Of a stretch of 34,698 nt of DNA, positions 1-34,698 are shown piece by piece (the first letter of the stretch is position 1; each line of letters opens with the position of its first letter). The stretch lies in IMG/VR virus record IMGVR_UViG_3300020159_001775, positions 1 to 34,698 of that record. One strand, written 5' to 3'. The notes beneath the pieces were generated by a model. That model was not told where the DNA came from, ran no database searches, and saw only the letters and a program-made list of their open reading frames with translations. The stretch is from a virus. Position numbers and translations under genes: made by a program.

Positions 1-23
1 ACTTCTTTGATTTGTTTATCCAT
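1..23 (-). CDS. Start of a gene running off the left edge
   Basis: An ATG at 23-21 overlaps the last eight bases of the neighbouring 69-residue gene and opens a frame with no stop before the window edge. Only the residues MDKQIKE are visible. The AATGGATAA overlap is like other junctions in this window, and a GAGA stretch lies a short distance upstream. Nothing can be said about function. It could also be a chance ATG. Confidence 0.3.
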
Positions 24-225
24 TGAGTTTCTCATTCAACAGGGTTGGAGAAATGTGAGAACCTGAATTGATAAAATCTTCTGCAACGACTTCAGCATGT
101 TGTTCGCTCGACACAACAGTTTTTTGAAGGATTCGATTGTCCATGTACATAGACACTTCCCACAACTCATTGTTCTTGGAAACAGTTGCTTTCTTGCTTC
201 CATTTAGATATTCAGAATAAAACAT
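16..225 (-). CDS. Hypothetical protein, 69 residues
   Basis: Small, mostly soluble-looking protein with no signal peptide or membrane segment. The N-terminal part looks like a beta-rich segment (YLNGSKKATV, ELWEVSMYMDNRI), followed by a helical part with several acidic residues (HAEVVAEDFINSG). It lies 12 bases downstream of the CobT-like gene in the same direction and is probably cotranscribed with it. I do not recognise the family. The start ATG at 225 follows an AAAGGAATT ribosome-binding stretch. Confidence 0.6.
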   Translation of the reverse strand: MFYSEYLNGSKKATVSKNNELWEVSMYMDNRILQKTVVSSEQHAEVVAEDFINSGSHISPTLLNEKLNG

Positions 226-237
226 TATAATTCCTTT

Positions 238-2328
238 TTAAGTAATAAGATCAATAAAACGGTTGAGAACAACTCGGTTATTCACTCGACCGCTAGCATA
301 CTTATTGAATGCGGATACGATACCACGTGTCGTAGCATTTTCTTTCACAATCAATTCGTTGTTTTCATCGGTGTTCATTGCTTCTGAACGAAGAAGATAA
401 TATTCATTAAAGCCTGCATTGTTAACAATACAATACCTGTCTTTGCGAGCCGCCTCTTTGATTGCTTCATATTCTTTGTTGTTCCCAAAGAACTGATCAA
501 CTTTGGACCTGTAATCTCTTCCGTGAGCAATATAGAAACCAATCACGTTTGAATTTGTACGAGCTTTCAACAACTTAATCAAGCAAGTGGTTTGAAAGTT
601 ATTATAACGTTTAGTATCATACTGTTCTTCGTTTTTGGTTTTAGGATCACGAATAATGATTTTGTTCGCTTCTTTGCCGTTACTGCCTTTACGCAAATCT
701 CGGGTATATCCGGTATAATCGGTATAAACATTTGTCAAAGGATGCCCATCACCATCTGTCAAGAAAACGGTGTTCACAATTTGAAGTTTGTTTTTCTTCT
801 GGAAGTGTGGAACAATTTCCATTGCAGCAATGATGATTTCGTTGAGTGGTGTACCAGACAAAGACATCCAATAAGGAGTCCTTACGATGTTTCTGTAAGT
901 ATTAACACCGGCAATATGCATCAGTGCGGCACCAGCATAAACAAAGTCTTTTGAAGACATGCGACTAGACAACAAATTGATGATACCAAAACTATATATC
1001 GAAATATCATTTGGTTTCACTTTGAAATTGACCATCTCTTCACTAACTGTTTCTTCAATGAAAGAATAGACTTCGAAAGGAATATTTACTTTCTTGCAGA
1101 ACATCACAAGGTTCAACAATTGTTTCACGGTGTTACCGATATGTTGAGCCATCGAACCAGACCAATCGAGGAAGATGATAAGCCCGTGAGACTTGCCACC
1201 AGGAACCACGGTAACTTTCTTAAAGATATCTTCATTGAACTGATAGGAAAAAATTCGGTTCAGATTCAAATCACCAGTCTTTGAAGTGCTTGCACGCTTT
1301 AATTGATCGGCATTCTTACGCATTTCAAATTCTTTTACCAAATAAGAGACAACCTTGTTTGACTCGCGGCGGAACTTGTCGAATCCTTTTTTATCGATAT
1401 CATAATTGTCTTCGCGATATTTTTTATAAACATCTTTGTAATCGAAAATCTGATTCACATCGAATTCTGGAATATTCACATAATTGATTTGAGTATCATC
1501 ATTCGAAAAGAGTTGATGTTCATTCTTACGATAAGCTTCATCGGTTAGAGAACGGATATTTTTTTCCGAATTATCTTGTTGGCCGGTGCCAGTCTTGTTC
1601 GAACTATCTTTTTCTTTGGGTTCTTCAACATCTTCTTCAGATGGTTCGTCGGAATATTGATTGTTGTTTCCTTCTTCATCTTCATCGTAATTCGGTTGAT
1701 CAGATTCGTTGTCACCCTCATCTTCACCGGGTTCGTTGCCTTCTCCAGAATCATCATATTTTTGTTTTTCTTCTTCAACCATCTTCATATAATCGACAAC
1801 ACGCTTTGTCACTTCAATCACTTGATCGAAAGTTTCGGTGGATTCAATGTCTTTTAAAAGATCGCGTTCGGTTTCGTTGAATTTGATTGCCAAGCCTGCG
1901 CCGCCCTTGCAATGAAGGTTGACACGGTCAATGAAATTGTATTCATTCAAGTCTTTGCCTTCTGTTGCAAAGAAATCTTTCTCCAAAAGCTCTTGGTAAG
2001 CTTTAACAAAGGAGTTTTTAAGCCCAGGATATTTGTATTTGATTTTACGTTCAATGCGTGAGTCTTCAACAATGTTCAGAATACCCATGTTCATCTTCTC
2101 TTCTTTTGACTTCATCAGTCCATCAAGAGGGGTATAGAGAGCATGACCAACTTCGTGACCCATGAAAAGATCATACAGTTGAGGAGAGATATCCTTGTCA
2201 AGAACAGGTACCGTCAAGATACGGTTCTTAACATCGAAAAAAGCAGTTGCAACATTTCGTTGTTCAACGATCAAGTCTTCGGTGGCCATCAATTTAGCCA
2301 AAATAGATTTTGAATCAATCAGTGTCAT
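238..2328 (-). CDS. CobT-like protein: zinc-metallopeptidase motif plus C-terminal VWA domain
   Basis: A 696-residue protein. The N-terminal domain carries HEVGH at residues 58-62, with an NIVED segment at 84-88 that can supply the third zinc ligand. A very acidic, low-complexity linker spans about 185-245. The C-terminal von Willebrand A domain has an intact MIDAS motif, DWSGS at 387-391, with downstream SGTPL and TDGDG segments. This order (helical/metallopeptidase-like domain, acidic linker, VWA) is that of CobT-type cobaltochelatase subunits, which work with a MoxR-type AAA+ ATPase (CobS). T4-like cyanophages are known to carry a cobS gene. No such ATPase is visible here, so it would have to lie outside the window. 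In a phage the likely role is remodelling or proteolysis of a protein complex rather than cobalamin synthesis; that is inference. Confidence 0.85.
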   Translation of the reverse strand: MTLIDSKSILAKLMATEDLIVEQRNVATAFFDVKNRILTVPVLDKDISPQLYDLFMGHEVGHALYTPLDGLMKSKEEKMNMGILNIVEDSRIERKIKYKYPGLKNSFVKAYQELLEKDFFATEGKDLNEYNFIDRVNLHCKGGAGLAIKFNETERDLLKDIESTETFDQVIEVTKRVVDYMKMVEEEKQKYDDSGEGNEPGEDEGDNESDQPNYDEDEEGNNNQYSDEPSEEDVEEPKEKDSSNKTGTGQQDNSEKNIRSLTDEAYRKNEHQLFSNDDTQINYVNIPEFDVNQIFDYKDVYKKYREDNYDIDKKGFDKFRRESNKVVSYLVKEFEMRKNADQLKRASTSKTGDLNLNRIFSYQFNEDIFKKVTVVPGGKSHGLIIFLDWSGSMAQHIGNTVKQLLNLVMFCKKVNIPFEVYSFIEETVSEEMVNFKVKPNDISIYSFGIINLLSSRMSSKDFVYAGAALMHIAGVNTYRNIVRTPYWMSLSGTPLNEIIIAAMEIVPHFQKKNKLQIVNTVFLTDGDGHPLTNVYTDYTGYTRDLRKGSNGKEANKIIIRDPKTKNEEQYDTKRYNNFQTTCLIKLLKARTNSNVIGFYIAHGRDYRSKVDQFFGNNKEYEAIKEAARKDRYCIVNNAGFNEYYLLRSEAMNTDENNELIVKENATTRGIVSAFNKYASGRVNNRVVLNRFIDLIT

Positions 2329-2329
2329 C

Positions 2330-2512
2330 TTATTTCTTTTCAGTAATTACAAGTACATTGCCGGTCGGAGTCTGTTGAACTTCTAAATTCAAGACAGTGC
2401 CTTCTTTCCAGCCTTTTTGCTGAATCAGTTCATCGGGAAATTGTAGGATTGCATCACCCGAACCGTCATCTGCTTCGATCAGGTGTGTTACCCAAGAATT
2501 TTTCTCTTGCAT
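2330..2512 (-). CDS. AbrB/MazE/SpoVT-like small protein
   Basis: A 60-residue protein whose middle part (GSGDAILQFPDELIQQKGWK, then EGTVLNLEVQ) follows the swapped-hairpin AbrB pattern: a beta strand, a 'P-x-E-L/I-x-x-x-G-W-x-x-G' turn, then a strand. Such proteins are usually dimeric DNA-binding regulators or antitoxins. No toxin-like partner gene overlaps it. It starts with a TAATG overlap on the 50-residue gene upstream and ends one base before the CobT-like gene, so it is translationally linked to both. The promoter at 3030-3057 that drives this operon carries a perfect inverted repeat, so autoregulation is an attractive inference. Confidence 0.65.
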   Translation of the reverse strand: MQEKNSWVTHLIEADDGSGDAILQFPDELIQQKGWKEGTVLNLEVQQTPTGNVLVITEKK

Positions 2513-2664
2513 TATTCATCTCCAATCACAATTTTAGTAAAATTACGCATGTTTTTGTCTTTACGTGAGTATTTTACATCATTTTTGTGTTTCTGAACAT
2601 ATTTAATTGGCGTCCGGCACACAGGACGTTGCAATTTTACAACAAAACTTTTTTTGGACTTCAT
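2512..2664 (-). CDS. Small basic conserved phage protein, 50 residues
   Basis: The frame opens with ATG at 2664 and reads MKSKKSFVVKLQRPVCRTP and onward to ...NFTKIVIGDE, stopping with TAA at 2514-2512. The stop overlaps the next ATG by one base (TAATG). It starts only a few bases after the stop of the 112-residue gene, so it fills the only gap between two genes. The protein is strongly basic (about 13 Lys/Arg) with an RP..RTP segment. From memory, similar small proteins sit at this position in other T4-like marine phages. Function unknown. Confidence 0.65.
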   Translation of the reverse strand: MKSKKSFVVKLQRPVCRTPIKYVQKHKNDVKYSRKDKNMRNFTKIVIGDE

Positions 2665-2665
2665 T

Positions 2666-3004
2666 TTATCGCCTCATTTTCGAAATTTCGACTGCTTCCT
2701 CATCAGAAAACACAGGAACAGCGTTCGATTTATGCATTGTGGCGATTCCGACGACTTTTGTGCCGGTATAAACTTTCGGAGAAGCTTTTGTGGCACCGTT
2801 TTCGCCGGTACTTAGTGAAGGATGACGCACGGTTTCACGGCCGACAGGTGCCGAGAGTTTATAACCGGTCAAAATGTTGTTAGTTTTAACAACTTTAAGA
2901 ATTTTAGTTGGTTTGTGTGATTCCAACCACTTTTCATATTGCTCGCGCTCAGCCTTTGGCCTTTTTTTGACTTTGGACTTTGCAGTTCGTGTATAAATCA
3001 TCAT
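2666..3004 (-). CDS. Conserved phage protein, 112 residues, unknown function
   Basis: First gene of the operon behind the 3030-3057 promoter. It has a basic N-terminus (RTAKSKVKKRPKAEREQYEK) with a WLESHKPTK segment, a central GRETVRHPSLSTG segment, and a C-terminal half ending YTGTKVVGIATMHKSNAVPV..DEEAVEISKMRR. From memory, this layout recurs in T4-like phages of aquatic bacteria, but no function is known to me. No membrane segment. The first ATG is adjacent to a second (ATGATG). A strong ribosome-binding site is lacking: GAGG lies about 14 bases upstream. Confidence 0.7.
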   Translation of the reverse strand: MMIYTRTAKSKVKKRPKAEREQYEKWLESHKPTKILKVVKTNNILTGYKLSAPVGRETVRHPSLSTGENGATKASPKVYTGTKVVGIATMHKSNAVPVFSDEEAVEISKMRR

Positions 3005-3012
3005 AATTAAGT

Positions 3013-3050
3013 CATCCTCAATAGTTTCTATTATAACAGAATTGAGGATG
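3013..3050. repeat. Perfect 10-bp inverted repeat centred on a -10 box (putative operator)
   Basis: The plus strand has CATCCTCAAT at 3013-3022 and its exact reverse complement ATTGAGGATG at 3041-3050, separated by 18 bases. The centre of symmetry is at about 3031.5, on the TATAAT box at 3030-3035. One arm lies in the promoter spacer and the other at the expected transcription start, so the RNA would carry only one arm. This geometry suits a dimeric repressor rather than an RNA hairpin. Confidence 0.6.
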
Positions 3051-3057
3051 TTGTCAA
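3030..3057 (-). promoter_or_regulatory. Consensus sigma70 promoter with extended -10
   Basis: On the minus strand TTGACA (3057-3052) and TATAAT (3035-3030) are both perfect matches, separated by 16 bases. A TG one base upstream of the -10 makes it an extended -10. Transcription would start near 3023 and read the 112-residue, 50-residue, AbrB-like and CobT-like genes. The quality of the match suggests an early promoter used by unmodified host polymerase. Confidence 0.75.
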
Positions 3058-3061
3058 GCTA

Positions 3062-3083
3062 GTTGTTGTATCTACGCAACAAC
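3062..3083 (-). terminator. Hairpin after the 61-residue gene, possible weak terminator
   Basis: GTTGTTG and CAACAAC can pair as a 7-bp stem around an 8-base loop, 11 bases after the stop of the 61-residue gene and just upstream of the next promoter. No run of U follows, so it does not fit an intrinsic terminator well. It might stabilise the 3' end of the upstream message or insulate the promoter. Confidence 0.3.
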
Positions 3084-3093
3084 CAAATTTATA

Positions 3094-3279
3094 TCAATCT
3101 ATTTGTCTATAACGTTTTCTTGTAGACTTTTGGTACTCATTATCATAATCATGATAATCTTCGTTATAAAAAGATTTTCTTGATGGTTTTTTCTTCATTT
3201 TTTTCTTTTCATAAAAGAACTCATAATCATCTTCGTTGTAGTTTCTATTCCTACGAAACTTTTCAACATTTTTTGACAC
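3094..3279 (-). CDS. Small charged Tyr/Lys-rich protein, 61 residues
   Basis: Very hydrophilic protein with alternating acidic-aromatic and basic stretches (NYNEDDYEFFYEKKKMKKK, NEDYHDYDNEY), probably disordered. No recognised domain. It begins six bases after the stop of the nucleotidyltransferase-like gene and ends before a hairpin and a promoter, so it is likely the last gene of the transcript from the RNase H region. Its composition hints at RNA or protein binding, but that is only a guess. Confidence 0.5.
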   Translation of the reverse strand: MSKNVEKFRRNRNYNEDDYEFFYEKKKMKKKPSRKSFYNEDYHDYDNEYQKSTRKRYRQID

Positions 3280-3284
3280 TTAAA

Positions 3285-3662
3285 TTACTCCTTACTTAAA
3301 ACTTCAAAATTAATGCCCCCAATTTTTGTTTCTGGTCTGTCTGACATATCAAACTCAGAAACATAAGTGATGTTTGAGCGGGGGTAACATACTTTCACCA
3401 CTTTTAATAAATTACACACATTATCGTTACAATCATTGAAGATAAAAACTTCATCGACGTATTTTATACTTTCAAGTATTCTTTTTCTAACTTCTAGGCT
3501 TTGATTTAATATACCCGTCTTCATATGCAATAACATATCAGAATGTATGCCTACAATTAACCAATCACCCATCTCTTTACATTTTTGTAGGTGTATTATT
3601 TCTTTTAATGTTATTGGATCAAAATAACCAGACGTTACTATTAGTTTTTCTTTGATTGTCAT
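3285..3662 (-). CDS. Degenerate cytidylyltransferase-like (nucleotidyltransferase-fold) protein
   Basis: 125 residues matching the glycerol-3-phosphate cytidylyltransferase/RfaE-type fold: an initial strand and SGYFDP at 11-16, WLIVGIHSD around 34-42, then R-K-R-I-L-ESIKYVDEVFIF, the usual 'R..ii..i..VD.V' segment. The family's catalytic HxGH motif, expected straight after FDP, reads TLKEI here, and no clear ISSTxxR motif follows. The nucleotide-transfer chemistry is therefore probably lost or altered. Compare the intact TIGH motif in the 19137-20999 gene. It overlaps the upstream DUF6433-like gene by four bases. Confidence 0.7.
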   Translation of the reverse strand: MTIKEKLIVTSGYFDPITLKEIIHLQKCKEMGDWLIVGIHSDMLLHMKTGILNQSLEVRKRILESIKYVDEVFIFNDCNDNVCNLLKVVKVCYPRSNITYVSEFDMSDRPETKIGGINFEVLSKE

Positions 3663-4087
3663 GGTAGTAGATCAGGAAAAGCCTCCTTGACGAACTTGTA
3701 ATCCAATCCTTTTACACCTAAATCTTTTTGAAAGATTCCCAACAACACTTCAGCTTCTCTCGGTTCGATAGATTCCAACATTTGAATGAGTAATTCGTTC
3801 CGTCTTTTATCAGTGAGTGTTTCAGCTGTTTGGTTACCTTCTAGAAACATATATAGTCTTCGCAGTTGAGCGTTTAGACTATCATGTGTTATACCAGGCA
3901 ACATATCGGTTGGTACTTTATAGTTTTCTGGAAGCTCTTTTATTTTCCACTTAAAATCTGGATGATAAGTTAATTTAAAAACATCAACCAAAGTTTGTGA
4001 CAAGTTATTGCCAATTACTTGCATTCTTTCTTTTTTGCTTTTAGCATTTTCAAATTCATCAAATACTTCATACAGTGTTTTCATCAA
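3659..4087 (-). CDS. DUF6433-like conserved phage protein
   Basis: 142 residues. The pattern is an N-terminal helix (EVFDEFENAKSKKERMQVI), a central 'LTYHPDFKWKIKELPENYK' segment, RRLYMFLEGN, and a C-terminal 'IEPREAEVLLGIFQKDL..KGLDYKFVKEAFPDLLP'. From memory this matches a family widespread in T4-like cyanophages and catalogued as DUF6433. Its function is not known to me. It overlaps RNase H by four bases upstream and the nucleotidyltransferase-like gene by four bases downstream, which suggests coupled translation with replication genes. Confidence 0.75.
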   Translation of the reverse strand: MMKTLYEVFDEFENAKSKKERMQVIGNNLSQTLVDVFKLTYHPDFKWKIKELPENYKVPTDMLPGITHDSLNAQLRRLYMFLEGNQTAETLTDKRRNELLIQMLESIEPREAEVLLGIFQKDLGVKGLDYKFVKEAFPDLLP

Positions 4088-4950
4088 AAATCCTCAATTA
4101 CTTCAATTAAATTTTTAAGCTTGTTAGCTATCAGATAATCCAAAATCTTACTCTTAGAAGCCGGTTTGACTTCATCATAAGTATTTATAATTTTGTCTTT
4201 GATATCGTTTGGAATGTTACTGAGATCAATTAGTGCTTGATTTCTTGAAAAACCAATTTTCTCATTCTCATTATCCCAGTCTGCGTAGTTTTTCTCCATC
4301 AACTTTTCCAATTTGATCTTGGAAATTGTTGTTTGGCGTAACTCGCGAACAAAGCAATCAGATGGTGACAAAATATTTGGAATCCCATCACCTTTATCAC
4401 CACGAATGATTTTTTCTTTTAATTCCATCAAAGGATTTTCAGAAATAATAAATTTCTTCTGTGAGGGATTATATTGCTTGACGGTATACTTGCTTGATGC
4501 AGTATTGTATTGTTGCAATTGCAGGAAGTCACCATCACTAGAAATAATCAAAATATTTTCATGCATAATGTGTCGAGGCACAAGAGTACCAATAATATCG
4601 TCAGCTTCGGCACCTTCAACATCAACAACTTTGTAGGGAAAATATTCTTTTAGTTCTTGTTTAAATTTCGACAACATATCAAAGATGAGATGCCAATCCA
4701 AATCGGATTTTTCTCTAGTCTTTTTGCGTCCTGCTTTATAGAAAGGGAATAGTTCGCGGCGCCAATATTTTCGGTTGTCACAACAAAGAACAACTTCATT
4801 GTATTCGTTACGGAAGTTTTTAACATGAGTCCTAATGATGTTTAGGATCATGTGTCGGACCAGGCTCTCTTCCAGCTTAATTCCTTTTTGGTTGGCGATT
4901 TGTGCCATTAGACCGGCCAACAATACCTGATTTAGATCAACGAGAATCAT
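4084..4950 (-). CDS. rnh: T4-type RNase H (FEN-family 5'-3' nuclease)
   Basis: 288 residues, slightly shorter than T4 Rnh. It removes RNA primers and flaps during lagging-strand synthesis. Metal-binding acidic residues are visible: D5 in the first strand, D58 in CCDNRKYWRR, E115/D117/D118 in GAEADD, D139 and D141 in SSDGD. The helix-three-turn-helix motif GDKGDGIPN at 184-192 is intact. The start ATG at 4950 lies downstream of a candidate promoter. DUF6433-like and nucleotidyltransferase-like genes follow with overlaps. Confidence 0.93.
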   Translation of the reverse strand: MILVDLNQVLLAGLMAQIANQKGIKLEESLVRHMILNIIRTHVKNFRNEYNEVVLCCDNRKYWRRELFPFYKAGRKKTREKSDLDWHLIFDMLSKFKQELKEYFPYKVVDVEGAEADDIIGTLVPRHIMHENILIISSDGDFLQLQQYNTASSKYTVKQYNPSQKKFIISENPLMELKEKIIRGDKGDGIPNILSPSDCFVRELRQTTISKIKLEKLMEKNYADWDNENEKIGFSRNQALIDLSNIPNDIKDKIINTYDEVKPASKSKILDYLIANKLKNLIEVIEDF

Positions 4951-4967
4951 AACAAACCTTAAAGAAT

Positions 4968-5321
4968 TTATATTTTCTGAATCTTATCACATTTCTCCAA
5001 TTCTGTCAACACTTTTTCAACGTATTCTTTGGAGGTTGTTGTTTTTCTAGCAATCATTCCATACCAATCTTGTGGTATTAAAGAGGAAGCATATTCTCTC
5101 GGATCCGTTAGTACTGCATCAAAATGATCGAGGTCATCAATAGCATCATTTTCTGATTTGAATAGTATTATGTGCCATTCCGAACCCATGGAACTACCAC
5201 CAACAGGTTCTCCAACATTTTTATATTCACTCACCGTTACGTGAAGTGAGTTTTCTTCACCTTCTACTGGCAGAAAGCATAATGTATCATATTCTTTCAC
5301 ATGTTCAAAACATTTTAACAT
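4968..5321 (-). CDS. Hypothetical protein, 117 residues
   Basis: Acidic soluble protein with an MGSEWHIILFKSEND segment and a C-terminal helix (KEYVEKVLTELEKCDKIQKI). No motif I recognise and no signal or membrane segment. It overlaps the GIY-YIG nuclease gene by seven bases and precedes RNase H by 17 bases. Its 3' end contains the candidate promoter for RNase H. Confidence 0.65.
   Translation of the reverse strand: MLKCFEHVKEYDTLCFLPVEGEENSLHVTVSEYKNVGEPVGGSSMGSEWHIILFKSENDAIDDLDHFDAVLTDPREYASSLIPQDWYGMIARKTTTSKEYVEKVLTELEKCDKIQKI
4981..5009 (-). promoter_or_regulatory. Candidate sigma70 promoter for RNase H
   Basis: On the minus strand TTGACA (5009-5004) is followed after 17 bases by TAAGAT (4986-4981), with TG one base before the -10. 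The -10 matches consensus at four of six positions, helped by the extended TG. It lies inside the 3' end of the 117-residue gene, and the predicted start is just upstream of the RNase H ATG at 4950. Because it is intragenic, chance is not excluded. Confidence 0.35.
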
Positions 5322-5728
5322 TGTAATCCTTTGATGTGCGATTTTCTAACTCTAACCATAATCCAAGAATTATAATATACATCACTTTCTAAAACACCAT
5401 TAATGAATTGTTCTTTCGCTTCAAGATAACCACACTCACCTTTTGTTTTGCACAGGTGTATTATTTCTCTTTTGAAATTTTCTCGGCCATGAAGTGAAAT
5501 GTCTTTTTTAAGTTCTTCATTGGAACCATAGTAAGTTTGCCAATCACTAGAAATTTTAAAACGTTTCTTTTTTCCTTTAACTTGCTTTGTTTTGGAAGAA
5601 TAAAAGAATTTTTTGCCGATATACTGTTTACCAGTTATATTGTTTGTGATTCTGTAGACAAAACCATAATATTCATTAATCAAATCTTCAGTGAAGTCTT
5701 GATTATTATATAACCAACTTAATCCCAT
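5315..5728 (-). CDS. GIY-YIG family endonuclease
   Basis: 137 residues. The GIY-YIG signature appears as GFVYRITN at 22-29 and KQYIGKK at 34-40. It is followed by a WQTYYGSN segment at 63-70 and a catalytic-type glutamate in YLEAKEQF (E103 or E106), then the asparagine in YYNSW at 120. Length and features fit the small stand-alone phage GIY-YIG nucleases, which may be homing endonucleases or DNA-degrading enzymes. No separate DNA-binding domain is obvious apart from a basic insert (KQVKGKKKRFK). It sits between genes with no interrupted reading frame, so there is no intron to mobilise here. The start overlaps the zinc-ribbon gene by 10 bases. Confidence 0.88.
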   Translation of the reverse strand: MGLSWLYNNQDFTEDLINEYYGFVYRITNNITGKQYIGKKFFYSSKTKQVKGKKKRFKISSDWQTYYGSNEELKKDISLHGRENFKREIIHLCKTKGECGYLEAKEQFINGVLESDVYYNSWIMVRVRKSHIKGLQC

Positions 5729-5895
5729 TCTTGATTGTCCGAATCATCATCTTCATCATATTCTGCAATCTCTTCTATCAGTTCACCGCAAAACGGGCAA
5801 AATTCTGGATAATCTGCTGATGTTAATTCTTCGACATATTCTATATCATAAGAAGATTCACAGTTGTGGCATTCGGCTGTTATTGTTTTGTTCAT
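5719..5895 (-). CDS. Small zinc-ribbon protein, 58 residues
   Basis: ATG at 5895 opens a frame that ends with TAA at 5721-5719. Two CxxC knuckles are visible: CHNC (C9, C12) and CPFC followed by Gly (C33, C36), the pattern of a zinc ribbon. The C-terminus is strongly acidic (EYDEDDDSDNQEWD). An AGAGGA ribosome-binding site lies seven bases before the ATG, inside the end of the 89-residue gene, which it overlaps by 38 bases. Function unknown. Similar small zinc-ribbon proteins are common in T4-like phages and often act in transcription or as adaptors. Confidence 0.75.
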   Translation of the reverse strand: MNKTITAECHNCESSYDIEYVEELTSADYPEFCPFCGELIEEIAEYDEDDDSDNQEWD

Positions 5896-6127
5896 CTTTA
5901 GTTCCTCTCTTAGGAAACAAATAATTTGTTTGTGTATCTACATAATACTTAGATACATTAACAAAATTGTTTTTTAACATGTAAGCAAATTCTGTTTGTG
6001 ATTTTATAAAATCGTGACAGGCTTTATTTAATACTTCGTCTTTCACAATCTCATCGGTATAATAACTTTTCGTTTCTTGAATTGTATCAATGAACACTTT
6101 TGTCATATCCCATTTTAATCCAAACAT
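5858..6127 (-). CDS. Hypothetical protein, 89 residues
   Basis: Predicted mostly helical soluble protein (IKSQTEFAYMLKNNFVNVSKYYVD), ending in a polar tail. It starts nine bases after nrdB, so it is probably in the same transcript. Its last 13 codons overlap the zinc-ribbon gene. I do not recognise the family. From memory, phage proteins of similar size occupy the position next to nrdB in related genomes. Confidence 0.6.
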   Translation of the reverse strand: MFGLKWDMTKVFIDTIQETKSYYTDEIVKDEVLNKACHDFIKSQTEFAYMLKNNFVNVSKYYVDTQTNYLFPKRGTKDEQNNNSRMPQL

Positions 6128-6136
6128 TTTAGTCCT

Positions 6137-7123
6137 TTAATGTGCCCATACATCACTCCAACTTCCTTGTAGAGCACCCTTTGCATAGTCGGTTGCTCTG
6201 TTTTCAAAGAAATTTGTGTGAGTTGGTGCGTTGATCATTTCCTCAACCCAAGGTAGAGGATTCTTTTTAACTTTCATAATACCTTTGAGTCCGAGACTAA
6301 TCAAACGGCGATCAGTAATGTATCTGATATAACGTTTAACATCAGCAGCATCTAACCCGTCCATATTACCTAAACTAAATGCTAAATCAATAAACTTATC
6401 CTCAAGCTGAACCATTCGTTCAGCAATGGTGTAAATTTTTGATTTGAGATCATCGTTCCAAACTTCTTTGTTTTCTTCTATATATGTTCGGAACAATTTG
6501 ATCATGGATTCTGCGTGTTGAGTCTCATCGACAATCGACCAAGTAACAATCTGACCCATGCCTTTCATCTTGCCTTGTCTTGGAAAATTTAACAACATGA
6601 TGAAACTGGAGAACAATTGCATTCCTTCAGTGAATGCTGAGAACACAGCAATATGTTCTGCTGTTGATTCTTTTGTTCCGTTACGTGAAGATAAGTCCAT
6701 AACATAGTCATGTTTATCTCTCATTTCCTGATAGTCGAGAAATTGATTATATGTTGTTTCTGGAAGACCAAGAGTTTCAATCAGGTGTGAGTATGCAGCA
6801 ATATGAAGTGCCTCACGTGCAGCAAAACCAGACAACATCATACGCACTTCTGGCTGTGGGAAATACGGCAGATAGTTGCGAACGTAACCACCAGCAACGT
6901 CAATATCACCTTGCGTGAAGAATCTGAAAATGTGTGTTAAGAATTGTTTTTCTTCATTTGTTAATTTCTTTTTCCAATCATTCACATCTTCGGCCATTGG
7001 CACTTCTGTATGGAGCCAATGTGACTGTTCATGTTTCAACCACGCATCATAAGCCCAAGGATAGTTGAACGGCTTGAAATGGTTGCGTTCATCCGTGAGT
7101 TTTGTTTCTAATTTCTTAATCAT
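6137..7123 (-). CDS. nrdB: Ribonucleotide reductase class I, small (beta) subunit
   Basis: 328 residues. Holds the di-metal centre that generates the radical used by NrdA to reduce ribonucleotides to deoxyribonucleotides. Ligand-bearing helices are visible: QGDIDV near 71-76, AAREALHIAAY at 101-111 (E104, H107 and a candidate radical tyrosine Y111), FTEGMQLF, and VDETQHAE with a second Glu/His pair. The GDIDVAGGYVRNYLPYFP segment is typical of T4-like aquatic phage NrdB. It overlaps the thioredoxin gene upstream by eight bases. NrdA is encoded 680 bases upstream, separated by the nuclease and thioredoxin genes. Confidence 0.95.
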   Translation of the reverse strand: MIKKLETKLTDERNHFKPFNYPWAYDAWLKHEQSHWLHTEVPMAEDVNDWKKKLTNEEKQFLTHIFRFFTQGDIDVAGGYVRNYLPYFPQPEVRMMLSGFAAREALHIAAYSHLIETLGLPETTYNQFLDYQEMRDKHDYVMDLSSRNGTKESTAEHIAVFSAFTEGMQLFSSFIMLLNFPRQGKMKGMGQIVTWSIVDETQHAESMIKLFRTYIEENKEVWNDDLKSKIYTIAERMVQLEDKFIDLAFSLGNMDGLDAADVKRYIRYITDRRLISLGLKGIMKVKKNPLPWVEEMINAPTHTNFFENRATDYAKGALQGSWSDVWAH

Positions 7124-7367
7124 TTATCCAACCTTCTAATTCTTTAAGTGAACGAACACCACTAAATCTCTTAATTTCTATATTGCCATCTTTCATCACC
7201 AATGTTGGTACACTTCTGATACCATATTCCATGGCAATATCAGAATGAACATCAATATCAACAACTTCAATAGGAACATTGTTGTTGTTTTTGGCAGACT
7301 CTAAATTTTTTGCCAATACTTTACATGGTTGACACCATGATGCTGTAAATCTTAAAATTCTTTTCAT
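7116..7367 (-). CDS. Thioredoxin/glutaredoxin-like protein
   Basis: 83 residues from the ATG at 7367. The active site WCQPC gives C12 and C15, and the cis-proline loop SVPT is at 52-55. It is the likely electron donor for the phage ribonucleotide reductase, given its place between nrdA and nrdB. An upstream in-frame ATG at 7397 would add ten residues, but those overlap the nuclease gene fully and thioredoxins normally start right before the first strand (MKRILRFTA), so I prefer 7367. Neither start has a strong ribosome-binding site. Confidence 0.9.
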   Translation of the reverse strand: MKRILRFTASWCQPCKVLAKNLESAKNNNNVPIEVVDIDVHSDIAMEYGIRSVPTLVMKDGNIEIKRFSGVRSLKELEGWIND

Positions 7368-7368
7368 A

Positions 7369-7800
7369 TTAACACCATGAAGTTTTTGCTTCACCATAAT
7401 ATTCTCTGGCGAAACCGTTTGTTATTAAAAGGGTTCTTAAACTTTTGCCGTCTAGTAATACATCTCCCAATACACGACCACCGTACTTGTCCCAGTCAAT
7501 GAGAACAACTTGTCTCTTTTGGGATTTATTAATCGTATCTTTAGTGAACTGAGTTGCGGCTTGTCCTCTAGCATCTTCTTGTGGACACTTTGCTCTATGT
7601 CCTTTTTCTGGAGTATCGACTCCAAAGACTCTAATTGACAACTCTTTCTTAAGAGGGTCTGGCAGCCAGTTGGCTTGAAAGGCTACGGTGTCGCCATCGA
7701 TGACTCTTGTGAGTAGTACATCGTATGTGACACCGGCCTTTTCTTTTTGTGCAAATGCAACTAATGGAACAAATAATAGTGTTAGTAATAGTTTTTTCAT
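7369..7800 (-). CDS. Secreted staphylococcal-nuclease (SNase) family thermonuclease
   Basis: 143 residues. A clear signal peptide (MKKLLLTLLFVPLVAFA, cleavage near residue 17) is followed by an SNase domain with all main catalytic elements: RVIDGDT, IRVFGVDTPEKG (arginine, aspartate and glutamate of the active site) and YGGRVLGDV (second arginine). The enzyme would cleave DNA or RNA in the periplasm or outside the cell, using calcium. It lies directly between nrdA and the thioredoxin gene. It ends in an unusual SWC. An exported nuclease in a lytic phage is notable. Possible roles are destroying incoming rival DNA or scavenging nucleotides, but both are inference. Confidence 0.9.
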   Translation of the reverse strand: MKKLLLTLLFVPLVAFAQKEKAGVTYDVLLTRVIDGDTVAFQANWLPDPLKKELSIRVFGVDTPEKGHRAKCPQEDARGQAATQFTKDTINKSQKRQVVLIDWDKYGGRVLGDVLLDGKSLRTLLITNGFAREYYGEAKTSWC

Positions 7801-7801
7801 T

Positions 7802-9604
7802 TTATCCCTCGCAAGCTAAACATTCGTTACCTTGAGCAATAGCGCTCATATCAAGTTCTTTAATAACATCACGTTCGATTCGTTTCGAAACTTTATCGGC
7901 CTTAGCCAGTTTTTCACTGCGGCAGTAGTATAGAGTCTTCAGACCTTTTTTCCATGCCAAGAAGTGAATCGCATGTAGATATTTAATATTCACATCTGGC
8001 CGAAAGAATAGATTGAGAGATTGTGCCTGATCGATAAACACTTGTCTATCGGCTGCATGTTCAATCACCCAACGTTGATCAATTTCCATGGATGTCTTAA
8101 AGACGGCCTTTTCGTTTTCATCTAACAAATCCAAATGTTGACAGGAACCATCATTTGCAATAATTGAAGACCAAGTATCAGCATACGTACCGGAATCCAT
8201 TCCTGTTTGCAACCCAAGTTTCTCCCTGATCAACTTATCCAAATGCTTATTCTTATTTAAAAATGCGCCAGATAAAGTGTCCTGACGGTAAGCGTTAGCA
8301 CGATAAGGCTCAATACTAGGGCTAGTATTTCCCATAATGATAGACGAAGAAGCATTTGGAGCAATAGCCATAAGATGACTAAAACGCTTGCCAGTGCCCA
8401 CGGCATCGGGTGCTTCACCGCGTTCCAGACCGAGTTGAAGATTCGCTTCATCTAGTTTCTCCCTAACATGTTTGAAAATCTTATTATTTAATACTTTCGC
8501 CATTACACCTTCAAATGCTACATTGTTCTTTTGTAGAAGAGCATGAAAGCCGAGGGCACCAATACCAATAGAGCGTTCCATAGAAGCAGAGTATCTTGCG
8601 CGTGATATGCTATCAGGAGCATTATCAATGAAGTGCTGAAGAACGTTATCGAGCATCTCCGCAACGTCCCGAAGAAATAGTTCGTTATCTTTCCAATCAT
8701 CATAATACTCCAAGTTTAAAGAAGACAGACAACACACAGCAGTTCTCTTCTCATCTGTTGGTAGAATAATTTCAGAACACAGATTTGACTGGTGAACCTT
8801 TAGTCCTTTATCTTTCAACCATTGTGGCAAGTGGCGATTGCTAGTATCAATAAAGTGAATGTATGGTTCACCTGTATGCATACGTAGTTCTAGAATTTGC
8901 TGCCACAGATGTTTTGCTGATACTGTCTCACGAACTTCTTTTGTATTCGGATCAATAAGTTTCCAGTCATCGCTAGCCTGGGGATCCAACATGCAATTTT
9001 CAACTAGTTGCATGAAATCATCGGTGATATTGATGCCATGGTGTAGATTCAAACATCTGACATTCGGATCACCGGTTGGCTTACGCATCTCTAAGAAGGG
9101 AATAATATCAGGATGACTAATATCAAGGTAAGCAGCATAACTTCCACGGCGAGTACGGCCTTGGCGATAAGCCAAGCTCGATGCATCGTAAATCTTGAGG
9201 TGCGGCATAACGCCAGTAGATTTATCATCCGCCGAACGTATCCCAAAGCCGATACCAACACCACCGCCAAACATAGACAGCCAATTAGTTTCAGAAAGAT
9301 TGTCAACTAAACCCTCCGCAGTGTCTTCAATAAAGTTGAGAAAGCATGAGATAGGCAAGCCACGCTTACTGCGCCCATAACTAAGAATAGGAGTACTATA
9401 AGATAACCAATGTTTACTGCTATACTCATATAAACGCTGAGCGTGAGCCAGATCGGTTCCGAAAGCTTTGGATACGTATGCGAATCTGTGTTGGGGTGAG
9501 ACTTCATCTTCTCGCATGTAAGATTCTTTAAGTCTCTTGATTCCGAGTTCGTCAAATAATCCATCTCTTTCTAAATTAATTCTAATGCCTAGATATTCTT
9601 CCAT
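7802..9604 (-). CDS. nrdA: Ribonucleotide reductase class I, large (alpha) subunit
   Basis: 600 residues, shorter than the roughly 750 of T4 or E. coli NrdA. The N-terminal ATP-cone domain that senses ATP/dATP is absent: the protein starts near the helical domain before YSTPIL (69-74). Catalytic residues are present: N274, C276 and E278 in NLCSEI, the redox cysteine C87 in ISCFLN, its partner in AVCCLSS (C291/C292), the radical-path tyrosines in LYYCRSEK, and the C-terminal shuttle CLAC. It should therefore be active but free of dATP shutdown. No intein or intron. One base separates it from the SNase gene. Confidence 0.96.
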   Translation of the reverse strand: MEEYLGIRINLERDGLFDELGIKRLKESYMREDEVSPQHRFAYVSKAFGTDLAHAQRLYEYSSKHWLSYSTPILSYGRSKRGLPISCFLNFIEDTAEGLVDNLSETNWLSMFGGGVGIGFGIRSADDKSTGVMPHLKIYDASSLAYRQGRTRRGSYAAYLDISHPDIIPFLEMRKPTGDPNVRCLNLHHGINITDDFMQLVENCMLDPQASDDWKLIDPNTKEVRETVSAKHLWQQILELRMHTGEPYIHFIDTSNRHLPQWLKDKGLKVHQSNLCSEIILPTDEKRTAVCCLSSLNLEYYDDWKDNELFLRDVAEMLDNVLQHFIDNAPDSISRARYSASMERSIGIGALGFHALLQKNNVAFEGVMAKVLNNKIFKHVREKLDEANLQLGLERGEAPDAVGTGKRFSHLMAIAPNASSSIIMGNTSPSIEPYRANAYRQDTLSGAFLNKNKHLDKLIREKLGLQTGMDSGTYADTWSSIIANDGSCQHLDLLDENEKAVFKTSMEIDQRWVIEHAADRQVFIDQAQSLNLFFRPDVNIKYLHAIHFLAWKKGLKTLYYCRSEKLAKADKVSKRIERDVIKELDMSAIAQGNECLACEG

Positions 9605-9605
9605 A

Positions 9606-9971
9606 TTACACCTTATTCTTTAGTATTGTTTTAATGTCTGGCGGAGTCCAACCTTCTGGTTTCAAAACTTTTCCATCTTCTCTCTTCAAGACTTTTCCGT
9701 TAGTAGAGATTTTTTCCAGATTACTCCTGGCAACTTCATCCCACACCTTTTGTTGTGGTAAATCTAAGGTGATCTCTAGGCCTTCAATCACCCATTTCAA
9801 GTCTGCACACGCATCAGCAACCTCAACTATATCACGATTTGCATAAGCTGCCATTAATTCTTTGAATTCTTCAACAACAAGATCAAGATATAGTTCAGAT
9901 TGATTGCCAAAATTTCTTTCTTTCTGATCACATGCATCCATGAATTTCTTAACATCTTTACGACTGTTCAT
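9606..9971 (-). CDS. MazG-like nucleoside triphosphate pyrophosphohydrolase
   Basis: 121 residues, all-alpha NTP pyrophosphatase. The metal-binding signature is visible as EExxE at 34-38 (VEEFKELM) and ExxD at 50-53 (EVADACAD). The C-terminal part (EVARSNLEKI..GKVLKREDGKVLKPEGWTPPDI) is typical of phage members. It would hydrolyse dNTPs or NTPs to monophosphates, or an alarmone-like substrate as proposed for cyanophage MazG. It lies between thyX (overlap of 14 bases) and nrdA, in the nucleotide-metabolism operon. Confidence 0.9.
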   Translation of the reverse strand: MNSRKDVKKFMDACDQKERNFGNQSELYLDLVVEEFKELMAAYANRDIVEVADACADLKWVIEGLEITLDLPQQKVWDEVARSNLEKISTNGKVLKREDGKVLKPEGWTPPDIKTILKNKV

Positions 9972-10638
9972 TCACATACTCCTTGATCATTGGGAAAATT
10001 GGTTCGATTGCATCAGCACAAGCAAGTGCAACATCCTGATGTTCTTTCTGTGTTCCATTTGCGCTGCGGAGTTGTATATAGTGAACCCAAGAACGCAATG
10101 TTCCGTTCATGTACATTCTAGATAATGTAAGTCCTTCAGGTAAAACCGCACGAGCTTGTTCTTTTGCAATTCCATTATCAATTGCCCACTGATAAGCTTC
10201 CTGGGATTCTCTGATCACTCGTTTCTGTCTTTCTTCCCACCAAGCTTTAAGTGCAAGATTATCAGTCTTAACACTATTTTGTCGATTTTTTAAATCTTGC
10301 AATCTTGCTTCTTTCATTTCCCAACCAAGATCAGCAACAGCATATCGTTGACTGAATTCTTGGAATGAAAATGACCTATGTCTCAGAATCTGTCTCGCAA
10401 TATCACGTGTGGTTTCGATTTCCAGACAGACGGAAACCATCTCCAACGGCGACCAATGTTGGTGTTTAATCAGATAACGAACCAGTTTCTCCGATGTTTC
10501 GGTGTTGTTTTGGTTGGAGGGATTTGATACTCTGGCACAGTAAGCGACCTGATCCAAAAGACTTTTCTTGGATGGTACATCTACTCCCATAATATTTTCA
10601 AAAGGACCTTGCGAATAATTAACTAAACTTACTTTCAT
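9958..10638 (-). CDS. thyX: FAD-dependent thymidylate synthase
   Basis: 226 residues. Converts dUMP to dTMP using methylene-tetrahydrofolate, NADPH and FAD. The ThyX motif RHRx7S is intact at 86-96 (RHRSFSFQEFS), followed by QRYA. The C-terminal half has the substrate-binding EQARAVLPEGL and R-S-W-x-H-Y/F-x-x-LR segments (LRSWVHYIQLR). Its presence rather than T4-type dCMP hydroxymethylase genes suggests ordinary thymidine DNA, although no modification genes elsewhere can be excluded. Lies 12 bases after the primase gene. Confidence 0.95.
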   Translation of the reverse strand: MKVSLVNYSQGPFENIMGVDVPSKKSLLDQVAYCARVSNPSNQNNTETSEKLVRYLIKHQHWSPLEMVSVCLEIETTRDIARQILRHRSFSFQEFSQRYAVADLGWEMKEARLQDLKNRQNSVKTDNLALKAWWEERQKRVIRESQEAYQWAIDNGIAKEQARAVLPEGLTLSRMYMNGTLRSWVHYIQLRSANGTQKEHQDVALACADAIEPIFPMIKEYVNEQS

Positions 10639-10650
10639 TCATTTTCTCCA

Positions 10651-11661
10651 TTATGTTTTCTTCCAATTTACGAATTCCATCTTTGCTCTCAAATTCACAA
10701 AGGTGTTTTTACTTATAATATCTTGGATTTCTTCTGGTGAAAAACCAGCCAAGATCATATCATTCACATCTTTTTCTTCAATCATTTCCGGCCAAATAAC
10801 AACATTATAATGCTCTTCAATGGCCTTATCCATTTGCTTGTGCAGTTCTTTGTTTCTAGGTTCATTGTCATAGACTAAAACTACTTTGCTTTTATCAATA
10901 TGCTTTGCTGCCGATGTTAGGTTTGAATCGGCTGTTGCAATTGCATTCTCTAAAAACATTGAATCAATAGGACCTTCAACAACATAAACATATTCTTCTT
11001 TATTAATATTATCTAGACCAAATATCTTATGATTTTCTTCACTTAACTTTACAGTTATGTATCTCAATTTGGATTCACCGAGAGCGCGACCCTGAAATGC
11101 TACCAAATTCTTTTCTTCATCATAGAATGGTATGACAAGCCTCGGATCTTCATCTTTTAAACCATCTTTTTCAATATTCAGGGATTCCACAAAATCTTTA
11201 AAGTCTTCTGCATAATAAAGATTTGAATATTTACTTTCCGGTATTTTCCTATTCTGAACATACACTTTTGCATAATGTTCATCAGGCAAATCAGCAATAG
11301 AAGGTAAATCCAATTTCTTTTTGAAAATTGGTTTTTCTTTTACTTCTTCAAATTCGGGTTTTGGGTAGTTTTGATTTCCATCTTCACCGTTCTTGTATCG
11401 CTCTAACGCATATTCTTTTACAAGGCTAGAATCAACTTTTTCCAGAAAATTGTAAAAGCTGGTAGATGCACCACAATTGTGGCACCGGTAAAAATAGTCA
11501 TTCTTTTTTCGGTAAACATAACCACGGGCTTTGGTTTTGTTTTTAGTGGAATCACCACAAAGAGGGCACCTGAAATTGTACAGATCAGGTTTCTTTGTGG
11601 TGAATTTTTGAAGCTTCGGGGAAACCCGAAGCAGAAAGGCTCTATCAATAAAAACAGACAT
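10651..11661 (-). CDS. 61: DNA primase, T4 gp61 type
   Basis: 336 residues. It makes RNA primers on the lagging strand together with the gp41-type helicase. The N-terminal zinc ribbon has CPLC (C32, C35) and CHNC (C60, C63). A Toprim domain follows with VVEGPIDSMF (about 227-236) and VLVYDNEPRNK (261-271), the glutamate and aspartates of the metal site. The end (EKDVNDMILAG) is the usual phage primase tail segment. It lies far from the helicase gene (30746-32140), unlike T4, where the genes are close. Confidence 0.92.
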   Translation of the reverse strand: MSVFIDRAFLLRVSPKLQKFTTKKPDLYNFRCPLCGDSTKNKTKARGYVYRKKNDYFYRCHNCGASTSFYNFLEKVDSSLVKEYALERYKNGEDGNQNYPKPEFEEVKEKPIFKKKLDLPSIADLPDEHYAKVYVQNRKIPESKYSNLYYAEDFKDFVESLNIEKDGLKDEDPRLVIPFYDEEKNLVAFQGRALGESKLRYITVKLSEENHKIFGLDNINKEEYVYVVEGPIDSMFLENAIATADSNLTSAAKHIDKSKVVLVYDNEPRNKELHKQMDKAIEEHYNVVIWPEMIEEKDVNDMILAGFSPEEIQDIISKNTFVNLRAKMEFVNWKKT

Positions 11662-11703
11662 AACGAAAAGAAAAAGTTTACAAGAAACTCTATTCTACAT
11701 CAA

Positions 11704-12009
11704 TCAAACAAAAAATGCAAGTATTTTATCCAAATGACCAGAAAATATACCGGCAGCAGCAACCGCACCAGCAACCATCCACATGGTTTTTTCTCGGATT
11801 TTTTCCAAAGAGCTGATTTTCTTTGCCAGTTCGGCATGTTGAGTACAAGAAGCATCATACATTGTTTCTAGTTGAGCTTTTAGATCATCACGTGTTTTAT
11901 CTAAACAATCGTGCATCTCTTTAACATCAACTTTTAAATGATCAATTTTTTCACTAAGGTTTTCCACCTTAGTTTCAACAATGCCTAGTCTTTCGGTCGT
12001 GGATGCCAT
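11704..12009 (-). CDS. Coiled-coil protein with C-terminal membrane anchor (XhlA-like, possible lysis accessory)
   Basis: 101 residues. A long amphipathic helical region (about 5-70, VETKVENLSEKIDHLKVDVK...) is followed by one hydrophobic segment near 76-92 (MVAGAVAAAGIF). This is the layout of XhlA-type hemolysin/holin-associated proteins. Its position at the end of the lysis region fits a role with the holin. Sequence similarity is too loose to be sure. It starts two bases after the secreted 77-residue protein. A 42-base spacer without clear signals separates it from the primase. Confidence 0.6.
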   Translation of the reverse strand: MASTTERLGIVETKVENLSEKIDHLKVDVKEMHDCLDKTRDDLKAQLETMYDASCTQHAELAKKISSLEKIREKTMWMVAGAVAAAGIFSGHLDKILAFFV

Positions 12010-12010
12010 T

Positions 12011-12244
12011 TTACTTCTTTACTGGAACTTCTGTTCCCTCAAGTTTCTTATGTGCCTTCATTTCTTTACAGTTCTGCTTCACATTACCTTTGGCATCTTT
12101 AACTGGTTTACCTTCTTTGTCTTTAACATCGACACAGACTTTTACCTTTTGTGGTTCTGATGCTTTTGGTGTTGGTGCTGATGCTGTTGCATAAACGGAT
12201 GAAAGACCGAATAATAGAGCGAAAGAAATGAGTAGAGATTTCAT
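12011..12244 (-). CDS. Small secreted or periplasmic protein, 77 residues
   Basis: The ATG at 12244 has an AAGGAAAA ribosome-binding site and begins a clear signal peptide (MKSLLISFALLFGLSSVYA, cleavage near 19). An in-frame upstream ATG at 12277 would bury the signal behind charged residues, so I reject it. The mature part is lysine-rich with two cysteines (C37, C59) that could form a disulfide, and a KDKEGKPVKDAKGNVKQ segment. Family not recognised. It lies in the lysis and membrane-protein cluster. Confidence 0.65.
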   Translation of the reverse strand: MKSLLISFALLFGLSSVYATASAPTPKASEPQKVKVCVDVKDKEGKPVKDAKGNVKQNCKEMKAHKKLEGTEVPVKK

Positions 12245-12245
12245 T

Positions 12246-12470
12246 TTAATTTTCCTTTTGTTTTGCGAATTTTTCACTTGCTGTAAAACCTAATCCTGCA
12301 ATTACAATGTACATCATCGATTCATATGTTCCCGAATCTATTTTTAATCCGAAAAACAAATCTGAAACAAATGCGGTAGCACATAGTAAAAATGCTAAAA
12401 AGGTAACAACTCTTTTGCTACTGACACTATCATTTATCCCATCGGATAACATGCTTTTTAAATAATTCAT
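12246..12470 (-). CDS. Two-helix small membrane protein, holin candidate
   Basis: 74 residues with two hydrophobic segments, about 21-40 (VVTFLAFLLCATAFVSDLFF) and 50-66 (YESMMYIVIAGLGFTAS), a short turn between them and a charged C-terminus (EKFAKQKEN). Size, topology and place next to an endolysin and spanins fit a class II holin. Other small membrane proteins sit on both sides, so which one makes the lethal pore cannot be decided from sequence. Confidence 0.65.
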   Translation of the reverse strand: MNYLKSMLSDGINDSVSSKRVVTFLAFLLCATAFVSDLFFGLKIDSGTYESMMYIVIAGLGFTASEKFAKQKEN

Positions 12471-12932
12471 TTAAAGTTCTGGTTGTGGCGCCATTGGAGG
12501 TGCAGGTCTTCCACCAAAGCCTGTTGTGATTGACGGTGCAGGCATTGGCGTAGGCACATATGGAGAACTTGGCATTGTAGGCATACCTGGCATCGGCATT
12601 GGATTGAAACTTGTGGTTGGTGCTGGTGCAGGCGCAGGAGACACAGGTGTTGGTCTAGTTGCTGCATCTAAAGCTTTCATTCTAGCTTCTGGATCATTAC
12701 CAGCCAGCATTATACCAGACAATGTTCCTGTTAAGAATGTTGCGATAGGTATAATCAGTTCAAAGAACTTCTGGTCGATAGGAGAAATAGCATTGAGTGG
12801 CTGTGTCACGAAAATGATAGAATAAAGAACAACAAAGACAATGCCAGTCAGCGTTAGAGCCAAGCAAATGCCAATGAAGAACTTCAAACGAGCCATCAAC
12901 TGGTCTTCTGTATATAATTCATTATTTTCCAC
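12471..12932 (-). CDS. Membrane protein with Pro/Met-rich tail
   Basis: 153 residues from a GTG start at 12932, chosen because a perfect AAGGAG lies six bases upstream. A longer frame from 12980 would overlap the neighbour by 59 bases. Two membrane segments (about 17-42 and 57-77, the second FFELIIPIATFLTGTLSGIM) precede a proline-rich, probably disordered tail from residue 94 (PAPAPAP, PMPMPGMPTMP). From memory, the membrane part recurs in lysis regions of T4-like phages. The tail could reach into the cytoplasm or periplasm, depending on topology. Function unknown; it could be a holin or a regulator of one. Confidence 0.65.
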   Translation of the reverse strand: MENNELYTEDQLMARLKFFIGICLALTLTGIVFVVLYSIIFVTQPLNAISPIDQKFFELIIPIATFLTGTLSGIMLAGNDPEARMKALDAATRPTPVSPAPAPAPTTSFNPMPMPGMPTMPSSPYVPTPMPAPSITTGFGGRPAPPMAPQPEL

Positions 12933-13230
12933 AATTAACTCCTTGATTCTGATTTGCTGGTGGGCAAGCTTGAGGTGCAACTCCAGATACTATAGGTTCA
13001 ACACGTGTTGGTGGAGGTCCAAGTCTTGGATCTCTCTGCCCTTTGAAAATATGTTCTGGACACGTTCTAGTTACGTCACACTTTGGCATTTTGCAAAAGT
13101 CTTTATCCCAGTTATCTGGGTTTTGACATGGATACCTGAATTTATCTCCACCAAAGAAAGCCAAAATAACAGGCAACAATATTAGGCCTGCGGCAACCAT
13201 GAATAGTTTTCGATCATTCATTCTGGACAT
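12922..13230 (-). CDS. Small membrane-anchored cysteine-rich protein
   Basis: 102 residues from the ATG at 13230, one base after the endolysin stop, with AGG nearby; a GTG at 13239 is an alternative. One N-terminal membrane segment (about 9-27, LFMVAAGLILLPVILAFFG) is followed by a domain with several cysteines (C35, C46, C51, C57 and two near the end) and many prolines. The cysteines suggest an exported domain with disulfides. It overlaps the next gene's GTG by 11 bases. Family not recognised. Confidence 0.6.
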   Translation of the reverse strand: MSRMNDRKLFMVAAGLILLPVILAFFGGDKFRYPCQNPDNWDKDFCKMPKCDVTRTCPEHIFKGQRDPRLGPPPTRVEPIVSGVAPQACPPANQNQGVNCGK

Positions 13231-13231
13231 T

Positions 13232-13855
13232 TCAGACACCTAGAACATGCAGAGCGTGTTCATAATGTTTAATACGATCATCTAGACCGATAGTTCCACC
13301 ATTGATACGCTTTGTTAGTGTAACGATATCACCTTTGTCAGCCCACTGATTCAGGTTGTTTGTTTCCCAGAACCAGCAAGCAGATTGTGCTGCACCTTCG
13401 AATGTGGCCATGTATTCTGCACACTCTTCAACAGTGATGCCTAATGAACCAGCAAAGAATGTATAATTGTCTTTGCCAGTTAATTGAATCAACCCGCGAC
13501 CACGATATCTGAATCCGTCACCAGACGCTTCATCTCCATTACCCATGCGTGATGCATAGATTCTGTTTGCTATTGCTTCTTGTTTGTTTGGACGCGCACA
13601 GTACTGGTTTGCTAACTCATCTGTTGGAAAATACTTACCAAACAACTTGCGTAACGAAGCTGGTTTGTAATTTAAGTTTTCTTGTAAGACCATGAATCCA
13701 CCAGATTCGTGAGCACACTGAGCAACGAATGCAGCGATTCTTTGTGGTGTGTTTATCTGATATTCTGGTAATAATTTCGATAAAGCATTGTGCCAGTAAT
13801 CGATATAAGGATTTTTCGGAAGCAATTGCTTCAATTGTTCTTTAGTCAGTTCCAT
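13232..13855 (-). CDS. Endolysin, GH19 (chitinase-like) family
   Basis: 207 residues, a single catalytic domain without cell-wall-binding repeats, as usual for phages of Gram-negative hosts. The GH19 signature appears as AQCAHESGGF (catalytic-type glutamate E50) and later GDEASGDGFRYRGRGLIQLTGKDNY (107-131 region, second acid probably E109 or nearby). It would cut the glycan strands of peptidoglycan. No signal peptide, so it depends on a holin. It starts at the last base of the o-spanin stop codon. Confidence 0.93.
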   Translation of the reverse strand: MELTKEQLKQLLPKNPYIDYWHNALSKLLPEYQINTPQRIAAFVAQCAHESGGFMVLQENLNYKPASLRKLFGKYFPTDELANQYCARPNKQEAIANRIYASRMGNGDEASGDGFRYRGRGLIQLTGKDNYTFFAGSLGITVEECAEYMATFEGAAQSACWFWETNNLNQWADKGDIVTLTKRINGGTIGLDDRIKHYEHALHVLGV

Positions 13856-14121
13856 TATTTTACGCTTTCATAAATCGTTTTTTGAATTTTGTACCACTCA
13901 ACAATCGCCTCATGTTTCACTGCACACTCATAATAAGTTGTATAATTACCTGCAATAACTTTGCTTATGTCGCTTAATTTTGCATCTTCTTTTGTTTGTT
14001 CTAATTGTGGGCATTTAACAAGTAAAGTGTCCGGCATAATAGGAAACTTTGCTTTGACTGGAACAGAAACAGTAGCACAGCCAGTTAAAAAGAATGCAAC
14101 CAAGACAATAAGATATTTCAT
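13855..14121 (-). CDS. Outer-membrane spanin lipoprotein (Rz1-like)
   Basis: 88 residues from the ATG at 14121. The lipobox LTGC places the lipidated cysteine at C15 after a short hydrophobic signal. GGAG lies eight bases upstream of the ATG, which overlaps the i-spanin stop (ATGA). The longer GTG-started frame from 14142 would spoil the signal. Two cysteines in the mature part (KCPQLEQ, YYECAVKHE) and an aromatic C-terminus (WYKIQKTIYE) are typical. It would join the i-spanin across the periplasm to fuse the membranes at lysis. Confidence 0.85.
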   Translation of the reverse strand: MKYLIVLVAFFLTGCATVSVPVKAKFPIMPDTLLVKCPQLEQTKEDAKLSDISKVIAGNYTTYYECAVKHEAIVEWYKIQKTIYESVK

Positions 14122-14594
14122 TTCTTTTTCTCCAGACCCCACACACCACCCTCTGGTGGCTTTGCTGCTTCATTAAGTGATTTTACGAATTCTTTTGGTA
14201 TCTCGCACTCACCACCAGGTAGAAACTTCGTGTCGAACTTGACAACTTCACGATCAACGTATTTGATTACTTCTTCGCCTTTTTCTTTTATCACTTTTTG
14301 CTGAGTAACAACTTTTTCAACAATTTTTACAGACTCTTTTGCACCTTCAGCCTCTGCTGCTGCAAGTTTTACTTCCAACTCTCTGACCCTGGCAATCCAA
14401 GCTTCTTCATTAGAGATCGCACCAGCCATGTATGTGCCAATGGCAACCAGAATTACTGATGCTACTTGTATTGGTGTTCTGTAGACATAAACAAATGGTA
14501 TAAATTTCATCACAAAGGATGCGACAAGCCCCAACAATCCTGCAAAAAAGATTGCGTAGAATATCCAGTTAGGTAACCACTTTAATATCCACAT
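14118..14594 (-). CDS. Inner-membrane spanin (Rz-like)
   Basis: 158 residues. Hydrophobic segments near 8-28 and 42-60 are followed by a coiled coil from about 62 to 110 (VRELEVKLAAAEAEGAKESV, then KIVEKVVTQQ) and a C-terminal part with GGECEIPKEFVKSLNEA. This is the layout of i-spanins, with an additional N-terminal membrane helix. The gene overlaps the o-spanin by four bases, as expected for a separated but linked spanin pair. Confidence 0.8.
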   Translation of the reverse strand: MWILKWLPNWIFYAIFFAGLLGLVASFVMKFIPFVYVYRTPIQVASVILVAIGTYMAGAISNEEAWIARVRELEVKLAAAEAEGAKESVKIVEKVVTQQKVIKEKGEEVIKYVDREVVKFDTKFLPGGECEIPKEFVKSLNEAAKPPEGGVWGLEKKK

Positions 14595-14595
14595 T

Positions 14596-14931
14596 TTACA
14601 TCTTAGATTGTTTACGTTTGTAGAATGACATTACTGGGTTTCTCTTCTTAGAAACACCTGGTTCACCGCCTGCACCGCCGGTGCCAGCAATGTTGCCTGT
14701 GCCTACTGCATTTGTTGGTGCAGCACCCATTGCAACATCTTCTGATACTGATCTCCAACCGCCGCCCATCGATTTATATTTCTTTGATGCCCATGCATTT
14801 GCATAAGCAGAAGGATAAACAGCAAACTTGGATTTGGCAGCAGACTTAGCGCGAGCCCACTTTTCTGGGCTTGTTGGCTTATTTTTCTCTTCTAGATAAT
14901 TTTCTTCGATGAATTGCTTGAGTCTTTTCAT
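14596..14931 (-). CDS. Conserved phage protein with a KWARAKSAAK..YPSAYAN domain
   Basis: 111 residues. Residues about 19-60 (SPEKWARAKSAAKSKFAVYP, SAYANAWASKKYKSMGGGW) form a compact domain that I recall from many tailed phages, probably the one catalogued as DUF5872. It is followed by a Gly/Thr-rich linker (NAVGTGNIAGTGGAGGEPG) and a basic tail. It resembles the virion-associated small proteins of T4-like phages. The next gene upstream overlaps by four bases and has a similar general character. Confidence 0.7.
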   Translation of the reverse strand: MKRLKQFIEENYLEEKNKPTSPEKWARAKSAAKSKFAVYPSAYANAWASKKYKSMGGGWRSVSEDVAMGAAPTNAVGTGNIAGTGGAGGEPGVSKKRNPVMSFYKRKQSKM

Positions 14932-15272
14932 TTCTTTGTCCTGACAAATATTGGTTTGCCTCTGCGTTCTGGATTTGGATCTTCTCTGCGTTTTCTTTTT
15001 GCAGCCGATGCTCTACCTTCTTTTCCTAATGAATGTGCTTTGGCTGCTGGTAGACACTTTGGCTTTCCTTCACCAGGTTCTCTTGCACAATCACCTTTTA
15101 TATTGCCTTTTGTATCCATTCGAACCCATTTTTGTTTGAACCACTGTCTCAAATCTTCATTAACTTCTTCTTTTACACAACTACCTGGTGAATATGGCTT
15201 TTTACCGGGCACAGGTCTATGGCCTGGCCAGCATCTGCCTTTTTCGTCTAGGTATTGTTTGAATGTTTTCAT
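14928..15272 (-). CDS. Conserved basic phage protein with Gly/Pro/Cys motifs
   Basis: 114 residues. It has an N-terminal YLDEKGRCWPGHRPVPGKKP..SPGSC segment and a C-terminal KGDCAREPGEGKPKCLPAAK..RASAAKRKRREDPNPERRGK segment, each with two cysteines, so a zinc-binding pair is possible (C14/C32 and C62/C73 approximately). Highly basic. This pattern recurs in T4-like phage genomes from memory. Function is not known to me. It overlaps its neighbours by four bases on each side. Confidence 0.7.
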   Translation of the reverse strand: MKTFKQYLDEKGRCWPGHRPVPGKKPYSPGSCVKEEVNEDLRQWFKQKWVRMDTKGNIKGDCAREPGEGKPKCLPAAKAHSLGKEGRASAAKRKRREDPNPERRGKPIFVRTKK

Positions 15273-15655
15273 ATTTTGAGTAATATCTCTGCGACATTAG
15301 GTTCTAAAGGAATTTCTGAAACATGGATGTTCTTTCCTCTTATTCCGTACACAACATCAGGTGCTATGTCAAGATAAGACAGAAAAGTTTTCAAAATATC
15401 ATAATCGCGGTCATCGATCTTATAAAACAATATTCTTGCTGTCACCTTTGGACCAAAAACATTGTTTAATAAGATGATGTGATTTAAAATCAGACGTTCT
15501 TTAAGGGATTTTGTTATCTTATATCTTCTGAATAACCTTTTCAGGTATTTTATTCTTTTGATATCTCCCTCAAATTCAGACATGATACAATGCGGCGAAA
15601 CATATGCCTTCATTGCATACATCATAAAATTGTCTTCATTCAAATCATCAAACAT
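15269..15655 (-). CDS. Conserved phage protein, 128 residues, unknown function
   Basis: Mostly helical protein with a strongly patterned middle part (IKRIKYLKRLFRRYKITKSL, then KERLILNHIILLNNVFGPKV) followed by ARILFYKIDDRDYDILKTFL. From memory, this arrangement is conserved near structural genes in T4-like phages. It begins just downstream of the terminator of the Ig-like gene, so it needs readthrough or its own promoter. None is obvious in the 39-base gap. Confidence 0.7.
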   Translation of the reverse strand: MFDDLNEDNFMMYAMKAYVSPHCIMSEFEGDIKRIKYLKRLFRRYKITKSLKERLILNHIILLNNVFGPKVTARILFYKIDDRDYDILKTFLSYLDIAPDVVYGIRGKNIHVSEIPLEPNVAEILLKI

Positions 15656-15660
15656 CTTGT

Positions 15661-15687
15661 AAAAAGGGGATGGCTTTCACCATCCCC
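15661..15687 (-). terminator. Strong intrinsic terminator after the Ig-like gene
   Basis: On the minus strand GGGGATGG and CCATCCCC pair perfectly (8 bp, six G-C) around a TGAAAG loop, followed directly by five T. It lies eight bases after the stop of the Ig-like protein gene and is the only clear intrinsic terminator I see in the window. Confidence 0.9.
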
Positions 15688-15694
15688 AATTCAA

Positions 15695-16384
15695 TTACAT
15701 AATTGTAATTGTTGCGTTTGCAGATGTTGCGGATACGCCTTGATCTGCGGCAGTAACGACTGCGCGTAACACATAAGCGTTTGCGGTTGCATTATATGGA
15801 TATACCAACAATGAACCTGTTGTTCCACCAAGATAACCTGTTGCCGTTGGTGTGTTGTTTGCAACGTTTGTCCAACCCAGGCTGCCTGTGTTGCTGTTGA
15901 CTTGCCACTGATAAGACAGTGTTGCGGATGTATTTCCAACTAGTGCAGGCGAAACAGTGAATGTTGCGAAATTAGCATTAGAAGTACTGGATGTGACTGT
16001 TGCATTAGATGGACCAGTCAGAGTGATTCCAACGTTTGCATATATCTGAGCATCACCATCTGGAGACTTCATTTCACTCAAAGCGACAAGCACTTCTTGT
16101 TGAACTCGCCCAGCGCGACCACCAGATCCTGTAGTTTTCAGAACCCAGCCAGTGTGAATAACACCGTTGCCTGCAACGTCAGCTTCTTGTGCGTCAACAC
16201 CAAACAAACCAATTGTTTCACCTGAGGTGTAAACATCAGCTGTAGTGTTTCCGTAGAGAAGTGCTACGTTAGCGGCAGTTGGTGCTGCAGCCACAGCTTT
16301 TACATCAGCTGCATTTACTATTGTTGAGTTAACTGCCCAGTAAGGCGCGTTAGCTGCATTATCGTTATTTCCCCAAGATGACAT
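15695..16384 (-). CDS. Probable virion protein with C-terminal Ig-like domain
   Basis: 229 residues. The N-terminus (MSSWGNNDNAANAPYWAVNS) and a following region up to about 105 are typical, from memory, of an abundant structural protein in T4-like cyanophages. Residues about 117-229 are Thr/Ser/Asn/Ala-rich beta strands with YQWQVN (158-163) and LRAVVTA, an Ig-like fold. The gene has a strong GGAG ribosome-binding site, a late-promoter-like box 33 bases upstream and a strong terminator behind it, all pointing to high late expression. It may decorate the capsid or another surface part and could be a target of the glycosyltransferases. Confidence 0.8.
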   Translation of the reverse strand: MSSWGNNDNAANAPYWAVNSTIVNAADVKAVAAAPTAANVALLYGNTTADVYTSGETIGLFGVDAQEADVAGNGVIHTGWVLKTTGSGGRAGRVQQEVLVALSEMKSPDGDAQIYANVGITLTGPSNATVTSSTSNANFATFTVSPALVGNTSATLSYQWQVNSNTGSLGWTNVANNTPTATGYLGGTTGSLLVYPYNATANAYVLRAVVTAADQGVSATSANATITIM

Positions 16385-16398
16385 TTATATTCTCCTTT

Positions 16399-16425
16399 TA
16401 ACCTGTGGGTTATGTTCTATTTATC
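16399..16425 (-). promoter_or_regulatory. Late-promoter-like GATAAATA and leader hairpin before the Ig-like gene
   Basis: GATAAATA at 16425-16418 fits the NATAAATA late box of T4-like phages (T4: TATAAATA) and contains the TAA stop of the upstream gene. A small hairpin, TAACC-CACA-GGTTA, at 16412-16399 would be in the leader. The GGAG ribosome-binding site then lies eight bases before the ATG at 16384. Confidence 0.5.
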
Positions 16426-17401
16426 TCTTTACTTTTCCTGGCTTGGCACGCATCATTGGATCAATTTCGATGGTGTCTCTTTGTGTACCAGTCATTGTCT
16501 TTCCACCACTGAGAACGGCTGCAGCAAATGGTTTTTCACCAAATTTCGCACCTTTATCTTCTTTTTCGTGATCGTATAGTTCCTCTTTGACATCCTTGAC
16601 ACGTTTCTTCTTGTAAATCGACTTAATCATTCTTGCTGATTTAGTCATTTCACGTTTTCTCTTTGGTACAGAATCGGTATCAACTTCTGATCCTACAGTC
16701 TGTGTTGCAGCCATAGAATCTTGATATTTGTCTTCATCAATCTTCAGACGTTTTCTTCTCCAAATTTCAGAACGAGATTGTGCTTTCTTTTCCCATTCTT
16801 TCTTTGCTTCGTCCGTTTGTTCTGAAAGAACTTCATCAATTTCAAAGTGTTCTTTTAGTCTTGTGACAAAGTTATAGTCCTTCATTGTCAGAACGCCTTT
16901 GTTGCGAATCTGTATCAACTTGGTTACAACTTTGTGTAAGTCCATATCAGTCTTGGCATCTTCACGTGCATATTCCAACACCCTGATCAGAAATGGAATG
17001 TCAAACATTACAACATCTCTTTTGTCAACAGCTTCAGAGTGTAATTTTGTACCATGAATGCCATTGGTTGTTATTTCTTTACCAAAGTGTGCAGACTTCT
17101 TCAGTTGGTGTTGTCTTTTGGCCGCAGGCGTATGTGCGGTTGTCATGTTCTCTTTTTGCAACTCAGAGGCATGAGAATTTTTCCAATTTATAAATGAATT
17201 GGACTTTGCATGTGAAACTTTAATATCCCTGTTCACATACTTAGGATTCAAACCTCTGGATAAAAGATATCTATCGAGAGCTGCATCTTCTGTGACATTA
17301 TATTTTGCGGACCATGGTTCCATAGGATCTGTGCCGAAAGATGGCTTTTCGGTAACAGTCTTTTTGACAATTTCTTTTATTTTAGATGCAGTCTTATTCA
17401 T
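16421..17401 (-). CDS. Large charged protein, probable virion component
   Basis: 326 residues, rich in Lys and Glu. The middle part DIPFLIRVLEYAREDAKTDM and KVVTKLIQIRNKGVLTMKDY (about 133-175) looks like a folded helical core. The rest is likely extended (KKAQSRSEIWRRKRLKIDED, SVPKRKREMTKSARMIKSIY). Related proteins appear, from memory, beside structural genes in T4-like phages. It starts one base after the 262-residue gene. Its stop codon is part of the next gene's late-promoter-like box. No enzymatic motif seen. Confidence 0.65.
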   Translation of the reverse strand: MNKTASKIKEIVKKTVTEKPSFGTDPMEPWSAKYNVTEDAALDRYLLSRGLNPKYVNRDIKVSHAKSNSFINWKNSHASELQKENMTTAHTPAAKRQHQLKKSAHFGKEITTNGIHGTKLHSEAVDKRDVVMFDIPFLIRVLEYAREDAKTDMDLHKVVTKLIQIRNKGVLTMKDYNFVTRLKEHFEIDEVLSEQTDEAKKEWEKKAQSRSEIWRRKRLKIDEDKYQDSMAATQTVGSEVDTDSVPKRKREMTKSARMIKSIYKKKRVKDVKEELYDHEKEDKGAKFGEKPFAAAVLSGGKTMTGTQRDTIEIDPMMRAKPGKVKR

Positions 17402-17402
17402 T

Positions 17403-18191
17403 TTACTTAGTTTTTAAGTCTTTAGAAATCTTCTTCATTGCTGCACCGGCAACTTCTTTAATTTTATTCATTGGTGAAGAAGTGGTGTTTGCACCTGTAA
17501 CGAAAGGTACAGTATCACCTTCTGGACGTTTACCTTCTTCAATCGTTTCTTCTTTCATAGCATTCTTTGTTGCAGTTGCATACATGACAGACTTAGCACG
17601 CTCACCGTAACGAGCCTTGAAACCTTTTAGAGATTTTTTCATGCCTTTGACGATGCGTTCTCTCTCTGTTGTCTCACCAGAAGTCATTTCGCGTTCTTGC
17701 ACTTGTTCAACTTCTTCTGATGTTGGTTTAACACCAGTGACACGGTGATGAGCTCTCATCAAGTCTTCTTGATCTTTCTTGGGATTTTTACCAGGAAGAC
17801 TTGCCATTTTTTTGGCAATGTAAGACTTGACAGTTGACTTTTTCAGTTCATCAATCTGTTCAACTTCTTCTTTTTGTGTTTTTTCAGCTGGTTCATATTT
17901 TTCTGGCTTTTTTGTGTATCTTACTACACCAGGTTTAACTTCTCTTTTGTCAAATTTGCCGGTGCCCATTTCTTGTCTCTCTCTTTCGGCACGTTCTTTT
18001 CCGGCTTTGAGCATGTCATCCCAGCCTTCTTTTACTTCTGGCTTTTCACCACGGAGAATTTTAAAATCGTGAGAGTCGATTTTGTTATTCTTGTTCTTAT
18101 CGATCTTGTGCTGATTGCCTTTTAGTGCTTCTTGTTGTAAAATATCTTTTACTGCATCAGCAACAGGGTCTTGTTTTTTTAAATTGATCAT
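17403..18191 (-). CDS. Charged probable virion protein with EF-hand-like loop
   Basis: 262 residues. An EF-hand-type loop DKNKNNKIDSHD lies at 31-42, with calcium ligands at loop positions 1, 3, 5, 9 and 12. A repeated element KEEVEQIDELKKST (about 107-120) is shared with the 311-residue protein next door. The C-terminal part contains KARYGERAKSVMYATATKNAM, a motif I recall from many T4-like marine phage virion proteins. Most of the chain looks disordered. It may act as a scaffold or linker. A NATAAATA box lies 40 bases upstream of the ATG. Confidence 0.65.
   Translation of the reverse strand: MINLKKQDPVADAVKDILQQEALKGNQHKIDKNKNNKIDSHDFKILRGEKPEVKEGWDDMLKAGKERAERERQEMGTGKFDKREVKPGVVRYTKKPEKYEPAEKTQKEEVEQIDELKKSTVKSYIAKKMASLPGKNPKKDQEDLMRAHHRVTGVKPTSEEVEQVQEREMTSGETTERERIVKGMKKSLKGFKARYGERAKSVMYATATKNAMKEETIEEGKRPEGDTVPFVTGANTTSSPMNKIKEVAGAAMKKISKDLKTK
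17839..17873 (-). repeat. 35-bp direct repeat, copy 1 (codes for EEVEQIDELKK)
   Basis: An exact 35-base match to 18908-18942, in the same reading frame of two adjacent genes. On the minus strand it encodes the EEVEQIDELKK element. Identity continues at protein level on both sides (KEEVEQIDELKKST) with silent or near-silent differences. Confidence 0.85.
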
Positions 18192-18204
18192 TGTTGTTCT
18201 CCGT

Positions 18205-19140
18205 TTAGCAATTCCATTTGCGTAGTGACTTATTTATTCTAGAGTTTGGATCTTTTGCCGTTTTAGCAGAAGTCAAACGTTTCTTCATTCCCGACATTCT
18301 AGCACAAAAAGATTTGCGTCTATTTGCTGCTTTGGAACCTGGTTTTAGTTTTGATGGTTTAGTTGTGACAGCCATCGATAATTTTGATCCTGGGTTTGCA
18401 CGGCGATATGACATGATGCCTTTTTTGTTCAAACCGCCAGCTTCAGATTTACCTTCTTTGCGTTGCCATGCTGGTGTGGCTTCGTCCAATTCAACTTCTT
18501 CGCTGACCTTTTCATTTTTGCTTGACATGTAACCAGCAACAGTCTCCATGTAATCGGCAGCTAGAGTGACTTTAGATTGAACCCAACCAGGCAATTGCAT
18601 TTCTGGATCTTTTACTATGTCGCGCATCGTGCTAATTGAACGCTGAATCTGATCCAGTTGATTCATAACCATACTGCCTTCATCGTCAAGTTCTTTGCCC
18701 ATTGCGATTGCAACATGATTCTCTTCAACCCGTTCGACTTCTTCTTTAGATAAACGATCAATCGCCTTATTGAGGCCAGATTGTCGCTTCATTGCCATTT
18801 TATCATCTTTCAATCGTTCGGGGTCTTTTTCGGAACGATTTCCTGCTGAAAAAGAATGATAAGACACATCATCTGCTGCTTTTTTTGCATAAGAACTTAG
18901 TGTGGATTTTTTCAGTTCATCAATCTGTTCAACTTCTTCTTTCATGCTTTTTAGGTTTTCACATTGTGTCTTAAAGTGATTACTCTTTGCCATATGCAGT
19001 GCGTGGCCATCACGGTCACCCATCATTAAAGCAGCTTCAGCTTTCTCTTGGTGTTCGTCAGCCATTTCTTCGTGATGATCGATCTGTCTTTTCAGTTCGT
19101 CATTTTCTTTTTCTTTGGCAAAGTCTAGGAATGATTTCAT
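18205..19140 (-). CDS. Charged probable virion protein with conserved basic C-terminal domain
   Basis: 311 residues. The N-terminal helix (KRQIDHHEEMADEHQEKAEA) is followed by the KEEVEQIDELKKST element near 67-80, which is shared with the neighbour, and shorter echoes (KEEVERVEE, SEEVELDEATPAWQRKEG). The last ~90 residues (AWQRKEGKSEAGGLNKKG, RRKSFCARMSGMKKRLTSAK, PNSRINKSLRKWNC) form a basic domain that I recall from many phages and probably corresponds to DUF6321. Its role is unknown. It overlaps the upstream gene by four bases. Confidence 0.7.
   Translation of the reverse strand: MKSFLDFAKEKENDELKRQIDHHEEMADEHQEKAEAALMMGDRDGHALHMAKSNHFKTQCENLKSMKEEVEQIDELKKSTLSSYAKKAADDVSYHSFSAGNRSEKDPERLKDDKMAMKRQSGLNKAIDRLSKEEVERVEENHVAIAMGKELDDEGSMVMNQLDQIQRSISTMRDIVKDPEMQLPGWVQSKVTLAADYMETVAGYMSSKNEKVSEEVELDEATPAWQRKEGKSEAGGLNKKGIMSYRRANPGSKLSMAVTTKPSKLKPGSKAANRRKSFCARMSGMKKRLTSAKTAKDPNSRINKSLRKWNC
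18231..18238 (-). promoter_or_regulatory. Late-promoter-like AATAAATA
   Basis: AATAAATA on the minus strand, inside the 3' end of the 311-residue gene and 40 bases before the ATG of the 262-residue gene. It matches the NATAAATA late box and has a suitable distance, but intragenic A/T-rich matches can arise by chance. Confidence 0.35.
18908..18942 (-). repeat. 35-bp direct repeat, copy 2 (codes for EEVEQIDELKK)
   Basis: Exact copy of 17839-17873, about 1.07 kb away in the neighbouring gene and in the same coding frame. The length and identity exceed what a shared short peptide motif alone would require, which suggests recent duplication or gene conversion. Confidence 0.85.
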
Positions 19141-20999
19141 TTCTTTTTCTTTTTCTTTGAAATTGTTATACCAATATTGTCTTTTGGACTTTGAATTGGC
19201 TCTTTGTTTGTCGCACCGTTTAAAACACCAGCAACACCCATTTCATTGTCGCCTGGATCCATAAAAGACTCTTTTAGACGATTTCTAAAAGAAGCAAAAT
19301 TAGTTTCTTCTCTATACGTTACATCCCCCAGACCAGACATAGGATAAACTGTGCCTTGCTGGCGTGTATCGAATTCTGGACCGATGGTTGTAACGTTTCT
19401 GTGTCTGTAACTAGCAGTCGGAACATTAACCAGTCCCTTCTTCTTTACTTTTTCTTTGTCTTTGCTGAAGTTTGTTTCTTTTGGTTCTGGGAAGTCTTGG
19501 CGGGTTTGCGCGGAGTTTTCTTCGGTGTAGGTTCGGAAGATGTAACTACCGGTTCGCTTGTTGGCGTCCCACTTGATATTGTCGGCGTTGGGGTCTCCTG
19601 CACGATTGTCGGCTGGGATATCGTTTGGACCTGCGGCTCTTGAGCCTGAACCGGCTGATATTTTTGAATATCCAGTGGATGTTTTTCCGGTGTTGCGCTT
19701 GGACTTGTAATTCTCAAAAAATCTAGAATTTTTCTTAACATTTTCATCTTCCTTAAATAATAAACCATATGATTCTGCGATATTGATTTTACCGCGACTT
19801 TCCAACCAAGAGAACGCAATTTCATTATAATTTTTGTTCTCAATGAACCTATTTATTTTTTCGTAGGTGTCAGTAATATCTTCTTCGATTTCCTCAAGAG
19901 ATGAACTGTTGTTGAAATGAATGAAGTTTGAAAAGCTTTGTAAATAAGATTCCTTGCAATTCTGTGCAAGTTTCCACTTATCATGTCTGACAGATTCGGC
20001 AATCATCTTTGCCAGTTTTTCATTTCTCTCTTTGCTGGCTTCGTTTGTGGTGTCAACAAACACCATAGAAGTTTCATAACCCAATTCTTCTAGTTCTTCT
20101 TTGATTGTAAACATTCTGTTATGATCATCAGCAGGACCATTGATAATCAGTGGTCCACGATTGCGAATAGCTTCTCTGCGTTGATCACTAGTCTTCTCGG
20201 ATAACTTTTGTTTATCCATTAAAAGATCAAATGCCTGAACAGAATTAAGTTCGACAGTTTTACTTTCAGCAATTGCTTCACGGATGATGATATCTTTGCC
20301 TGAACCTGGACCACCAGTAACAAAGATAGCCTTGAACAGACCACGATTGAAATCTTCATTTAGACCTAAGCCTTTGCGAACATCACGGAACAACTCTCTC
20401 GCATGATTTTCTGGTACATGAGAAGGAATACCACTTTTGAATCCGGGTTTACTTTTGCCGTCTTTGTCAATATAATCATTGAAACGGTTATTCAGTGCAT
20501 GTTCTCTCATTTTTGATGCGGACATACCTTCTGCACCTTCTGAGTCTGGATCACGATGCCCAGCAGACTTAACTTCTATCTTCTTGAAGTTAAACAGCTT
20601 TCCTGGACCTTCTCCGTTGTATTGATTCAGTTTAGTTTCATATTCTGGAATACGATCCGATCCTGCAACCATAACTAAATGGTCATGGCCAGCAGCATGT
20701 AGTGCAGCTGCGTGTTGCAAGAAAGTTGGTTTTTCTTTACTTGAAGCTGATAAATTTGTATTTGGAAAGAATCTTTTTGCATGTTTGAGTTTTTTTGCAA
20801 CTTCTAAAGGATTCTTCTTTGCATCAACCGTGTGTGAAATTATAACATGGTGAGGTGCATTGTAATCTTTTGCAATATCTTTAACTCTTTGAACCAACTT
20901 CTCATGCCCAATGGTGGGAGGATTCATACGACCAAAAGCCATCACCACAGGACTATGTGTCTGTTCGTCTTCTTTAACTTTTTCTAAAAACTTTTTCAT
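19137..20999 (-). CDS. NadR-like fusion: nucleotidyltransferase plus P-loop kinase-like domain plus structural-type tail
   Basis: 620 residues in three parts. (1) About 15-170: HIGH-type nucleotidyltransferase with GRMNPPTIGH at 23-32 and MSASKMRE at 159-166, the counterpart of the ISSTxxR motif, as in NMN adenylyltransferases. (2) About 222-390: P-loop domain with FVTGGPGSGKD at 226-236 and MVFVDTTNEASKERN. The residue after the P-loop lysine is Asp instead of Ser/Thr. (3) About 420-620: Gly/Asn/Asp-rich tail ending in a Lys run, resembling T4-like virion proteins. The order of parts 1 and 2 is that of NadR (NAD salvage), but the P-loop part also resembles polynucleotide-kinase or zeta-type kinases. 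Overlaps both neighbours by four bases. Confidence 0.8.
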   Translation of the reverse strand: MKKFLEKVKEDEQTHSPVVMAFGRMNPPTIGHEKLVQRVKDIAKDYNAPHHVIISHTVDAKKNPLEVAKKLKHAKRFFPNTNLSASSKEKPTFLQHAAALHAAGHDHLVMVAGSDRIPEYETKLNQYNGEGPGKLFNFKKIEVKSAGHRDPDSEGAEGMSASKMREHALNNRFNDYIDKDGKSKPGFKSGIPSHVPENHARELFRDVRKGLGLNEDFNRGLFKAIFVTGGPGSGKDIIIREAIAESKTVELNSVQAFDLLMDKQKLSEKTSDQRREAIRNRGPLIINGPADDHNRMFTIKEELEELGYETSMVFVDTTNEASKERNEKLAKMIAESVRHDKWKLAQNCKESYLQSFSNFIHFNNSSSLEEIEEDITDTYEKINRFIENKNYNEIAFSWLESRGKINIAESYGLLFKEDENVKKNSRFFENYKSKRNTGKTSTGYSKISAGSGSRAAGPNDIPADNRAGDPNADNIKWDANKRTGSYIFRTYTEENSAQTRQDFPEPKETNFSKDKEKVKKKGLVNVPTASYRHRNVTTIGPEFDTRQQGTVYPMSGLGDVTYREETNFASFRNRLKESFMDPGDNEMGVAGVLNGATNKEPIQSPKDNIGITISKKKKKK

Positions 21000-22195
21000 A
21001 TGTTTCTAATTCCTGCAAAGTTTCTGCGGGAAAATTCTGCTCTGTTAACAAATTTATCGGAATCATTATCGTGATGGAAAACATAACCCTCTGGGTTTGC
21101 GGTTTCACCACCGTGTTCGTGTTGGAATTCTTGATGTTGATTTAAAACACCGATCAGTGCATTCTTTGCTGCCTGTAGATGTCCATGCATTTTGAATAGA
21201 TTGTTATAGTGTTTTCTATTTCTATCAATCTTATTCAGTTCATCTTTGAGTTCGTTTTGTTTTGCAACTTTATTCTTTTCAACTTTTAATTTTTCAACAT
21301 CTTTATTTTTCTTGGTTTCTAACCAGTTTTTAAAGTTTTCGTGATTGGGTTGTTCACCGGCGCGAACCGTATGATTCATATAGGTTTCTAGGTGACCGCC
21401 AACTCCGTGGTGAGCTTTTGTGCCTGCGTACATGTCATCACCATGTGTATCATGTACCGCTTGTGCAGCATTGATATGTTTCTGGAATTCTTTCTGTTCT
21501 TTCGGACCAAAGTGAACTTTTCCGGTGTCCATTCTTGGATCAACAGAGAATACATCTGAATGACCTGTAAAATTTTCGTGGTCAACTTCATGTGACGCAT
21601 TTAAATTCTTTGCATCTTTACCTTCATATTTGAGGTGTGTGACAACACCAATTTTCGCCTTATCAACAGCTTTCTTATGAACGCCGTGGGCTGTATATGT
21701 CAAACCTGAAGGATTGGGATTGAAAGAGGTTCCACCATCTCCACTCTTCTTCTTATCTTCGGCCGAGAACATCATATCGCCTTGGTAAACACCTTCTTTC
21801 GGTGCAACTTTAGGTAAGTGTTTTAACGCATCCTTTAGTTTTGAAACTAGACCAGGTGCATGACCGTGGTTCTTCATAATGTCTGCGGGTGTGTAGTTGA
21901 TCTTAGGTGTCTTATTGAATGCAGACTTTGATGCAACGAAAAACTTTCCGTTATCTGGATGGTGCCCATAGACTAGGGCTGGAGAACCATCATATTTTGT
22001 AGTCAGTTCGGAAGTCTTTTTACCTTGTTTAGTGTGTTCAGCTGCAGCCATTAGAGATTTTATTGCGCGCTTTGCACCCTTTTCACCAGTCTGTAATGGG
22101 CGATCTTCAACGTGCGTCAAATGTTTAATCTGACGGCTCGCACCTTCTTCTTCAGGCTCCACCTGTTCTCTAATATATGACTTGAAAGATTTCAT
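20996..22195 (-). CDS. Ligase-like covalent-nucleotidyltransferase family protein (DUF6267-like)
   Basis: 399 residues. From memory this matches a T4-like phage family catalogued as DUF6267. I see the marks of the DNA/RNA ligase adenylation fold: motif I KYDG at 67-70 (nucleotidyl lysine K67), a motif III-like VYQGDMMFS at 136-144, motif IV EGYVF at 369-373, and a motif V-like KFVNRAEF starting at K381. A Lys-rich helical insertion (about 290-345) lies between motifs III and IV. If active, it would form a lysine-AMP and join or cap nucleic-acid ends. The downstream kinase-like fusion is translationally coupled (ATGA). First gene behind the tandem promoters at 22239-22279. Confidence 0.7.
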   Translation of the reverse strand: MKSFKSYIREQVEPEEEGASRQIKHLTHVEDRPLQTGEKGAKRAIKSLMAAAEHTKQGKKTSELTTKYDGSPALVYGHHPDNGKFFVASKSAFNKTPKINYTPADIMKNHGHAPGLVSKLKDALKHLPKVAPKEGVYQGDMMFSAEDKKKSGDGGTSFNPNPSGLTYTAHGVHKKAVDKAKIGVVTHLKYEGKDAKNLNASHEVDHENFTGHSDVFSVDPRMDTGKVHFGPKEQKEFQKHINAAQAVHDTHGDDMYAGTKAHHGVGGHLETYMNHTVRAGEQPNHENFKNWLETKKNKDVEKLKVEKNKVAKQNELKDELNKIDRNRKHYNNLFKMHGHLQAAKNALIGVLNQHQEFQHEHGGETANPEGYVFHHDNDSDKFVNRAEFSRRNFAGIRNI

Positions 22196-22238
22196 TAATA
22201 CGCCTTTGAATGCAACACACTTTGGTTGCCCGTGGAGT

Positions 22239-22246
22239 TATTTATA
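22239..22246 (-). promoter_or_regulatory. T4-type late promoter TATAAATA
   Basis: Perfect match to the T4 late-promoter octamer on the minus strand, 43 bases upstream of the ligase-like gene's ATG at 22195, in non-coding DNA. The leader also contains a small GCAAC/GTTGC hairpin (22212-22229). It would drive the virion block 22195-15695 late in infection. Confidence 0.75.
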
Positions 22247-22250
22247 ATGG

Positions 22251-22279
22251 ATTATACCACACACCAACAAATTTGTCAA
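22251..22279 (-). promoter_or_regulatory. Consensus sigma70 promoter in tandem with the late promoter
   Basis: TTGACA (22279-22274) and TATAAT (22256-22251) are both perfect, with an optimal 17-base spacer, in the gap between the glycosylation operon and the ligase-like gene. The late TATAAATA box begins four bases downstream of the -10, so the same genes could be expressed both early and late. Confidence 0.75.
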
Positions 22280-22302
22280 ATATTGGATTCGATATATAGA
22301 GA

Positions 22303-23004
22303 TCAATAATGTTCGATTTTCCCGTTACCTGCAAGCCAACCCCAACAATTTATTTTCTCATATTCGACCAAATATTGTTTTGGTATATTTACAAAGTGTG
22401 CGTGTTCAGTATCTGCAAGCCCATTGGATAATAATCTTAAATTCTCTTGTATTACTGATAAATAAGTGTCTATTAAAGATGGGCACATAGACCACATTCT
22501 GGTGATTAATAGGTGGTCTGCACCAAACTTAACATCGCCAGTCCAGGTTGGTATTCTTTTCTTGAAAACAAACTTACCAAAAGTATTGTCATAATCTTTA
22601 ATATTAAAAGAATCTTCAAGTTGTGATCTTGCAGAGAATTTAAATATACGATTAACTGAAGACAACATCTTATTTAAATCGGTATTAGATTTAATAGTTG
22701 CAAGTGTTGCAAGCATTAAACAGTTTTCACCATGACTTTTCAAACCATTAACTGCACAGTATCTGGTGTTTGATTCTTCACTTAAGTCGATATAGTAGTT
22801 GGAGAGACCAGCCAAAGTTTCTTTTTCTAGTTGTGAAACCTGCCTAACTGAAATATCTGCAAATAAAATGATGGCTTCAGGTACCTTTTCACGCACAGAT
22901 TTAAGTGTTGAAACGGTTTGTGCAAATCTATCATTATCATTAAAAACACCCATTGCAGGCTTTAATGATGAAGTTATGATGAATAAAGGTGTATTAGGTA
23001 TCAT
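22303..23004 (-). CDS. Unknown protein of the glycosylation operon, possibly glycosyltransferase-like
   Basis: 233 residues. It starts with a strand (PLFIITSSLKPAMGVF) and has a TLKSVREKVPEAIILFADIS segment, as at the front of a Rossmann-like or GT-A fold. A 'VNRIFKFSARSQLEDSFNIK' segment resembles the 'sugar-transferase-like' proteins found in viral glycan loci, but I cannot place it in a family. It ends NCWGWLAGNGKIEHY. It overlaps the NTP-transferase/HAD gene by four bases and is the last gene of the operon. Confidence 0.6.
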   Translation of the reverse strand: MIPNTPLFIITSSLKPAMGVFNDNDRFAQTVSTLKSVREKVPEAIILFADISVRQVSQLEKETLAGLSNYYIDLSEESNTRYCAVNGLKSHGENCLMLATLATIKSNTDLNKMLSSVNRIFKFSARSQLEDSFNIKDYDNTFGKFVFKKRIPTWTGDVKFGADHLLITRMWSMCPSLIDTYLSVIQENLRLLSNGLADTEHAHFVNIPKQYLVEYEKINCWGWLAGNGKIEHY

Positions 23005-24026
23005 AGATAGTGGCTTAAATTATCAGAGTCTCTATAAAGATTAATTGCTTCAGCTCTAGGATAAGGATTCGATTCGTTGAAATCGTTGATCAATATTCTA
23101 GATGAATTCTGTAACCCACAAATCAAATTGAAACTCTTGAAACCAAGTCTATATAACATTTCTCTGGTTTGTGATGTATACTTGTTCTCTCTTGCGGAAG
23201 TAAAAATGAATTGAGAACCAGACTCCTGCATTTTCAGTAGACGTTCCAAATTGTTTTTCAATGGCACTTCTGGCACACCAGATTCCAGATCCAGTCTCGA
23301 CTGTGCTTTGATGATTGTGCCATCAATATCACAGAAGATGACTGGTTTGTTATTGTGTTCAAACCAGTCTTGTGCGGTACCAACATCAACATAGTTTGTC
23401 ACCATCTTTTCGGTGAAGACCATCTTATTGTTGATGCACCGTGATATTACATCAGAAACAAAAACTTCCCGACTGGTTTCTATCTGTTCAAATGCATTCT
23501 TATACATCTTCGCAGAGAAGAACTTATACCCACCAACACAGAATGTATCGGAGACAACCTGTTTTTCAATAATGTCAGTGATTATACCATTTTCATTCGA
23601 GACGGTGAAGCTCTTTGATGCAAGTTTCTTCAAGACTTCATGTTCGGAGATTTTTGAAACACAAACATAGTTGCCATCAGAAAAATCATGGTCAAAGTAA
23701 CTGTCACAGTCTTTGATGAATATTTCTTCACTATCCAAATTCGAAGCCCTTATGATTTGATATACAGTATCGGCAGGACCCTTGGTTGGTTTATCGATGA
23801 TGACACAATTGATATTATCCGGGCACTCATGTCTGATTTGTTCGCGAACATTGTATTTCTCTTCATGTTCTTTGAGAATGCCTATATGAATCTTGTATCC
23901 TTTTTGTATGAAAGGTCTTAGTGCATTTATCAACATCATATCGTGTTTGTAATCATACAACAGATACTTCGGTTTCATATTTGGGAATCTGGTTGACAGA
24001 CCAGCTGCAGGTACAATTATTTCCAT
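23001..24026 (-). CDS. Sugar/choline-phosphate nucleotidyltransferase fused to HAD phosphatase
   Basis: 341 residues. Residues 1-220 form an NTP-transferase domain: AAGLSTRF..MKPK at 7-20 (nucleotide-binding loop), KDCDSYFD at 105-112 (metal-binding aspartates) and YVDVGTAQDW near the end. Residues about 226-341 form a HAD phosphatase: CDIDGTI at 232-238, FTSAREN, and LINDFNESNPYPRAEAINLY. The N-terminal half resembles LicC/RmlA-type enzymes that activate phosphocholine or sugar phosphates with CTP or another NTP. With the adjacent LicA-like kinase this would make an activated phospho-group donor for the transferases upstream. The substrate is unknown. Confidence 0.82.
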   Translation of the reverse strand: MEIIVPAAGLSTRFPNMKPKYLLYDYKHDMMLINALRPFIQKGYKIHIGILKEHEEKYNVREQIRHECPDNINCVIIDKPTKGPADTVYQIIRASNLDSEEIFIKDCDSYFDHDFSDGNYVCVSKISEHEVLKKLASKSFTVSNENGIITDIIEKQVVSDTFCVGGYKFFSAKMYKNAFEQIETSREVFVSDVISRCINNKMVFTEKMVTNYVDVGTAQDWFEHNNKPVIFCDIDGTIIKAQSRLDLESGVPEVPLKNNLERLLKMQESGSQFIFTSARENKYTSQTREMLYRLGFKSFNLICGLQNSSRILINDFNESNPYPRAEAINLYRDSDNLSHYL

Positions 24027-24760
24027 AGTCTTTTAATCTCTCTCAAAATAAATTCACGTTCAAAGTCACCACTCTTAGTATGTAGATACACTCTCAACAA
24101 CATCAATATCAACAAGTTATCGTTGAAAGCCAAAGGGAAAAGTTTTCTTAGTTTATCTTGTATGTTTTGTAATTTGATATCCAGTCGAACGTCAGTCTTC
24201 CGTAAGAACCATTTACATTCTAGATCCTGACGCATCTTTGCAATATCGAAAATGTAAGAATCATATTCTACAGACACAGCATCGATCATGCAGAACTTTG
24301 ACTTGGCATAGATGATGTTTTCCAATGTCAGATCACCATGATATGTCGAACTAGGTAACTCTTTTGGTAGTTTCTCAATCAATTGATCTTTGGTGAATGG
24401 CAATTCTTCGTTGTCTTTCAACCAATCAAGTTTCTTATCATAAACACCAGAATAATCTTTGTTGACAGAAAGTTTTGCGAAAAAACTGAATGTCTCTATT
24501 ATGAAGTCTTCTAATTTTGTGGTTGTATTATGAATTAGATAGTTTTTCATATCTAACCCATGAATATACTCCATGTCAATTAGGTTGTCTTCAGAATGAT
24601 ATATTCTCGGCACATTATAACCTGCGCCATGAAGTGATGTTAACCTTTCCAGGTTTCTTTCAATATTATTGACTTTTCTTACAAACAATCCTTGAGCATT
24701 TTCCATCAAGTATATTTTGCTACCAGAATGTCCAGAAAATTCCTTTACTGTTTTATCCAT
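24017..24760 (-). CDS. Choline-kinase/aminoglycoside-phosphotransferase (LicA-like) family kinase
   Basis: 247 residues. The phosphotransferase active site is intact: HGDLTLEN at 141-148 (catalytic D143, metal-binding N148) and MIDAVS with D160 as the second metal ligand, followed by DSYIFDIAKM. The N-terminal lobe has SGSKIYLMEN and VRKV, consistent with ATP binding. It phosphorylates a small hydroxyl compound; choline, ethanolamine or a sugar are possible. It overlaps the NTP-transferase/HAD gene by ten bases and the upstream glycosyltransferase-like gene by 16 bases, so the two enzymes are likely one pathway. Confidence 0.85.
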   Translation of the reverse strand: MDKTVKEFSGHSGSKIYLMENAQGLFVRKVNNIERNLERLTSLHGAGYNVPRIYHSEDNLIDMEYIHGLDMKNYLIHNTTTKLEDFIIETFSFFAKLSVNKDYSGVYDKKLDWLKDNEELPFTKDQLIEKLPKELPSSTYHGDLTLENIIYAKSKFCMIDAVSVEYDSYIFDIAKMRQDLECKWFLRKTDVRLDIKLQNIQDKLRKLFPLAFNDNLLILMLLRVYLHTKSGDFEREFILREIKRLWK

Positions 24761-25422
24761 TGTTCGTAATCATCCCGAATCAATGAATGCCATGTTCCGT
24801 TGTGTGCGCCAGGCGGAAAAGGATTTTGCATATTAACATACACAAGATTTTCACCATGAAGATTATGTTTGTGTAGATTAGCTCGCATCAAGTCTTCACC
24901 GATGAATTGATTGCCACCATTATAGTATTCATCAATGTTTTCATAGGTCGACATATACTTCATCATATTATCTTTTGACGAGAATGCGAACTGATCATTA
25001 CCAAAGTCTCTTGTTGGTACCATTCTGCAATTGGGTATATACAGTTTACTGTTGTCCAAATCCGAAAAAGGAATTTTGACATTCAATGCATAATCTGTGC
25101 GTGAACGGATGATCCAATCGTAATCACCAAAGATTAATTTTCTGCATTCATTCATCGAATAGAACATTCGATATGTAAACCTTGGAGGATACTTCTCCGC
25201 GTTTGGAGTGTTTGTATACTTGCTGTCGTAATCAACTAATGGTGGAATTTCGAATTGATAAGTTTTTGGCCTATAAAGTTCCAAAAGCTTTCTTTCATCG
25301 TGGAATTTCCAGCCATGAATATACACATCTACATCGTAATGATCTAATAGATTGCGTTTGTAATATTCATAACCTTTTTCAAATGATCTGGCTTGCCCAG
25401 AAAAACATAATGCAATTTTCAT
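24745..25422 (-). CDS. Glycosyltransferase-like protein (SGQxRS/TF family), copy 2
   Basis: 225 residues beginning MKIALCFSGQARSFEKGYEY, with DVDVYIHGW, YDWIIRSRTDYAL (possible D-x-D region) and an N-terminal strand typical of a GT-A fold. The same architecture is seen in the next gene upstream (LSGQYRTF..LDVYCHLW..YCRYDI), so these are diverged tandem paralogues. The family is found in viral and bacterial glycan loci. Acceptor and donor are unknown. Overlaps of 16 and four bases with neighbours indicate coupled translation. Confidence 0.7.
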   Translation of the reverse strand: MKIALCFSGQARSFEKGYEYYKRNLLDHYDVDVYIHGWKFHDERKLLELYRPKTYQFEIPPLVDYDSKYTNTPNAEKYPPRFTYRMFYSMNECRKLIFGDYDWIIRSRTDYALNVKIPFSDLDNSKLYIPNCRMVPTRDFGNDQFAFSSKDNMMKYMSTYENIDEYYNGGNQFIGEDLMRANLHKHNLHGENLVYVNMQNPFPPGAHNGTWHSLIRDDYEQWIKQ

Positions 25423-26108
25423 CTTTGTATTGATACAGTCAGTTGATCGGTTGTGACACCACGTAGTTTGTTCATGTATATATTACGCAACAACATCATG
25501 TGTGGGCAATATCTATCTTCTTTATGTATTCTGATATTCTCTTCGCCGTATTTGCGATCATATCTTAGATGATCTTCAAACTCTTTTTCGAAAGGTGTCA
25601 TATGCAATCTCTCATATACGTCATATAGAAAATAGTGTTTCGCATAAGAGAACGGCATGATTGCAAAGATATCAGAAATTAGATTGTAAGACTCTTCGAA
25701 AGGAGTGATCAACATATCAACATCTTTGAAATCGAATAGTTGACCAAACTTGATATCATATCTACAATACACTAGTGTATCATATTCATCGTCAATTAAA
25801 TCGAAAGCCTTCTTGCGACTATAATTCATCGATGCGTTACCTGCAATTTTATCTTGATTTGGATTTTTAGGATTCATAGTACGAATCCTTCTTTCCATCA
25901 TTTCGAATTCTTCTTTGTGAACCTCATAGTTCTCAAGTTTTATTCTTACAGGATTCAGTCTCTCAATTACATTGTTGAATTCATCTTGACTGTCCGACCA
26001 AAGGTGACAATAAACATCCAGTTGATTTAAATCAATAAATCTTTTGATGTTTTCCCATGTTTGGTCAAATGTTCTATATTGACCAGATAAAACTATACAA
26101 TTTTTCAT
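25419..26108 (-). CDS. Glycosyltransferase-like protein (SGQxRS/TF family), copy 1
   Basis: 229 residues from the ATG at 26108, which overlaps the methyltransferase stop by four bases (ATGA); a longer frame from 26123 is less likely. It has NCIVLSGQYRTFDQTW, LDVYCHLWSDS and TLVYCRYDIKFG, in the same order as the downstream paralogue. The C-terminal part is rich in acidic and aromatic residues (EKEFEDHLRYDRKYGEENI). Likely to transfer a sugar as part of the operon's pathway, but no specific activity can be named. Confidence 0.7.
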   Translation of the reverse strand: MKNCIVLSGQYRTFDQTWENIKRFIDLNQLDVYCHLWSDSQDEFNNVIERLNPVRIKLENYEVHKEEFEMMERRIRTMNPKNPNQDKIAGNASMNYSRKKAFDLIDDEYDTLVYCRYDIKFGQLFDFKDVDMLITPFEESYNLISDIFAIMPFSYAKHYFLYDVYERLHMTPFEKEFEDHLRYDRKYGEENIRIHKEDRYCPHMMLLRNIYMNKLRGVTTDQLTVSIQR

Positions 26109-26674
26109 TTGATCCAGTACCAAACATCACACTCTGTAAAGTGAATTTCTCTTCCTACTTTGACAGCAAATTCATCGGCAGCTTGACGAACACCAGTAAT
26201 AGCATTGTAATCGTGTCCAGCAAAGATACCACCAGTCTTCAATTTAGAATAGAAGTTTGCACAATCTTTTGTCAGTTGTTCGTAGGTGTGTAGACCATCA
26301 ATAAAGATAACATCGAAAGAATCATCCAACACTTGATCTACAACATTGTCAGAGTAATCCCTCAACAGACCAAAACGATTGCTGTAACCCATCAAACGGT
26401 TCATAAACCTTTGATAGATTGCTTCGCGTTCATTTAGATTGTTTCCGTTCCAATCAACATAGTTCGTATATGGATCTACACCAGTCAATACACAATTTGG
26501 ATTACTGTCGAGTAAAAATTGTGTGGTGTCACCAATGTCACATCCGATTTCCAATACTCTAGGATGAGACATTTCTTTGATCATTGCACCTAGCCCATAA
26601 CCAGAACATTTAAATGCAGAAGATGGGGGTGTGAAAGCTTGTGTTTCGGTGTTAAATGTAATAATATCGCTCAT
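26105..26674 (-). CDS. Class I SAM-dependent methyltransferase
   Basis: 189 residues. Motif I appears as RVLEIGCDIGDTTQFL (about 39-54) and the acidic end of strand 2 as LTGVDPYT. A later FDVIFIDGLHTYEQLTKDC with GGIFAGHDY is the signature of the Methyltransf_24 type seen in glycan and small-molecule loci. It probably O-methylates a sugar or other intermediate. It shares one base with the upstream gene and four with the downstream gene. Confidence 0.85.
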   Translation of the reverse strand: MSDIITFNTETQAFTPPSSAFKCSGYGLGAMIKEMSHPRVLEIGCDIGDTTQFLLDSNPNCVLTGVDPYTNYVDWNGNNLNEREAIYQRFMNRLMGYSNRFGLLRDYSDNVVDQVLDDSFDVIFIDGLHTYEQLTKDCANFYSKLKTGGIFAGHDYNAITGVRQAADEFAVKVGREIHFTECDVWYWIK

Positions 26675-27531
26675 TATATAGTCCTGTATTTAAAAAATTG
26701 AGATTCATCTTCCTGATTGTATTTTTCCATCACGAACTTTTTCCATTCTGGAACACGATCATATTGATGCACGATTGGGAAAACATATTGGTCGGATGTA
26801 TATACTACACCATCTCTAAAGACTGGTTCATAACAGAGAAGATTTGGTCTGAAATAATCAATCTTTGAAGGGTCAGCAACAGTACCAGCTTCACAAGCCC
26901 AATTGTCAGTGGTATGTACAACATCTTTAAATGGTTGTGTATTAACTAATACATTGAATACTGCTTGGTCACAAATAGGAATTGGCCTGTTGATTGCGTT
27001 TGTAAAGATATTGAACACCATATCTTTAACATACTCTGATGTACCACCAAAAGTTCCTACATTGTAAATCGTATTGTTCTTGAATTGTTCGTAGACATAA
27101 GGACCATAAGATTGTTTAAGATTGTCATCACCCCAAGGTTCATCTTTGTAACGTAGACCTTCAGATGCAATGATTAACTTAAACAAAGATCCTGGCGTGA
27201 TAACAGACTCCATGTAAGCAAAAGGTGTATATTGGAAGTAAACATCTTTTACATCCGTTGTAACAACGAATTTGTACTTTGCCCAATTATGTCTCAGGTA
27301 TTCATAGATCGATAGAAATCGTAGGACATGAATTGGCACATCATCGACTTGTTTCATTGGAAAAATAATCACACCTTGATTCTTTAACCAATCGATTGTC
27401 TGTACAGATGTTTTTCCAGTCACCAGAACAACCTCATTATCACCAGAAACTTCTTTTGCTGACAACACCCAAGGTTTTAACTGATTGATATCGTAATTAG
27501 TAAAACCACCAATAATTAAATTTTTCGCCAC
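26674..27531 (-). CDS. Glycosyltransferase-like protein (GT-A type)
   Basis: 285 residues. It begins LIIGGFTNYDINQLKPWVLSAKE, has EVVLVTGKTS and then FVVTTDVKDVYFQ, a D-x-x-D segment in the place of the GT-A metal-binding motif, followed by YNVGTFGGTSEYVKDM and CDQAVFNVL, as in several sugar transferases that read a 'found/received' GGxxxV loop. I am fairly sure of the fold, not of the family. It overlaps the GT2 gene by 16 bases. Confidence 0.72.
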   Translation of the reverse strand: MAKNLIIGGFTNYDINQLKPWVLSAKEVSGDNEVVLVTGKTSVQTIDWLKNQGVIIFPMKQVDDVPIHVLRFLSIYEYLRHNWAKYKFVVTTDVKDVYFQYTPFAYMESVITPGSLFKLIIASEGLRYKDEPWGDDNLKQSYGPYVYEQFKNNTIYNVGTFGGTSEYVKDMVFNIFTNAINRPIPICDQAVFNVLVNTQPFKDVVHTTDNWACEAGTVADPSKIDYFRPNLLCYEPVFRDGVVYTSDQYVFPIVHQYDRVPEWKKFVMEKYNQEDESQFFKYRTI

Positions 27532-28226
27532 GGAAATTCTCCATTATATTTTTCATTCATCACTTTATTACCATTTAAGAAGAAGTCAGCATTAACAGAA
27601 CCAGCATTACCATCAACACGATAGTTGACAGTATACTTTCCTGTACAATCGAATTTTGGAAAATGTTGTGATAACACATTCAACCAAACACGATCTTGAC
27701 CCCATCCCCCATGCCAAACTTGTGCTAATTTTATCGCAACTTCAGTTTTTATGCAATAGCAATTTGTATCTATATGATTAACACCATGATATGTTTGCCA
27801 CTTACCTAAAGATTCACAGTCATCATTACATATGTATTGCCCATCTTTTGTACATACCTTTCGGAGTGAATAGGACCAGTCCAGGTTGTTTTGTTCGATT
27901 GTTTTGATGCAGTTCTGTATATGATCTGGTTCAAACCAACAGTCTTGATCCAGGTAAACGACATACTTGGTATCGATTAGGTGGGTGAAAGCTGCATAGA
28001 CTCTATGTCCGTAGAATCCATTGGCACCAACGTTAAGTGGTAAGAAACAACGTTCTAGATTTTTTCGATCCAAAAAATCATCGGTGATTATCCTGGTTTT
28101 TGAATGATATTTTGGGCCATCAGCAACAACATAACATTTTGTATCATAAGATTGATTCAGTACGCTACGAATAGCATCTTTCAACTCTGGTGCACCAGTA
28201 GTTGGCATAATCACAGTCACACTCAT
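27516..28226 (-). CDS. Family 2 glycosyltransferase
   Basis: 236 residues, GT2 fold: VTVIMPTTGAPELKDAIRSV and LNQSYDTKCYVVADGP at the N-terminus, VVYLDQDCWFEPDHI with the metal-binding D-Q-D near 92-96, and HGGWGQDRVWLNVL as the likely acceptor or catalytic region. It is the first gene of the glycan operon in transcription order, following the 94-residue gene by three bases. Single domain, no membrane segment. Donor and acceptor unknown. Confidence 0.85.
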   Translation of the reverse strand: MSVTVIMPTTGAPELKDAIRSVLNQSYDTKCYVVADGPKYHSKTRIITDDFLDRKNLERCFLPLNVGANGFYGHRVYAAFTHLIDTKYVVYLDQDCWFEPDHIQNCIKTIEQNNLDWSYSLRKVCTKDGQYICNDDCESLGKWQTYHGVNHIDTNCYCIKTEVAIKLAQVWHGGWGQDRVWLNVLSQHFPKFDCTGKYTVNYRVDGNAGSVNADFFLNGNKVMNEKYNGEFPWRKI

Positions 28227-28229
28227 AAT

Positions 28230-28514
28230 TTAACCTCTTGTAAGTTTCAATATAACTTCTATTTGTTTTTCAATAATCGGTTTGCGGTTTGGCCAATAGA
28301 TATATTCTTTGTCGCCTGTACTATGTAGTTTCTTCAGGAGAGGCACAATTAGTTTCTCTACATCTTCCAGTCTTTTTTTATAGTCTTCGGCTGTCTGTTC
28401 TGTTTTGTTTATTTCAGATTTATAATCTTCTTCGGATACGGCAGAAAAACCGTAATCGAAATCGGATTCTTTATAATCTTTTAAAATTTTATCAAATTCG
28501 TTTAATGGCATCAT
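28230..28514 (-). CDS. Conserved small phage protein, 94 residues
   Basis: A helical protein with a predicted coiled coil (EINKTEQTAEDYKKRLEDVE) and a C-terminal HSTGDKEYIYWPNRKPIIEK segment. The YIYWPNR pattern is one I recall from many tailed phages, without a known function. It overlaps the 358-residue gene by four bases. Confidence 0.7.
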   Translation of the reverse strand: MMPLNEFDKILKDYKESDFDYGFSAVSEEDYKSEINKTEQTAEDYKKRLEDVEKLIVPLLKKLHSTGDKEYIYWPNRKPIIEKQIEVILKLTRG

Positions 28515-29587
28515 TTGTATGAGTAGTCACACATCATACGGGTAGGATAACCATCGCCACCTTGCGTATCACGTATGTTAAGTTTAAGAATGTAGTGACC
28601 TGTTTCTATTTCCATATCAATACGTTTACCTGTACCAGACTTACCACCATAATATACATTACAAGAAGTTGGTGTGGCAGCTGATGTCATGTACGTCTTA
28701 TCAATATCATAGACCTTGGTCTTACCGGTCAATTTATGAACGATAGTGTAACCGTGACCTACACCTGAAATTAGGAAATTTTTAAGTTGATTTTTTTGTT
28801 TCTGTGACATTGTTTTCCACACATCTTCATCGTAACCTTTTTTAAGATTGCCATTAAAGATATCACAGAAGACTGCATCATTGATATTGAACATATCCAA
28901 AATTTTCAAACCATCTTTATTTGTGATTCGTCCAGATTTAATTTCAGCTGGAGAAAGCACTGTACGAATACCAGAATTGAAGAATGTAACCGTACCACCA
29001 GTCTTCAAACTTAGATAGATTTCTTTTTTATCGGCGATTAATGTAATATCACTAACAACGGGCCCAAGATTGTTATCGGTTACATTAATCGCAGATGAAA
29101 TAAGTACTTGTGGAGAGAAAACGAATGGTCGTTTATTATTCAACTCACCAACCATTTTTACTTCTAGTTTTTTAACCTTGTTTAGATTATGCAACTTGAC
29201 AATATCATCAACTGCTTCTGATAGTTTGGGGTCAGTACTACTTTTACCTGACCACCATTCATTAATTGCTTCTGCCAATTGACCTTCGTATGCATTACCT
29301 TTGTTTTGCACACCTCTACCACCGGAAGAACCCGAACCAAATTTCATAGTAATTTTACTAACTTTGGTTGCTCGTTTGATATCACTAAGTTCAATGTCAC
29401 CTTGTAAATTTCTGGTCACATTAATTTTACTGATGGAACCAGGATCAATATTGATTGGTGATTCGATTTTCGCAAACTTATTTTTAAGGTATGCAAAAAC
29501 ATCGATAATTTCGTCAATCTTTGCTTTATCACCTTTTAAGGTTTGCTTAATCTCTGTAGCAGTCTTTGGAAAAAATGTATAAGCCAT
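28511..29587 (-). CDS. Conserved phage protein, 358 residues, possible nuclease-like fold
   Basis: An N-terminal helical part (to about 75) is followed by a Gly/Ser-rich stretch (GSGSSGGRGVQ, 84-94) and then KGNAYEGQLAEAINEWW (E101), a later GPVVSDITLI (D180) and IYLSLKTG (K195). This Glu-Asp-xxK order resembles PD-(D/E)xK nucleases, but the usual acidic residue before xK is Ser. The C-terminal region is beta-rich. The family is unknown to me. Two late-promoter-like boxes lie directly upstream, suggesting late expression and perhaps a virion-associated or DNA-processing role. Confidence 0.65.
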   Translation of the reverse strand: MAYTFFPKTATEIKQTLKGDKAKIDEIIDVFAYLKNKFAKIESPINIDPGSISKINVTRNLQGDIELSDIKRATKVSKITMKFGSGSSGGRGVQNKGNAYEGQLAEAINEWWSGKSSTDPKLSEAVDDIVKLHNLNKVKKLEVKMVGELNNKRPFVFSPQVLISSAINVTDNNLGPVVSDITLIADKKEIYLSLKTGGTVTFFNSGIRTVLSPAEIKSGRITNKDGLKILDMFNINDAVFCDIFNGNLKKGYDEDVWKTMSQKQKNQLKNFLISGVGHGYTIVHKLTGKTKVYDIDKTYMTSAATPTSCNVYYGGKSGTGKRIDMEIETGHYILKLNIRDTQGGDGYPTRMMCDYSYK

Positions 29588-29601
29588 TAGTTACTTTCAA
29601 A

Positions 29602-29618
29602 AAAAGTATTTATCTTAT
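29602..29618 (-). repeat. 17-bp direct repeat, copy 1, with late-promoter-like GATAAATA
   Basis: The minus strand reads ATAAGATAAATACTTTT, identical to 29635-29651. It contains GATAAATA (29614-29607), a NATAAATA late box, 20 bases before the ATG at 29587. A duplicated late promoter is the simplest reading. Confidence 0.6.
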
Positions 29619-29634
29619 GACATAATTTACTTTT

Positions 29635-29651
29635 AAAAGTATTTATCTTAT
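29635..29651 (-). repeat. 17-bp direct repeat, copy 2, with late-promoter-like GATAAATA
   Basis: Second copy of the 17-base element, 33 bases away start to start. The GATAAATA (29647-29640) includes the TAA stop codon of the upstream 368-residue gene, as at 16418-16425. It likely serves the 358-residue gene. Confidence 0.6.
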
Positions 29652-30749
29652 AATTTGAATCTCCTTTCCGGAAGTCCAAATTTCCAGTTCGTTTCTTAAA
29701 CGACCTTCGTTGTGGAGTGTAACATATCGGTTGACCGCTTTGTGTCTCCACCATTCAATCAAGTTTACCAGTTTGTGTTTCTCGTAGTTTTCACCAGGAA
29801 TAAGCACGTCCGTCTTACAATTCACATAGTCTACCATGTTCTTGAAACCATAGTCACTGACATAATATCTTTTTTGTTCTGTCAACCCTTTCGCCTTCTC
29901 AATCGTTGTATTGAATGTGTCCCCTTCAGGTGTACCTTTAAGTGCTGCTTTAGTGAGAGAGATAATCTTCATGGAGATTTTTAGTTTCTTACTAGAAGCC
30001 TCATCTTCGACCAATGGACCAGTTCTTTCCTGAACATAGTCACGGAGTTCCGAATAGGGTTTACCGTGCATCATAGGCAAGAAATCACTGTCTGTCAAAC
30101 CTTTGTAACGAATGTATGGTTTCATGCCGTCATATTGTGACACTGCCTTAGAACTACCATATAAACTGGTAGTCTCAAACAAGCATAAATTCATTCCATA
30201 CTTCTTGTTGACTATCTCACGCACTTCATGTGACGTACAGATTGCAGCCAACAACTTACCACCAAGGTAATTATAACCGAAAGGTTGTGTCGGAACAATA
30301 ACAAAACCCATCATTGCAGAATCATTGAATCTTTTTCCCCATTCAGGTTGTTGCGTAAACACCTGACCGAGAAGTTGATTTCGTGGACGACAATTGATGA
30401 CTGGAGAACCAAGGCGAATGAATCCTACGATCTTATCTGTGTTTGTCTCACGCACTGCAAGTTTGACATTACGACCAACTGGAGCAATATTCACATGCGA
30501 GGAGGTGATGTTTAAAAGATTCATCCACTTTTCACCATCAATCTCACACACCTCAAAGTTCATGTCTTTTGGATGAATAGAGAAATCTTGAAAAAGATCA
30601 TCTTCAAGTGGAAACAAAGGATTGGTTGGCAACTCAGAAAGAGAGTTCAACTTCTGATCACGCATGTATTCATCAATACGATGAAAATTGCCAAAGTAAT
30701 CTTCGAATGCTTTTGCACAATGTACTGCTTCATCAAATGTCAATTTCAT
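29643..30749 (-). CDS. Conserved phage protein, 368 residues, weakly DUF4338/DruA-like
   Basis: The core at about 110-225 reads FIRLGSPVINCRPRNQ, GFVIVPTQPFGYNYLGGKLL, AAICTSHEVREIVNKKYGMN and CLFETTSLYGSS, then PYIRYKGLTDSDFLP. The order 'R-N...F-V-I-P...LGGKLL...KYG...FETT..YG' resembles the DUF4338 domain of DruA proteins (Druantia anti-phage systems), though I cannot confirm the relation by eye. N- and C-terminal parts are helical. It overlaps the helicase stop by four bases, so it is translated together with replication genes. Function unknown. Confidence 0.65.
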   Translation of the reverse strand: MKLTFDEAVHCAKAFEDYFGNFHRIDEYMRDQKLNSLSELPTNPLFPLEDDLFQDFSIHPKDMNFEVCEIDGEKWMNLLNITSSHVNIAPVGRNVKLAVRETNTDKIVGFIRLGSPVINCRPRNQLLGQVFTQQPEWGKRFNDSAMMGFVIVPTQPFGYNYLGGKLLAAICTSHEVREIVNKKYGMNLCLFETTSLYGSSKAVSQYDGMKPYIRYKGLTDSDFLPMMHGKPYSELRDYVQERTGPLVEDEASSKKLKISMKIISLTKAALKGTPEGDTFNTTIEKAKGLTEQKRYYVSDYGFKNMVDYVNCKTDVLIPGENYEKHKLVNLIEWWRHKAVNRYVTLHNEGRLRNELEIWTSGKEIQIIR

Positions 30750-32140
30750 ACTTTAAAACCTTCAAATGCTTTTTTGGCTTTCATTTCTCTATTACCAAAA
30801 GTGTTTAATGGTTTGTCTGTGATGCCAGCATCAGCCAATCCATCTTGTGCAGATTGTTCGATATCATACAGTCGCATCTTTGCTCTGTCAATACCAACAG
30901 TAAATCTCTTGTACATTGTTGGATCAGAATAACGATTCTTCAACTGTTTCACCATAATCTGACCAAGTTCTTCCAGTTCTTCGGAAGAAATTAATGCGAA
31001 CATCAAATCTGCGGTTGCTGGCAGACCAAAAGACTCACTTGTATCCTCCAGTCCTGGGTCGGATGAAGTAAAACCGGATCTTGTTGTTTGGGTAGCAGAA
31101 ACAATTGGGACTCCGAATTCAACTGCAAGACCTCGCAGTTCCTCGGCAATAGCTTTAACATAGGTGTAACTGTTGACGTTTGCTCCTGCCTTAACGCGAG
31201 CACTACAACAAATGTTAAGATAATCAACAAAAATAATGTCAGGTAAAAAGCTTTTCTTAAGATTGAGTTCATTTAATAATGTCCTGAAATGTGTTACCGA
31301 TGCTGATGCGGTTGGATATTCTTTGATGATTAATTTGCCAACAGTCTTTTCTCTGAGCTTTGTGATTCTCTTATCATACATTTCTTTAGGCAAATTCACC
31401 AAATCATCAACGGTGACATTCAGTAAGTTTGCATCAATACGTTCTGCAATCTTTTCTTCAGCCATTTCCATCGTTATGTATAACACATTTTTGCCCTGTG
31501 TCATACAACCTGCTGCAACGTGACACATAAACAATGATTTACCAACACCGGTGCCAGCAAGTGCAATGTTCAATGTTTTTGCAGGCAAACCACCTTTTGT
31601 GATTTTGTTGAAATATTCCAAATCAAAAGGAATCTTTTCTTCTTTGCGGTGATAGAACTCATAACGAGCATCAGAATTTTCCAGATAATCGTGACCAACA
31701 GAATTGTCGAAACTGATTGCTAGTGCATCAGAGAGAATCTTGGGAATCTGGCCCTTATCGTGTGTCTTGTCTTTACCATCAAGAATGGAAATAGAACCAA
31801 GAACTGCATTATAAATTGCTTTCTCTTGACAAAACTGTTCTGTCTTGTCTACAAGCCATTCAATCTTAGATTCTTCTTTTTTGCCACTCTCAATTTCTTT
31901 GAGGTAAGATTCACAACTCTCTAGTTCAGAATCAGTTAGGTTTCTATTTTCTTTGATCGATAAAACCAAAGATTCAATTGATGGTGTGGAATTATATGTG
32001 TCAACAAAAGAAGTGATTTCTTTGAAGATTGTTTTGTCGGTTCTGTCGGTGAAATACTCAGATTTTATGAAAGGTAAAACTTTTCGTAGATACTCATCAT
32101 TGTAAATTAAGTTTTTCAGTATTGTCTGTTCCAGTTTCAT
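30746..32140 (-). CDS. 41: Replicative DNA helicase, T4 gp41 (DnaB-like) type
   Basis: 464 residues from the ATG at 32140, chosen because GAGG lies ten bases upstream and MKLEQTILKNL is the usual start; an ATG at 32155 would add five residues. It unwinds DNA at the fork and works with the primase. Walker A GTGVGKS at 196-202, Walker B DIIFVDYLNI, and the helicase segments TQTTRSGFTSSDPGLEDTSE and IVKQLKNRYSD are visible. It overlaps the 107-residue gene by 44 bases and the 368-residue gene by four. Confidence 0.94.
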   Translation of the reverse strand: MKLEQTILKNLIYNDEYLRKVLPFIKSEYFTDRTDKTIFKEITSFVDTYNSTPSIESLVLSIKENRNLTDSELESCESYLKEIESGKKEESKIEWLVDKTEQFCQEKAIYNAVLGSISILDGKDKTHDKGQIPKILSDALAISFDNSVGHDYLENSDARYEFYHRKEEKIPFDLEYFNKITKGGLPAKTLNIALAGTGVGKSLFMCHVAAGCMTQGKNVLYITMEMAEEKIAERIDANLLNVTVDDLVNLPKEMYDKRITKLREKTVGKLIIKEYPTASASVTHFRTLLNELNLKKSFLPDIIFVDYLNICCSARVKAGANVNSYTYVKAIAEELRGLAVEFGVPIVSATQTTRSGFTSSDPGLEDTSESFGLPATADLMFALISSEELEELGQIMVKQLKNRYSDPTMYKRFTVGIDRAKMRLYDIEQSAQDGLADAGITDKPLNTFGNREMKAKKAFEGFKV

Positions 32141-32420
32141 CAATAATACCCTCATCGATATTGGATGACATTATTTCTACCAATAAGTCACCAATATAAT
32201 TTTTGAAATCTTCATCTTTTTCCAGCTTTGCTGGCTTCTTGACTTTAGATTCTATCACATCATATGCAAAAAGTAAATGCACCTGGTCATTTTCTTCTTT
32301 AATTTTAACCTTACCATATTTGAATATGGTATCTTTATAAGGTCCTTCTAAGAATTTGATGTGTACGGTTGTTGCATCATTCTTGGGGTAAATGTAACAA
32401 AAATCTATACCTTCAATCAT
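32097..32420 (-). CDS. Conserved small protein in the T4 gene-40 position
   Basis: 107 residues, acidic, starting MIEGIDFCYIYPKNDATTVH, then FLEGPYKDTIFKYGKVKIKE and LLFAYDVIES, a beta-rich domain, followed by a helical tail. It lies between uvsX and the helicase, the place of gene 40 in T4, but I see no clear similarity to gp40. Similar proteins occur at this place in T4-like cyanophages from memory. Its end overlaps the helicase start by 44 bases. The function is unknown. Confidence 0.7.
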   Translation of the reverse strand: MIEGIDFCYIYPKNDATTVHIKFLEGPYKDTIFKYGKVKIKEENDQVHLLFAYDVIESKVKKPAKLEKDEDFKNYIGDLLVEIMSSNIDEGIIDETGTDNTEKLNLQ

Positions 32421-33473
32421 TTAAGAATCCTCTGTTTCAAAAGCGTCAGATTGCATAATTTCACCGGCAGCAACACGATACTTGTTTTCGACGAATTCTT
32501 GGAAAGATTTCTGTTTCAAAACAGATAACCAAAATTCTTTTGAATGAGTATCTTTTTCTCTATACTTTTTATCTTCTACTTCACCGGAGGAAACATCCAC
32601 TTTGCTATACCACCCATTTGAGGGTTTGATGACATGTCCGGATTCCAGTGCAATATCAAGTAGGCCTGACCACTTGCTAATACCACCATCAAAAGATACA
32701 GTAACAGGGATTTTAGATTTTTCTTTAACATATCTACTCTTTTCTACGTTGATAATGAAATTGTAACCAACAACTTCGGTTCCTTCTTTTTCTTGTTGAC
32801 GACCAATAATGAAGATGTTATCGGCAGAATAATAAGATCCTGTTCCACCACCAACAATGTCTTTCGGGAACATACCGATTTCTTTGTATGTGTGGTTTAC
32901 AACAATCATGGGAATATCTTTGAGTGACAGATGGGGTGTAACCATTCTGAACAAACTCTTCACTTGTTTTGCACGACTCATATCAGCAACAGATTTACCT
33001 TCAAGTGCATCTTCAACTTCTTTCTTCGAAGCCAAGTTGCCGATAGAATCGATAACAATAATCAATCGTTCACCACGCTCAAGATTTGTTAATTGTTGCA
33101 TAACATCAAACTTCAATTGTTCAATGTCAGTAAGCGGTGTATGAAGAACACGGTTAGTATCGATACCGAAACTATCAAAATAACTCTGTGGTGTACCGAA
33201 CTCACTATCATAAAATAACAAAGCTGAATCTGGATATTTGTCCAAGTAAGATTTTGCCATCAAGAGGGAGAAGGCTGTCTTAAAATGCTTCGATGGACCT
33301 GCCCACATTGTAAGACCTGGTGTTAATCCACCATCTAGTTTACCGGACAATGCAATGTTGATTGCCGGAACTGCCGTCGGAATCATATCTTTATCAGTAA
33401 AGAATTTTGATTTCGCCAGAATAGCAGAGTCTTTAATGCTGCTGTTCTTTTTAATTTTGTCAAGAATACTCAT
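32421..33473 (-). CDS. uvsX: UvsX RecA-like recombinase
   Basis: 350 residues. Catalyses strand exchange for recombination-dependent replication and repair. Walker A GPSKHFKT at 59-66 (the T4-like form), a catalytic-type glutamate in YDSEFGTP (E91), Walker B LIIVIDSIG at 137-145, and the DNA-binding loop region DIVGGGTGSYYSAD. It follows the polymerase gene by 18 bases and precedes the 107-residue gene directly, giving the order polymerase, uvsX, small gene, helicase. Confidence 0.95.
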   Translation of the reverse strand: MSILDKIKKNSSIKDSAILAKSKFFTDKDMIPTAVPAINIALSGKLDGGLTPGLTMWAGPSKHFKTAFSLLMAKSYLDKYPDSALLFYDSEFGTPQSYFDSFGIDTNRVLHTPLTDIEQLKFDVMQQLTNLERGERLIIVIDSIGNLASKKEVEDALEGKSVADMSRAKQVKSLFRMVTPHLSLKDIPMIVVNHTYKEIGMFPKDIVGGGTGSYYSADNIFIIGRQQEKEGTEVVGYNFIINVEKSRYVKEKSKIPVTVSFDGGISKWSGLLDIALESGHVIKPSNGWYSKVDVSSGEVEDKKYREKDTHSKEFWLSVLKQKSFQEFVENKYRVAAGEIMQSDAFETEDS

Positions 33474-33491
33474 TTAATTTCCTTTTACATT

Positions 33492-34698
33492 TCAACTGAA
33501 GAAGTCTTCCAAAGAATTATTCTTCTCAACTTTCCATTTCATACAATCCAAAATCACACGAATTGGTTCCAAAAATGCTTTGTCAAATTGTACATCATAA
33601 TCAATAAACCTGTCAAGTTCAAACTCTTTTGGTATTCTGGAAGGGAAAGAAATGACGGTATCTTTAAAATGATTCGGCATCTTGAGATAGGTGAATTTGA
33701 TTTTCTCACCTTCTTGGATCTTCTGATACTTCTTTTCCAGACCCATCAACTTGAGGTTGTGGTTGTATAGAATGGCACCTTTAACATGAATTGGTGTACC
33801 TTTCTTATATAGTGTAACTGAATCAGAATAGGTGTTCAATCCATTAAGCCCTCGCGGAAAAGATATCTCTTCTGGTGGTAATCTTTTAAACTCTTCTCTG
33901 AAATTGGCAATAAAGTTTTGAACATCATTCTCAGTACCAGTCATCATCAACTTGATTGCATCTTTCATCTTCTCACGGATTGCCGATGGAGTGGATGACT
34001 TGATCATTTCCAGACCCATGACTTTCATCTGTGGTTCTTTATATTGAACACCTTCGTTATTGTAGACGTTTAGGATGTAACGCTTCTTGGCAGTCCAGAC
34101 ACCTTTGTTGGACAAACCTTCGCGTTTCATTTGCATCTTTTGTGAATATGCCTTAACATAGTCAGCAAGTTCTCCATAAGACTTGTCAATGAACGGTTGA
34201 ATCTTATCCTCACAAACTTTATCCATGAAGGATATCGTCCTGTTAATATCTTTACTTCTGTCCCCCATCGCATGTTGCACCAGAGGTCCAAGATTGAGAT
34301 AGATCGAGTCAGTATCTGATGCAATGACATAATCAACACTTTCTGTTTTAAGAATCTTGTTCATGTATTCGTTGACCTTGTTTTCGATCCAACGAATGGA
34401 TAATTGACCTGCTGTCGTAACACCAAGTGCCATACGCAAGTCATAGAAGCGGAAGTATTGTGAACCCAACGCACCATAAGCAGAGTTCAAAGATACTTTC
34501 TTTGCAAGTTGCAGGTTATTGTAACGTGCAATGCGTTTTTCGATATCATACTTCTTCGAATCGTCCGTTTCGTTTTCATATTCCTGTTTCGCAGCCAACA
34601 TCATCTTCTTGAATTTGCTACGATCAACATACATTTCTTCCATCATCTTAGGCAAAAAGCCTTGCCGTTCTGTGGTAAAAAACTGTCCGTTTGGTGTC
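33492..34698 (-). CDS. 43: DNA polymerase, T4 gp43 (family B), C-terminal part
   Basis: The frame is open to the right edge (TPNGQFFTTERQGFLPKMME...), so the N-terminal and exonuclease parts lie outside the window. Visible are the polymerase motif B (KKVSLNSAYGALGS) and motif C (DTDSIYL), the palm and thumb parts, and a C-terminal NSLEDFFS, which resembles the sliding-clamp-binding peptide at the end of T4 gp43. It is transcribed ahead of uvsX. There is no sign of an intein or split within the visible part. Confidence 0.96.
   Translation of the reverse strand, partial: TPNGQFFTTERQGFLPKMMEEMYVDRSKFKKMMLAAKQEYENETDDSKKYDIEKRIARYNNLQLAKKVSLNSAYGALGSQYFRFYDLRMALGVTTAGQLSIRWIENKVNEYMNKILKTESVDYVIASDTDSIYLNLGPLVQHAMGDRSKDINRTISFMDKVCEDKIQPFIDKSYGELADYVKAYSQKMQMKREGLSNKGVWTAKKRYILNVYNNEGVQYKEPQMKVMGLEMIKSSTPSAIREKMKDAIKLMMTGTENDVQNFIANFREEFKRLPPEEISFPRGLNGLNTYSDSVTLYKKGTPIHVKGAILYNHNLKLMGLEKKYQKIQEGEKIKFTYLKMPNHFKDTVISFPSRIPKEFELDRFIDYDVQFDKAFLEPIRVILDCMKWKVEKNNSLEDFFS

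What the first reader, a model, noticed from the sequence alone, without database searches (positions are those of the whole stretch)
19137..22195. Coupled ligase-like and nucleotidyltransferase/P-loop genes: a possible nucleic-acid-end or NAD-related repair pair
The 399-residue protein has the order of motifs expected of a covalent nucleotidyltransferase (KYDG 67-70, QGDMM 138-142, EGYVF 369-373, KFVNRAEF from 381). The next gene, linked by an ATGA overlap, fuses an NMNAT-type domain (TIGH, SASKMR) to a P-loop kinase-like domain. Kinase plus ligase is the minimum set for RNA or DNA end repair, as in T4 Pnkp and Rnl1. NMNAT plus kinase is the set for NAD salvage (NadR), and NAD could feed a ligase. 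Both genes stand in the virion block behind a dual promoter, so the proteins may even be packaged.
Basis: partly seen in the sequence, partly recalled or inferred. Interest (0 to 1): 0.7.

Follow-up and report, generated by a model that had tools for sequence, protein, structure and literature searches.

The report
Capsid-targeted ligase-fold protein with nucleotidyltransferase partner
A widespread but unnamed gene family of T4-like marine and freshwater phages looks like a very distant relative of DNA/RNA ligases, is tied (often by gene fusion) to an NMNAT-like enzyme, and in this phage lineage both proteins carry the kind of N-terminal tag that T4 uses to load proteins into its head, so they may be injected into the host with the DNA.

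Summary
Gene A (22195..20996, 399 aa) is Pfam DUF6267, function unknown. Its ligase-like motifs are real: K67, D69, G70, D140, E369, G370, V372, K381 and R385 are invariant across the diverse family alignments. Two confident AlphaFold models (the window protein and a compact relative) retrieve DNA/RNA ligases as the best PDB matches, although no match reaches E < 1e-3. I read it as a new, very divergent branch of the covalent nucleotidyltransferase superfamily without OB domain; enzymatic activity is untested. Gene B (20999..19137) begins with a HIGH-superfamily (NMNAT/cytidylyltransferase-like) domain. In relatives the two are neighbours or are fused, in both orders and with different HIGH families. 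Gene B's P-loop domain has lost hallmark kinase residues in this lineage, so the 'kinase plus ligase' argument is weak here, though relatives keep an intact kinase. New here: genes A and B and their neighbour start with a T4-style capsid-targeting-like peptide (T4 IPIII MKTYQEFIAEA; here MKSFKSYIREQ) behind a conserved late promoter. Homologous cytidylyltransferases found by others in three cyanophage virions carry the same peptide. Substrate (nucleic-acid ends, NAD/NMN, or other) is not settled.

The parts
22251..22279 (-). sigma-70-type promoter TTGACA-17-TATAAT with extended -10 (TG)
   Evidence: 12/12 consensus match; recognisable in 28 of 78 close relatives
22239..22246 (-). T4-type late promoter TATAAATA upstream of gene A
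   Evidence: invariant in 26 of 26 aligned leaders that have it, present in 55 of 78 close relatives
22212..22229 (-). conserved leader hairpin GCAAC-CAAAGTGT-GTTGC, function unknown
   Evidence: 16-nt core exactly conserved in 55 close relatives and in L183, one mismatch in L179-L181; closing pair covaries GC/AU
20996..22195 (-). gene A, 399 aa, DUF6267: ligase-fold covalent-nucleotidyltransferase candidate with capsid-targeting-like N-terminus MKSFKSYIREQ
   Evidence: Pfam DUF6267 E 6e-91; alignments; AlphaFold pLDDT 90; Foldseek
19137..20999 (-). gene B, 620 aa: HIGH-superfamily nucleotidyltransferase (about aa 14-219), P-loop domain (about 223-400), low-complexity tail; capsid-targeting-like start MKKFLEKVKEDE
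   Evidence: phrog_3041 E 6e-59, phrog_395 E 2e-38; TIGR00125 sub-threshold; P-loop GGPGSGKD
18205..19140 (-). gene C, 311 aa, C-terminal DUF6321 domain, start MKSFLDFAKEKE: probable co-packaged protein
   Evidence: Pfam DUF6321 E 1e-16; N-terminus; its alignment matches that of gene A best at the first 12 residues
15695..16384 (-). head-protein homologue downstream in the same cluster
   Evidence: phrog_613 head protein E 7e-10
14928..15272 (-). small ORF starting MKTFKQYLDEKG (capsid-targeting-like)
14596..14931 (-). small ORF starting MKRLKQFIEENYLE (capsid-targeting-like)

Best explanation
Genes A and B make a two-protein enzyme set that is expressed late, loaded into the prohead through short N-terminal capsid-targeting peptides, trimmed by the phage prohead protease, and injected with the DNA. 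Protein A is a divergent ligase-fold enzyme: K67 takes up AMP (from ATP or NAD+) as a lysyl-AMP, with D140, E369 and K381 as active-site partners, and passes the nucleotide to a 5'-phosphate. The most likely target is a nucleic-acid end, which it then seals. Protein B's HIGH-type domain does the matching soluble chemistry (NMN + ATP to NAD+ or a similar dinucleotide), either supplying or regenerating the adenylate donor or restoring NAD+ drained by host defence. Supported here by computation: the motifs, the fold assignment at superfamily level, the linkage and fusions, the late promoter, the N-terminal peptides. Inferred: packaging of protein A itself, cleavage, injection, catalysis and the target.
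For: Invariant ligase motifs in order. Strands carry motifs I, III, IIIa, IV and V in ligase order in two confident models. Foldseek puts ligases first for both models, across archaeal and human DNA ligases, T4 Rnl2, Naegleria Rnl, trypanosome REL1 and LigA. The best local profile match to both Rnl1 and Rnl2 by the compact family is at motif IV, running into V for Rnl1 (Rnl1 also 82). Of 65 representatives at 65% identity, 46 of the 56 with enough downstream sequence have a HIGH-type gene downstream or fused. Fusions occur in both orders and with different HIGH families: S-PM2 and L186; L212, L221 and L195; L225, L219 and L215. Capsid-targeting-like start in 70 of 312 DUF6267 proteins against 31 of 2179 other ORFs and 0 of 105 uvsX/gp41/primase. 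Virion-detected cytidylyltransferases of S-SM1 (PMC3037559), S-SCSM1 (PMC9602691) and S-CREM2 (PMC10665884) start MKKFSAFLNEAE, MKSFLQFLKEAA and MKNFSSFLTEAD (140, 98, 63), like T4 IPII/IPIII MKTYQEFIAEA. Conserved late promoter.
Against: No PDB fold match reaches E < 1e-3, and profile-profile scores against Rnl1/Rnl2 do not clearly exceed the decoys. Motif III has Asp where ligases have Glu, and there is no OB domain or motif VI. In S-SM1, S-SCSM1 and S-CREM2 the DUF6267 protein lacks the targeting peptide; in S-SCSM1 and S-CREM2 it is not marked as a virion protein. CsCl-purified particles can carry abundant non-virion proteins, as the authors themselves note. The counts of targeting-like starts come from related sequences, and the motif was modelled on T4 IPII/IPIII.
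Confidence: 0.45

Rival explanations
1. RNA/DNA end repair like T4 Pnkp plus Rnl1: protein A seals ends, the P-loop domain phosphorylates 5'-OH ends, and the HIGH-type domain is accessory.
For: Relatives keep an intact zeta-toxin/AAA_33-type kinase next to or fused with the HIGH-type gene (HTVC008M E 3e-13). L215 carries a HAD stretch with a weak match to the polynucleotide-kinase family phrog_415 in the same protein as DUF6267. Motif IV-V of DUF6267 aligns to Rnl1.
Against: In the window lineage the kinase has GKD instead of GKS/T and V/I in place of the NSD Asp. Only 8 of 65 representatives had a detectable P-loop relative in the fetched stretch, whereas the HIGH domain is near-universal; a pure kinase-ligase pathway does not explain that.
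Confidence: 0.25
2. NAD+ salvage or anti-NADase set carried in the virion: protein B is NadR-like (NMNAT followed by a P-loop kinase) and protein A processes NAD+, NMN or an immune signal rather than nucleic acid.
For: HIGH-type domains of different families, some matching phrog_3462 nicotinamide-nucleotide adenylyltransferase, are fused to DUF6267. Protein B has the NadR domain order. Phages are known to rebuild NAD+ with NadM/NadR/NadV (PMC9503650).
Against: Not a NadR by curated model (TIGR01526 not matched by protein B; one relative far below cut-off). NMNAT-specific PDB matches are insignificant. No NadV or other clear NAD gene was seen among the window genes that were scanned.
Confidence: 0.25
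3. Protein A has the ligase fold but is a non-catalytic internal head or DNA-binding protein.
For: Large helical insert; very basic tail on protein B; in the tagged lineages it has the N-terminus of a head internal protein.
Against: The catalytic-type residues are exactly the invariant ones, which is not expected of a purely structural protein.
Confidence: 0.12
4. The ligase resemblance is accidental and DUF6267 has an unrelated fold.
For: No Foldseek match at E < 1e-3; no significant profile match.
Against: Two models of different length both rank ligases first across several distinct ligase families, and the motifs sit on the expected strands.
Confidence: 0.12

Closest known systems
Pfam PF19782 DUF6267 / phrog_455 / cyanophage T4-GC 71
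   Same: Gene A is a member (E 6e-91 and 3e-80); same place between the gp41 region and the nrd genes as in S-SM1
   Different: No function assigned so far; the window lineage adds a capsid-targeting-like N-terminus that many cyanophage members lack
T4 RNA ligase 1 (RnlA, gp63) and RNA ligase 2 (gp24.1)
   Same: KxDG[S/A], downstream S/T-K element, EGYV followed about 12 residues later by Lys; no OB domain (the last point for T4 ligases is from general knowledge)
   Different: No significant sequence-profile match; Asp in motif III; long helical insert between motifs IIIa and IV; none of the T4 C-terminal domains
Cyanophage virion cytidylyltransferase/NMNAT (T4-GC190; S-SCSM1 ORF91, S-CREM2 gp154, S-SM1 gp190)
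   Same: The HIGH-type domain of protein B is homologous (36% over 204 aa to S-SCSM1 ORF91); same N-terminal peptide type
   Different: Protein B adds a P-loop domain and a low-complexity tail
T4 internal proteins IPII/IPIII and their capsid-targeting sequence
   Same: N-terminus M-K-x-F/Y-x-x-F/Y-L/I-x-E
   Different: No similarity beyond the first ~10 residues; packaging and cleavage not shown for this phage
NadR (NMNAT plus P-loop ribosylnicotinamide kinase)
   Same: Domain order of protein B
   Different: Curated NadR model not matched; kinase residues changed

Membership tests
DUF6267 (PF19782) | full-length match to the curated model above its cut-off | tested here: met
   306 bits against a cut-off of 27, residues 24-394
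Covalent nucleotidyltransferase (DNA/RNA ligase, capping) superfamily | motif I KxDG, motif IV EGxV and motif V Lys in order, conserved | tested here: met
Covalent nucleotidyltransferase (DNA/RNA ligase, capping) superfamily | acidic residue in motif III | tested here: met
   invariant D140 (Asp rather than Glu)
Covalent nucleotidyltransferase (DNA/RNA ligase, capping) superfamily | ligase-type nucleotidyltransferase fold | tested here: inconclusive
   ligases rank first for two models, best E 0.038 and 0.06, none < 1e-3
Covalent nucleotidyltransferase (DNA/RNA ligase, capping) superfamily | lysyl-nucleotide intermediate | not testable with these tools
   needs purified protein
DNA ligase / mRNA capping enzyme | C-terminal OB domain with motif VI | tested here: not met
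   protein ends about 18 residues after motif V; no further domain in the model
T4 RNA ligase 1 family (PF09511) | significant profile match | tested here: not met
   1 of 53 members at E 0.017, the window protein none; hhalign not significant
HIGH-superfamily nucleotidyltransferase (PF01467 / TIGR00125) | match to the family model and GRxNPPTxGH ... SxSxxR motifs | tested here: met
   motifs conserved; relatives above the PF01467 cut-off; the window protein itself only below cut-off for TIGR00125, but phrog_3041/395 at E 6e-59/2e-38
NadR / NMNAT | curated NadR model or demonstrated NMN adenylylation | tested here: not met
   TIGR01526 not matched by protein B; one relative E 0.0046 at 16 bits against 341 needed; activity not testable
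P-loop kinase of zeta-toxin/PNK type | Walker A GKS/T and catalytic-type Asp (NSD) | tested here: not met
   GGPGSGKD and NSV/NSI in the window lineage; met in HTVC008M and other relatives
T4-type internal (capsid-targeted) protein | about 10-aa N-terminal targeting sequence of IPII/IPIII type | tested here: met
T4-type internal (capsid-targeted) protein | present in virions and cleaved by the prohead protease | not testable with these tools
   published for homologous cytidylyltransferases (PMC3037559, PMC9602691, PMC10665884: presence only), not for DUF6267

The most novel reading that the evidence does not exclude
DUF6267 is an injected NAD+-using ligase or nucleotidyltransferase whose by-product NMN is turned back into NAD+ by the neighbouring or fused HIGH-type enzyme. 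That would be a self-recycling repair or counter-defence machine carried inside the virion by many T4-like phages.
Probability: 0.15. Interest if true: 0.85.

Novelty: new variant of a known kind. Interest (0 to 1): 0.6.

Why it matters
DUF6267 occurs in over 460 phage records, mostly marine cyanophages, and has no function. Placing it in the ligase superfamily, tied to the cytidylyltransferase/NMNAT repeatedly found in virions but never explained, gives a concrete, testable enzyme hypothesis. The capsid-targeting-like peptide gives a simple way to predict which proteins T4-like phages of uncultured bacteria inject, and it can be checked against existing proteomes.

Tried and rejected
phmmer and profile searches of the PDB with DUF6267: only chance matches. 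hhalign against Rnl1 and Rnl2 with decoy families: correct motif register for Rnl1 and, with the compact family, Rnl2 (112), but not significant. NMNAT profile against the PDB: only insignificant matches to PPAT, archaeal NMNAT and NadR. Query with the divergent Vibrio phage member found no environmental relatives. Suspected that S-SCSM1 virion protein ORF89 was DUF6267: rejected by HMM; DUF6267 is ORF257, not marked as virion. Idea that the targeting motif marks virion proteins in general: in the S-SCSM1 genes checked only 1 of 27 virion proteins has it, and 0 of 77 others, so it is rare and not a general mark of virion proteins. PADLOC hit PbeC on gene A covers only the helical insert and is disregarded. 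Literature searches for DUF6267/PF19782/T4-GC 71 found nothing.

Full report
WHAT IS THERE. The window is a 34.7-kb IMG/VR virus fragment with T4-like replication genes (DNA polymerase C-terminal part, UvsX, gp41-type helicase, primase, ThyX, NrdA/B). No near DNA match exists among sequenced phages for its first 25 kb. Gene A (22195..20996) and gene B (20999..19137) overlap by ATGA and are followed, again by ATGA, by gene C (19140..18205).

GENE A. It is Pfam DUF6267, function unknown (E 6e-91), equal to phrog_455 and to cyanophage cluster T4-GC 71. 461 phage records hold a relative at E 1e-5. I collected several hundred relatives. Invariant residues in the 53-member alignment include H25, H28, E30, K67, D69, G70, K90, Q138, D140, H187, N274, K344, E369, G370, V372, K381 and R385. 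These include the motif I, III, IV and V positions of covalent nucleotidyltransferases. K90 sits where ligases have motif Ia (this last point is general knowledge). Among 392 complete members, 389 have KxDG[SAT]P and 387 have EG[FYL]V.

FOLD. AlphaFold of the window protein gave pLDDT 90.3, pTM 0.87. The strands carrying motifs I, III, IIIa, IV and V follow in ligase order, with a helical bundle (about 231-351) inserted between IIIa and IV. Foldseek against the PDB gave no match below E 1e-3, but the first two hits are an archaeal DNA ligase (6wbo, E 0.06, prob 0.66) and fungal tRNA ligase Trl1, and many more ligases follow. To test this without the big insert I modelled a compact member (L428, 297 aa, pLDDT 93.3, pTM 0.88). 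Its first 18 PDB hits are all DNA or RNA ligases or a ligase complex, including T4 Rnl2, Naegleria Rnl, trypanosome REL1 and human LIG1, best E 0.038; these are partly repeats of the same proteins. Profile comparison with the T4 Rnl1 family and, for the compact family, Rnl2 aligned motif IV (into V for Rnl1) but did not reach significance against decoys. I conclude remote membership in the superfamily as likely, not proven. The protein has no OB domain or motif VI, so it is not a standard DNA ligase or capping enzyme.

GENE B AND THE LINK. Residues about 14-219 are a HIGH-superfamily nucleotidyltransferase (motifs; relatives above the PF01467 cut-off). NMNAT specificity is not shown. Among 65 representatives of DUF6267, 46 carry such a gene downstream or fused, 10 have at least 2.5 kb downstream without one, and 9 have too little sequence to tell. 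Fusions: S-PM2 (591 aa) and L186 with the same family; L212, L221 and L195 with a C-terminal HIGH domain, L212 and L221 matching phrog_3462 nicotinamide-nucleotide adenylyltransferase; L225, L219 and L215 with the HIGH domain in front. L215 also has a HAD stretch with a weak match to the polynucleotide-kinase family phrog_415. Repeated fusion to different HIGH domains in both orders argues for a shared pathway.

THE P-LOOP. In the close relatives with a readable site the Walker A reads GGPGSGKD (72 of 72), and in those printed the usual NSD is NSV or NSI. In HTVC008M and other lineages it is GKS/T with NSD, and the HTVC008M gene matches Zeta_toxin/AAA_33 well above cut-off. A caution from general knowledge: GKD occurs in some active P-loop kinases, so loss of activity is not proven.

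PACKAGING. T4 loads internal proteins by a ~10-aa N-terminal capsid targeting sequence that is cut off by the head protease (PMC7697877, PMC3012670). T4 IPII and IPIII start MKTYQEFIAEA. Gene A starts MKSFKSYIREQ, gene B MKKFLEKVKEDE, gene C MKSFLDFAKEKE, and two small ORFs downstream MKTFKQYLDEKG and MKRLKQFIEENY. In close relatives of gene A the spacing F-x-x-F/Y-L/I-x-E is kept while the other residues vary. Strict matches: 70 of 312 DUF6267, 16 of 59 gene C relatives, 14 of 197 HIGH-type proteins, 31 of 2179 other ORFs, 0 of 105 replication proteins; sequences are related, so these are not independent counts. Gene B's own start is a looser match. Many cyanophage DUF6267 lack the peptide and start directly at the domain. 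Published virion proteomes report the cytidylyltransferase in S-SM1 (T4-GC190, PMC3037559), S-SCSM1 (PMC9602691) and S-CREM2 (PMC10665884); all three start with the peptide. In S-SCSM1 and S-CREM2 the DUF6267 lacks the peptide and is not marked as a virion protein. So packaging of protein B's family has outside support; packaging of protein A in the tagged lineages is a prediction.

PROMOTER AND LEADER. A perfect sigma-70 promoter and TATAAATA precede gene A. TATAAATA as such is no rarer or commoner in the window than chance; the evidence is its fixed place: it is at -48 to -57 in 55 of 78 close relatives and invariant in the aligned leaders. About nine bases on lies [G/A]CAACCAAAGTGTGTTG[C/T], exactly conserved in 55 close relatives with a covarying closing pair; Rfam has no match and the fold is not more stable than shuffles.

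INTERPRETATION. Best reading: an injected ligase-fold nucleotidyltransferase acting in one pathway with a HIGH-type adenylyltransferase. Whether the target is a nucleic-acid end, NAD+/NMN, or both cannot be decided from sequence. The novelty lies in the assignment of DUF6267, the repeated fusions, and the link to the targeting peptide; parts (virion cytidylyltransferase, capsid targeting in T4) are known.

Noticed in passing
22212-22229 (-): Leader hairpin [G/A]CAACCAAAGTGTGTTG[C/T] just after the late promoter, far more conserved than the gene behind it, covarying closing pair, no Rfam match.
   Followed up: partly
22303-28226 (-): Insert between helicase and gene A: NTP-transferase/HAD, APH/RIO-like kinase, glycosyltransferase- and methyltransferase-like genes, possibly for surface glycan modification.
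   Followed up: no
33492-34655 (-): 387-aa ORF matching only the C-terminal part of family-B DNA polymerase; phrog_1918 (382 positions) matches it nearly end to end, so the polymerase gene may be split, or the contig edge cuts it.
   Followed up: no
L085:3700-4998, L482:7459-8790, L083:3197-4927: Genes upstream of DUF6267 or the NMNAT in other phages share a D...(V/I)SLKK-like pattern (possible nuclease-type core); S-SCSM1 ORF90 of this kind is annotated as a virion protein.
   Followed up: partly
L215:4036-7164: 1043-aa protein joining a HIGH-type nucleotidyltransferase, a HAD/polynucleotide-phosphatase-like stretch and DUF6267 in one chain.
   Followed up: partly
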